Below, one piece after another: positions 1 to 64,000 of a DNA stretch of 64,000 nt; the stretch's first letter is position 1; each line of letters opens with the position of its first letter. A program made the translations under genes and the position numbers. The notes below the pieces were generated by a model. That model saw only the letters and a program-made list of their open reading frames with translations. It was not told where the DNA came from and ran no database searches. Source of the DNA: Thysanoteuthis rhombus (taxonomy: Eukaryota; Mollusca; Cephalopoda; Oegopsida; Thysanoteuthidae); NCBI GenBank assembly GCA_963457665.1, contig OY735207.1, positions 46,725,196 through 46,789,195 on the forward strand. The letters run 5' to 3'.

Positions 1-279
1 CCAGTATTTCCTGAATCTGTCAAGTTCATCTCTCTATCTTGTGTTCTGTCGGCCTCGGTTTCTCACGTGATCTCTGGGGATCCATATCGTGAGACGTGAT
101 GTGCATTGGTTGTCTTTCATTCTTGCAACGTGGCCTGCCCATTACCATTTGAGTTTTTTAATAGTTTTTATGATGTCATGGACTCCCGTTTTCTTCTTTA
201 TATACTGTGCTGCCTTGTGATCTCTCCATGTAAGGTTGAGCATGATTCTCTCATGTGAACGTTGCATACTTCTCAGTTT
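1..279 (-). mobile_element. RTE-like LINE 3' fragment, cut by window edge
   Basis: The minus strand reads as the C-terminal end of an RTE-type retrotransposon ORF, the part downstream of the reverse transcriptase. It aligns by eye over nearly its whole length with 60417-60690, differing by scattered substitutions. The 3' end and trinucleotide tail lie left of base 1. The 5' side stops near 279, where similarity to the other copies ends. No long open frame remains on the coding strand, so this is a dead, 5'-truncated insertion. Confidence 0.85.
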
Positions 280-920
280 CGTACAATGGGTAGAATATGA
301 TACGTTTGTTCGATTTTGAAGCTATTTCTACAAACTTTACCAATGTAGTATATTCACGATCATGTGCAAACTCTAAAAGTTCATACAAGAGAAATTTATT
401 TTGAGTTTTTTGCTTCTAAGCAATCTTTGAAAAAATTTGAATATTTGAAACTTTAGAAGTGCACCACTTTTTGTTTTGCATTGTTTGAAGGAGAAAAAAA
501 AAGGAAAAAAGAGTAAACAGTACGAATAACAAAAAAATGGATTGGCCTTTTTTGCTGACGCCTCCTTCTAATGTCGGTACAAGCCAAGCTTGGTAAATTC
601 TTTAAATGCTTTCTTCGCAATACGTTCTCCGTCTTGTCATTACTTCGCTGGAACGATTGCCAGCGAGCAATTAACAAAGCTGTGTGCACAAAACGCAAAA
701 CTATCATGAAGAACGAGAAGAAAAAAAAGAATTTATGAGATTTTCAAATTCAGACAGATCGCCCAATCCTGGACAGAAAATGAGATCTAGTTATTGTAAG
801 TAAGGAGTACACTTATCAGATTGTGGTTGCTAATGTTTCAGCAAACAAAGTGGAACACACACACTCATAAACGTGCGTGTGGACACACACACATGCAAGA
901 AAACACATACGCACAAACTT
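280..920. other. AT-rich unassigned sequence
   Basis: No repeat copy, RNA gene or credible coding frame was recognised. The ORFs here are short and compositionally unremarkable. The stretch ends in the CA-rich lead-in to a microsatellite. Confidence 0.5.
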
Positions 921-921
921 G

Positions 922-952
<31 letters not shown>
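921..952. repeat. (CA)n-(TA)n compound microsatellite
   Basis: CA dinucleotides pass directly into TA dinucleotides. They abut the end of a SINE-4 copy that begins at 953, as if the microsatellite grew from the A/T-rich tail of that element. Confidence 0.9.
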
Positions 953-953
<1 letters not shown>

Positions 954-1186
954 ATTGTGTCATCCACAGACAGCTGTTTCGTTGTATTACAACTCTTCAG
1001 TGTGGCTATAGACTTTCTATTATCCCTTCCAGTACCACGATGCTTGAAACCTTCGCTGCAAACCCGGAGGCAGATATCATACCTCTGAGCTACGGAACTA
1101 GACGGCCAATAAGGCTGAATCTAATCGATATATTTATTATAGGTTAAATTCCCCGTCCACCAGAGTGCTCTTTTCCTATAGAAGAG

Positions 1187-1192
<6 letters not shown>
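953..1192 (-). mobile_element. SINE-4 copy (tRNA-derived)
   Basis: This matches copies at 11306-11613 and 13674-13990. Read on the minus strand it has a good RNA polymerase III A box (TAGCTCAGAGG, complement of 1082-1092) and a B-box-like GGTTTCAAGCATC (complement of about 1038-1050), with tRNA-like spacing. A related body follows and the element ends at the (TA)n/(CA)n tract at 921-952. The 5' side is also cut by a TA array at 1191. The tRNA origin is inferred from the box sequences and spacing; the parental isotype was not determined. Confidence 0.7.
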
Positions 1193-1240
<48 letters not shown>

Positions 1241-1284
1241 ATAAATATACATATATACATATATTATATATGTATATTTATATT

Positions 1285-1365
<81 letters not shown>

Positions 1366-1366
1366 T
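1191..1366. repeat. Long interrupted (TA)n arrays
   Basis: Two (TA)n blocks are separated by an imperfect TA/TG-rich spacer. Both strands can form long hairpins. The apparent Tyr/Ile repeat proteins across it are microsatellite translations, not genes. Confidence 0.97.
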
Positions 1367-1379
1367 TGAATGCATATAA

Positions 1380-2330
1380 CTTTGCCGACTAGACTAAAAG
1401 CACAAAGAAAAACGAGTTTGATTACCTAACAAGTAGCTAATGCTATTACTACTTCGATTTTTATTCACATTCTTAGAATGTCATCTGAGGATGATGTAAA
1501 CAAACATCAAAACAATCAGAGAAATTTAGAAATCAACTCGTTGTGGTTCGTTAAGAAAATTAAGGATTTTTACCCTAGACGGTAGTCAAATACTGTATTA
1601 TGGAGATTTTTCAACTTAATCTTTATAGGATGATTAAAAGGTCAAGTGATTTTCTTTATGAATCGTTTAGCTTCTTGAACAAAGATGTTGGGAGTTTTTA
1701 AAAAAAATTCTCATAGCGATAGGAGCAACGTAGAATAGTCTTCCAAGCCAGCGCAATGGAGTTTTTAAGTGAAGGCCGACGATATTGATCAAGACACGCA
1801 CTAGATAAGCTAAAATAGAACAACAAAATAGCTATGAAGATTTTTCAACAAATACAAATCAACAGATTTTGTATCGTATTCCCTTGAAATATATTCCCGA
1901 CCTTCATCCTCTGCCGAAAGCCATTATCGGCTCCAGCGGTTAGGTCATCGGATGGACAAGGTTATCATCAATATAATTCCGAAGTTGGCTATTTCAAGCA
2001 TCCGGATCGATGCTATAGGCCAGTGTCCGGCAATAAGATATGTAACAGGTGTTCGGCTCAGCGTTTCGCGAACGAGAATTATGGCTGAAAGGGGCTGAGA
2101 GTTGGACTTGAGAGCGGCATATGGCCTCTAATGAAGTCTTGCCCCAGATAGTGCACGCCTCCAGAGGTCGCGTGTGGAAGGCGCCTCCAGACTGCATGGC
2201 GCCGTTGGGTCAGGAATGGTAAGATGGTTGTGGGAAGTTTGCATGGCTTCGTTCAATTCAAATTTCAATCACACGTACATGCACACGCACATCCATGCAC
2301 AAAGAAAGAGGGAGGGAAGGAGGAAGGAAA
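1380..2330. other. Unassigned sequence; GC-richer patch 2000-2220
   Basis: The first half is AT-rich without features. The patch at about 2000-2220 is visibly richer in G and C and carries a 67-codon minus-strand frame (1994-2197), but I recognise no domain and see no splice context that would make it an exon. Confidence 0.4.
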
Positions 2331-2353
2331 AGAGGTCGAGAGATGGGAGAAAA

Positions 2354-2358
2354 GATAG

Positions 2359-2418
<60 letters not shown>

Positions 2419-2450
2419 CACATATGAATATCTATTGCCCCCCCCCCCGT
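2354..2450. repeat. (GATA)n-(GA)n microsatellite and poly-C
   Basis: GATA tetranucleotides pass into GA dinucleotides up to about 2414, followed after a short spacer by a run of ten Cs near 2440-2449. This is a simple sequence tract. Confidence 0.95.
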
Positions 2451-2611
2451 TAAATTGTCCACAAGTAACGTGACCGCTTTACTCCATAGAAAACGTCTGT
2501 AAAATTTCTCGTCAGGGATTTCTAGACGACTTATTGTTAAGCAATCTTCAAAAATTAATTATTTTCATCTAGTGTTCATTTCGCAACGTTTTGGCTAGTC
2601 CATCCTCTGGC

Positions 2612-2631
2612 CTTTTTTTTTTTTTTTTTTT
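2612..2631. repeat. Poly-T tract
   Basis: An uninterrupted T run of about 20 bases. It could be the A-tail of a minus-strand retroposon, but no recognisable body adjoins it. Confidence 0.8.
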
Positions 2632-2796
2632 CACGCGAGATTCTTGTCAGATGCAGAGTCTTCTCTACTTATAATCCATATACGGGTTCCCGGATCAAAT
2701 ATCAGATTATGACCAGTAATCAACAAGAGTCTCAGCACAAAAAAAAAAAAATCTGAAGAAAGTCTGTTGACAAATCGACCGAAAAATAGTGATTCC

Positions 2797-2798
<2 letters not shown>

Positions 2799-2860
<62 letters not shown>
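2799..2860. repeat. (TA)n microsatellite
   Basis: An essentially pure TA array of about 60 bases. The overlapping minus-strand Tyr/Ile frames are spurious. Confidence 0.97.
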
Positions 2861-2864
<4 letters not shown>

Positions 2865-2869
2865 TATTC

Positions 2870-3745
2870 TGTACGAACTGGAAACCCATTACGCATAGCT
2901 ATAGATGCATTCAAAGCCAGTAGATAAATTGATTTATAAGCCAAGCTAAGCATAATCCTCAATCAAGGCCACAGTAATTGCGAATTGATCTGGGAGATGA
3001 ACTTGCTAGTCATCATACCACAGTAGTTGCCAAATACTGATTCTGGTACAAAGCAACAGTAGTTGAGCAACCATTGAAAATCGTGCCCACTACAGTAGAA
3101 AATTCGTCTATCGGACAAGCTTGTTAACCGTTAAATTATAGAATCTCCGAATACTTTTTTTTTGTTAAAGTTGGTACATAAATGGGGCATTTTGTGTATT
3201 TTGATTCATTCTGACCAGGGTATTTTGACAATCCATTACGATTTAGCTATCGTTTGTTGCATTGCTTTTGCAACGTTTGGTATTATGATACGAGAAAAAG
3301 ATCAGTCGACTTCCTCATCGAGAAAAAATGTATTTTCTGTCTCAACGAATCATTCAGACCAGTCGATCGATTAACCTCTAATTTTTTGCAGCATCTTCCT
3401 TCTGAAGTTCCTTCGATGCGCCAGGTCTCAATTTTTTTTGTCCTTGAGAGCAAAGTACACTCCTGAAACTATGAGAAGCCATTCCCGGGAGGTCATTTGC
3501 ACCTACTTCATCAAGTCTTCAAAATTCCGTGATATACTGCCAAACTTCTGTTGTGCACCATAGAACACATGAAGAGCTGACTCTCGGATGTGCCTTTTAT
3601 ATCGAGGGATGATTTTCACTAAAATAAAAGCAAAATTATCTCTTTACTATAAAAAAAAACTTTTTAAGAAAGTATGCACACTGCAATCAATAATGATTGA
3701 ACTTCAAAGACATTTCTAAAGTTTCCTTTAAATAGAGCAAAAAAT
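2870..3745. other. Unassigned AT-rich sequence
   Basis: Around 2968-3100 there are three or four weak degenerate copies of a CCACAGTAGTTG-like word, roughly 35-50 bases apart. Nothing else was recognised. Confidence 0.4.
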
Positions 3746-3749
3746 GCCT

Positions 3750-3822
3750 GTTTTCAGCTGGGTTCGAACACCCGACCTGAATGTAGGCGGGAAATATGCA
3801 ACTAACCCAAGGTTCTCTTATG
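3750..3822 (-). mobile_element. tRNA-like SINE head
   Basis: On the minus strand an A-box-like TGGGTTAGTTGC is followed about 30 bases later by a B-box-like GGTGTTCGAACCC. This is the internal pol III promoter arrangement of a tRNA. No clean cloverleaf closes around it, so a SINE head or decayed tRNA pseudogene is more likely than a functional tRNA. Confidence 0.5.
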
Positions 3823-4196
3823 TGAGTCTTAGAGAATATATGTTAGCCTGTATCTGTTTATAAGCGAATGTATGCATCTTCTGTATAGACGTATAAGTAT
3901 GAAAAGTTATTCGCGTTTTTCAAAAGCCATCTTAAAACTGGACACAGCCTGAAAAAAATATGAAACAAGCGATAGGAAATGTAATGAACATACAACTAGC
4001 ATGAGTATGTGTATCAAATAGATCTTTCATTCAAAATAGTGCTCAATACCATCGGTAGAGCAGTTATAACACGAGTAAAGATATTTTCAGTGCCTCATTA
4101 CAGACTTTACACTCTGTTTCTTTTCCTCTCTTTTAAATGTGCAATCGGTAAACCACTAAAAATATCTTTACTCGTGCACATACATACACACACACT

Positions 4197-4197
<1 letters not shown>

Positions 4198-4276
<79 letters not shown>
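4198..4276. repeat. (TA)n-(TG)n microsatellite
   Basis: About 66 bases of TA end in a short TG run. Confidence 0.97.
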
Positions 4277-4556
4277 ATAGAATCATCTGGATTGGTGTAG
4301 AAACATCTTTCAGGAGATTGTGTTGTGCCTACATTGAAAGAGTGGATGTGTACTTGTGATGAGTGCTAGCTTTAGAGATCAAGTCATTTACTGAATTATA
4401 CATCGGATCGAGTCCATGAAATTACTGTTATATAATGAATCGGAAGTATTGTACATTTTGCACTTAATAATTTACCTTCATAATTATAGTAAGGATAGAC
4501 ACTGTCTACCTAGATGATATGTCTCTGATAGACAAACAGATAGATAAAGTTAGGAC

Positions 4557-4594
4557 AGAAAGGAAGGAAGGAAGGAAGGAAGGAAGGAAGGAAG
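4557..4594. repeat. (GAAG)n microsatellite
   Basis: Nine or so tandem AGGA tetranucleotides. Confidence 0.95.
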
Positions 4595-4797
4595 GTTGAT
4601 GTATGCAAATAATCCCAGTTAGCTAGACAGATTGACAGAAATGTTTTTTTCTACTTTCCCAACGCTACATGGTATGCCGTGCCATAAGCTGTTTCATACC
4701 AACAGGAAATGTACTCGCACCGAATAGAACTATTGCTTATTCCCTTTGCTGCCCTTCATAAACTGTGCCCCATATTCAGACCTTGTCTTTGCACTTT

Positions 4798-4845
<48 letters not shown>
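4798..4845. repeat. (CT)n-(ATCT)n microsatellite
   Basis: CT dinucleotides pass into ATCT tetranucleotides. The Ser/Leu-rich frames of 68-136 codons across 4709-5156 derive from this tract and the CT-rich flank. Confidence 0.95.
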
Positions 4846-6575
4846 CCCCTTCGCTTTTTTTCCCTCCCTTTATTTTGTTCTACTTCTTTTTCTATTTCAG
4901 ACATCGAAAACATGTTTTATTTTTCCCCCAGTTGCCTTTCTCTCTTTTTTTTTCTCTCCATTATCTTTTGACTGCACCTGTTCTCTCTTTCTCTTGTTTC
5001 CTCCGCTTGCCTTGTGTTCTTGTCACGGTTTCCCGATTGCATCTGCGCCAACTCTATCCGGTGCTTATCAATGATTCATTGCTCAAAAGGTTCCTGGCTT
5101 TTGAAAACTCCAAAGGCCGCAACTTTCCTCTCTGTTTTCAAATCACTATCGGGTGATTAAAAAAAAAAAAGAAGAAAAGTCGGTCAGATTGTTGCTTAGT
5201 CACCTATCTTAGGGAATATATTTATGGAGTGGTATTTTTTTGATTTTTATAAATGATAAATGATTTTGGTTCAAGTCAAAGTATAATCGCATAACTTTTT
5301 TTTTAATAACTTACTGCGAAAGTCTGTTCATGGTGAGACTTTTTGGGGGACGAGATTATTGTTAGTTCCTTATCGGGACCAGAAGTGAACGTCCGTGCCC
5401 AGGAAAAATCCATACTTGGGCCCTTATACTAAGCTTGGAAAATATCACGTAGTGTTTAAATCATCCGCCAGTAAGATTCGTAGACAACCACTTGCCATCC
5501 TGTAAGCTTGCTTGGTTCGCGCCTGAGACTTCTACGTTTTTCACACTTATGATAGAAGCAGAGATACTAATTTGGATGTGACTTTTCAATTTTTCAGTAT
5601 GTCACTCTCAAATTCGAAGAATTGAAAAAAAAAATCAGTTGGTAACGTTGGACTCAGAGATTCGAAAGAAAAAAGCAAAAACAATAAAAAACAAAAAACA
5701 AGCAAAACAAACAAACAAAAAAAAACCCATCTAAATCAGGAACCGTGGTCAGAAGTTGATTTTTTAGACCAGTTAAGAACCGGGGTTTCGGTTGCAGATT
5801 TTTCTACAAGACAGCAGGCAAAAGAAAGCTCATCCCAGTTGGGCAATTGGTGCAACACAATGTCCCTAATCCCCTTTGACCTTGAGTCATGCTAAGCTAA
5901 AATGAGTGATATTAACAATTCTCAACATAAAATACGAAATACTATGAATATATAAAAAAGTTGTTTTCAAGATGTGTACAAGTTTGTAAATCACAAATTA
6001 ACTTCTATTAACTAATCTGGAAAATGAGTAAATAAGTTTTAGGCTATATTACATCGTTTCGATCAATGATAATCAGCATAGGCTCTACCAATCTCAGGAG
6101 CGCTGGATGACTCAAGTGGGCATTGACAGGTAAGGGGGCCGTTGGAAACCCAAAGGTTGGTGAGCAGCCAATGTTCAAAGAATACAAAACTATACCCTCA
6201 GCGCATAAAGTTGCTTATCTGAAAAGCCGATTTCAAAGCAGAGAGGGAGTTGAATTCTTTACTGTTATATTTGAAAAATTCTATTAACTTATTTATTTAA
6301 TGCATTCGACGAGTAAATCGAGTGAAACGAAAAACTCACCAATGAACTTCAAACTACTTTGAAATGAGCTTCTCCAGACATGAGACTAGGCGTTTTAGAT
6401 ATCGAAATAGAACTTCTCTCATTTGATATAACATGGCGAGGAAATACGCAAGTTGCGACCGTGTGAATCGAGCAGACAGGGCAGGTGCAATGTCAGTAAA
6501 TAGAAACCGTGAACCCAAACTGTCGAAATTGGTTTCCTCTGTTTTCAAGTCGGTTCTGTTCTCAGGCTATGGATA
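4846..6575. other. Unassigned sequence
   Basis: A CT-rich stretch to about 5060 is followed by A-rich and mixed sequence. An A/C-rich tract of AAACAAAC type lies near 5660-5720. No coding or repeat family assignment could be made. Confidence 0.4.
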
Positions 6576-6579
6576 ATTA

Positions 6580-6815
6580 TAAATGCGTTATTTCATTTGA
6601 ACTGACCCCTCCCCTGTTGAATGGGCCAGTTGACCTACACTGCGTAAATAGAATAGACAATTCAAGATGTGGACAACTGCAGGAATCGAATCTGCGACCG
6701 ATAGGGAGCCTTCCTAACGTAATACTGTTCTTACCATTGAGTTAAACAGCCCACTGGTGAGTCAGTGGCCTAAATAACTAATTTATGTCCAAAATCTGTC
6801 TTGTTCATTTATTCC
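6580..6815 (-). mobile_element. SINE-1 copy (tRNA-derived)
   Basis: On the minus strand this has the shared leader related to 31270-31340, an A box of TTAACTCAATGG type and a B box related to GGTTCGATTCC (seen on the plus strand as GGAATCGAATC). The common body follows, with the word TTCTATTTACG after the head. The copy is diverged but collinear with 23450-23725. The 3' part beyond the body is weakly preserved. Confidence 0.75.
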
Positions 6816-6839
6816 GTGTTATAAACCCATTTCTCAATG

Positions 6840-6886
6840 GTATGTATGTATGTATGTATGTATGTATGTATGTATGTATGTATGTA
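6840..6886. repeat. (GTAT)n microsatellite
   Basis: Eleven tandem GTAT units. They lie between the SINE-1 leader and a repeat G copy. Confidence 0.95.
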
Positions 6887-7230
6887 CCACGGGCATTGGC
6901 CGTACCAATAGAGCTAGAAGGCAGAAAATTCAATCATTTACTTCTTAATATGTCCTGTAAACAATTTTTATCGCTTTGTCTTAAACATCCATAAATAGTT
7001 TTTCAGTGGAAGGGGTCAATTTGTAATGTAAGTTTAAGCTAGATTGGCCCCTAACCCACTTGTTATTTTTTCAAAATCGTTCTAGTGATCACTGCGCAAC
7101 AAAAAGCGGGAGAGGTAATTCATTCATTGATCACCCCTTCTTCAAATGTTTTAATTTATCACCCCTAACACGGCATACTGTCAAAAGACGTTGATCACGA
7201 GACAGTTTCAATGTAGTGACTAATAAGACC
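6887..7230 (+). repeat. Interspersed repeat G, copy 1
   Basis: This resembles 55170-55620 across two blocks. The first is AGAGCTAGAAGG... with a cytosine-poor run to AATATGTCCTG. The second is TGATCACT...CAACA...TTGATCAC and ends with a CACGGCATACTGTCAAAAGA-like word. A third relative is on the minus strand at 60935-61150. Function and class are unknown; no terminal repeats were seen. Confidence 0.55.
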
Positions 7231-7675
7231 TGTTTTGTTGTTTTTTATTCTCAATATTCATTATTGAAACATTAGATACATTTGTACAATTATATTTTGG
7301 GTTATATGATAAATACTTGAATTAAAAAAAAAAAAATTAGTAAAGTTTGATTATCAATCTATTATTTTTGACCGACTTCACGGAGTCTGACAGACGAAAT
7401 ATATATGCTTTAAAAGTGGATGGTAGTTCAAAATAAAGTTTTGGAAAGACTTGTCTCGGTCAAGATTAAGAATAACCTGAATCACTTGTGAATATCGATT
7501 GTTTTTACCCGAAATTGGAATTGTAGAAGACAAGTCCGATCATAGGTAAACCGAAGCAGAGGCACATTTACGACTCATAAATAATTTGAAGTGGCAGTGA
7601 ATTGTGAAGGCAAAATGGCTTTAATAAAAACCAAGTCAGGAAAGGTCAGTTCTCGAAGTCTAGAATGATCGCTAT
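7231..7675. other. Unassigned AT-rich sequence
   Basis: Short poly-A runs only. No feature was recognised. Confidence 0.4.
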
Positions 7676-7935
7676 TATCAGAAGCTGTCGACCGAAACAG
7701 ACAACATAAGTTATTTCAGTTAGTAGGTTGATCTGACTGGCTATGCATATATCATGCTTACAGGTCACATCAACGGAGCTAGAGGGGTGACTATTTAAAC
7801 ATATACTGCTTACTATGTCTAGAAAATTATGTATAGATTATGCCTTGTTTTTTTTCTTTTAATTCCCCACTTATATAGGCTTTTAGTGACGGGTATTCAA
7901 TAAATCGGTCCCTTACTTCGTGTCAGTCAGTAATC
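7676..7935 (+). repeat. Interspersed repeat G, partial copy 2
   Basis: The stretch from GTCGACCGAAAC through GGAGCTAGAGGGG to TACTATGTC parallels 55183-55330. It lacks the TGATCAC block found in copy 1 and in the 55 kb copy. Confidence 0.5.
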
Positions 7936-8039
7936 ATGCCTGATTTTCGAAAGTTCGGCCATTTTTAATGGGCATTACCATTAACGTCAATTTTTTCTAT
8001 TCCGAATTCCATTTCAATGTCATTGCTGTTCTTTAACTT

Positions 8040-9265
8040 AGTTGAACAACATTTGAGCTCTTCCTGTTCTTATCAAATAGGTTTTATATCTCCCTTGTAC
8101 ATGAGAGTTGTTGATTTTTCTCTTTGTTTTAGAGAATTGGTATCCTTGGCTGTTTTTCAAAATTCTGTTTAGTGGCATCATAATTCGCACAAGTAGTAAT
8201 GGAGACAGAGAGGCTCCCTGGGAATTTACCCTTTTGATACTTACCTCTGCAACGTTTTCTCCTGCAGCAGCCAAGTCTACTTTCCAGGGTTTTTTTTGTA
8301 GAGTTGGCTATGAATCTCATCACTGGTTCTCTAATTTGTGATATCCTGAGGCTTTCCAGTATCCAGCTGTATGGGATCATTCTGCTTACTTTCTGTATAG
8401 TCAATCCATCCAATAGCAAGAATTTTTCTTTTTTTTTTTCTTCACTTCTTTTAGAATCATCCGGTCAATGTAGAGAAAGTCATTCGGTAATTTGACTCCC
8501 TTCCTGCATCATTCTGGTAAGAGTCTTCTTCCCATAGAACCGTATATTCGCTCTGCTATCTATCCGGTCGAGATTTTCTACATTAGTGGTAGGCACGTGA
8601 TTGATTTTAAGACGCTTGCCTGATTCCCCTTTTCAGGGTCTTTTTGGATGTAGTGGGAGGGGCGTTCTGCTGCTAGTCTTTCAGTGTATGGGAACTCATC
8701 TTCATCCAGGCAGCTTTGATGGATCAATCTGACATGCAGTGCGATGAATTTCTTGAACCAATACCCTTGGATCCTATCAAGTCCCAGACGCTTTCCAGTT
8801 GGCTATTTTCGGGAGGTGTTTTTTTTTAATGTGCTTTTATTCAATACAATTTGTTCAGCCTTATGTATGTCTTGAAGTTCTTTTTTTTTTCATCATTCAA
8901 TCATTCTGGGGGTTTGCTGTGTTTTTGGCATCCCTGTATTCCGTCCTAGAAGTTCTTTGTGCCTGTGGCACCAAGTTTTTATGTTCTGTCTTCTTTCTCC
9001 ATTCAAGTCTTTGTAAAATTTTCTTTCCTTATTTTAGAATGTGTGTATTCTGTAATCTGTCTATATCTCTTCAGTCTTGCTTTCCGTCTTTGGCTCGTCT
9101 CCTTTGGTGTATTTCTTCCTATGCAGCGGGTGTCCATTTTTCTCTTATCTTGTACGTATCCTCGTCTTCTTCATGGTCTGTTCATGTATTCGATGTGTTT
9201 TTCAGTAATCCTTCGTCTCACTGTAGTTGAGAGATCTATTTTTCCTAAACTTCTTTCTCGGGCAT
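8040..9265 (-). mobile_element. Decayed R2/R4/Dong-type LINE (reverse transcriptase region)
   Basis: On the minus strand the translated pieces follow the order of R4/Dong-like LINE ORFs. From about 9250 to 8980 there is a basic segment with KARLKRYRQ. From about 8800 there is a WF.K..ALH-like segment, then YIQKDPEKGN at about 8640-8610, followed by SITCLPLM, all characteristic of this clade. At about 8390 comes IPYSWILESLRI, then QGASLSPLLLVRIMMPLN at about 8220-8160, and finally the palm. In the palm the expected Y-x-D-D box reads as M-Y-K-G-D-I-K, so the catalytic pair is damaged. Stops and frameshifts separate the pieces. The restriction-like endonuclease end is missing. The family call comes from remembered clade motifs and is not database-checked. 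Confidence 0.8.
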
Positions 9266-9845
9266 GCTTTTTTGTTCATGTTGAACGGTATCGTAAAAAT
9301 GTCTGTTACCATATTTGTATTAGCATAGGTGAGATTGTTGAGCCCCGTTATTATTATTAAGCAAGTATGAATCCTCTTTCCAGGTTCTGTTGTAGCAGTT
9401 GGACCACCAGTGCGAGAACCTTTGTTCAATGCCCCGCGATTCAAACAAACCATCTTTTTATACTTCTTGCTATGCTCACTCAAAGGTCATTTCCTTTTAA
9501 CTATATTCACGTAAGCTCTGTATATCATAAAGGCAAAATAGGACTAGGTTTGATTTGAGACAAAATGTACGAACACAATCTGTGAGGTCTAAAAATTATA
9601 TTCATATCTGTTGGGAGGCTTTGGTTTGTGTATTATGCCTCAGCATAGATCATGAATAATTAAAACAAAAAACTATGATAACTATGTTTTGCTGACCTTT
9701 CTGGTAACATTTACACTAGCATACTCGCCGCTTGAGAGGATGTTAACAAGTGGAAAATAATCGAGAAATGTACATTTACTAACTGTGAAATGGCTAAGAT
9801 GATTTCGCCTAACAATCGTTGCCACAAATTTGTCCTGCACACACA
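9266..9845. other. Unassigned sequence
   Basis: No repeat or gene was recognised. A short (ATT)n run lies near 9348-9360, adjacent to the LINE 5' side. Confidence 0.4.
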
Positions 9846-9899
9846 CATACGCTCACTGACCTACTCACCCACACACACGTTCGCATGCACATTGAAAAT

Positions 9900-9906
9900 C
9901 ACACAT

Positions 9907-9959
<53 letters not shown>

Positions 9960-9992
9960 TATGTATATATATATACACACACACACACACAC
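9900..9992. repeat. (CA)n-(TA)n-(CA)n compound microsatellite
   Basis: A TA array of about 60 bases is flanked on both sides by CA tracts. Confidence 0.95.
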
Positions 9993-10493
9993 CCAAATTG
10001 TGGCTTTTTGATAAAACCAAAGAAATGATTTAGAACGATGAAAACTCCTTAGACCCCATAAATAAATACAATTTGTAATTTTAATTACAAATTATGTGGG
10101 TTATATAACTGAAACCGATATGAATAATACATTTTCGTCCGATCTCCGGCCCTTCTGGGTTGGGGTCAGCCTTGATCTTGTCACTTAGCAAATCAGGGAA
10201 CAAAATTGATGTAGATGTGCCTAGTCTGTGATGATTGCAACTTTGCAATAGCACTTCCCCATTGCAACGAAATGGGAGAGTCGCAGACTGCCCTGACACC
10301 TTTGCGGTACAGATCGTGGGGACTGATTAATTTTGGCTTCGACCCATACGTAAGCGTGTTGGTCTCCTACATCAGATCCTATCCGGTGTTATGATTGCAC
10401 TCGCAGGGAGGCTGATAAACACTAACAATATGCGAGGAAATTACGAAATTCACGTCCGTAAATTGCGGCCTTCTGCTCACCCGTCAACAACTT

Positions 10494-10495
<2 letters not shown>
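9993..10495. other. Unassigned sequence
   Basis: Mixed composition, slightly GC-richer at 10140-10400. No coding or RNA signal is supported. Confidence 0.4.

Positions 10496-10543
<48 letters not shown>
10496..10543. repeat. (TA)n microsatellite
   Basis: An almost pure TA array. Confidence 0.97.
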
Positions 10544-10545
<2 letters not shown>

Positions 10546-11305
10546 GTTGACTGTTGGAAATGGAAAGAGTTTACTTATTAAAGAGGAAGCGTGCCCACGC
10601 GGAAATAATTATCTTTCCTTGATGACTACCACACTGCGATGAAATAATAATCACGTGATGCACACGGACCAATGAAAAAGCTCCATCTGTGTGAGTCCAA
10701 TCAGCGGCTTTTAAAACGTTGCATGTCATAAAACTGTTTCTAATCATAATCAAACACCAGTGGGCATATCAAAGAAGCGAGGGAATAATTAGCAGACAGT
10801 AGGCAGGAAAAATCCGCTGGGAAGATGAAAAAAAAAGACTCGATGGGCACATGGGTGGCATTACTGACTGCTTCAGCATTGTTAAAGCTTTGTACAATCA
10901 ACATTACAGTCAGCTTCCAGAGAATTTATTTATTTACGGGTACACCTTGATCAGTGCGATTAATTCGTTCCAAAATTTTCCTCGTTGCTCAAAACTGTAC
11001 CGACCTGGATCTTCAGCTTATATTCAGCTATTCGTATGGCAATACCCAAACCGTACTACATCAAACCAGCACAATTCATTGTATTACTGCATTTATTATT
11101 ATCATTGGTATGAACTAAGCATACTATAGTCTGGCAAAAGGCCTCAATAGTGATCACCTGGTGAGGGTCAAACATACAAAACAGAAATATTGGCCTGTTA
11201 CACTAGACTGCTAAAAAATTGCACCATAGCGAGGTGTCCTATCTTTGTTATAATAATGCTGATTATTGCAACTTATTGATATAACAATTATATATAATTA
11301 TTAAT
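10544..11305. other. Unassigned sequence
   Basis: No feature was recognised. The right end is an AT-rich run that forms the tail of the SINE-4 copy beginning at 11306. Confidence 0.4.
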
Positions 11306-11613
11306 AACTGTGTCATCCATAGACAGCTGTTCTGTTGTATTACAACTCTTCAGAGTGGCTATAGACTATTCAATATCCCATCCTGTACCACGAGGTAGGA
11401 TCGAAACCTTCGCTTCAGATCCAGAGGCTGGCTTTTTCCCCTGCCCTATGCAGAACTGGACGGTCTGTCCGACCGGATTAAACGATATATTTTACTAACA
11501 CACAATTCCCCATCCACCAGAGTGCTCCATTACAGAGTTGGAAGAGCATTGCTACATTAGCTTATATTGGACGAGTTTCCCTACTTAAAGAATGCATAAC
11601 TCTGGAGAAGGAT
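11306..11613 (-). mobile_element. SINE-4 copy
   Basis: This is collinear with 13674-13990 from the GTGTCAT end through the CCACCAGAGTGCTCC block to a GAGAAGGA word. On the minus strand it carries GGTTTCGATCC, a good B-box core, near 11398-11410. The A-box position is eroded. An AT-rich stretch adjoins the left end and a (TA)n-(TG)n tract lies just beyond the right end. Confidence 0.7.
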
Positions 11614-11616
11614 ACA

Positions 11617-11619
11617 TAC

Positions 11620-11659
<40 letters not shown>

Positions 11660-11661
11660 AT
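11617..11661. repeat. (TA)n-(TG)n microsatellite
   Basis: TA passes directly into TG dinucleotides. Confidence 0.95.
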
Positions 11662-11721
11662 GCACTAACTGGGATACTTGACTCCACTATTTGGCATTGT
11701 GCTGTACTAATCTAAACTTAT

Positions 11722-11830
11722 TAAATATCATGGACGCCTCACCATAAAGCAATGTTTAGCAAACTCGTCTCGGAAACCATCACAAGTGTAATGAGTTTGA
11801 TCCTCCCCAGGGGCTATGGGATTGTATTTT
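11722..11830 (+). mobile_element. SINE-3 tRNA-like module, single
   Basis: An A-box-like word around ATGTTTAGCAAACTCG is followed by the B box GAGTTTGATCC. This resembles the modules at 48528-49035. Copies of this family end near a C-rich word after the B box, here CCTCCCCAGGGGC. Confidence 0.6.
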
Positions 11831-12225
11831 ACTAAGCTAAGCTTACTGAATATCGATAAAAAGGTTGTGCATGGACATTGAAACGCGTTGGATTGAAGTA
11901 GCTCTTGAATTTGAACATACCTTGATCATCATTAATGATATGTACTATACTTAGATTAGTGCTGCGCAAAAATAAATGCAGTTGATAGATTGTGGTCCAC
12001 CATTCGCCCAAGTGAGGAAGGGGAGCTTATCTTGAAAACCAGTATTCAAAATCCAAGCCTTTCCCCGAACTTGAACATTGAAATCTGGCTTTTGTGGTAA
12101 ATACACCATTACCACAACCACAGAACCTGCTCTATAGCAAGTTAATTATGCTTAGTTAAAACTGACACAAGACTTCTCTAGTAGATACCTTTCATAACAA
12201 TAGTAATTCTGCGAGTCTAACTTGC
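11831..12225. other. Unassigned sequence
   Basis: No recognisable feature. Confidence 0.4.
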
Positions 12226-12486
12226 TTCAACTTACTCCACAGTCATGTATGCAAGTGTTGTTAACCTCCAATACAAAGTCTGGAATTGACTTTGTTTTCC
12301 GACGGAAACAAAAACAACGAGAACACTCCTCATCAAAATAATCAGTGTAAACAGATATGTAAAATCTATGCTCTCCTACCGTGATTTGAACTGATTGGCT
12401 GGAGGCTGTCTTACCAATTGAGCCGAATTGACAAGTCTTAGACATTACTGAATGTTTATCGGACTGATATACCCGGGCTTATTTCA
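12226..12486 (-). mobile_element. SINE-2 copy (tRNA-derived)
   Basis: Read on the minus strand, a short leader is followed by an A box in GGCTCAATTGGTAAGAC (complement of about 12406-12425) and a B box in GTTCAAATC (complement of about 12384-12392). Downstream is a body containing CAAAGTCAATTCCAGAC. The body matches the copy at 33830-34060 in the same order, including the AAATAAGCCC leader end. The start side is interrupted by a long (TA)n tract at 12490. Confidence 0.75.
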
Positions 12487-12487
12487 T

Positions 12488-12488
<1 letters not shown>

Positions 12489-12565
<77 letters not shown>

Positions 12566-12590
12566 CATTATTTTTATATATATATATATT
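12489..12590. repeat. (TA)n arrays
   Basis: About 72 bases of TA, then a short spacer and a second TA block. Confidence 0.97.
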
Positions 12591-13570
12591 ACAAACATTA
12601 TAGGAATCATTTTCATTTGGAATATAATTTGGAGTTGAATATGACCCTACCAGTCTTGTCATTGTTATAATGACGAAAAGTTCCAGTGATAGCCTAAAAT
12701 GAAAGCACTATAAAAAGAGGAAAATTGTCTATTTTAATTCTTCTCCTTGAACTTTTTTTCTCAACGTCTAGCATGCTTAACCCTTAGATTGTGGTCATCT
12801 CGAACGGCAACTAATTTGCTTTAAAGCTTTCTCATAATAACCATACAATCGTTCGCAACTTCTTATCAATAGCCAATACAACGTATTCTTTCAATTAAAT
12901 CTGCTCAAATTTAAAAAATAGAGAGGCCAAACAAACCAAAAAACGAGAAAAAACACACTAAAATGTTGCTAAAAATAAAATAAAAGTTGTTAAGTATCTC
13001 TTATATATCAGATGTTTTGCCTTCATTTTTCAATTTAGAAAGAGGACTGGTGAACTGTTTTAAGATATAAAAATGGAAGCATTGGAATCTTGGCTTCTGA
13101 ACATAAGTCGTTATATTCCTAAGAATAGAATTATCTGAAAGTTTCAGTATAAAAAAACAGCCAACATCCCAGTCAGTCAAATGCTAGCTGCGCAGTTTAG
13201 ATGAGACCAAAATGCTGAATTCATGAATCCAAATCTTGACATTAGTTCATTTCTTACTGGTTTTATATTTCTTGCCATACTGCCAAAGTAAGAGTGAGAA
13301 AAATGAGAGAACTCTAAATTGGTGCATAGGAAGTCATTAATCTTAATATCTTCTTTCCGCTTCACTCCGAGAAGCAATATCAATGAAATTCACATTATTT
13401 ACTTTACCTTCCCAGGTGTAAGCGGCTGGATAGATCTCTGGATTTTCATTTCGGGAAATCTGCAAGGTAAAATTGTCTCTCCTCTCATAAAATCTGATAA
13501 GTTTATCCAAAAATTCATATCAGAATCAACTGACAAATTCCGTGAAATTTTAAAGTGAGACTATCACGGA
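12591..13570. other. Unassigned AT-rich sequence
   Basis: No repeat family or coding evidence. The 68-79 codon frames at 13177-13558 overlap on opposite strands and show no recognisable motif. Confidence 0.4.
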
Positions 13571-13574
13571 TGCC

Positions 13575-13640
13575 TCTCTCTCTTTCTCTCTATCTCTCTC
13601 TCTCTCTATATATATATATATGTATATATGTATGTGCGTG
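13575..13640. repeat. (CT)n-(TA)n-(TG)n compound microsatellite
   Basis: Three simple-sequence blocks in succession, ending close to the SINE-4 copy. Confidence 0.93.
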
Positions 13641-13673
13641 TATGTGTAAAATTACGATATATATCATAATAAT

Positions 13674-13990
13674 AACTGTGTCATTCACAGACAGCTGTTC
13701 CGTTGTATTACAACTCTTCAGTGTGGCAATAGACTACCCGATATCCCTTCTAGTACCACGAGGTAGGATCAAAACCTTCGCTTCAGACTCAAAGGCTCAC
13801 ATTCGACCCCTACCTTACTCAGAACTGGCCGGTCAGTAGGACTGAATTTAGCGATATATTTTTTACTTACGCTCAATTCCCCATCCACAAGGGTGCTCCA
13901 TTTGAGAGTTGGAAGAGCATTGCTATATTAGCTTATAATGAACGAGTTGCCCTACCTAAGAGTGCTCAACCCTGAAGAAGGGATCGTTAT
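13674..13990 (-). mobile_element. SINE-4 copy, longest
   Basis: The best-preserved length of the family. On the minus strand the B-box core is GGTTTTGATCC near 13760-13770. The body runs out to the CCTGAAGAAGGG block at 13972-13983. On the left it adjoins an AT-rich run, as the other copies do. Confidence 0.7.
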
Positions 13991-15235
13991 GCAGCTTCCT
14001 CTTGTAGATTCAGGGATCCTGGGGAAGTGCTCGTCAGGAAATCTGCCCATCAGTAGATCAGCCCCTATCGAATTTATCAAGGAAGGAAAAGTACCTTTAA
14101 AAACATAATTTTCCAACTGTGTAGTTTATGGGGAAAGTTTTATGATATTAAGAAAAAGAAAACAACTTTAAGCACAACCTATGGAAGGTGGTCCTGATTG
14201 GAATTCTGTTTGTGAAATAAAAGAAATAAGCGAGGGGCGAAAACATCAATTCAAAGCAATAACAATATTATATACGTATTCAATCTTGTTTTTCTTTTAT
14301 GAATTTCTCATTATTTTTTCATTTTTGATTAATAAGAATGTTTTACATTTTTACATACCACCCACCGCGAAATTATAGAGTTTTTGAAAGCTGCCGATGA
14401 ACGCTTAATTAAAATTAAAATCCTAATACTTCAAATTCATTTTTTATTCTATACGATAGAATGTCTAACAGAGCAGTAATAAAAGAATAACAAGAAAAAA
14501 TGATAATTTTTATCAGTTTATTTGTCAACTGAAACATAATGATAATGATATTATTATCAGACAAGGTTTCGTTTCGATAAAGGTTTTGATTTGTTTCATC
14601 TATAAATTTCCACATTTCTATAATTCTATTTCATTCTGCCACGAAATATGAATAGTTTCGTTCGAATTTCCTCTTTCAAAAGACACGAACCGGAATAAAA
14701 CAAAACTGCGTGTGAGTGCCGTTGTTATATTTTTCCTATTTTCGCTAGAAAATAAAAAACTCCAGGTATTGTGTAAAAAAAAAAGAGAAGAAAAAAAAAT
14801 TCATTTATAGAAATAAAAAGAAATTATAGAATTCATCAAAGAAAAAAAGAAGTAAATGAATACATTCTATTTTCATCTCTCTAGATAAATTGCTTGCTGA
14901 ATTGTTTATTCAATTGTTTTTATCCGGTTATTTCATTTCATTTCACCCTCGGGATTGCAATCTCGACCGCCTTCGGTATGTTGGAAGAAAAGCTTTTTAT
15001 AAAACCTTTAAAAAATTCCTGGGAACTAATACGATGGGAAAATGATATTTTGATGGGTACTTTTCCTCCCTTGATGGATTCAAGATAGGGATCTTTCTTG
15101 ATGGACCCTTTTCCGGACATATATATTTGGTGCATTATGAAAGAAACTGGTTCAGTAATTGGAAAAACGAAATACCATTTAAGATATTACAATGTTACAG
15201 TTTTTTTTCTTTTAGTTCGGAATTAAATACGAAGC
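13991..15235. other. Unassigned AT-rich sequence
   Basis: Poly-A-rich patches near 14780-14850. The opposing frames at 14894-15135 are antisense to each other and show no motif. Nothing is assigned. Confidence 0.4.
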
Positions 15236-15239
15236 TCTT

Positions 15240-16250
15240 CTTTCAGCTAGATATCCAAAACGTCACTTCCTCCGACGACCCCTATAAAACCCCAGGATGC
15301 ACATGGTCCAATGCTCATTGCTGGTCATGCCTCTGGCCCCGGCCTTTGCAGCTGGCTACCCTTCCTCGATCTTTCTTCCTCCCAAAGATCGTTTCGCTGA
15401 CCCACCGGCCGATCCGATCTTGACAATTCTTCCTCTGTGACCTATCTCTGCTCTAACTTTGCCCATTTCACTTCACCGATATCGAGCCTCACACATACGC
15501 ACAGGTTCGCAGCAACGCCACCTTGTCTTCACCACGTGCTTCAAACATGTATCACCTCATACTCTCATGAACGAAATGATATGGCTTTTCTGTTATCCGA
15601 TAGTCACGATAATCTTTCCTAAACTTCTTAACTTCGGGAAACACGGGTGGATAAAACACCATGTACTCTGTCTTTCATGGTCTATCCGTCGTGAGTCTAT
15701 CAGCGTCAGAGAATAACCCCCAAGTTAACTCACTTACTTGGCAGTATGGCTTGCACGCTGAACCCCAAATTATCTCACTTACTTGGTGGTAAGGCTTGCA
15801 CACTGAACCCAAATTCCACGTATCATCTTGGAGCGATCCAACCCATGCGGAACCCAAGCAGTTCAGACGAACTCTGCTTCGACACCGGCGCCAGTACCAT
15901 CAAGACAAGACAGCTCCCGCCTTTCGCTATCTCTTCTCCAAACATTACTTCTCACGATCGATCGTATCTAAGTTATCCTTACATGTACTTCATTCTTCAT
16001 TCCTGTCTTAAACGTACATCTTTTGTTTGGCCAAAATACTTGTGTGTCTTCATTCCACTTGGTTTCAATGCGCGTCCAATTCCATACTTGGTGCGCATTA
16101 TCTTCCTAACATCTCAATTCTCCTTCCACATCTACAGGGTCGCATGTGGGCTGCAGTCAAACCACAAAGGACACAAAATCCTTGTCCCATCAACATCCAT
16201 CATACTGTTCGTTTCCCAACAATAAAGTCTCTACGAAACTGTTATTGTTG
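15240..16250 (+). other. GC-richer block with TATA-like and polyA-like signals
   Basis: The block is distinctly more C-rich than its flanks. It has a TATA-like CCTATAAAAC at about 15282 and an AATAAAG at about 16221, in the right order for a transcription unit or a long terminal repeat. A 45-base tandem repeat lies in the middle (15724-15857). Frames of 60-159 codons exist on the plus strand, but I recognise no protein family and the composition alone could open them. It could be a solo LTR, a retroposed transcript or a chance arrangement. Confidence 0.3.
15724..15857. repeat. 45-base tandem repeat, about 3 copies
   Basis: CTCACTTACTTGG starts at 15729 and again at 15774, each followed by GGCTTGCAC and CTGAACCC. 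A degenerate third copy ends at about 15857. The period is a multiple of three, so the plus frame reads a repeated 15-residue pattern. Confidence 0.8.
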
Positions 16251-17045
16251 ATGTAACATGAGCATTAAAATAAGCGTTATCAGTCTCCTTTTTCTGTTTT
16301 TAGAATTTACAGTATTCTTTTCCTGATTGTAGATATTGGAGTATACAGAGATCAAGAAACCCAAATTTTGATTCGAGTCATTAAGTCAAAATTCCAGCTG
16401 GCATCAGTTTTCACGTGGAACGTCAACATTCAAAAGAAATCAAACAAATTCTACGAAAAATATTTAGCTAAATCTTCATTTAATTAAAAAAATAATAGAT
16501 TGCATATGCATAGTAAAATGTATAAAGTGAAAGAAAAAAATTTCAAACTTATCTTTAAAATAAAACCTTTCGACTGACACTCATCAGAGGATGACTCCTC
16601 AGTTGATGTTGTCAAGCTCCGAGAGTTGACTTTATTACTATGAATTCGTCAGACATGGAGTTCAAGACTTCAGAATTTATAAAATATATTAGGAAGAAAG
16701 AGAGAGAAAGAGAGAGAGAGAGAAAGAGAGGGAAAAGAGAGTGATGCTGTGACGTCATGTCGTTGTATCAACTCGCGTTTCCGTGTTCTCGGTATTCATT
16801 TTTTCGTCTTTGGTAAACATTGAACTTCTGTGAAGAAAAATATTATTTTTCATATAATCATAAGTGCACATAACAAGTTTTTTCTTCGCTGAAAATTTCT
16901 GTGCTACTAAGGATGCCATCTAAATAGTCAATATAATAACAGAAGCATTAGACTGTGTAAAAACATAAGAATTTTGAAAAAGGTAGTAGATATTTGTGAT
17001 TTTAAGGTATTCGTCCGACCATTCTTCGTTGTTTAGAATCACAAA
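16251..17045. other. Unassigned sequence with GA-rich tract
   Basis: A (GA)n-rich run with GAAA interruptions lies at about 16695-16742. A TCAGAGGATGA word near 16585, next to TTTCGACTGA, resembles palindromic retroelement ends but shows no inverted arm. Confidence 0.4.
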
Positions 17046-17053
17046 TAAAATGT

Positions 17054-17132
17054 GTTCCCATGGCTCAGTGGTCTCGGGTGTTCTGCTATATTTCTGTGAA
17101 TTTTGTGATCGAATCCAAGTGAACAAGAGATT
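17054..17132 (+). mobile_element. tRNA-like SINE head
   Basis: An A box TGGCTCAGTGG at about 17060 and a B-box-like GATCGAATCC at about 17108 sit in the order and spacing of an internal pol III promoter. Aminoacyl-stem pairing is not evident, so I take it as a SINE head or tRNA relic. Confidence 0.5.
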
Positions 17133-20100
17133 TTTTCTTGCTTTCGAGGTCAATAGCAGACTAACCATTAGGCTCAGTAGGCATTTCTTGCTTTTGGGGC
17201 CAGTAGCGGATTATTCGTTTGGCTGGGTAGGTTTTTCTCTCTCTCTCTTTCGTAAAACTCTTTTATTAAGTTTTGACTTTATTTTCCTATGTAATAATGA
17301 CGGACGACAATGACCAAACCAACGTTATTTTGGAATGATATTGCATTGAGAAATACAGTTTTGTTTAATCTTTAGATTTTAATGAAGCAAAGGGGTTCGG
17401 CCCTAGCACAGTCAAGCTTGTTCAAATATACCGTGTGGGATTAATTTGTACAAATTCGAGAAATTTTGTCTAAAATGACAAACACGTTGTAGACAGGTGC
17501 CAAGAATTACAGGTGTAATGTTCGACAATCAAAACGCACTAAAAAAAATGCTGTTAAATTGGAAAAGTTTCAACGTGAAAACAAATTCTTTCTGTTTGTG
17601 CAGTACCGGTTTTTCGGTTTTGATGTAAACTGACTCCAAAACCGGCAAGTGAAAGGATGATCTTGCGATACAGACAACTTTGAAGCAGTCCTCTTTATCT
17701 GCCTTTGCCCACTCTGGGGTTATCTGATATATGTTGGTACTATCACCGAGTCAATTTACTCATGAAAGGCGGCTGTTTCCTTTTTCCTATTAATCTATGG
17801 CGAATGTAGGATGGAACGTGCCGGTCTATTCAGTTCTCCGATCTTAGGGATGTGCAGCCTACGTATCTGGAATAGCACCGGCACGGGAATTCTCGAAATA
17901 GTCTGGTCTTTTGTGTGGCAGCTACGAAATCCTTTTGGATGGAAGACAAGATTTTTTCTGGTATTAAATTCAACACCGGGGGTTTATTGCAGGGAGGCAA
18001 TGGGTGATAGTCTTAGTTACTTGATTAACAATTCGCATGGAAACATTGTCTATCCGCAGTATTTCAAGGTAAACCGGACACTTTTGTGGACCTATCTTTT
18101 TATCACATGGAAAACTATCCTCTTTTGGAAGCAGTTCAAGACTACGTCATTCTCGATAAGTATAGACTTCACAGTGTACGGTTCGGGAGTTAATTCGCTT
18201 TCAGAGCAAATTATAAATGCTCCATAAACCAGAGTGTTGATGAGATTTGCCGGCCTTTGTTTTAGACTAAAACAATCTCAACGTGTGTGCAGACCACTTA
18301 AGTTTTCGTAAGGAATCCAGACTCACGCTTTTCAACAAGAACACCAAGAAGGAGCGAGGGGCCATTTTATTCATTTGGTAAAGTAAATTTGAGAAATGGG
18401 TTTAACGAGTTGAGCTTTAGGAAGAAATAGTTACAATCAGGATCCATTTTGAGAATAAACAAAGTATCCTCAAAAAATCGGAAATAAACTTTGGGTTTTT
18501 GGATGAGCTCAAAGAGTTGTTCTGAAAAAACAAAAACTAATAAACAACACAGGTGTAAGCCTAAGCCGGCTTGAATGGAGTGTCCATCGCAACTCTGCCT
18601 ATTCGGCATTACATCTCATTGTTAAAGCTGAATTCTCCTGATGTTATAGCGAACTCCATCAACTCAATAAATAATTTCTCTGGGAAAGAAGGGCGATCAA
18701 GTATTCATCAAGCATCGGCACATTGTCTCATCTAAAAGCATATTGGTAAAAAAAGGCGAAAAAAAACAAAAACAAAAACACAAAAACAAACAAACAAAGC
18801 CCACATAAAGCTGGTCTTCGGGTTTATGTCAGAATTTCGAGTAAAAAAGAACGAATGTAACGTGTAATTTTCTGAGTATAGTTTTAGACAGGTTCGAGAA
18901 TCTCTGAGAATTTAGCGAGTCCGCGCTGAGCAGAGCCAATCATAGATAAAATGGGTCTTAGTAGTTTTGTGCATTTTTGGTTGACCATACATTCGTGGGG
19001 TGCTGTGAATCAGTGGGCCTAATTCTATCATGAATATCTTGAGTCAACAAATTATCTTTAACCAATTCGAGGAATCTTTTTTTTTTGTATTTTCTATTAA
19101 ACTTTGGCTTCACCTACCTTTTGAAATTTATTTTGGTCATCGAATACAATATCCATTTTGTTTAAGGAGTCCATTTGATTCAAAATAATGACTCCTGATC
19201 CCTTATTGGGCTCGGTGATGCGGAGTTATTTGTTATTCCTTGGTGATTTTATAGCTTGAAATTGTTTTCTGAGCTTGTTTTCATTAAGCTAAATTATAAT
19301 CACCTTTTTATCATTTTTTTAAAGGAAATATTTAGCTATAGATTTTTTCACAAGGGATTTACTTTTATCACTTTTCAATGCTGACGTGACAACCAGTGTC
19401 AACTGAAAATTTGATCTAATGACTTGAATCAAATTTGGGGTACATAATACCTATACGGTGCTATGTATTTTCTACGCTTATTCAAGGGCATGGCTAAATG
19501 ACAGCGGGGTGGGGAGATTGTGTGGCGTCAGTTTTCCTATTGAGGAGTATCTTCATCGATATCCGCCATTCGAAACTGTGGCTTTAACATCGACAACAAG
19601 CACAAGTTGGAAATGTGCAACGACATCTGCCACAAAACATTTTTTCTCAATGAACTTGTAAATAAGGGTAGAACGATTGATTATGGAAATCTAACCACTC
19701 AGCTTGTGAGCTTGGACCCCCTGAGCTACACATTCTTCTTTTTCTTCTTCTTGTTCCGTAACCTTTATAGAGGGTACTCTTCTGACGAGTCGGTTTGCTT
19801 GCCCTTCAGAGTCTCGTGTACAGACATCAGCACTAATGTTTGGTCTTACCTCTCGACCTCTTGTTTCCATTGTGGCCCGTCAATGGCGTGGGAATCCATG
19901 CTGGACTTATCTTCTCTTCTTCCTGTCTATGAATTACTCGATTTCGTTCTCTTTTCTTTTCCTTTCGCATTGGGCCTGGTGAACTACCCCCTCTCCTTCT
20001 CCCTCATTCTCTCCCCCCTCTATCTCATGCTCTCTCACACATACATTTACACGTGTGTGCATGTGTTCATGCGTAAGTGCGTACCTAAATATCTGTATCT

Positions 20101-20170
20101 ATACATTTTAAGTAGAACATAGATATAGATCGCAGTTGAAGGGGTGTTTTATTTGTTCGCTTTTAAGAGT
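17133..20170. other. Unassigned sequence, about 3 kb
   Basis: Frames at 17811-18227 (138 codons) and 19607-20122 (171 codons) are the largest. Neither shows a recognisable domain, signal sequence or codon pattern, and the second has poly-Phe and CT-rich runs from simple sequence. An A/C-rich AAACAAAC-type tract lies near 18765-18800. Confidence 0.4.
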
Positions 20171-20177
20171 GCACACA

Positions 20178-20202
20178 ATATACATATATATATATATATA
20201 AT
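20178..20202. repeat. Short (TA)n microsatellite
   Basis: About 12 TA units. Confidence 0.9.
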
Positions 20203-21825
20203 CCCTGCCCTGCTATCCGAAAGTAAATTGTTTCGTTAGCCGAAATCACGTAAAAGGGAGAAGCAATTACAATTACTTATTCACAAGAAAATATTTGAGT
20301 GTTCCAGCCACCCCCTGCAAAAAAACAAACAAAAAAAAACAAAACAAAAAAGCAAGAACAAAACAAAAACAAACTTTCCTTACAGCAACAATAACGAAAA
20401 GTATTACTTTAATCTTGAAAGTGCTCTTTTTACAAGTTTACAGGATGTTTTGAGTGCAAATAAAAAACATTTTTTTATAGAAAAATGCATGTGGCTAAAC
20501 CGTGAAGCATATCGTATTGTCGTATTTCAACTCTTCTGTACAGCCACAGTAGAGGGAGAACCTCGGACCTTCAACACAAACACAGTCAGACATCGAAGAA
20601 CGCTCAAAATTTTTCGCACGAAATCAGACCAATTGCACTAATTTTCGAGTAAGAATTCAAGTTTGTTGACATCAACAGCTTCAGCACCATTGTGTTCTAA
20701 CTTTCGTACTTTAGTCTAATTTCTTTGGTAGACATCATGGCTGATAAGGGCTCAAAACCACTAACAATAACGTATTACATCTATATTTATATTGAATCTG
20801 AAAAGAATGCACTACATTAGTTAATCACACACTTGCATTATAATTCCGTAAAAAAAACAAAAAAACAACACATATCCCATGTGAAATCTTATATTTTATG
20901 AATTCATTTGATATTGATGGTTGTAAAAAAAAACATGATATCTATACCGTATTGCACTTCCGTAATTTCGGATTTTAGACTTACCCCTATGAAGTGAGTT
21001 TCTGTAAGGAAATCAAAATGACTATCCAATCACTGCAAAATATTGAGTGGGACTTTTAATCTTCAGTTTAGCCTGGATAAAATCCCATGAGTCGCAGACC
21101 CATCGCAAGGGACTGAACTTAGAACCTCGCATTTTAACTTCTGAGATATTCTCGTATGTGCGTGCCGCTACTTCTCGATGTAACAGACATTGATTCGCAA
21201 CCTCTCATATAAGTAAATACTTAACGCCTCATTGCTAACGAATTATGGTTTTCTACCCAATCAACTTATTAGTAATGCGACATCAACTCCTTCCGACGAC
21301 TTCTCTTTGCATAGTTGCCCTCATTAAAGCATTGATTTGGCCACATCAAAGACCACTAACAGGTTCATAAACCGATTAAAAAAATGAACCACGCACAAAG
21401 CATAAAAGAAATCTAAATCGTTTCCTTTTGTTGGTGCTCTTCGGGAAACAAGAACATATATTTGACTAAATCATTAGGTACAGATGGTCTCCAAAAATAT
21501 ATATCCTGTTTGGTTCAGTTGGTATGTCTGCAATTCTAACTCAAGTACAGATTCTGTTGAACTAATTGCTATAACAATAACACAGGACTCGAATGCCTAG
21601 TTTCAAGCAAGGTAAGAGTAAAAATAATTCTTAGTGATTGTAATACTAAATGCTAAACCAACCTAAAATCCTGAAATACTTGACTGCCATTTAAGAGTTC
21701 TGTCTTCGTCTCTTTGTTCCGAGAATTGGAAAAAAATGCAGAACGAAAAGAAAAGATAATCTCACGTAAAAATGATGGAAGTATCTTCTTTATTGGTGAT
21801 GCTTCTTAAATATAGCGTAGATTCT
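20203..21825. other. Unassigned AT-rich sequence
   Basis: An A/C-rich AAACAAAAC-type tract lies at 20318-20372. No gene or repeat family was recognised. Confidence 0.4.
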
Positions 21826-21827
21826 TC

Positions 21828-22060
21828 ATCGACGTGTACAAGGTATATCTATTGGTCTGTAGGTTGACGTGAAGTTATAAGCTGAATTTTGGTCTGAAGT
21901 TTTCACAACATAATGTTTAATCGATCCGGTTGATATTCACCACTGAATTAAATCCACTGAAGAGGAAAGAGATCAAATTGAAAAATAACAGTTATTGTAT
22001 GCAATAAATAATCATTGGTGTGACTACGTAGCCATCATTTTTGGCTTAAAACGAGAGCAT
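21828..22060 (+). repeat. Interspersed repeat H, copy 1
   Basis: It shares the block CTGAATTTTGGTCTGAAG...ACATAATGTT, then a CACTGAATTAAAT...GAAGAGG block, with 45590-45720 and more weakly with 36960-37130. The class is unknown. Confidence 0.45.
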
Positions 22061-23260
22061 AGGTTTTATGTTGATCGATAAATTCAATCTCAGATCGCAG
22101 TCAAGTCTAATCATATTTTAAATCAAATATTCCTTTTTGTAGAGATGAAGAAACATCGACAGTGATAAGATGGGAATGAGTCGGTTTAAACATGGGCAGA
22201 GTGACTCAAATGAAAAGAAAACCAGTCTGCTAATGAGAATTGAGGCTGAACCCTGATAATCTATAATTTCCGAGAAGATTCAGAAATGGGTTTTAATATA
22301 CTCTTCCTATGATAAACAGTTTTGATTAGTTGGGAACGATGACTGATGAAACTTAATTTCTTGCAAATGTTGATCCTACTTCTGCTCATAATTTATGCTT
22401 GAACTTGACATAGAGTAATGTTATCAGTTGTAAATGTTCGCAATTGAACCCTGATATAATCTAGTAGTGTTACAAAACGCAAGATCGTGTCAACTCTCGG
22501 CTTAGTGGTTGAACCGCCTTGCCCAGGTTACCCACAAACTATCAGTCCACTAAGCAGCCTTTTCTATGAATTTGATCGGGAATTTTCGTGCGACGGAACT
22601 AAGAAAACCTTCCCGTTACTCAGTTTTCGATTTCTTTGATTCCATGTACGGATATCCGTTCTAGCAATGTCTGAAAACTTGGGTCGAATTCAACGTGCGT
22701 AGAAACTAGTTCTGGGCTAGAGTGGCCAACGTGACCTGATAGAGGTTAAAGTCTATTCTATCTGAACACTGAAGTTCGATGGTAACAGAACAGCTAGCAG
22801 ATACTTTTTTCACGCCGCCGGAATTGCCGTGGTCGAATTGATAAGGTGCCCATGACGGCTGGGGAAATTGCCACTGTTTATTTGAGTTTATATCTAAATT
22901 CATCCATTATCTAAAAAAATTATCCGGATACTATTTTATATTTTCATAATGTTAAAATAAATCTTGATAAAAGTTATAATTAAAACATTACTTAAACTAT
23001 TTTATTTACCACGTGTTTTGGATTATCTGAGCAAGACATTTCAATTTTTCTTTTAATATGTTTATGTTTGGATTTTTGAAAACTTTTTCCATGTGATAAA
23101 ATTAGCTCAAGCATCTCCCCCCATATTTCCCGATTTAGTTCACTTGAAATTACCAGGACGATAATAGTTTCTACACATATCTAAAAAAGAGTGCACACAG
23201 AAATATATTTATATCTGACTTTTGTTTAAGGCATTCACAAAATGAACTGGACAATAAGGT
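22061..23260. other. Unassigned sequence
   Basis: A weak A-box-like TCGGCTTAGTGG at 22497 has no B box after it. The 65-codon frame at 22706-22903 has no recognisable motif. Confidence 0.4.
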
Positions 23261-23265
23261 ATGGT

Positions 23266-23266
<1 letters not shown>

Positions 23267-23338
<72 letters not shown>

Positions 23339-23364
23339 TTTGCGTGTGTGTGTGTATGTGTTCA

Positions 23365-23429
<65 letters not shown>

Positions 23430-23431
23430 CG
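23267..23431. repeat. (TA)n and (TG)n compound microsatellites
   Basis: Two TA arrays, each followed by TG-rich sequence (around 23341-23360 and 23399-23426). Frames on both strands here translate only simple sequence. Confidence 0.97.
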
Positions 23432-23449
23432 ATTATAATTTGCGCTATA

Positions 23450-23728
23450 TTGCATTGAAACACTTCTTTGAAATGATCTCCTGCTGTTACATAGTGAATA
23501 TCTCCCGCTATTGTATGGTGAATCACTTGGCCTTGACAACATAAATAGAATAAACAATTAAAGAAAATTTTGTTGCTGCAGGAATCGAGCTTATAACCGA
23601 TAGGCTAGCTGCTTCAACGTAGCGTTGCTCTTACAATTAAGCTGAACAGTCGCCGATAATGCAAAAGTCCAAATAACTGTTTTCCCTCCAAGATCTCATC
23701 TCGTTCATTCTCGGTCTATATCTGCTGT
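23450..23728 (-). mobile_element. SINE-1 copy, near full length
   Basis: On the minus strand this runs in order: leader, A box of CAGCTTAATTGTAAGAGC type, B-box region, then the body with ATTTTCTTTAATTG, TATTCTATTTATG and GGCCAAGTGATTCAC. It ends in the GGAGATCATTTC...TTTCAATGCAATA terminus. It is the most complete reference copy in the window. Confidence 0.8.
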
Positions 23729-23789
23729 AATCATTTCTCTCAACGTAACAGTCATGAGAAATGGATAAATGATTCGGCTGATTGATAAT

Positions 23790-23974
23790 TGGATTATATT
23801 ATATTGAAACTCTTCATCGAAATGATCTTCTGTCAGTTAATGCACAGATGCTCGATGGTAAGAGCAACGTTAAATTGAAGCGACTGCCCTGTCGGTCGCC
23901 AGTTTGATTCCTGCAACAGCCCCATTTTCTTCTAGACATTGTAAATAGAATATATTCACAATGTCTAGGCAAAG

Positions 23975-23975
<1 letters not shown>
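23790..23975 (+). mobile_element. SINE-1 inverted composite
   Basis: A minus-strand 3' terminus (TTGAAACTCTTC...GAAATGATCT, 23800-23832) is joined to a plus-strand head with A-box-like TCGATGGTAAGAGC (about 23853) and B-box-like GTTTGATTCCTGC (about 23912). The body beyond the head carries an 11-base perfect inverted repeat at 23932-23942 and 23958-23968. The copy ends at a (TA)n tract. Confidence 0.65.

Positions 23976-24027
<52 letters not shown>
23976..24027. repeat. (TA)n microsatellite
   Basis: A pure TA array abutting the SINE-1 composite. Confidence 0.97.
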
Positions 24028-25080
<1,053 letters not shown>

Positions 25081-25081
25081 A

Positions 25082-25082
<1 letters not shown>

Positions 25083-25159
<77 letters not shown>
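25083..25159. repeat. (TA)n microsatellite
   Basis: About 37 TA units. Confidence 0.97.
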
Positions 25160-25160
<1 letters not shown>

Positions 25161-25184
25161 ATGAAAAGATTTTCCGTCGTTTCC

Positions 25185-25365
25185 CGTGGTTAATATATAA
25201 TTCAAATTGGACAACGTAAATAGAATAAACAATTGAAGAAAATGGAACTGCCATATTGTCGCGTTGAAAGACACACAAAAAAAAGACCAAGAATAAGGGA
25301 GAATAAACAAGGTGAGAATTAAGGTTGAAAACATTTATTTGACCTTTGCATTACGCAGAAACAAA
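25185..25365 (+). mobile_element. SINE-1 inverted composite, head missing
   Basis: A minus-strand body piece (GACAACGTAAATAGAATAAA, 25210-25245) is followed by a plus-strand SINE-1 leader (AATAAACAAGGTGAG... to TTTGCATTACG, 25300-25357). The copy stops before the A box. It has the same inverted-then-direct order as the composites at 23.8 and 57.4 kb. Confidence 0.6.
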
Positions 25366-25487
25366 ATTACATCAGCTTTCTGAACTGGCTAAGGCTTAAT
25401 CAATACTATTATACCTCAAAACCATAACTAAAAAGTTTGGCTCTTTTTTTTACACTTTTCTTACATATAGCTTTCTAGACTACACAT

Positions 25488-25504
25488 ACACACACACACA
25501 CGCG

Positions 25505-25555
<51 letters not shown>

Positions 25556-25566
25556 GTATATATATG

Positions 25567-25602
<36 letters not shown>

Positions 25603-25673
25603 CGTACGCAGGGGTCTTAGATCGCAGGTACTACTATATATATATATAAATGCGTACATGCATCAGTACTTGC

Positions 25674-25705
<32 letters not shown>

Positions 25706-25712
25706 CGACCCC

Positions 25713-25782
<70 letters not shown>
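25488..25782. repeat. CA/TA mosaic with embedded inverted repeat
   Basis: CA and TA arrays are interrupted by a non-repetitive island. GCAGGGGTC at about 25608 is complemented by GACCCCTGC at about 25706, and the TA flanks extend the pairing, so the island can be extruded as a large hairpin. Confidence 0.85.
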
Positions 25783-25786
<4 letters not shown>

Positions 25787-26360
25787 TTTACAGCTTTAAA
25801 CACTAAATCCATTAGCACATTTTTGTGTCACTTCAGTCACTTATTTCCCAAATATCTGTTAATGTAATTTATGTAATCTTCTTCAGTGTTCTTTATGTCT
25901 TACACTGACTTCGATATTAGGATATTATGTGTAAATCTTTTTTTTTAGTTTGGATAATCAGTCGTTTACCATGTAACCGTTTTGAGAATTTAAAAACAAT
26001 ACAATTATATTTGCATGGCTTCTCAGCAGTGTTGATCAAACACCAACTCTCTTTCGGCTATGATTTTTCTCTAAAACTTATATCATACTATCGGTAGTTT
26101 GTTGTTTTATGTAGGATATTATCATAATGTATTATATATGGGTGCTATTTTTACAACACATCGTTTAATCTTTTTGCAACACCGGGATAACTAGCACAGG
26201 TTACCCAAAAACGTATTTGACGATGAGGGATCAATGATTTTATTAACAAACGTAACTCGTTGTCTGTGTCACTTCAGTTGAGTGTTCACCCACGTGATTA
26301 TTGAATCTGTTGCATTGGTTTTAATCTCGGGCTGCGTACAAATCAACTTATGATGTCATC
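25783..26360. other. Unassigned sequence
   Basis: No feature was recognised. Confidence 0.4.

Positions 26361-26363
<3 letters not shown>

Positions 26364-26410
<47 letters not shown>
26364..26410. repeat. (TA)n microsatellite
   Basis: About 23 TA units. Confidence 0.97.
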
Positions 26411-26412
<2 letters not shown>

Positions 26413-26543
26413 TATAAGATTATATACTTGTATGTATATATTACTGCAATGTTTATTTTTTATCTGTTTAATATATCAATTTCTGATACATAATTACCTC
26501 TGGTTCACATGTGGGATAATCTTATTCATTTATGCTCGGTACG

Positions 26544-27200
26544 AATATTGTGGTTATAATCAACGTATCAAGTAATTAATAACCCATGCTCAGTGGTTAA
26601 TTAATTACTTGATAAGTTGATTATAACCACAATATTTGTTTATAGACCACGCATTGTCTTGGGAAGGTTATAATCTCATTGTAGTCCATATTTCCTTTGA
26701 TAAGGATGAGAAATAAAGAAGTTAGAAACAGTATTGTATTTTTCTAGTGCGTTTAATCAACTAATTGGGTAATTAGTTACCCATTGGTTGACTAGATTCG
26801 TATCACGTTTGTGTTGTTTCGGGAATGCCGTAAAATCATTTTATCACAAAATTCATCTCGTTTGGGTGCAAAATAATGGACTTGTTGCCATCTACTTGTG
26901 TTTTCTACAGTGTGTTTAATCAAGTTGTGAAGTAATTAATTTAGCCACTGGTTGATTAGATTTATGTCATAGAAGATCCATTGTCTCAGACATGCTTTAA
27001 TCTCATTGTATTCCTCATTTCATTCGATTAAAACGAGAAATAAGGAAGTTATAGCAATTATTTGTCTTTTCTAATGTATTTAATCAACTAATTAAATAAT
27101 TAATCATCCATTGGTTGATTAGTTTTGGGCTATATACCATCTATTGTCTTTGAAATGCCATATCGCTATATTCTAAATGTTTTCAGTTGGTTAAGATTAC
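26544..27200. repeat. ~163-base tandem satellite with palindromic core
   Basis: Four units begin with TTTAATCAA-like words at about 26553, 26751, 26913 and 27077. Units 2 and 3 are 162-163 bases and unit 1 is about 197 because of an inserted inverted segment. Each core has TAATCAAC near its start and GGTTGATTA about 35 bases on, an internal inverted repeat. The rest of the unit shares AATCTCATTGTA, ATTT(C)ATT.GAT and GAGAAATAA.GAAGTTA. Unit 1 contains a 37-base inverted repeat (26544-26580 with 26600-26636, one mismatch). Bivalve pearl/CvA elements, known as Helitron-related, also carry cores of roughly 160 bases, but no element ends were identified here. Confidence 0.75.
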
Positions 27201-27339
27201 GGATTTAATTAATAACAAAACTCTAAGACGTTGCTCCTAATTTCTGAAAGCGCTAAATTAGCCGTATCCTTCTTGTGTGTGGACCAATTTTTGCTGTCTT
27301 GGTATCATTTTCTTAATTATAGGAAGTTCTATCGGCTAA

Positions 27340-28017
27340 AATAACATTAGACTTGATTCAAGAAATCACTAAGATCAAAATCGAGGACACAGAACTGGAG
27401 AAAGTAGACCACTACATCTACCTAGGACAACGAATCTCCATGAGACCCTCAAAAGAAGAAGAAATCAAGCGAAGAATCACACTAGGATGGCAAGCCTTTG
27501 GCAGAGCAAGCTCAACCTTCAAAAATAAGAAAATCTCATTAATCCTAAAGTGAAGGGTGTATAAACGATGCTTCCTCCCAATAGTCACTTATGGAGCTGA
27601 AACATGGAACATAACGAAAAGACAGACCCGTAAATTGAGAACCATGCAACATGCACATGAAAGAATTACGCAGGGCCTCACATGGAGAGACCATAAGACA
27701 GCACAGTACATCAGAGAAAAGACATGAGTTAGGGACATCATAGAATCCATTAAAAATCTTAAATGGCGATGGGCTGGCCATATTGCAAGAATGGTAGACA
27801 ACCGATGGACATCGTGACTCACGACATGGATCCCCCGAGATCACATGTGCAACCGAGGTCGACAGAATATTAGATGGAGAGACGAGCCAGGCAAGTTCAG
27901 GAAGTACTGGCTCTGCAACGCCCATGATAGAGAAGTGTGGCAAATCCTGGGGAAGGTCTACGTCCAACGAAGGACGTTAAAAGACCGATGATGATGATGA
28001 TGATGATAATGATGATG
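27340..28017 (+). mobile_element. RTE-like LINE 3' end, near-intact C-terminal region
   Basis: The plus-strand frame starting near 27341 reads the RTE C-terminal region, with YIYLGQRISM, EEEIKRRITLGWQAFGRASS, then a stop at 27550 and resumption in the same frame through YGAETWN, MQHAHERITQGLTWRDHK and WRDE, to RRTLKDR. It ends in a (GAT)n tail at 27987-28017, the expected 3' terminus. The reverse transcriptase and the apurinic endonuclease are absent. This is a 5'-truncated, inactive copy. Confidence 0.9.
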
Positions 28018-28019
28018 TC

Positions 28020-29205
28020 TAATATTTGAATGTATGAAATCAATCTATCATTTTAATACTTCTGCAATGAATAGGAAAAAAAGACAAAATAGTTCGTCTT
28101 GATTTTCATAAGAGCTACCTTTCACCATGTACTCAAATGTTCAGTAAATATCAAGTGTACATTTATATACTGCATGCAATATACCTGGTGGTACGGTTAG
28201 ATTATCTTGACGACCAGAATATTAACTTTTTGGTATTGCTAAAGAAGTGACCACAGTCATCGAATGATCTTTAACGTATGTATGAATATGAGGTACTACA
28301 CAAAATTTGAGGTATATGACCACAACATCTAATTCTCACCATCTCCTTCGGAATAGTCCACTTGGGCATGCAAGAACTGGTCGACCAAGGGCACCGCTCA
28401 CAAAGGGTAATATCAAAATTCTGCACCACTTTCGGTTGGAGCAAGCTGTTAAAATTCAGAAAACTTTTGCCTTACTGTAGTCCCCAATTACCGCGAGAGT
28501 TGGGGTCCAACTTTTCTACCGTGTTATAACGAATTTTCAATTTTCACAAACCTTGATCCAAGTCCTCGACCTCCAACTTCTTCAAGACTGACCCCGTGCA
28601 TGAATGAAGAGAAAACTGTACAGATGGAGGGAGTGGGGGAGTAAGGCGAGTGTACCCTGGCGGGAAAATAGGAATGAATATACATATATATTTTTTTTAG
28701 AAAAGCTCACTCATCAGAAGATAACATTTTGGCAAAACGTAGATGAGTTTGCAGCGAGTGCCTTTTCAGCAACAGATGAAAGGAAAGGGTTAAATTCAAT
28801 TTCTTTTTACTGTTGGAGTAACCTGATTCAGTGCTAGATGTGATTTTTTTAGTATAGTTTAGCGGCTTTTAGCTATTCAAAAAATAAATAAAATAAAATA
28901 TCACATGTGCAAAACTAGTGCAAAAATTTTTTGAGTTGCTAACACTTACCTGATTAACCCCTCTACTTTCAATACGTCTGTGCAACCGATGGCTGAATTT
29001 CAAATTCAAGGGCTCAGTGCATTTCTTAGGGGTCTTCCTATTTTTGTATTTAGTTATTATTTCATGAGCCAAGTTTAACATTTTGGAAATTGAGATCGAA
29101 CCATGGGTTTAGAGTTTTTATTTATACAAACATATACTTATGTGTGCGCGCATGTGTGCGTATGTGGGTGTGTGTTTGTGTATGTGCTATTTATTTACTC
29201 TCCCA
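28020..29205. other. Unassigned sequence
   Basis: No feature was recognised. A TG-rich tract lies at about 29138-29185. Confidence 0.4.
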
Positions 29206-29605
29206 CCAGAGCAAAATGTGACACAAGGTCGGGGCTTTAAGCGGTGAAAATAGGAGACAAAAATAGCTCCGGCTGACGCGACTTTGGTTGTTGAGCAACC
29301 AAAGCAACCACAGTCACGAAAGCGTCAGGATAATCCCAACCTGTTCCTTTAAGGGTAACGGAACAGTATTGCCCCGGGGCGCCGTATCCCCTGCAGCTGG
29401 GCTGAGTAATAGTGGGAGAGCCCCAGGACGAATCCAAAGGCTCCCAATGTGCGTAGCAATGTGCAGCCTCAGTATAACCTCATTGGGTAACGCATTGCAC
29501 AGGTGCAGTCGGTCTTTGACACTCACCACAACACAATCTCCAGCCGGCAGGTGTCAGTACCGGCGCCTCGGACTCTGCCAGGAAACAGATGCTACACTTT
29601 AATCC
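29206..29605 (+). repeat. GC-richer interspersed repeat E, copy 1
   Basis: It shares a series of words with 47145-47462. These are CAGAGCAAAATGTGACACAA at 29209, CCTTTAAGGGTAACGG, ACAGTATTGCCCCGGGGCG, GGGCTGAGTAAT and CCCAGGACGAATC, then a divergent part ending CAGATGCTACACTTT. Frames of 71-136 codons on both strands exist because of low AT content, with no recognisable domain. No terminal inverted repeats or tail were seen. Confidence 0.65.
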
Positions 29606-29900
29606 ATGCCGAAAAGGCCAGAAAAAATGAGGGCGCGTGCGTGTACGTGCGTGTACGTGCGTGTGATCATTAAAATTCAATTTGGTGGAAAAAGGTTGAA
29701 ACCAGGTGGATGGATTTTGTGCAAATGTAGAATATCCTTCAGAGAGTGCCTCGAAATCGCTTTGACCACGTTTCAAAGGAGGAGACTTTGAATTTTTCAA
29801 CATGTTGACAAGGGTTCGAATCCAACTCAACCTGTTAAAGTCATCTATTGATAAAACCTGAGAAAAAAAAATATCCAGACAATTATTCAAACACGTATAT
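29606..29900. other. Unassigned sequence with short GTGCGTGTAC repeats
   Basis: Four GTGCGTGT-like words lie at 29634-29668, just right of repeat E. The rest is unassigned. Confidence 0.45.
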
Positions 29901-30685
29901 AATTCACTATAAATGAACCGGTCTCAAACTCAGCTCAGTCTAAGTCGATAGGGATTATGCAGCACTTGGTGATGGACATAGATTACGGAGACTAGGCATA
30001 CAGTAAGGCTCTACTGCAGATTTATGCAAGGGGATCACAGAGGGGATCCAACCGGGACGAGTCAAGTGAAACCGTACAGCTGGGGTTCTGCAGCACCGTA
30101 AGTCCCCGTGGAGCCGTATTTAGACCGACAAAAACCCGGAAATTGAGAAGAAAGTATATTCATTCCTCCGCGTACCCCCCATTCCCACTATAAGTAACTC
30201 TACAATATTCGATCTAACCCATGTGCCATTGAGGGGTTAATGCCAGTTTACAAGTATAAGTGGGACCTCAAGTTGAAGTAAGTGTGATGGTCCGGGGACA
30301 CGAAGAATAAATTTTGATGATAGGCAGATCCACGGTCGTCCGCTGGCATTTCCCCGTGGGTGTGCCGGAAGATATAAACGGAATATATCTCAGCGCAGCA
30401 ACCCACCGAGCATAATTTCTACACGGGTACATTAGGCATTGGAGTCACATGAAACAATAGTACAGCTCCATTATCCTTTATCGACTATAAGGTTCCAACT
30501 TTCGAACCCCCTCAGCCTGGGTGAGAAGGCCTGATCCAGGGTAGGTCGGGGCGTAAATGCAACTTCAGGCAGACGCCTATGAACGGATCATTGTCTTGAT
30601 ATCTCTTCGAAGTCTTTCTGATTTCGGAAGTCTTACAAAAATGGGTATTTTAGACAGGGGAACAGGTAGACGGACAGAGAACCGC
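29901..30685. other. GC-richer unclassified block
   Basis: About 780 bases with visibly higher G+C than either flank, numerous stops in all frames and no recognised repeat, tRNA or rRNA sequence. It abuts repeat E on the left and a TA array on the right, so it may be the body of a larger mobile element. Confidence 0.35.
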
Positions 30686-30695
30686 CCCCGTGCCT

Positions 30696-30773
<78 letters not shown>
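30696..30773. repeat. (TA)n microsatellite
   Basis: Two TA blocks separated by TG. They precede the 70-base minisatellite directly. Confidence 0.97.
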
Positions 30774-30775
<2 letters not shown>

Positions 30776-30780
30776 AGGGA

Positions 30781-31272
30781 GGGGCTTTTGTGTTATGATT
30801 GTGTTACACGTACATATCTGCATATATAGTGCTACCTTAATATATATAGGTGGGCTTTTGTGTTAAATTTTTGTTTCATATACATATATGCATGTATAGT
30901 ACTTTTGAGTATATATACGTGAGCTTTTGTGTTATATTTCTGTTACGCAGACATATATACGTATATTGTACTATTTTAGTATAAACAGGTGGGCATTTGT
31001 GATGTATTTCTGTTACATATACATATATACAAACATAGTGCTATTTTGATATTTATAGGTAGACTTTTGTGTCCTATTTCTGTTACATATACATATAGTA
31101 CTATCTTGATATGTATACGTGGGCGTTTGTGTTATATTTCTGTTGAATATACATGTATGCATGTATAGTATTATATTAATACATATTAGTGGGCTTTTGT
31201 GTTCTATTTCTGATATATGTAAATATATGCTTAAATTGTACTATTTCAAAACATGTAGGTGGGTATTTGTGT
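30781..31272. repeat. ~70-base minisatellite, 7 copies plus a partial
   Basis: The word GTGGGCTTTTGTGTT, with small variation, recurs at about 30781, 30850, 30919, 30989, 31059, 31119, 31189 and 31259. Each is followed by TATTTCTGTTACATATACAT and then an AGTACTAT...GATAT.TATA part. The period is 69-70 bases, except one shortened unit of 60. Confidence 0.92.
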
Positions 31273-31515
31273 TACCGTGAATAAACAAAATTGGAATTAG
31301 GGGTTGAAACATTTATTTGGGCCTTTGCATTACTTACGACTGTTTAGCTCAATGGTAAGAATTACGATAGGTTAAAGTGGCTACCCTATTGAATGCAGGT
31401 TCGATTCCTGCAGCTACCTCATTTTCTTAAATTATTTATTCTATTTAAGTTATTTCGGCCAAATGGTACATTCACCGTGTTCTAGAGAGAGATCATTTCA
31501 AATAGAGTTTCCATG
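31273..31515 (+). mobile_element. SINE-1 copy with well-preserved pol III boxes
   Basis: Leader from about 31273 (AATAAACAAAATTGGAATTA), A box TAGCTCAATGG at 31345-31355 and B box GGTTCGATTCC at 31398-31408, with normal spacing. The body has CATTTTCTT, TTATTCTATTTAAG, TTTCGGCCAA and the AGAGATCATTTCAA terminus. The head could fold partly like a tRNA, but the acceptor stem is not complementary, so this is a SINE and not a tRNA gene. Confidence 0.85.
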
Positions 31516-31704
31516 TATACAACGCTATTTATAATAGTTCTGTTGGATGATATTCGATATATATATATATATATACGATATATTCCATTATTTTTTAATT
31601 ATATACATACATTGAAAATATGATTGAAAAATTCATAATTTAGTCGTTTTTTGCAAATAGTCAAATTTTTAGATAACACACAACCCTTGTCTCTCTCTCT
31701 CTCT

Positions 31705-31742
<38 letters not shown>

Positions 31743-32270
31743 TTATATGTGTGTGTGTGCATGTTTATAGTTTTAATTATGAATGATTTCAGAGTATATC
31801 AACTCGTCAAGATGTTTCCTATCATTTAAAATTGATGTGCTATAATTACGTGTTACACCTTGCCTCTGGCGACACGTGTTGTTTGTTTTGCACAGACCAG
31901 TTTTTCTGCTATCCGTCACCCCTTTGAGGATTTGTGTTTAAATTCACAGAAAGGCATAAAACGGATATTTCTTTTTTTTTTCTAGTTACTGTATCAAGTA
32001 ATTTTTCTTAGAAATCGGCCAAAACGTTTTTAACCTGAACATTCTAACCATTTTAGATACACATGAGGTAGCAGGTTATTATCTATGCCTTTCAGTGATA
32101 ACTCGTAGTATCATAACAAATTTCGAACCTTAATATAAGGGAACATTATCTGATTTATAATCAAATCTAGAAAAGTCAAACGTTTCGTTTTTACTCATGC
32201 GTAAATCTTAGTTTCGTAATAAACCAGCTGTTATCTTTGATATTGAAATATGATAATCATTATTAGAATT
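31516..32270. other. Unassigned sequence with CT/TA microsatellite
   Basis: A short TA array at 31556-31575, and a (CT)n-(TA)n tract at 31690-31738 followed by TG. Otherwise nothing was recognised. Confidence 0.5.
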
Positions 32271-32271
32271 T

Positions 32272-32776
32272 ATTGGGATGGCAAGCCTTCGGCAGAGTAA
32301 GTTAAACTTTCAAAAACCAGATGATCCCAATAATCCTGAAAAGAAGAGAATACAACCAATGCATCCCCCCGATAGTCGCTTATGGAGCTGAAACATGGAA
32401 CCTAACCAAGAGACAGACCTGCAAACTGAGAAGTATGCAACGTGCGCATGAGAAAATCATGCTCAACCTTACATGGAGAGACCACAAGGCAGCACGGTAT
32501 ATAAGGAAGAAAACAGGAGTTCGTGACATCATAGAAACTATTTAAAAAACTCAAATCGCAATGGGCAGGCCATCTTGCAAGAATGAATGACAACCGATGG
32601 ACATCACGACTCACAACATGGATTCCCAGAGATCACAAGAGAAATCGAAGCTGACAGAACACGAGATGGGGAGATGAACTGGACAGATTCAGGAAATACT
32701 GGCTCTGCAACGCCCATGATAGAGAATTGTGGCGAATCTTGGGGAAGGTCTATGTCCAACGACAGAGGTTAAAAGA

Positions 32777-32823
<47 letters not shown>
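32272..32823 (+). mobile_element. RTE-like LINE 3' end
   Basis: The truncated copy starts within the GWQAFGR coding region. It shows YGAETWNLTKRQTCK, MLNLTWRDHKAARYIRKKTG and then a frameshift/stop near 32543, after which the GHLARMNDNRW and TTWIPRDHKRN regions follow. It ends with 15 or more ATG units, 32777-32823. Residue differences from the 27340 copy (MLNLTWRD versus TQGLTWRD) suggest a second subfamily. Confidence 0.9.
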
Positions 32824-33825
32824 AGAAAAATTGGCGATGAATATTGTATTACACCCACCCTTGAGTGGGAAGGGCCGAGAAAATCAGCCGTTTAAGTTTA
32901 GGTTTTTATTATTATAAACACTTCAACCGTGACGTTGGAATTACACATCCGCCTAATTCGGGTAAATCAGTGTTATTTGGGTAAAACCGTATAGAATTTC
33001 GAGAAAGCCATTTGCTGTCTCAACCGAAGAGATCCCACACGCCCATGTTTACATGGTGAAAATTTCTAGCCGTATCTAATTTTCATCGAACCTTTATAAG
33101 TTCTGACGCTTTTTTCCTCTCTGGATAGCTATCATAGCCAATTTCTGATTTATTATGTTCTTGTCCATAGAACTTGAAGAGCTTTTAGCGTGTCTCTAAA
33201 CATCATTATATCTCTAAGTTTAGGGTGCATACCTTTCCAATTTGACTATTCTATTATTTGAATATTATTTAGCAGTTTCGGTACCCAAACTTTACGGATG
33301 GTTTTTATTGTTTTCATAACCACGAAGTTATCACCCTTAACAGATATTTTAATCTAAAAAGAAAGACCATGTCAGTATAGCATATAAGGAATGTATCCAA
33401 AGATGTTTACTCTGAGCCCTCCTAATCTGACAGTCGGATCTGTGAGCTCAGACTTTCTGGCCACCAAAAATATTGCCTTGTGTCGGACATGTCTTTATCA
33501 ATGTAAATTACAATTCTATTCTATGTATAACTATTTAATGAAAGTGTTTTGTTACAAAACGACAAATTAACCCCTATGCGCTACGTTTTCAAGAAATTCA
33601 GTTACTTCTTCAGGGATAAAATATCGACGTATTGGTATGTTAATGTAAGCAAAATAACATGTAATGAGCAAATACTTGCAATTGCTTTGGCGAAGATTTA
33701 CCCGCTTCCTTCTTTGCGGTTAAGTCTTATACCTTTAAATTCTTGACGCCATTATACATGCAGAAAATGCATACATTAGACCCAAGGCCAAATCCCTCCA
33801 TCCCCTATTTAGCGCTAGACACTGG
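32824..33825. other. Unassigned sequence
   Basis: No feature was recognised. Confidence 0.4.
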
Positions 33826-34060
33826 TTATGTAAGCTACGTTAAGTGTAGCAAGATAACCCCTTCGTCAAACTCTAATCCAAGTCTGGAGTTGACTTTGTT
33901 TTTCCTGACAAGAACAATGGGAACTGTCCCCATCGAATTAAAGGGAGTAAAATCTATCACCCACTACTGTGATTTGAAATCATGACCATTGGATTGGTAA
34001 ACTGTTCGCTTGGCGACTGGGCTAAATTGACAAGTATTGTATATCTTTGAACGTTTAGGT
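33826..34060 (-). mobile_element. SINE-2 copy
   Basis: On the minus strand the AAATAAGCCC leader end is followed by a decayed A box and a B-box-like ATTTCAAATCAC (complement of 33970-33981). The body contains AAAGTCAACTCCAGAC, as in the 12.3 kb copy, and extends about 70 bases further than that copy can be followed. Confidence 0.7.
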
Positions 34061-34235
34061 TAGAAAATATCCAAGGGCTTATTTCATACAAATGAATAAA
34101 TACATCTGTAAAACTAACATTTTCCAACCGCACTTTGCAATCACGATTGGTAGTCGGCTCTTTCACTGATTGAGCCAAACTGATACGTATCTTACCGAGA
34201 TACAAGGGCTTATTCCATTTTAATAAATAAAAAAA
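34061..34235 (-). mobile_element. SINE-2 partial copy adjacent to a full copy
   Basis: A second leader and head follow at once in the same orientation: A box in TGGCTCAATCAGTG (complement of about 34170-34184) and leader AATAAGCCCTTG. The body is lost. The pair forms a head-to-tail SINE-2 tandem. Confidence 0.6.
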
Positions 34236-35240
34236 ACATCTGAATTATGAAAAATATTTTTTATAATTCTTTTAAAATTATATATACTATACAATACCCA
34301 AGTTGCCGTAATCATCTTCCGTTGGAAAAGAAGTAAGGATGGAGTTTGACCCTGCAGCAGTCATACGTGTCCTTAGCTTAGTAGTAAATCTGAAAAGAGG
34401 AAAAGATACACATAAGCCAGTTTTACGGGTCACTTTATGAGAAATGTTTTTCATTAATCGAAATAGATCCTTTATGCATCATTTAAATGCTTTTAGAAAT
34501 CCCATCTATAAGTATTTTGTCGGCTATCAACAAAAACAAACACGAATCCAGAGTTATATGTGCGTTCAAATCTCGCCGTAGGCCACTTCCTTATTCTTGT
34601 TACCTGCTGCTCACATAACGGTCGTAGAATATGAAAACGGCCTGAGTGTTACGATAAAATAACAAAGATTATAAGATGAGGCCTCATCTAAGATTCTCGC
34701 ACAGTTTGAGACTCTCAAGACTACGCAGAGAATAGAAATAAAATGGAATAAAAACTAATCAGAAAATAATCATCAATAGAAACAAACAGTATACATTCAT
34801 TTATTCATTAAATATGAAATGCTTCTATGGGCTTCTAAGTAAATAATTTACATTAAAAACACGTATTCAACATTAAAATACACATTCAATTAAGTGATAA
34901 AAATCTATTAGACTTAATAAGAATATTATAAGCTTATCAGTACAGAGAAGCATTTACAGGGCACATTTTCTTTACATTTGTTCATATATTTAAGCCGATA
35001 ATTCTCCAGATTACCCTCTGAATTAATTTTCTCTTCCCGATGATCCAAGTCATTCTTCAGATCATTTATACTAGTACTTTTTTTTGTGAGACAAACATCC
35101 AAAAGAAGGACCCGTAATGATCTTCTGGGAAATATATAGGATAATCTCAGGTCTACACGCCATTGACCAAGACTTCAAGTGCAGTATCTGTCCTGAAAAA
35201 ATCATGCTACAGCCATCCCTAAGCAGTGAAACCAGAGGCC
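34236..35240. other. Unassigned AT-rich sequence
   Basis: No feature was recognised. Confidence 0.4.
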
Positions 35241-35243
35241 ACA

Positions 35244-35664
35244 GTCATCATCATCATCATCATCATCATCAGTCTTTTAGCGTCCGTCGTTGGATTTGCC
35301 ACACTTCTCTATCATGGGCGTCACGGAGCCAGTACTTCCTGAACTTGTCTAGCTCATCTCTCCATCCAACAGTTTGCCGGCCGCCATTTGAGATTTTTAA
35401 TGGATTCTACGATGTCCCTGACTTTTGTCTTTTTTCAGATGTACTGTGTTGTTTTGTGGTCTCTCAATGTGAGGCCCAGCATTATTCTTTCATGTGCACG
35501 TTGCATGGTTCTCAATTTACGGATCTGTCTCTTGGTTAAGTTCCATGTTTCAGCTCCATAAGTGACTATTGGGAGGATGCATTGGTTATACACCCTTCTC
35601 TTTAGGATTAATGGGATCTTCTTAATTTTGAAGGTTGAGCTAGCTCTGCCAAGCTTCAAATCCC
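35244..35664 (-). mobile_element. RTE-like LINE 3' end with internal deletion
   Basis: Plus-strand (ATC)n at 35245-35272 is the reversed tail. Coding pieces read from 35659 down: LGRASSTF, LILKRRVYNQCILPIVTYG and MLGLTLRDHKTTQYI. At about 35370 the segment that encodes the GHVARM...RWTSRL...PRDH region is missing: the sequence jumps from the IKNLK region to the end of the WRDELD region. About 130-160 bases are lost relative to the 60.3 kb copy. Confidence 0.88.
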
Positions 35665-36290
35665 AACAGCCACCGGTGGTTTAGGAAGCACAGGTACCGA
35701 TCCGATCCTACCTGGTCCAAGCTATCAGATGCCATAGTCTCTTCTCCAAACATAAACATATTTGAATCAAATCTCAGAAAAGATCTCGGATGTCGAATGT
35801 TCGAGTATGAATTTTCAAACTAAACGATAAACCACAGGAGGATTAAATAGGCTGACCTTACGAACATGATATTGTCCTGATTTAGATACAACTTGAGATA
35901 CAACACGAATAAAAATAGAAATCAATTTCTAATCTGTGATATAATTATCAATATACACGTGCTCACCGCGTACGTGGGGTGGCTTTTTCCCGGAACTTCG
36001 CCACCGATAATTTCTCATAAACGTTTGCTATTTTCAGCTTTCCAAATACTGGCCCCAACGAAACTAACCACCGGGAAAGATTGGCGATTTTCCACTGAAA
36101 TCTAACCAGTATTCTAGAAACGGATGGGCGATCCAGGTTGTTTTTTTTGTTGTTGTTATGCGTGTGTGCATCCGTAGGTTGTAATTTGTCTATGAACGCA
36201 ATCGTATTGTAGTATCTGTATGGTAATTTACTGAGCTCTGCTGAACTTGACACAACACAACTAGTTGTTTACAGTAACTGGCGTGTTTGA
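35665..36290. other. Unassigned sequence
   Basis: No feature was recognised. Confidence 0.4.
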
Positions 36291-36292
<2 letters not shown>

Positions 36293-36349
<57 letters not shown>

Positions 36350-36352
36350 CGT
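36293..36352. repeat. (CT)n-(TA)n microsatellite
   Basis: CT dinucleotides pass into TA dinucleotides. The flank to about 36730 is TG/TATG-rich simple-like sequence. Confidence 0.95.
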
Positions 36353-36859
<507 letters not shown>

Positions 36860-36954
36860 GAGTTTGAGTTCACGTGCGTACGTGTGTTAGAATGCATATA
36901 GCTTTAAATGTATGTGTGTATATGTGATGTGCGTGTTCCTGCCTGTGCGTGCAC

Positions 36955-37135
36955 GTGACTAGCAGACACATAGTTTTTATCTGTATTTTGATCTGGAATT
37001 TCTTCCATATATCCACCTACTTAAGTTATATAATTCTCACTGAATTAAGTGCATTAAAAAGGAAGGGTGTTACGTTGAAAAATAAATATATTTTGTATTA
37101 GATAAATGCTTGTTTTTCATCATTTTGGTGTAAAC
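36955..37135 (+). repeat. Interspersed repeat H, weak copy
   Basis: TTTTGATCTGGAATTTC and CACTGAATTAAGTGCATTAAAAAGG parallel the 21.8 and 45.6 kb copies. Similarity is modest. Confidence 0.35.
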
Positions 37136-37400
37136 TCATCGATATACCCACATTTATGCAAGGTACTACCCAAAAGATCCTGGGAACTTGAACAGCGCGT
37201 AGTTGCCAGATGCAGTACAGTTTGTTTTTTTTACTCTTACCTTTGCGAGCAGTACCTGAGCCGGTAGGCAAGCAGCAGACAAAAAACTGGTTTCAAGGAG
37301 TCGGTGAAAGCAAAATATCAAGTTTTAGGAAGTTTTTCATCGTTAAATTCGACATATTTTAACGTAGTTTTAGATCACGTATATATCTTAAAGTCTATAC
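37136..37400. other. Unassigned sequence
   Basis: No feature was recognised. Confidence 0.4.

Positions 37401-37401
<1 letters not shown>

Positions 37402-37467
<66 letters not shown>
37402..37467. repeat. (TA)n microsatellite
   Basis: About 32 TA units. Confidence 0.97.
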
Positions 37468-37470
<3 letters not shown>

Positions 37471-38090
37471 TTAGGCGTCATTTTTATAGATATAAGTTTA
37501 ATGAAAGATGATACTTGAAGAACGTTTTCTTTTTAATTTTTCAGATTTCAATGTTTTTCACTTAAGGAGAAAAAACGCATGTCTAGATGATATGGATGCA
37601 CAGTATCACCCATGAAAGACCACATCCTCCACCAAATTGTATAAAAAGAATTCTTTCTCAACCAAACATACCTGGAACTTATTATTTTCTAGTCGGGTAT
37701 TATATGACAAAAATGGATATAATCAGGTGTTATTTTTTTACTAAACTCTACAGCATTAGAACACCGTATCCAAAAATGTGAATATGTATCACAGAAAACA
37801 TAAGTACACCCCGTACGAAAAATGTTCGTGCAGGCCATGTCGTCTTTTTGATATTCTGAAATAACCTTCAGCATTCATGATCCTATCAATGAAATGATAT
37901 TATATCTAATTTTTGGACTGCAAGATATTCATAATCTTGGTTACTGAGTTTCAATAATTGAGAGTTGAAGATCTTATTTAGTGTCGAGATTCTTGATTTT
38001 ATGATGAGGGCTTCATGAACCCGATGCCCATTTTTGGGGAAATAAATGATTGTTATTATACGTGTATCGTTTACGGGTATTCATCTTAGC
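37468..38090. other. Unassigned sequence
   Basis: No feature was recognised. Confidence 0.4.
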
Positions 38091-38092
38091 AT

Positions 38093-39300
38093 AATCATCA
38101 GCCTTTTAGCGTCTTTCGTTGGACATAGCACTTCCCTGAGGATTCGCCAGACCTTTCTATCATACGCGTCGCGTAGCTAATATTTTCCGAACTTGTGTAC
38201 TTCGTCAAACCATTTTGTATTTTACAGTTTCACACATAATCTCTGGGAAACCACGTCGTGAGTCGTGATGTCAATCGTTTGTCTGACATTCTCACAACAT
38301 GACCAGCCCGTTGCCATTTGAGTTTTCTAATGTATTCTATGATATCAATAATCCCTGTCTTTTCTCTAATATACCGTGTTTTGTCATCTCTCCGAGTGCA
38401 TAATTCTCTCATGTGCATGTTGCATAGTTCTCAGTTTGCAGGTCAATCTTTTGGTTAGGTTCAGCTCCATGGGTGACTATCAGGAGGGTGCATTGGTTAT
38501 TGACCCTTTTTTCTAAGACTGATTGGATTTTTGAGTTCCTAAATGTTGAACATGCTCTACCGAAAGTGTGCCATCCTAGAGTGATTCATGGCGTGATTTC
38601 TTCCTCATTCGAAGATTCAATGGAGATTCGTTGTCTTAGGCAGATGTGCTACACTTTTTTTCAGGTCTGCTTTGTCGATTTTTATTGTTGTGTTTTTATC
38701 CTCAACATGTTTGCTGTACATGACATAAATTTTTACTGAAATTCATGAGAAGACCAACTGTCTTGCAATCTTCGTTCAGTTCGTCTAGCTTTGGAGATTA
38801 TGAAGGATTTTTTGCAAAAAAAAGACGAAGTCGTCAGCAAATTCGAGGCTAATCACGTATTCGCCCTCTTTTCTGGCCCCTTTATTTTCTCGGTCTAGGT
38901 TTCGGAAGATTATCTCGAGGCCGACTGTAAAGTGTGAGCTGGTATCATCTTGTCTCGCTCCTTTCCCGAGCAGAAAGGGCTCAGAGTCTTTATGTAGCCT
39001 GATAAATGATCTGCTGTGTTGGTATACACGTTGTATGATAGCGTTGATGACCTTGGGGATTTCCACTGATTCGAAGGTCTTCTCAAACTCAATGCTACAG
39101 CGAGTGGCATTTTATATTCAGCCGCTTCTTCTTTTCGTTGATTTACTGAATGGAGATGATTAATGGTTGAGCATCTTCTTTTGAATCGCAGCGTTTTGGT
39201 GATTCGGTTGGTGATTACTTTGGTAAAAAGTTTGTAGATGCAGTTGAGTAGGCATATCAGTTCCAAACAGTATTTGTTCATTTATTTGAGCACGGATGAT
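38093..39300 (-). mobile_element. Longest RTE-like LINE copy, with reverse transcriptase palm
   Basis: From the 5' side on the minus strand: ICLLNCIYKLFTKVITNRIT (about 39260-39200), STINHLHSVNQ, a frame break near 39100, VINAIIQRVY, then GARQDDTSSHFTVGLEII (about 38965-38915) and the palm box LEFADDFVFF at about 38850-38815. FADD keeps the two catalytic aspartates. The connector and C-terminal part continue to about 38093, where a short ATC remnant is all that is left of the tail. Frameshifts and stops break it throughout and the N-terminal endonuclease is absent. It is therefore not functional. Confidence 0.9.
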
Positions 39301-40020
39301 ACTTTAACTGGACAAATGGCAAGCTGACCAACAGAATAGCGAGTTATTAGAATGTCCAACGCAATTTTAATTCTTTTATTTATTTATTTATTTATTTGCA
39401 TTATAGGGGATACGAAAGAAGAACTCGTTGATGACATTAATATTATTTAATGGGAGCTCATAAAGTAAGCATTGTAAGTAATATTGTACGTATATATTGA
39501 ATGGTGCACCTTAAACAAAATCGTCAAAATTTGTGTCATTGTATTCATTTGTGAAGAAAAAAACTCGTTTGAAAAAAAAAGATGTGTTATAAACTTTTCG
39601 GGTGTTTTATAATGTTTGCATATACTATGAACCAGACTAAGTGTTAAAAACGATAATTATCCAGTACGCTGGAACATTATCTGTCCGCAAAGGCTTATCT
39701 ATTTACATAGATGTATAAGAAGTAAAAATATAAAGGAGAACCTGTATAACGAAGCGTATTTAATCCATTCATTTTCCTATAGATAACACCAGAGGCTAAA
39801 TGTGTTTGTTTTCTCTTAAATGCTAGCGACGTAAAAGTACGTCTCACTCAGCACTTAGGTTAGCTTGACCCACAATGTAATGAGGACAGTGAGCTTATTG
39901 ATAAAAGCCAACCGTCAACTAACTTTTTGCGTATAGCATGTTAAAGTGCAAGTGTGTGTAGAGTATCTACTTTAAAAGTCTGTGGCCTCGAAATCATGAC
40001 AGTATAGGCGGAAACAAACA
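39301..40020. other. Unassigned sequence
   Basis: A short (ATTT)n run lies at 39375-39398. No other feature. Confidence 0.4.
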
Positions 40021-40145
40021 AACACACACACACACACACACATATATGGCTTTCAGTGTCTTTTTATACTTGCTCATAAGTGCGCCTCTCTCTCTCTCTC
40101 TCTATCCACATTCATGTTTTTATTTACACACACACACACACACGC
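40021..40145. repeat. CA and CT microsatellites
   Basis: (CA)n at 40023-40042, (CT)n at 40088-40104 and (CA)n at 40127-40143. Confidence 0.93.
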
Positions 40146-40185
40146 ATATTTATACGTACGTATACCAGCGAAGACCCACAAAATT

Positions 40186-40510
40186 AAGAGATTACAACAT
40201 AGTATATAAGATAGAAAAAAGGGTGCCCGTGACATAATAGAAACTATTAAAAAACTCAAATGGCAACGGGCAGGCCATGTTGCAAGGATGAAAGACAACC
40301 GATGGACAGCACGTCTCACAACATGGATCCCCAGAGATCACATAAGAAACCGAGGCCGACAGAACAGAAGATGGAGAGATGAACTGGACAGAGTTAGGAA
40401 ATACTGGCTCTGCGACGCTTATCACAGAGAAGTGTGGCGAATCCTCGGGAAGGTCTATGTCCAACGACGGACGTTAAAAGACTAATGATGATGATGATAA
40501 TGATGATGAT
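40186..40510 (+). mobile_element. RTE-like LINE 3' end, short
   Basis: It begins at the coding equivalent of RDHKAARYI and has a frameshift near 40230. It then reads open through IKKLKWQRAGHVARMKDNRW, TTWIPRDHIRNRG, RWRDELDRVRKYWL, GKVYVQRRTLKD and stop, followed by (ATG)n to 40510. Over its last 80 codons it is the least damaged RTE copy here. Confidence 0.9.
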
Positions 40511-40689
40511 ATGTTTGGATAAACTATGAAGATATATATATATATGTGCTACAATGTTCGATGTTATAATTCTTTGGGGATAACATTTTCTGTCCAAAGT
40601 GCGATTCCCTAAGTTCACCCCGACTTTCCTAATATTCAATCCGTACTCTCAAGTTTGATACTTTGTTATGGCTGCGCAGTTGGCTATGG

Positions 40690-41145
40690 TCGATCAGGTT
40701 GGTCAATGACCAGTCAAAAGGCATTAAGACGAAAGACATCAGTTAAAAAGACCGCAATCTTGTACTGCCTACTGCAAGTTACAGTCGCATTCAGTCAAAA
40801 GGTATCAGTATAACACCGTTGTATAATTTTTAAAACTGAATTTCTACTGATTAAGTAATTTAATTTAGTATTTTGTATTTCCCATAAATTTTAAAGAAAT
40901 AAGTTTTATAGTGAATTTATTTTCTATTTCGTACCATATGTCACAGAAAGAATAGAGTAATTAGTCGTTTAATAATAATAATAAAAAAATCATATTTTTA
41001 TACGTTCTGCAGTGTTACCTTTTTGATTAATTCTGTTTGAATGGATGCGATTGTAACTTGCAGCACTCCGTATTATACAGTTGTCCTTTAAACTGATGCC
41101 TTTTGTCTTGATGCCTTTTGTCCTGATGCCTTTTGATCGAGAAGA
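40690..41145. mobile_element. MITE-like element D, copy 1
   Basis: Left arm 40711-40822 and right arm about 41000-41137 are inverted copies of each other. Words CAAAAGGCAT, CATCAGTT.AAA, ACTGCAAGTTACA.TCGCAT and TCAAAAGGTA on the left recur reverse-complemented on the right. About 175 bases of AT-rich centre separate them. Long inverted ends around a short non-coding core fit a non-autonomous DNA transposon. Outer ends and target duplication could not be fixed. Confidence 0.7.
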
Positions 41146-41685
41146 AAGTCAATGCATTTTATTGCTATTTTTTCTCTACAATTAATATCCCAAACGGAAT
41201 TAACTATTTGTCGATAAGAAATAACGAAAGCAGAGATAGATTTTAACCTTCAAAGCACTCGTCGTCTGGATAAAAATTCAAAGAAAATATGAAATTCAAT
41301 TCCTGTTCTTTCAAATGAGTTTCACGCATCAATATTTTTATGAAAAAAAAAAGAAGAAAGAAATGTGTGACTAATCCAAGTAATTAGAGACTGTTAAAAT
41401 ATACCTGTTAATTTAGTATTCGTAAGTTAAATTCATCCTATTTCGGAGAAGCTCAACAGAAGCCTAATGGTTACGTCACATATCCGCCTCTCTCCAAGGT
41501 TATGAGCTGAAATCAGGGAAGGATTCATTTAATTTCACAGCTGTTTGTTCTTGCGTGACCACTGACAAAAAAAAACAAAAACAAAGCAAAAAAAGGAAAA
41601 AAACCAACAACAAAAAAAACGTAGATAAGCCGACAGAAAAGTTACAGGGGATTTTATATAATAAAATGTAATCATGCGTATGTAT
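41146..41685. other. Unassigned AT-rich sequence
   Basis: An A/C-rich AAAACAAAG-type tract lies at 41566-41622. Otherwise nothing. Confidence 0.4.
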
Positions 41686-41746
41686 GTAAGTATGTATGTA
41701 TGTATGTATGTATGCATGCATGTATTTATGTATGTATGTACGTACA
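41686..41746. repeat. (GTAT)n microsatellite
   Basis: GTAT tetranucleotides with GCAT interruptions. Confidence 0.93.
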
Positions 41747-41754
41747 TGCATGTG

Positions 41755-41965
41755 CGTGCTTTGTTGCAGTCCAGTAGTGAGCTACTTTCGTAGACCATTA
41801 CCTCTGTTGTGAGCTCGATCCTCAGCGGATGCCCACCACTTGGACCCTTGTGCTCTACTAGCATAAGTATAGTGAACCTCAAGTGTGCATCTCCGTGAAA
41901 TAGAAGTCAACAAGCTAGTTAATGCTGTTATGGGTTCGATCCTCACAAGGTTCTTTTTTTTATTA
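41755..41965 (+). mobile_element. SINE-3 dimer
   Basis: Two tRNA-like modules in the same orientation, about 120 bases apart. The first ends with B box GAGCTCGATCC at about 41811. The second has A-box-like GTCAACAAGCTAG and B box GGGTTCGATCC at about 41934. The spacing and linker agree with the four-module array at 48.5 kb. Confidence 0.65.
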
Positions 41966-42042
41966 TTACAAAGCTTAACTGTACAGAAAGCTTAGGAGAG
42001 CTTGGTATATGTTCACAGACATACACACGCACGTACGAGCTA

Positions 42043-42073
<31 letters not shown>

Positions 42074-43505
42074 AGCATACACACATATGCACACACACTC
42101 ACATATATGTGTATATGTGCGTATATAGCATTTGTATATTCTTTATAAGTGTTAGATTTATACATACTCGACTATACACAAACAAATACGCTTGTCTATG
42201 TCATAAAAATCTCGTATTCTAACTTCAATATGGATTAGAGAAGGCGACTCAGTGAAAAGTACGGCTGATTGCTTCTGTTTTCGCGGCGACAAGTCACTAT
42301 TCGCTAAAAAAAAAACTTATTGCCGCTAGATTTTCCTTGATGGCAAAATGCCACTTGAACAATTAGAGGAGCGATGGTTCACGAATAGCGGTTTCGGTCC
42401 TCTCTGCCTACTCCATTGCTAATGGCCTTGCGACAGATCAACCTAGTTCATACGTACAATTCGAATAGATCTTCCATTTCGTGATTTATTCACACATAGG
42501 AAATACGTTCATACGTATATTTTTCATACACACACTGTTGTAATGAATGGGTGGCTGTATTCCCAACACTGACTTCGTCAGATGATCATTTAATCGGTGA
42601 GGCGTGGTTTTTCGGGCTGAGATATCATTTTCATTAGTCTTGCACGTACAGGCTGTATCTCGCGATACGATCAGACAGCCAGTTGACTTAATTCATGCGG
42701 CTTCAAATATTACCACAACCAAACGGATTTATTTTCTGGCTATTTTGTTGTTTTGTAACTTATTGGAGAGATACATGGCTTTCTCTCTCTCACATTCGTA
42801 TTTCATGCTTCTTTTTTTTTCGACCTTTGTTCATAGACATATCGTATGTTGCCCCCGCGAGAATAACTTCTACTTTTACGATGTGAACTAGCTTTGAATT
42901 ACCAGAGCAAAAACGACGATACCAGGCTGCTGGATGGTTAAGAATGTCTTTCCAAGTCTGAAACTTTATAAGGCGACGTTTGTTTACGTTTAAAACTGAA
43001 AAGAAAAACAACTTTTTTTTTCTTCTAATTTCTGCTTCATAAAATTCTGTTTTGATTGTTAACAAAAATTCACACCCAGTGAAGAAAAGATTTAAATTCT
43101 CGTAAATGTATGACATGAACCTGATATCTTTTCAGGTTTTCAGGTATATAAGCATAAGGACTCACACTGTCTTAGTTGTGACCAGTGTTGTCTCTTCACT
43201 TCAACTTTTATAATCGGGATTGAGTCAAAAAACATTTAATCTTTTTCGAAAAATATCCACAAAAAAACATCTTGAAATATATTTTGTATTTGTTAAGACT
43301 TTTTTTTTCGCTGCAAATGATGAAAATGAATGCAATCCAGCATTTGTGACCTATAAGATTGATTAATTGAACAAAAATAAATTGAGATTTGAAAAAAAGG
43401 GTCAGATTAATCTTTTGTTCCAATGAAAATATATTTATTCATAGATACATTTGATTTTGTACAAGGTGCTTCAATTTCGCTATTTTGGATTGTTGTTTCA
43501 GATCT
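41966..43505. other. Unassigned sequence with (CA)n
   Basis: (CA)n at 42042-42070 and CA-rich sequence to 42120. No other feature. Confidence 0.5.
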
Positions 43506-43509
43506 GAAA

Positions 43510-43622
43510 TTTTTAGATATTTTTAGATGGAATTTGAAGTTCTTTAGATATTTTAGATGAATATCAGAAGGTTCCAGGTTACTATCTAAAAGTTTTACTG
43601 GTGTTTAAAAAATATCTAAAAA
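43510..43622. repeat. 15-base perfect inverted repeat
   Basis: TTTTTAGATATTTTT at 43510-43524 is exactly complemented by 43608-43622. Extra TTTAGATATTTTAGA and ACTATCTAAAAG words between them make a nested fold possible. Confidence 0.7.
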
Positions 43623-45585
43623 GTATTTAAGATAGCTGTCTCATTAAAAAGTATGTCTTGGTGTGAACGATCTAGGCACAATTTTTGACATCTAAACGCA
43701 TCGAAAGAATATCCTGATATTGCTGCTGAATCAGATCGTGACACTTTTTTCTTGCAATCTATTTGAGGTCATTTTATATTTACGATCTCTTCTCCACATC
43801 CTTCCCCCTGTTTGGTTCATGCCTTTTTCAATGATCATGCTAAAAAGCTTTTCTTATTCACAGTTACTGCTACCACCACTGCCTTTTCTTATTTCGGAAT
43901 CGCTTTTGATCACTCTGGTTTTAGAAGCTGATTCCTATTCTTCTGGTTATCCAAGCGTTAATCTCTTCTTTCGCACTGAGCCAAAATCCTTCAAAATCCT
44001 TCGATTTCCCTCTTCTTCCGCGAGTTAACCTTGGAATCGATGCTCCGGGTGTAAGAAGATGTTGTCTTAATCTGATTATCACCCGGAGAACAATATCAGT
44101 AAGAAATATACAGATACGAAGATCGAAGAAGTTGAGGCTGACGTAAGACAGTAGGAATTATTTTTTTCTCTCCCAATAAACAATATAAGTTTTTAGCAGG
44201 ATTCAAAGGTTAAAAGTCGTATTTTCTTAATTTTTTTATTAGATGGGACATTGTCAATCCCCCAAAAAAAAACATTGTTAATTTATTATTTCTGATAAGC
44301 ATTTCTTTCATCTTAATTTCAGTTGCCTCTCATCACAACTACTCAGACCGAATTCCTACGGCCATTAGTGCGAGTCAGAATTAAAGAATAAGGTCTCAGC
44401 AAAACTGAAACAGGTCTAAAATAGTTGAGAGTTCGGTTTGTATTGAGCTCGAATTTATCAAAATTGCAAATGATATATACACAAACCTGTAAAACTTATA
44501 CTATATTCAATAATCGTTTCTGCGTGACAAAATATCCATTCTTATTATATGTATGGTTATGTGGAGGGGTTAACAGCAGCAGATGAGAAAAATGCGTGAA
44601 GAGAGAGTATTTAACAGAGACAGCAGACCAGTAAGAAATGTTACAAGAAAGACGTATTTAAAAGCTAGGAAATATGGCCGAAAAGATTGATTAAGGGTGT
44701 TCAGTTGAACATTAATTTTGATAGAAATCTTAAAGCATCAGAAGCAAAATATGCAAAAGTAAGTAAATCAGTTTTAGTATATATTGTGGAACCCCCCTCA
44801 CCCCCCCCAAACAAACAAAAATAAAACAAAAACAAAATAACAATCGATTACTGAAAAAAACGAACCTGATATTTATCAGTCCGAATCGGTTCCCAAGGAC
44901 ACTTTTGATGGACAGCAATATTTATCTTTTTTCTGATTGGTTGGAAGGATTTATTTGGTTTCAGTTTGGGTAGAAAAGCTGACAGACGAATTTCAAAATC
45001 TTGCCAGCCGTGATCTTACTTTAGCACAGAAATTAGCGTAATGTTGTCTACTACAATATGTCATGCGAAACAACAAGCAGAAAAATGAGAGACCTTGGTG
45101 ACGTTATTCATTTTCAAGATGTATACACAGTAGAGCTAATTTTGACTTTTGTACTGCACGTACACTCTAAAGAGATGGGAATCAGATTCATACTCTGAAT
45201 ACTCAATTTTTGCCAACGTTATCGCGAACATCTGCAATGGACATGGCGGTTTGGGAATTAATACGAATCAATTCGCCTTATTTTGCTTTTTTTTTTTTGA
45301 GTCGAGATTAGTTGATAATCCGCCGTAAAATGCCCCATAACATTCTTTCGTCAAAAACAATCTGCCAGTGGCAATGAGTAGCGGCGAGGCAAAGACTTCT
45401 CACAGACTTTTCTAGAACGTAATGTTTGAATCAGTTTAACATGAATGAAGAATTCGAACTTCAGCTTTCGTTATTGAGATTTTTCAATCCGGGCAAGACT
45501 TGATTCTTATTCTTATTCAACTGAAAAATTAATGGAGATCATCCAGTTAATATTCACTGTTATATGCGTCTGTGTATGCGCCTGC
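43623..45585. other. Unassigned sequence, about 2 kb
   Basis: The 102-codon plus frame at 43720-44028 is hydrophobic and Ser/Leu-rich, with no recognisable family. No repeats were identified. Confidence 0.4.
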
Positions 45586-45720
45586 ATACGGGGGTAGATC
45601 AATATTTATAGCCTGACGAGCAGTTATTTGCTGAATTTCGATCTGAAATTTCCACTGCATAATGTTCGATCTATGTGATCTCTGGAGAAGTGTTGGGTTA
45701 ACTGACAAGGATCAAGATGA
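45586..45720 (+). repeat. Interspersed repeat H, copy 3
   Basis: CTGAATTTCGATCTGAAATT, CATAATGTTCGATC and TCTGGAGAAGTG parallel the 21.8 kb copy. Confidence 0.45.
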
Positions 45721-45854
45721 CGGAAAATATTTTTCTCGTAAAGTTTGCTGTGCCTTTGAATACGCGTGAAAAGCTTGTCGTATTCAGTCAGATACGTTCT
45801 AAAGTAGAATTTTCACCGAAATGTCCACGCAGATGAACTCGTAACACACACACA

Positions 45855-45856
45855 CA

Positions 45857-45949
<93 letters not shown>

Positions 45950-45990
45950 AGATAGATGGATAGATAGAGAGTGACAGAGAGAGAGAGAGA
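45855..45990. repeat. (CA)n-(TA)n-(GATA)n-(GA)n compound microsatellite
   Basis: A TA array of about 85 bases flanked by a CA tract on the left and GATA/GA on the right. Confidence 0.96.
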
Positions 45991-46195
45991 GATCTTAGGT
46001 AGTGTAACGATCATCGGCACACAAAGGGGATTCGAGAAACCAAGTTCGAATTCTGGTTAAGGCTACTTGCATTCACTTAGCACCGTTCACGACCTTGGGA
46101 AAGGCATGAACGCACCTATTTTATAGACCAGGTCCTCAGTTCTAACATATTATCCGAAAATATAAATGAATGAATAAATAAATATTGGCGAGACT
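45991..46195 (+). mobile_element. tRNA-derived SINE with a conserved-looking central motif
   Basis: A-box-like TAGTGTAACGATCATCGG at about 45999 and B box AAGTTCGAATTC at about 46042 give a pol III head. Downstream, ACCTTGGGAAAGGCA at about 46093 resembles the CTTGGGCAAGGCAC word seen in central domains of several animal SINEs. An A-rich AATGAATGAATAAATAAATA tail follows. It is distinct from SINE-1 to SINE-4, and no second copy is present. Confidence 0.6.
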
Positions 46196-46575
46196 GGCAG
46201 ATTGGTGCCAAGTCACGTAGGATTACTTCACTTCGAACCATTGCCTAGCGAATTTATTTTTACTTGCTTCTGACAGGCGGCTTCCTCTTCCTACCATTCT
46301 GCTGGTAGCGGAAGGAAACGCCGTGTATGTCTTTAAGTTTGGATGACGTCAATCATGAAGTTGCGTAGAATTGAAAAAGTCGATAGCACCAAATATCCAT
46401 GAAGTCTGTATCGAGGCATTTTTCGCAAGACATCTTCAGAGTGGAGATACGACGCCTGTGCTTAGAAAAAAAGCTGTTTATGCATCGTAGTATTTGAATT
46501 CTCTTGCACTGAGTGAGTTGAATATAGTATCAGAAATGGATTGTTCTCCAGGTTTGTTCCACCTTTTTAATTGTA
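46196..46575. other. Unassigned sequence
   Basis: No feature was recognised. Confidence 0.4.
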
Positions 46576-46585
46576 AAACGAAACA

Positions 46586-46711
<126 letters not shown>

Positions 46712-46799
46712 CGTGTGTATATTTTTCAAATTGAAATATCTATCTTTATAAAGAACAGTGGGATCTTTTTCTGCATGTTTCTGCGTTTCTCTGTTCGCA

Positions 46800-47125
46800 A
46801 CTTTCACTAGAGCGCAAGGATACTACACAAAACTAAGGTGTGACACAAGGTCGGTTTTATGTGGGGTTCCATACACGCAAAAGCTAAAAGAATTGCTCCA
46901 GTCCCCGCAACTAGTGTTGCAAAAGCGCCAGATTGAACCCAACCCTTGCATTCTAGTACAATGGGGGGATGCTGATCTCCCGATACCGGGCAGGATTATT
47001 TTTTTAGGCAACAGGATGATCCTTATACTTTCTGATATACCGAGCTTCAGTAGGTTATCATCGGCCATTGTTTTGCACTGGCGCAGAGCCAACAAATAAT
47101 TTACTACTGCAAACAAATATTACAC
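46800..47125 (+). repeat. Repeat E, copy 2
   Basis: From the GTGTGACACAAGGTCGG word at 46839 through GTGGGGTTCCAT, TTGCTCCAGTCCCCGCAACT, ATCATCGGCCATTG, CACTGGCG and AAACAAATATTACAC. It is collinear with the copy directly to its right. Confidence 0.7.
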
Positions 47126-47139
47126 TTCGTATTTATTCG

Positions 47140-47465
47140 CTTTCCTACCAGAGCAAGATGTGACACAAGGTCGTCATTAATGTCGGGTTCCATTTACGGA
47201 TGAGTAGCAAAAATTGCCCCGGTCCCTGCAACTGATGTTGCGAAAGGGTCAGGACAAGCCCGACCCATCCCTTTAAGAACGATGGGACAGTACTGCCTCG
47301 GGGCGTACTGCTTCCCCGAAATTGGGCTGAGTAATTTTTTGAGGCCACAGGACGAATCATAAGCTTTTTTTGCGAAACAATACCGAGCCACAGTGACCCA
47401 TTATCAGCTTCGGCATGGCACTGGCGTAAAACCAAAGTGTGCTCTGCAAACGGATACTACGCTTT
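47140..47465 (+). repeat. Repeat E, copy 3 (tandem with copy 2)
   Basis: The same word order as copy 2, about 317 bases further on: ATGTGACACAAGGTCG at 47158, TCGGGTTCCAT, TTGCCCCGGTCCCTGCAACT, TTATCAGCTTCGGCATGGCA and AAACGGATACTACGC. It retains the ACAGTACTGCCTCGGGGCG and GGGCTGAGTAAT words shared with the 29.2 kb copy. An RTE fragment begins immediately after it. Confidence 0.72.
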
Positions 47466-47472
47466 TATCGTA

Positions 47473-47827
47473 ACATGGAACCTAACCAAGAAACAGATCT
47501 GCAAATTGAGAACCATGCAACGTGCACATGAAAGAATTATGCGGGGCCTCACATGGAGAGACTACAAGACAGCACAGTACATCTGGGAAAAGACAAGTGT
47601 CAGGGACATCATACAAACTATTAAAAAACTCATATGGCAGTGGGCTGGCCATGTTGCATGAATGGCAGACAACCGATGGACATCACGACTCACAGCATGA
47701 ATCCCCCGATATCACATGCACAACCGAGGCCGGCAGAATATTAGATGGAGAGACAAGCTCGACAAGTTCAGAAAGTACTGGCTCTGCGACGCCCATGATA
47801 GAGAAGTGTGGTGAATCTTGGAGAAGA

Positions 47828-47878
<51 letters not shown>

Positions 47879-47884
47879 ATGATG
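47473..47884 (+). mobile_element. RTE-like LINE 3' end with altered tail
   Basis: It starts at the TWNLTKKQICK codons, abutting repeat E, and runs through MRGLTWRDYKTAQYI, KKLIWQWAGHVA, a stop at about 47660 and the remaining C-terminus. The last coding block (GKVYVQRRTLK) is deleted. The tail is (TGC)n passing into (TGA)n at 47832-47884, instead of pure ATG. Confidence 0.9.
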
Positions 47885-48520
47885 AACTATTACGTTATCC
47901 TTAACTTTTGACTCTTGAAAATAGATTATACATAACAGAGCCTGTAATAAGTTATTGAAGCCTTCAGATTGTATATCAATTACACTAGGTTTAAAGCAGC
48001 CAATATGTATGCAGTTAGGTTCAGTAGATGTTGTATCAAAGCTTCCAGATCTCTTTTACTGATAGGAATTGCATTCAGCTAGATTTGTCTGACTGAGATT
48101 AAACTGTTGATCAAGCAGGATCGGATAAATTTTGCAGTTTTAACCTTCAACCTAAAATTATCATTCTCTATAATTCTGTTTCAGTTTCCAACGCATTTAA
48201 CGTAAAGAGCACGAATAACTTTCCAGCTGCTTCAAATATCCCGTAACCGGTTGCATGGGCTTGAGATAACTTGACAACCAATAAGAATAGACTTTATTCT
48301 ACACGCACGAACAGATACCCTCGCCAGGGAGACGCCATAAAGTGAGCTTGAGTACTGTGCGACCATTGCATTCACAGTGAGCAAGTCTGCCCATTCTTAA
48401 CGTCTTGTGCAGGGGAGGGGGTTGACAAAAAGATCGCACCATCCAGGTCTGTCAGTCTCACTTCAGTCTAGATTTGCCCCCGTCATGTCTTAGTTACTTT
48501 TTTAAGACGGTAAAAAAACC
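47885..48520. other. Unassigned sequence
   Basis: No feature was recognised. Confidence 0.4.
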
Positions 48521-48527
48521 TGGGTTG

Positions 48528-49040
48528 GACACCTATCGTGGCGTTATGGTTAGCAAGCCTATCTCTCTATCTAATGTGTGGTTTTACTGAGTTTGATCCG
48601 TATTGGGTGCTGCATTATTGTAATCAGACAAAAGCTAATTGATACTAAAAGACAATTCGCACCTTGCCATGCTGTAATGGTTCGCAAGCTAGTCTTGCAG
48701 ATTAATATAAAGACTTCCATCCCCAGAAGGGGCCTTGTACTCGTGTTTGTGCTACACTAATATAAGCCTAATAAATTAACATAAGTGCCTTGTGCCTAAT
48801 TTTAGTCAATATTGGGACGCTTCGCCGTAGAGTATTGCTTAACAAGCTGGTCTTGCAGACAATTACCTTATTGAGTTCAATCCTCACTGGATCCCCCCAT
48901 ACTTATAACCTTTTAACCGAACATGTTAATCTTTGTAACCAACAGGATCCCTCGCAGTGAAGTCAACGTCAGCAAACTAATCTTGCAGACAAATACTATT
49001 ATAGTGATTTCGATCCTCGTTGGGCTCCCACACATGACCG
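48528..49040 (+). mobile_element. Four-module tRNA-like SINE-3 array
   Basis: Modules lie at about 48528-48612, 48653-48732, 48814-48897 and 48945-49032. Each has an A-box-like ...GTTAGCAAGC / TTCGCAAGCTAGTCTTGCAG / TTAACAAGCTGGTCTTGCAG / GTCAGCAAACTAATCTTGCAG stretch. The B box is GAGTTTGATCC in module 1, degenerate in module 2, GAGTTCAATCC in module 3 and GATTTCGATCC in module 4. The shared TCTTGCAGA word between the boxes is diagnostic of the family. Linkers of 40-80 bases share TAATATAAGCCTAATAA-like sequence. This is a head-to-tail SINE oligomer, not functional tRNA genes. Confidence 0.75.
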
Positions 49041-50495
49041 TATGCCAAATTAAGCTAAACTTAGCAGCAAAATAAAGGTGGAGTTTCAAAATGGTATCAA
49101 AAATAGTAAGAATTGAAGGATTTAGAGATTGCAATTAAATTTATTTGAACGAAAAGTTATGCTTCTAGTGTTGCCAAATCTGATTTGATTTTTCCCCTTC
49201 TAAAACTAAGATGGCTTTTATAGGCTAGATCTTTTTCGGCTCACTTTGAAATGTTATATACTCGTTTAAAGCCGAATTATGATATTAAAACAAGACTGTG
49301 CATTTACTTTCATTTAACCTACTAAATTTGTAAAAGAAAATATCAGTATTTGACCCCAAAAAATATTCTCAAAGCAAAAGTTTCGGTTGAAATTCGGTTT
49401 ATTGATATTATGGAAAAAATGTTTTCCCTTTTTGATTTGATTTTCTTCGACTGATCCTAACTTTCTTTCTTTTTTTCAATATTTCAGTAAAAGTAACTTG
49501 CATAAGGGAAGCGAGTGAATTATATCTAACGCGTGTGACCCTTACTTTGATATTTTCAGGAAAACTGTTTTAACAATTGCTAAAATCAGCTAAACATGCC
49601 CAACTTCTGACCAACTTTATTGCTAAAAATTTCAAATACATATGTTTTGAGTTTGCTATAAAATAAAATTGAATTGGCTAAACGTTAAAAAATAGCTTGA
49701 TTTTCGGCTATCACAGATTTTCATCGGTTGACTAAGAAATAAATCGGCTAGAAAGAGACGATAAATGGTTGATAATGACCCCACTGGTTCACACTGTCTA
49801 TTTTGTTTTTTACTTTCTCAAAAACTTCATCAATTCACCACTTCTAATCCTTTTACCACCACTGAAGCCACCTGTTGATGGGAAATATCAATATCTCTAC
49901 GTCCAGCCAATGAGCGACGTCTAGTTGAGTGCATGAAACTTTCCCGAACACTTAACCAAACAGACGATGACACACTCACCATGTGAACAAAAAACAAAAC
50001 AAAACAAAAAAAAGCAAATTAACCCCCCCCAAAAACAACAAAAAACAGGAAACTCAAACGGATCAGATTTCATACAAAGTTGAGAGATTTACTAAATCAA
50101 ATTATTGTGATCTAAAGGTGACAAAGTGTCGACGTTCCCACCGATGTCTTCTCCCTTGTGTTTTCTTTCCGTTCTTTCCCTGTGCAAATAGTCGTTTTTT
50201 TCCCAGCGCTTTGGGGTAAAGGTTCTCGTAACCCGTGAATCACAGCTATGCTTCAAGTGCACCTTTAGTGTTTCATAAGCCCCGGGGTCATCTGTCCTCT
50301 GGACTCCAACAGAGCTGTGCATTCTTTGAATTGGTTCATGTCGTTTTCTTCGGTCGCCGGACCGATGACTCGACACGTGAGTGCAGCTCACAGATACAAC
50401 AGTTATCAACACCGAACAAGAAGCCCCAAGTGTGAGCTTGTGGAAAAGGTCACTGGGAAAGCAAAATTGAAGTGGAGATCCGTCCAAAATCAAAT
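49041..50495. other. Unassigned sequence
   Basis: The 133-codon minus frame at 50092-50493 lies in a GC-richer patch. I recognise no domain and it overlaps plus-strand frames of similar length, so it is not called as a gene. An A-rich AAACAAAAC-type tract lies at 49985-50045. Confidence 0.4.
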
Positions 50496-50499
50496 ACCC

Positions 50500-51300
50500 A
50501 ATACATATTCCAGATTAATAAAAAACGAAATGAAACTTTCATTCGTTAAAATTTACAAAATTAAATTACCCAATCAGTACAAATTCAGTTAAAATGCTTG
50601 TTCTGCAGTGTTGTCCTTTCGACTGATGCTTTTTGACCGTACGCAATTGTTTGAAGTTGTAGTTGTAGTTTGTACTGTAATATTGTCCTTTCGACTGATG
50701 CGTATTGTTTTGGTACCTCTCGGCGTTCAAGTTAGCTTCATACAACCTCAGTTATTTCATTGCGGTTACAATTTTCCCCTCTATCTGGCAGTAGAACATT
50801 CTCGTTAAAACCTTTCGTGAACCGAAATGATGCAAAGCGAAGAAGCAATTAATTTCCACATATATTGGATTTTTTAAAGCGTTTACAGAGCTCCTAAATG
50901 ATTATTTCTATTATTATTCGGACTATCCTCATCTTGGTTGTTTTTCATACAACGTTTCGGCCGTTGTACTCAACGGCCTTCATCAGGTATCATCTGGTAG
51001 GTGTGAGGAAGTAACGAACCGAACCCTTTATTTAACCACACCTACCAGATGATACCTGATGAAGGCCGTAGAGTACAACGGGCGAAACGTTGTATAAAAA
51101 ACAACCAAGATGAGGATAGTCCGAACAATAATAGAAATAATAATAATACCTCATCTCAAAAATTCAGAGATATACTCCTAAATGATGATGCCTTTTAGGC
51201 TCGAAGTCGTCTAAAATTTGGGTTGTCCTTTTGCCTAATGCCTTTTGACTGAATGCGGTGGTAACTTGCAGTATTCTATACTACACTATTGAACAGCTAA
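50500..51300. mobile_element. MITE-like element D, copy 2, interrupted
   Basis: From ATTACCCAATCAGTACAAAT through GTTCTGCAGTGTTGTCCTTT, the CAGTAGAACATTCTCGTTA and GATGCAAAGCGAAGAAGC blocks, to AAATGATGATGCCTTTTAGG and AACTTGCAGTATTC. The order follows copy 3 at 53530-54060. The internal block TTTCGACTGATGC occurs twice (about 50617 and 50689). The copy is split by a separate palindromic insertion at 50903-51174. Confidence 0.7.
50903..51174. mobile_element. Palindromic insertion with 12-base target duplication
   Basis: Arms 50904-51005 and 51037-51138 are 102 bases each and inverted, with four mismatches, around a 31-base loop. A non-palindromic 36-base extension (51139-51174) follows the right arm. 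CTCCTAAATGAT flanks the whole at 50891-50902 and 51175-51186. The related element at 53530-54060 has an uninterrupted CTCTAAAATGATGA at about 54011, which is the empty site. Each arm carries CTGATGA, a stem-loop and GAAAC (see findings). It fits an inverted pair of Penelope-type terminal repeats or a foldback element; no coding sequence is present. Confidence 0.8.
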
Positions 51301-53325
51301 TCTTCGCTGATAATCGAAATGTATAACCAGGCCTGTAGACTCATGTACGATCTCTTATAATCTGCTATCTCCTTTTTATTTTACTCTTATGTTCACATTT
51401 TCGTCTTAATAGCAGCTTTGGGCTAAAAATGGTATTCAGATTTGATGGTATTTTATAAAGAATTATATTCTGACTGTAACATTTGACTCCTTTCCTGACG
51501 ACTGATTTCCCCCTTCCCTGAGATTTTATGTTATTTCGTTATCAAAATTTAAAATGCATCCCCCTATTAGAACTATTTACAGTACATTTCTATAATAGCT
51601 ATATTTGTAATTCCCCACTTTAGAAATATCATTATCACTTCTCGTACATGATAATTGTATTCTGTCAGAAGCACTTGCATTAATTCCTGGCCACTGTAAA
51701 CCTTTTTCTTACATATTTTCGATGCATTTCTTTTGAAAGATAATTCACGATGCATTTCTATATTAACAATATTTTCAATTAGCTTTCAATAGTAAAATCG
51801 TTGATACTTGCATTATATGCATAATATCCCATTTCTGCAAGTGATGATTGCATTAATTCCTATTTTCAAGACTAATCGCAAAATCCAGCCTTTAATTTTC
51901 TCCCTTCCGCCGAAGATATCAAATTCAATAATACAGAAAATGACTACAATTAATCAGGTAGGGCTGGAGTAGAGGTAAAGAAAGTAGGCACCATAATAGA
52001 AGCCAAAATCTGCCTAGATATATTGAATTCAAATGCAACCAGCATTAAACTTATCGCTTCATTTTATTTCCTTCCAACCCTATTGTTTGATATGCCCCTC
52101 CCCGGATATCACGGTTCATATAAATAGCTCGTATTACAATAACGTAAAAGGTGAAAGTCAGTATTGATGATAGATCGAAATGAAATGGTATCTATTTGCC
52201 TCACAATGAGGATATAAGGTCGATTTACTGTTGGGCCCTTCATAAATTAGTGTACGAAGTGGAAAAATAACCCAGTCATACCGGCTTTTGTTGCCGGCGT
52301 CATAGTGTACTCATGACCGTATCCTAATAATTCAATGGATTGATGATGCCTGGGAGACAGATCCGCCAAAACCAGGCTGAACATTCTTTTCATTAGGGTT
52401 CTCCGGTCACGAATGGCCTGAGAACGAGAGCTTACATCCGAATAATCTCCTGCTTGGCTATTTTTGTTGTTGAATAACGAGCGTCATGAATCAAGTTCAG
52501 AAGATTACGTTTTAGATCTTTAGACACCTGATGATATGCCCTGTCTTCAAGCTATATTTGCTAAGACGTGTGCAACACTTCAAAATAATCACTAATAGTT
52601 TAATGAACGTCATTAAACAGCGTCAGGCAAGATGAGCATTTCTGTGCGTGACTCCTGCAAGATCGCATGTACAGTTATTGATATTAACACATGCTTAACA
52701 ACATCAACACTCAGGCAAGGCTGTTGTCATAATGGATTTCTTTACTATTCTGGTTATGTTCATTTGTTCTTGAAACCCTATGAAATAAAATCCCGCAACA
52801 ATTTAATTGCACTTGGTTTTCTGCGTTGAAATAGAGAGGGGTGCTGACAATCGTCTCCCCTTGTCAATGTTCTGACGTATCTAATAAAATATCAACGGCA
52901 GATGATCTCCGATAAACGTTTCATAATACAAAAGCCGGTTCTACCCGCTCGTTTCCTCTAGTTTTGCACCAAAATCTTTAACAACATTTATCGATTAGTC
53001 TCCTCGTTGAGATCATTTCCAGCCCTCACTCAATCATCCTTCACAGGTAGAAGGAAATCGCTGCTTCTGTGATGCAGTCATTCTTTGTAAGAAACCAGTT
53101 CTAAGTGGATATTTTGTCCATTATACGGGCTAGTCTTCATGTAACACCGTAGATGCTTTGAGCCAAGTAGTGCGTAATTCGGTTAGTCTTTCTTCAAAGA
53201 CCTGGCGTAACCTCGACTAATAAATCATCGCCTCTGTCGACATTTTCGAGGAATAATTTAGCACAACCTCTTGGCATTGTCTCTGACTACAACAGTCCAA
53301 ACGTTAGCATTTTCGTTTGTATGGA
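51301..53325. other. Unassigned sequence, about 2 kb
   Basis: A 9-base perfect palindromic stem (GTTTAATGA, ACG, TCATTAAAC) lies at about 52598-52618 and a short CCGGC hairpin near 52280. No gene or repeat family is supported. Confidence 0.4.
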
Positions 53326-53327
53326 AG

Positions 53328-53450
53328 CTCCTCGTAAAGCTATGATTAGTTGGTTATATACACAGCCCTGTTGCAAATGAGTTCAGTTCTGAGTCTTTAG
53401 CACTCAATACGGATCAAACTCATTGCACAGAAGTAATTGTGGCCATCATG
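53328..53450. mobile_element. Possible SINE-3 remnants
   Basis: A plus-strand GCTATGATTAGTTGG...GAGTTCAGTTCTG pair and a minus-strand B box GAGTTTGATCC (complement of 53415-53425) suggest two diverged tRNA-like modules facing each other. Both are weak. Confidence 0.35.
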
Positions 53451-53529
53451 TTATTGACAATATGTTTTATTTATCTACATACACAATTACAACTGATTTT
53501 GTATATTCCTTTGAAAGAGTGAATATTTC

Positions 53530-54060
53530 AATACAACACGCATCGGTTAAAAGGACAGCACTGTAGTACGGACTACTGCAAGTTACAATCGCAGTTGGTC
53601 AAAAGGTATCAGAAAAAAGAACAACACTGTTGTACTAATATTCTGATTGAATTTGCACAAATAAAGTAATTCAATAAAATTACCATAAATACATTTATAT
53701 CTACAAAAAATTGTAAATAAAAGTACTTAATTAGTGACATTCAGTTACAGTATACCTACCACAGTGTTGCTTTTTTAGACTGATGCCTTTTGTCTCGGTG
53801 CCTGCCGACCAATTACCATCTTGACATGACCTGTCAGTCCGCCGTTTGATTTGGCTGTATACCATCTTAGTTATTCCTTTACATTTACGAGTTTCTTTTC
53901 TATATGTAAGTAGAACATTCTTATTATAACCTTTCGTGAGCCAAAATGATGTAAAGCGAAGATGCAATTAAACTCCATGTATATTGGATTTTTAAAAAAA
54001 TTCCTAGCACTCTAAAATGATGACGTATTTTTTAGGTTCGAGGTCGTCTAAACAACCACA
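53530..54060. mobile_element. MITE-like element D, copy 3 (empty site)
   Basis: Left side: GGTTAAAAGGACAGCACTGTAG, ACTGCAAGTTACAATCGCA and GTCAAAAGGTATCAG. Right side: TTACAGTATACC, CAGTGTTGC, GACTGATGCCTTTTGTC, TAAGTAGAACATTCTTATTA, GATGTAAAGCGAAGATGC and TTTTTTAGGTTCGAGGTCGT. It is collinear with copy 2 and lacks the palindromic insertion. The sequence between the two sides is AT-rich and non-coding. Confidence 0.7.
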
Positions 54061-54695
54061 GGAGACAGGCATAGGGAAGAGAGCTGGACATTACTTTTGC
54101 TTTTGACCATTCTTCGTAAAAGCCAAAACATGGCAAAAAGCGAACTTTTGGAAAGTGCGGAGGGATTCTTGAATTCGTCTATTCCGAACAAGGCAGAAAT
54201 CATACGGATATTTAATATAGAATTCTTTTGCAAAATCGGATCGCATTTCACATGAAGAACAATCATTCATTCATTTTATTTTTGAATCAATGAATCAACG
54301 AAAAAAGGTCATTGTATTATGAGCAATAGAAACTTCACGGTTGCATACGCGAATATAATTTGTACATTTGCTGCTTTGAGAGCTTTATTCTTGTAAAAGT
54401 TCTACCACTGTGACTAGAATTTAGGTTAATTCGAAAGAAAAAAAGTTGGATATTTCTGTTGCAATATTGTTTCATATCGTTCTGCTTTTTGTCTTGGCTT
54501 TCACGAGTTGGCCTTTGGGAGGTAACGTGATACAAGTCAGAAGGAAATTAGTTCGAGAGTTGAAATTCCCGCTGATCTGATAGAACAATAAGAATGGAGA
54601 AAAAGTCGGTTAAGCAAGAATGCAATGTAAACGGGATTTTCAGATGGGACTGTCTGCGAAATATAAACTTAGCTGCGAAACCACAGAGGGTAAAA
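54061..54695. other. Unassigned sequence
   Basis: No feature was recognised. Confidence 0.4.
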
Positions 54696-54698
54696 GTG

Positions 54699-54699
<1 letters not shown>

Positions 54700-54765
<66 letters not shown>

Positions 54766-54803
54766 TATATATATATAAATATATGTATATAAATATATAT
54801 ACA

Positions 54804-54889
<86 letters not shown>
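54700..54889. repeat. Long (TA)n arrays
   Basis: Two TA arrays separated by imperfect TAAATATATG-type spacer, about 190 bases in all. The minus-strand Tyr/Ile frame is spurious. Confidence 0.97.
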
Positions 54890-54892
<3 letters not shown>

Positions 54893-55165
54893 ATAAGTAC
54901 CCTGGTTTCTAAATATCTATAATGGATAGAATCATAAGAGTTTGCTTTGAGTTGTATCAATTGCTTTAAAAGATGCTTATGATTATCAGTTGGTTCGAGA
55001 ATGTTGATTCTGCTGCTCTAGAGCAATTACCAAAATATTGGAAGACAGATGAGATACAATCTTCTTACAAAAGTCCCCGTTCTCGATTTTGCCTTGTGGC
55101 ACCAAAGGCTTAGTATAATAAACACCTATATCCGTTGGCATACACATTCTCTGGATAGATACTCA
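54890..55165. other. Unassigned sequence
   Basis: No feature was recognised. Confidence 0.4.
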
Positions 55166-55169
55166 CTCA

Positions 55170-55620
55170 ATATTCGAAGCCGTCGACCAAAACTGTCAAC
55201 GTAGGTTTTTTTAAAAGCTTTTGAGCCGGTCTTGCTGGCTGAATTTGTATGTTTGTATCATACTTATAGATTTACCAAGGGAGCTAGCGGGCTGAAAATC
55301 TAAGCATCCACTCATTATTATGTCAAAAAACCCCATTTTTCTAACCCTGATAGTTTTTTTCTGTTGAGTTTCAATTTGCAATGCAAGTTAATGCTAAATT
55401 CGACCAATGGTTTATGTCCAGCAGCTTACGCCTTTTTCTTTTTAAAAATTCAACTTTTTTAATGATCACTACTCAACAGAAGGCGACAGAAGTAACTGAT
55501 TTATTGATCTCTCTTTCTTTTCCGAATTTATTAATTGATCACTCCCAACACAGTGTGCTGCCAAAAGATGTTAGTCACGGGGTGGTTTCTATCAAATGAC
55601 AAACCAGACCTGCCACTTTT
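55170..55620 (+). repeat. Interspersed repeat G, longest copy
   Basis: It carries both blocks found separately at 6887-7230 and 7676-7935: GTCGACCAAAACTGTCAACG and GGGAGCTAGCGGGCTG, then TTAATGATCACTACTCAACA and ATTGATCAC(TC)CCAACACAG to GTCACGGGG. It serves as the reference copy. No terminal repeats were found. Confidence 0.6.
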
Positions 55621-56255
55621 TCTCCTACATTCAATCGGTCAACGACGTTGTTCCTGATAATATTCTGCTATTGCTAATGCAGCAAAATGAAAATGGAAAA
55701 CGAGGCCTCATGTGTTTCCACCTGACAGCAGGAGGCAACTTTCTTCTGGTACAAACACAGGCCGACATCTTGGTATTTCTCGGCAGGCTTCCAAAGAACA
55801 CATTTTTGTTTTCGTTTTCATATATGCCAGGAAAGGATAATGGTATTTGGAAACTAAAATGTATTACTATCCCACGGCAAGAAAGACCTATTACGTCTTT
55901 AAACTGCTGAAAGATCTTTCAACAAATCGCCTCGTAGCTTCTCTTGAACAGTCGTTACCTGGTGCGATAATAAGAGTTCTTCATCTATGTTCAAGTTCGA
56001 GTTTCTATACTGCAAGGAAATATCAATTCCTTTTCGTTGCAATATTTCCTACCAAAAAACAAACAAAAAAGATATTGGTGTTATGTTTTCTGTACAGTTA
56101 ATGAGACCTTGAGAAATACTTATTCAAACTTGAGACCACTCAGAGACCGCATACCACTGCCAACACCATTGCCAGGTGTATGTGTGGGGGGAACGGGTAA
56201 TTGTTCATCGATCTACCCCGAGATTCTATCACTTCTTCCATGACCCATCGCATAA
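55621..56255. other. Unassigned sequence
   Basis: The 104-codon plus frame at 55596-55910 and an overlapping 84-codon frame have no recognisable motif. Not called as genes. Confidence 0.4.
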
Positions 56256-56257
56256 CA

Positions 56258-56695
56258 TTCCACAAAGTTCAATTTGAATTCATTCGGAAATTTTGGAGAT
56301 ATCGTGCGGGCAGACATCAAATGTTGGCCACATCATGTGGTTTGGATATACAACAACGATAGAAGGGAGATAATTGTAAATGGATTTAACCTAAATTTAA
56401 TTGTTTCTTTTAGGGCCTACTGTTCCTCCTTTCACAATATTTAATGAAAAATCATTGAGAACCTTTGGAGATATCGAGTGGACAGACTTGAGCAAATTCA
56501 TAAATGTATGGGTAAGAGAAAAAAAAACGGAAAAAACATCACTCAATCAAAAAAAAAAAAAAGGATTTCTGAATCCGCGTTCAAATTGAATAACTTACCC
56601 ATTCCTCCATTGTCCACCTTTCTACAAAGTTTCATTGAAATTCATTGAGAACTTTCGGTGGGATCTGATGGTCGACAGACAGGCAGACGGAAAGT
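56258..56695 (+). repeat. Three diverged tandem modules (GAGATATCG...ACAGAC)
   Basis: Modules at about 56260-56322, 56432-56490 and 56623-56688 share CA.A.TTTAATTGAA-type words, then ATTCATTGAGAACTTT.GGAG-like sequence and (GAG)ATATCG.G.GGACAGAC. Spacing is about 170 and 190 bases. The pattern of a short AT-rich lead and an ACAGACAGA end resembles widespread invertebrate non-coding repeats. Confidence 0.55.
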
Positions 56696-57225
56696 CGTGA
56701 CCGAATACAGAAAACCTCTCAAATTTCGTTGACAGAGGTAAATACATTAGCTAAATATGGCTGTTAAGAGAGAAAAGTGAAGAACTGAATTTATTCAATC
56801 ACTTTTCTCTTCTCCGGTCGATCCATCCATTTGTTTCATCGCACTATTAATGGCTTCGATAGTCGGGGGAGTGTTCGCATTTTACCAAGGCAAAGCAGCA
56901 GGCGAGCTGCTATGTAAATTATTAGGAAAAAAAAAAAAAGAAAAGAAAAGGGAACCAATCTCCAGGAATGAGAAACGAGCCGTGTTTATTTTTCAAAGCG
57001 GAAGAACGTTTGATTGGCGGGAGGTCCTGAGGCTTGGCAATTCGGAAGCAGGTTTTTTATCGAGCAGTGAAGCGTCATGAAACGCAATTCATCTTGTCAG
57101 CAAAATAGATTCATACGCTTTAATTGATTTGCATCTTGGTTTGTTTCTTTGCGTAGGTTTCTTGTTATGATTATCAAATATCTAAGAAGAGGAATCTATA
57201 CGAAAATTAGTGAGGCTCCATACGC
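56696..57225. other. Unassigned sequence with a 12-base hairpin
   Basis: AGAGAAAAGTGA at about 56770 is complemented by TCACTTTTCTCT at about 56800, around an 18-base loop. Nothing else was identified. Confidence 0.45.
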
Positions 57226-57308
57226 TCTCTCTCTCTCGCGCGCGCGCTCTCTCTCGTGCTCTCTCTCTCACCCTCTCTCTCTCTCTCTCTCTCTCTCGCT
57301 CTCTCCCC
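57226..57308. repeat. (CT)n with (GC)n patch
   Basis: CT dinucleotides interrupted by a GCGCGCGC run at 57238-57247, a possible Z-DNA-forming patch. Confidence 0.93.
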
Positions 57309-57334
57309 CTGTGTATATGTATTAAGAATGGATA

Positions 57335-57595
57335 TATGATCTTACAGAATGATTATGAATTGCGTTGTATTGAAATTCTTATTTGAAATGATCTCCCGTC
57401 ATTGCAGGGTTGATAATATATCAGTTGGCCTAGACAACGTAAATAAAATTAACAATCAGACAACAATCGGGTCGAATGAAACAAATAGATCAGATGTAGA
57501 CCGCGAATATACGAAATGAGAATTTAGAGCGAAAACAATTATTTCGGCCTATGCATTACCGATGGCTGTTTAGGTCGATGGTTAGAACAACGAAG
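57335..57595 (+). mobile_element. SINE-1 inverted composite, cut by RTE fragment
   Basis: A minus-strand 3' part (TTGTATTGAAATTC...GAAATGATCTCC...GGCCTAGACAACGTAAATA, 57363-57445) is followed by a plus-strand leader (GAATATACGAAATGAGAATT, about 57506) and A-box region (TTTAGGTCGATGGTTAGAAC, about 57570-57590). The copy stops there and RTE sequence begins, so the B box is missing. Confidence 0.65.
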
Positions 57596-57833
57596 TTCAT
57601 GTGTAGGCCAACTTTTTTGCTGTCTTCGTTTAGATCATCTAGCATTAGTTGGAGGTTGTATAGGTTCTCTGCGAAAAGGACGATGTCGTCTGCAAATCTA
57701 AGGTTGCTCAAATATTTGCCGTCTCTTTTGATTCCTCTATTTTCCCGGCCCATGTTTCCGAAGATCATCTCAAGGCAGGCTGTAAAGAGTTTGGGTGAGC
57801 TGGTATAATTTTTTGAAACTAAAGGGCTCACTC
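57585..57833 (-). mobile_element. RTE-like LINE internal fragment: reverse transcriptase palm
   Basis: The minus-strand frame reads SPKLFTACLEMIFGNMGREN, then YLSNLRFADDIVLFAENLYN with the intact FADD box, and then LDDLNEDSKKVGLHMNF. This is the canonical RTE palm and thumb start, open for about 80 codons. Both ends are cut: no tail is present and the right edge falls just upstream of the palm. The fragment is internal, which is unusual for simple 5' truncation and implies a later deletion or rearrangement. Confidence 0.92.
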
Positions 57834-57984
57834 ACGTAGGTTAGCAAAAAAACACGTAATTAACGATGATAGATCAGTAATTATAACAACAGATGTTGTT
57901 CGAGTCACTATTCTTCAGTATTTACTTAAAATATTAATTCTGTCAAGTCGGATTCAATCTTGGATTGCTTGCAAATCAGCGTAT
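57834..57984. other. Short unassigned spacer between two RTE pieces
   Basis: It separates a minus-strand RTE palm fragment from a plus-strand RTE connector fragment. No feature was recognised. Confidence 0.4.
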
Positions 57985-58209
57985 GATCTACGCAAGATAA
58001 CGAATCTCCATGAAATCCTCAGAAGAAGAAGAAGAAGAAGAAGAAGAAATCAAAGAATCACACTAGGAAGGCAAGCTTTCGGCAAGACTGGCTTAACTTC
58101 AATCACAAGGAAATCCCGCCAGTGCTAAAAAGAAGGGTGTACAACCAATGCATCCTCCCGATAGTCACCAACGGAGCTGAAATAGGGGACCCAACAAAAA
58201 GACTTGGTT
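57985..58209 (+). mobile_element. RTE-like LINE connector fragment with (GAA)n expansion
   Basis: Matches the 27.4 kb copy from the QRISM codons through GRQAFG-like sequence, then VLKRRVYNQCILPIV and NGAEI. It then stops, with no tail. The codons for the Glu run are expanded to eight or so GAA units (58022-58048), where the 27.4 kb copy has three or four. Confidence 0.85.
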
Positions 58210-59625
58210 GGTACACATTTTCCCAATCGTTTGAATGACAATATGATATAAGAATCTCTCTTCAATTCTCAATTTTGGTCATGTTTGCGTTTTAAAGAAT
58301 TGATTTCCAAGGAAGTTACAAGGACCCAAGTGCAAAATGTACTAACTAGCCCCGATCCCCGACCTTATACATAACATGTCCGATTTCAGAACTGCTCGCA
58401 TCGGCTACCATTATTTCCTTGCATTACAGAAGGAATTATTCCATTCACCTTCAATTAATTGCGTGAACTTTTGAAATATAATCGTAACTCTCCTGTTATA
58501 TTCGAAATTATGACGACACTCTTATCGAATTATCTATTCTTGTCAAAGATTCTACGATATTAGATTGCTCATTATTGCTGAGTAGGTTGTACCCTTTCTG
58601 CCTCTTGGATATAAATGGGCTTTCATGGCTTTGTAATAGATATCAGAGCGCTAATATATTGAATTTGGTGGTCATTAGAGAGAAAGTTATTTTCGGTTAC
58701 GTCCTTCGAGATTACTGCCTTTGCATATCATAAATGAGCCATTAAACGTTTGATAACTCACATGCATTGAGGTCATTGACAGTTGCCACTTCCTTCGCTT
58801 CAAATGAAATTATTGAAACTATTCGATCTTCGTGTTTACCAACATCCAATTCCTTTATAACGAAAACTCTGAATTCGTAGCTGCGCGAAATTATGACGAA
58901 GTGATCTATCTATGTCACTTTCTGACTCACGCGTCGGATTGGCGTGTTGCTTGAGATTTTCACTCCAACGATTATTCTGATAAATTATCACACTTTTTAG
59001 TTGATTCTGAGCGTACGTTAACTTGTGTAATCATCTTGATCAGCATTTAGTTGAGCCCGCACGAATCCAATACCTGCCAAGGGTGAGACGGATTTGGGAA
59101 ATGCAAACTTGTCTAAACGACTTGAAGCATACGCTGCACCGAGAAAACGTTGTGACGGAAAGAATATTTACGTAGAAGACCAGCGGGCAAGTGTTATGAA
59201 TTCTTGTGTTCAAAATTGTAGGCCGAACCATTGTATGTAGGATTGTGTAGCAGGGCAGAAGTAGAAGGATGATAGCTTTAGCCAGCAATCAAATACGGCT
59301 ATTGAAAAGAAGATTATCTGTGGAGACCAATAGATAAGTATATTCCAATTACCATTTCCAGTTGCATGAAGTCGACTCTGTTTACCCACTATTCGGAATT
59401 GTGAGTTTTCTCTTGAAAATGGACAAAACTGTTTGATTATTTCCCTCTGAATTTCTGAGCTGACAACCCATCTTCATTTTACATTGAGCTATTCGGACTT
59501 GAATCATTATCTAACTTGTTATAATCACCAAAATATAGGATGAATTAACCGGTACGATATAACCCTTGAATGGACAGCAGAATGAGAACATTCTACACCC
59601 CGTGGATTAAACAAAAGCTGCATTA
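58210..59625. other. Unassigned sequence
   Basis: No feature was recognised over about 1.4 kb. Confidence 0.4.
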
Positions 59626-59627
59626 GG

Positions 59628-59832
59628 TAGGTGGGAATGATCGAACTCACCACAAGAGTAACGGCATAAGAGACTAGTTTGACCAACACTAGTCTACGGC
59701 AAAGCCACCTTTGTATTTAGCTTCACGTTTGATGCTGACAGCGAGGATCGAACTTATTACAGTTCCGTGAGACTTGCTCGCTAACCATTGCTTCATGACA
59801 AAGTACTCAAGAGCTTATACACTCTATGCATG
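59628..59832 (-). mobile_element. SINE-3 dimer
   Basis: On the minus strand module 1 has A-box-like CAATGGTTAGCGAGCAAG and B box AAGTTCGATCC (complement of about 59751-59761). Module 2 has GTTGGTCAAACTAGTC and B box GAGTTCGATC (complement of about 59648-59657). They are about 105 bases apart, consistent with the spacing elsewhere. Confidence 0.65.
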
Positions 59833-60285
59833 CGTTCTTTGTGTGTCATCTAAAACTCTGATGATGATAATTCATTAGGCAACTGCTGACAAAGGAAATG
59901 AACAGGAAAAAATCCAATTAAAGTTCCCAGACGTTAATAAATACTAGCTTGCAAACCATCAGTTTAAAGATTTGATATTATGATAAACAATACCAGGATT
60001 CGTTTCTTACAGCCCTTTTTTGCTGTCATTTTTAAAGGCGTGTTTTGTGTTGCTTTTCTCACCTGAAACCTCAGTCGAAGTGTACAGTTACTTGAACCTT
60101 GTCATTCAAGTCATCGTTTCTTGGGAAAAAGAAGAGACGGTACTAATCTCTGACACGATCAACCCGATATAAACCACATCATACTTTTTGCTCTACAAAT
60201 AGATTGTTAGAAGTAGTTCATAGAAGCCAGGAAAACACTAACAGCTAAATTAAATGAATAAAGTCTTTGATAAAAAAGGAAAAAC
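59833..60285. other. Unassigned sequence
   Basis: No feature was recognised. Confidence 0.4.
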
Positions 60286-60288
60286 TTC

Positions 60289-60289
<1 letters not shown>

Positions 60290-60338
<49 letters not shown>

Positions 60339-60829
60339 ATTTTTCAACGTCCGTCGTTGGACATAGATCTTCTCCAGGATTCGCCACACTTCTCAATCAT
60401 GGGCGTCGCAGAGCCAGTATTTCCTGAATCTGTCTAGTTCATCTCTCCATCTTGTGTTCTGTCGGCCTTGATTTCTTATGTGATCTCTGGGGATCCATGT
60501 TGTGAGACGTGATGTCCATCGATTGTCTTTCATTCTTGCTACATGGTCTGCCCATTACCATTTGGGTTTATTGATAATTTTTATGATGTCACGGACACCT
60601 TTTTTCTTCATTATATACTGTGCTGTCTTGTGGTCTCACCGTGTAAGGTTGAGCATGATTCTCTCATGCGCACGTTGCACACTTCTCAGTTTGTAGGTCT
60701 GTCTCTTGGTTAGATTCCATGTTTCAGCTCCATAAGTGACTATCGGGAGAATGCACTGGTTGTATACTCTTCTGTTTAGGATTATTGGGATCATCTGGTT
60801 CTTGAATGCTGAGCTTGCTCTGCCGAAGG
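60290..60829 (-). mobile_element. RTE-like LINE 3' end with long ATG tail
   Basis: The reversed tail is (ATC)n at 60290-60338, about 16 units. Reading from 60829 the coding strand gives FGRASSAF, QMIPIILNRRVYNQCILPIV, TYGAETWNLTKRQTYKLRSV, MLNLTR and then further C-terminal codons with breaks. It belongs to the same MLNLT subfamily as 32272-32823, and probably 1-279. Confidence 0.9.
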
Positions 60830-60934
60830 AAGGGAGACTCAATTGAAACTGCTCTTTTTGGGGTGTTTCCAAAACTCATGTTCACAGATCAGCAATTCCT
60901 TTACCGAGTTATCAAAGAATAGGTATGGTTAATC

Positions 60935-61150
60935 ACTCAATAGAAATTGTCACGTTAACAAACTCCTTTGACAGCATGCCGTGTTAGGATGATCAATGAA
61001 AAAATTGGAAAAAGGGATGACCAATGAATTAACTTCTCTTGCCTTCCGTTGGATCACTAAAAATGCAGCTCGGCACAAACAGGGGACGAATTTAGCGTGA
61101 ACGTACATTGTAGATTGAGCACCCATCCCCTTCAATAGACACAATGAAAA
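60935..61150 (-). repeat. Interspersed repeat G, minus-strand partial copy
   Basis: On the minus strand it shows TTCATTGATCATCC...ACACGGCATGCTGTCAAAGG (complement of 60970-61005), which parallels the CACGGCATACTGTCAAAAGA end of copy 1. The outer block is lost. Confidence 0.5.
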
Positions 61151-63285
61151 GCTTTATTCAACTAATAAATGCAAATTACAAGGTGATTCCATGATTTTTT
61201 TTTTCAATGGAGTGAAAGATGCTGGATGAATATTCTCCAAGTATGGTGATTCTTTGCAATGATTTGTAATACTGTTCTACCACCAGAAAAACTTTCATTT
61301 TGAATGTTTAGAAGTGATTCTTCTAGAAGTATGTACACTTGTCTGTTGATAATGTAGAGTCAGCACTGTGAATTAGGCCACAAGCTTCGTAATTAAGACG
61401 GGTTCGTTTAATTTTGCTGAGACACGATTTGAGGTCGGAACTGTATGACAATCATCTGACTACCGAATTTCTCGGCATGTAAGACTAATCCGCCAAATGG
61501 CTCCATAACATCACCTCAGTCTTGAATGCGAAGTTAATAATAATGCCAATCCTTCACTTGTGGAATCAGGTCGACTTAAGACTACTACTACTACTGCTGC
61601 TACTACTATTACTCGACAATAAAAATTGAGCGAGAGAAAGACTTAGCGAAAATTAATGATAATGACTGTGCTCTATCGAAAAAAATTCGATGACAATTAT
61701 ATCTGATACTAGTAGAGTAAATAAACTAACAAAATGAAAGTATTATGATTGGAGAAGAAAGAAGTATAGCTATACGGCTTATTAGAGCGACATCTGCTGG
61801 TGAAATCCTTGGTGACCAAATCGGTAACGTTGCTGCCACGTGAAGACAGGATTCCAAGCATAAAGGATAATGGAAGTTCAAAGCTTACTCTCTATTTCTA
61901 CAGAATAACGACCAGGGAGGTGCAATAAAAAGCCACTTAAATAAAACGAAGAAAATACCAAACTTTTAATAAGAATGATACTGTTTCATCCAAGAAATTC
62001 GAACAACATATGACTATTACGTCTACTGCTACACGAACACAAAAATTAAGTGAAAAAAACATTCGTCAAAAATGAATAATAATGACAATGGTTCATTGAG
62101 GAAACGAGGACTTCTAAACATCGTTAAATCTCGAGATGTTGTACTCCAAGTCTCGCATTTTTGACATTTTGAAATGGCATTTAATCTTGATTGACTTGAT
62201 TTGGTAATACTAAATCTGAACAAATATTTGCCAAGAACGTTGATTCAAGAAGAAAACACTGAAAGTAAAAAAGGAAAAAAAAAAGTTTTTCGGCTTTATG
62301 AAAGTCTTACTAAATCGTAATGTACACATCCATTAGGAAACATGAGTATCCAAGTTTATTTCTAGGTAATCATGATAAATTTTAAAACTGACCTATTACA
62401 AATCTCATTCATTGGTTTATCAAATTGACAGCCCACAATTCATTCGAAAGTTTCATATTAAGATTAACAATAATCAATTATTGACACACGTCTAAGAATT
62501 TCCACAGTAAGATTTGAAGCCTGCAAATACAAATTATTTCATTTTTCAGGTGAGTCCATACATACCTATTGGATATTTTTCGGTCGGTCCCATTTAGGAT
62601 AAACATGTATCAAAAGGAAGAGCTGTGGTTTCAATGAAAAATGTGTCGTCATTAGAAGAAATCGACAATTATTTTTCTACCAACTGCTAATGATGTCGTA
62701 ATAAAGGGTCTGAGGTCCGCATTTTTGTACTGAGAAAAGACAAAAAATGACCAAAAAAAAAACGCCCTCAAAATCGACATTTACGATTTATATTGGAAAA
62801 AATACTTGCAGAATATTTCCATAATGCAATATTTTACAAGTATGAAAATCAATTGACTCTAAGAAAGACTACTTGTTCTTGTTCTTCTCCTCCTTCCGAT
62901 ACTACTACCACAGATGGTGGACGCATCGTTGAACTTATGGTTCTTGTTTTATTTTATTCGTTTCTCTTCAATTCATGTTAATTATGAATTAAATGAAATA
63001 AAAACACCCACAATAATTGTCTTGCTGATTGCGATTGGAATCGATGGCGTTTCTTTCCTGTTGCTTGCTGCTCACTGCTGCCCCGACAATTACGACACGA
63101 ACTCAGCTATGACTGGGCCTCGAGCTAAGTTGGTAATTTAGAGCTTGTCGCGCTTAATTTAGCACATCTCTTAGCGGCAAGAAAATTCAACATTTACTGC
63201 AATTTATAGTCCATTTTTTTTTAGCAAACCCTTCACATTTCTAGCCATTTTAGCCTTTTTATAGGCATATGTAGCCATTTAAGCG
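61151..63285. other. Unassigned sequence, about 2.1 kb
   Basis: (ACT)n-like ACTACTACTACTGCTGCTACT lies at about 61582-61612. No coding, RNA or interspersed repeat feature was recognised. Confidence 0.4.
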
Positions 63286-63288
63286 ATT

Positions 63289-63645
63289 ATAAATGTCCAT
63301 TATAATATATGTCCGTTATCATAAATGTCCATTATTTACCCTATGGTGTTTTCTTTTGGTGTGTTTTTTTTTTTCGTTTTTTTTTACGCTTTTTTGAAGT
63401 TGATTCATTTTTTGAGTTGACAACGCCGGTCTCGAGTTCGCTATTTTTCAGTAAATTTAGTAAATTCTAAACAATTCCAAAAACAAAATCAGGCATATCC
63501 ATCCCCATCTTCAGCTGTTATAAATGTCCATTAAATTGTTAACAGTTTTTTCAACCGTGTTTAGAATGTTTTGACGCTTTATCGAGGTCGATCTACCGCG
63601 AAAGACCTTTAAAGTTGGCAACATTGGTCTCGACTTCAGAGTCTG
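63289..63645. repeat. ~199-base direct duplication
   Basis: ATAAATGTCCATTA occurs at 63321 and 63520, and GGTCTCGA at 63428 and 63626, both about 199 bases apart. Between them GACGCTTT/TACGCTTTTT, GTTGATT/GTCGATC and GTTG.CAAC words keep the same order. An extra ATGTCC.TTAT triplet at 63290-63335 suggests a partial third unit. Confidence 0.65.
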
Positions 63646-64000
63646 AAAATAAGGCACCCGCTCTTTTGAGATATCAATATTGTATGATTCAGCTCGAACC
63701 AGAACACTTCTATGTGTACATATTCTTGGGTTACTTTGATCGTACTATGTACGTCAAATTTTCCAGATTAGTCCAGAGATATTCTTACCGCTGTCCCTCG
63801 ACTTTACTGTTAGTCTACCCTCACCCCCAACGTTCACCTTGTCCATTTTCTCCATAAACTAAATGGACTCATGGAAGGAAGAGTTGTGGAAGAATACTTA
63901 CCATATTTTGCCGGCTCGTTAAAATCCCATAATGAAAAAAATGTTAACATTACGCTGCGTCTAAGACGCTGTTATAACGACTAAGAAAATATGCGCCGAA
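63646..64000. other. Unassigned sequence to window end
   Basis: The 80-codon plus frame at 63615-63857 has no recognisable domain. Nothing is assigned. Confidence 0.4.

Follow-up and report, generated by a model that had tools for sequence, protein, structure and literature searches.

The question raised by this locus is how two nearly identical arms carrying a hammerhead ribozyme motif came to stand in mirror image in the genome of the cephalopod Thysanoteuthis rhombus. The arms lie in the window, i.e. the whole stretch of 64,000 nucleotides of contig OY735207.1 that was analysed. In our reading, they are probably two 5′-truncated copies of the repeat (pLTR) of a Penelope-like element (PLE), inserted head to head by the double internal priming proposed below. 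The features are collected in Table 1; published elements are described from the accessible portions of the papers cited.

Table 1. Features of the insertion and other repeats in the window; PLE parts are named by analogy with known elements.
Feature	Position	Strand	Basis or remark
Element	50903-51174		mirror-image PLE-type insertion, two shortened copies head to head; 272-base frame
TSD, left copy, CTCCTAAATGAT	50891..50902	none	alignment to empty site
Left pLTR copy, 5′-truncated, without tail	50903..51005	-	homologous in 39 other copies
Minimal type I hammerhead, left copy	50947..50990	-	descriptor match
Inner asymmetry ('loop')	51006..51036	none	further 5′ part of left copy
Right pLTR copy, 5′-truncated	51037..51139	+	arm comparison
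Hammerhead, right copy, two stem II mismatches	51052..51095	+	arm comparison; predicted cleavage after 51091
Putative PLE ORF start (ATG)	51110..51174	+	10 codons to arm end, 21 through tail
PLE 'tail', 35 bases, right side only	51140..51174	+	presumably spans from RT start site 1 to site 2
TSD, right copy, CTCCTAAATGAT	51175..51186	none	alignment to empty site
Paralogous repeat, site unoccupied	53840..54052	+	aligned to the insertion's host repeat
Decayed PLE-type RT fragment, not adjacent to insertion	18301..19282	-	three collinear tblastn pieces to the L041 PLE
Second, unrelated hammerhead	1000-960 (repeat 1190-945)	-	Rfam Hammerhead_1, 25.1 bits (gathering 34)
SINE-like hammerhead repeat, further copies	11611-11304; 13981-13672	-	three copies in window
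Repeat family	27485-28017; 32276-32822; 35382-35652; 38081-38696		several copies end in (ATG)n or (ATC)n
Same repeat family, further copies	40194-40510; 47472-47885; 60294-60829; 1-279		

An earlier note, made from the letters of the window, had described a palindrome with a 31-base loop, a target duplication (TSD) and an empty site near 54011, all of which proved to be real. Its arms of 102 bases with four mismatches and its right-only extension of 36 bases are likewise present, with the lengths corrected to 103 bases for each arm (similarity between arms, E = 1e-87) and 35 bases for the extension. The left and right copies meet at 51035/51036 with a 2-nt microhomology, and the loop consists of upstream sequence that is also present in other copies, where it is joined at different points. 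The TSD at this insertion is 12 bp, and the paralogue aligns through the insertion site, where the duplicated stretch occurs once (CACTCTAAAATGATGACG). An exact 12-mer was found at both ends of a 272-base frame in 4 of 200,000 random frames from the window, and in 24 of 20,000 when each end was allowed an 8-base slide. The putative ORF start is weak, as 822 of the 2418 ATGs in the window open equally long frames. The host repeat of the insertion occupies 50560-51285, 53529-54052 and 40770-41116, with pieces in both orientations, and holds short inverted and tandem motifs of the CTGATGCCTTTTG type.

The arms match head-to-head, 5′-truncated pLTR copies and the right-only extension matches a PLE 'tail'; the PLE features found are truncated inverted pLTRs, a 35-base tail, a TSD and a minimal hammerhead within the pLTR. 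In published elements, inverted pLTRs are mostly head to head and are flanked by TSDs of 8-10 bp; one of the pLTRs may bear an optional 31-bp tail (PMC3846280). The tail of 30-40 bases lies between two adjacent internal RT start sites, and the PLE protein cuts and extends both strands in vitro (PMC11167929). Carrying this Anolis work over, we read the fixed outer ends as RT start sites, so that the left copy presumably ends at site 1. The suggestion in the earlier note of a Penelope-related, retroposed insertion with a TSD and a hammerhead core is supported.

A full-length partner was also sought. PLE ORFs with both RT and GIY-YIG domains occur in the genome, and 54 of 59 (the best 59 of 4446 candidates) are free of internal stops. 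The three PLE ORFs tested (two without stops and one with two stops) did not yield an autonomous partner for this pLTR; all three are flanked by another pLTR. The best piece of the decayed RT fragment in the window gave E 6e-4, compared with 0.1 for the best of 40 shuffled windows; its first piece alone is weak (E 0.025 on 3.2 kb), and stops are present. Searches of three of the pieces against Pfam and NCBIfam, of one piece against PDB, and of 10 window ORFs against Pfam gave nothing relevant. Sequence upstream of three genomic copies (L200, L178 and L182) is weakly similar to PLE flanks.

On the minus strand, the left motif has the layout AUAC CUGAUGA A GGCCGUUG AGUA CAACGGCC GAAAC GUU^GUAU, with predicted cleavage between 50951 and 50950. 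This contains the type I minimal core (CUGANGA ... GAAA, A15.1-U16.1, NUH): the triplet GUU follows GAAAC, and the next four bases, GUAU, pair with the AUAC directly before CUGAUGA. The core string lies at 50986-50954 (-) and 51056-51088 (+). The right arm repeats the motif where the earlier note had placed it, but inexactly, with two of the four arm differences (arm positions 34 and 46) falling in stem II. A descriptor scan matched the left arm and not the right; the window gave two matches in all, the second being the unrelated hammerhead, versus two in 100 Markov windows. Rfam searches of the arms returned no hammerhead, either at the gathering score or at E 10.

The hammerhead had been called degenerate in the earlier note, which counted against activity an extra A before stem II and the apparent lack of an NUH triplet beside a presumed stem III. 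A degenerate hammerhead is not supported. In an alignment of 80 arms, 98.7% retain the extra A, and it recurs in a PLE on an independent contig, LJHE01000041.1 (see below). GUU before GUAU serves as the triplet. Stem III is also absent from the LJHE01000041.1 PLE, and this is normal for PLEs, in which most hammerheads are without helix III and possibly work as dimers (PMC6155905, PMC7761336). In known alignments, CUGAnGA is separated from the stems by no more than one or two additional nucleotides (PMC10085705), so one extra A is within the permitted range, whereas extra nucleotides at other core positions reduce activity (PMC3088659).

The majority sequence of the 80 arms keeps the CTGATGA/GAAA core, in line with the consensus check proposed in the earlier note, and every core base is intact in 43 of the arms. 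An A.A mismatch at the pair of arm position 34 is seen in 67 of 79 arms, which makes the perfect 8-bp stem II of the left arm a minority variant. The T that closes this mismatch was found in 8 of 40 left arms (the window copy, L105, L106, L108, L114, L118, L120 and L130) and in none of 40 right arms, a skew that is possibly a query bias. Stem II covariation, which the earlier note had also put forward as a check, is weak within the arm family, where changes are mostly one-sided; across PLE families, the stem letters differ yet still pair.

As a monomer, the left motif is predicted to form both stem I and stem II, with part of the core paired as well; folding it as the hammerhead alone costs 0.6 kcal/mol in stability. 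For the right motif, the monomer prediction is not the hammerhead, and in a predicted dimer of the motif AACGUU pairs with AACGUU. The hammerhead would be carried along in the pLTR. At this locus it is part of an inverted repeat of 103 bp whose arms would pair with each other (predicted -179.5 kcal/mol), so it is probably inactive here. The Anolis PLE hammerhead is reported to cleave solely when PLE protein is present (PMC11167929).

The motif recurs in other PLEs. A search pattern with a fixed core, in which the first pair of stem II and a single base of stem I were also set, was found at 82 loci (9 viral and 73 in genome contigs). Three of these have a stem II of at least 4 bp and a stem I of at least 3 bp: two on LJHE01000041.1 (L039 and L041), and L047, which we take as a chance match. 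The LJHE01000041.1 motif occurs twice, once per tandem copy of a full PLE with a 765-aa ORF, in which GIY-YIG is above the Pfam cut-off and RVT_1 just under it (29.2 versus 29.6 bits, E 9e-7). It has the identical extra A and the identical GAAACGUU, and its proximal stem I is 4 bp long; the remaining stem letters differ from the window arm but pair. The record is labelled as Epulopiscium, from a bacterial single cell, and its PLE sequence is probably DNA of the host fish. A third version of the motif, with one extra base at the identical place, is found in the flanks of the three tested PLE ORFs of the same genome as the window: CTGATGA-T-GAGA/TCTC-GAAAC (L211:604) and CTGATGA-T-GGGA/TCCC-GAAAC (L213:581 and L215:557), which differ by one stem II pair altered on both sides.

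Outside this genome, phage and plasmid searches gave no match to the window element. An exact 32-mer was absent from IMG/VR, CTGATGAAGGC...GCCGAAACGTTGT was absent from IMG/VR and from a collection of genome contigs, and the L041 PLE protein as an RT query found nothing in IMG/VR. A variant of the core with GTCG was found at 7 loci, 3 of them with a stem II of at least 4 bp.

To see how such insertions are built, we collected further copies from the genome (2.73 Gb, 514 contigs) with the full element (best 40 of 2953 candidates), a tail-free query (best 40 of 2770) and a single arm (best 40 of 1691), so that the counts apply to those copies that most resemble the one in the window. Removal of overlaps left 84 loci: 47 palindromes (the window copy, L098-L136 and L165-L171) and another 37 that only the single arm had added (L173-L209). 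The full and tail-free queries favour copies of ∼237-272 bases, and the near-constant total length in the palindrome set may reflect this bias. The single-arm query is blind to tail and loop, and its 37 loci provide a structure-neutral census. Arm and junction statistics rest on the first 40 copies (the window copy and L098-L136).

All 47 palindromes are head to head, and the outer ends of other copies coincide with those of the window element, as the earlier note had anticipated. It had also proposed to look for flank duplications of 10-15 bases. An exact TSD of at least 8 bases is present in 35 of the 47 palindromes (12 of 1148 with swapped flanks), and lengths run from 8 to 17 bp. The TSD letters are 72% A+T. 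The census separates into 26 simple pairs, nine solo arms (six tailed and three tailless) and two complex loci; 23 of the 26 simple pairs have a TSD of at least 8 bases, compared with 17 of 1010 with swapped flanks. The inner junctions differ between copies, with 33 distinct in 40; 13 show 1-3 nt of microhomology, 9 contain filler and 18 have neither. The right-arm reach is 0 in 11 of the 40 junction rows, within the stretch used. When the 5′ reach of both arms was measured by BLAST, in which it is bounded by the template, 39 distinct pairs were found in 42 one-tail palindromes. That the junctions differ between copies indicates that the palindromes form anew at each insertion.

Two loci (L128, oriented as -, and L179) contain tandem arrays of a 74-base unit inside the insertion; the unit begins immediately 3′ of the hammerhead and extends to where the tail ends. 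The TSD-like AAAAGTTC, seen by eye, lies outside the L128 array, placing its origin during or after insertion; the arrays perhaps come from repeated starts at site 2.

The tails follow a simple rule. In the single-arm census, each of the 26 simple pairs carries a single tail. Among the 40 copies from the tail-free query, 36 are one-tailed, one has two tails and three have none; the one-tailed share exceeds the 50% maximum expected if two sites were chosen independently (p = 9e-8). L099 has tails on both ends, with extra partial copies beside it. Among those scored as tailless, L171 has a truncated arm, L168 does carry a tail behind an (AAT)n expansion, and L126 stands as an exception. An 8-base TSD was found in none of these four; for L168 the wrong end was used. 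A rule of exactly one tail goes further than PMC3846280, whose accessible text calls the tail 'optional', and the rule was not found in the PLE literature searched, a search that key older papers lay beyond. In any genome that carries PLEs, it gives a sharp prediction that can be checked by counting.

The tailless arm was the longer in 15 of the 26 simple pairs and the tailed arm in 4, with no call in 7. A strict rule that the tailless arm is always longer was therefore rejected, and 15 to 4 is a bias only. In the palindrome set the tailless arm is longer in 24 and shorter in 12, possibly through query bias.

The two arms of a copy also share a source. The distance between partners is 0.082, compared with 0.108 under random pairing, and none of 5000 shuffles was as low. 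At 16 diagnostic non-CpG columns, partners agree at 0.859 versus 0.714 for random pairs, with a maximum of 0.793 in 3000 shuffles. The partner is the nearest neighbour in just 8 of 80 arms, as we would expect for old copies of a few subfamilies, and the arms thus show a shared source, not strictly a single molecule. Later gene conversion between the arms could add to their likeness.

These observations suggest a mechanism in which one PLE RNA is copied twice. The PLE protein would nick the two target strands ∼12 nt apart, and each nicked 3′ end would prime reverse transcription internally on the same RNA. The first cDNA would begin at site 1 and lack the tail; the second would begin at site 2, 35 nt downstream, and include it. 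With one cDNA on each target strand, both would stop early and their free ends would be joined. If each start site on an RNA could be used only once, one tail and one source would follow. The length bias is in the direction expected, since the tailless arm would start ahead. Against this mechanism, solo copies exist (9 of 37 in the census), and no difference in start site between strands is seen in vitro in the accessible text of PMC11167929, according to which the later steps of PLE integration are yet to be validated. The stronger proposal, that in this PLE family the two ends of an insertion obligatorily use different RT start sites of one RNA in a coordinated double copying by a two-subunit complex, is offered tentatively, at somewhat short of an even chance. 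If true, PLE integration would be a coupled dual-strand reaction, unlike the TPRT of LINEs. One long and one short outer end per insertion hints at how PLEs copy into DNA, and a family with well over 1000 first-look candidates in one genome provides a natural record of the reaction, since most of the copies examined are short pairs, joined head to head and flanked by TSDs.

The main alternative is snap-back or self-priming, in which a single cDNA or antisense template folds back and is copied into a palindrome. Head-to-head palindromes are common in PLEs and have been read in this way, with self-priming on an antisense template favoured (PMC3846280, accessible text); the alleles shared by both arms of a copy and the 1-3 nt microhomology at 13 of 40 junctions would suit it as well. 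However, an arm copied from an arm should repeat its outer end, whereas nearly all pairs combine a tailed and a tailless arm, and each kind of end stops at its own fixed site. We therefore regard snap-back as unlikely. It is much less probable again that the palindrome spreads as a unit, as the non-autonomous foldback of the earlier note or a retrozyme-like family would. Many copies do have coinciding ends, and the window copy and L099 share a junction (by BLAST reach, three pairs of copies do). Set against this are the 33 distinct junctions in 40 copies (39 in 42 by reach), the solo arms, and partner arms that are alike beyond chance, while no two copies share more than five arm-specific differences. 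Junction diversity and partner likeness together largely refute a foldback family, and 'foldback' as the type of element is abandoned.

The remaining explanations are weaker. A DNA transposon or MITE with long terminal inverted repeats would account for inverted arms and TSDs. Cut-and-paste elements have a constant TSD length, and here it varies from 8 to 17; the ends differ by the 35-base tail, the inner ends vary and a hammerhead is present, which makes this explanation hardly tenable. A microRNA precursor is more remote still, with a practically negligible probability: Rfam lists miRNA families at a low threshold, but all are below gathering and come from several unrelated families on both strands, as for any long hairpin, and the sequence is a dispersed repeat. 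These matches were rejected as hairpin artefacts.

The insertion resembles four known systems in part. Pen2a_Av of Adineta vaga likewise has inverted pLTRs, most commonly head to head, with a 31-bp tail on one, a 9-bp TSD, one pLTR shorter by 37 bp and an ORF start within the pLTR (PMC3846280). It carries an RT-EN ORF and its tail is optional, whereas the window insertion consists of truncated pLTRs only, in a family with one tail per pair. Poseidon PAc of Anolis carolinensis also has a minimal hammerhead, at the pLTR-ORF boundary, and two RT start sites that define a tail of 30-40 bases, with both strands cut and extended in vitro (PMC11167929); it was tested in vitro as a full element, and the accessible text of that paper does not assign a start site to each strand of a single insertion. 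The LJHE01000041.1 PLE shares CUGAUGA-A-stem II-GAAAC-GUU^, the 4-bp proximal stem I and an identical core, but consists of tandem full elements with RT and GIY-YIG, other stem sequences and a longer stem I. Metazoan retrozymes are also non-autonomous, with a type I hammerhead, and are possibly mobilised by PLEs (PMC7229834, PMC7761336). They form tandem units of 150-300 bp with canonical hammerheads that give circRNA, in contrast to the inverted window element and its minimal hammerhead. Retrozymes are recognised by tandem direct repeats bounded by hammerheads; here the repeats are inverted in 47 of 47 palindromes.

Two other repeat families in the window were noted. For the repeat whose copies end in (ATG)n or (ATC)n, Pfam gave no match for the ORFs tried; a translated stretch resembles what we take to be the RT end of a LINE. 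The second hammerhead, CTGAAGA-GTTGT-AAT-ACAAC-GAAA-CAGCTGTC^TGTGG, closes a SINE-like repeat on its 3′ side; stretches resembling an A-box and a B-box were judged by eye. A SINE-like precedent is known in Smalpha of schistosomes. Two of the three cores are mutated at GAAA, and conservation is highest in the hammerhead stretch (88% versus 76%).
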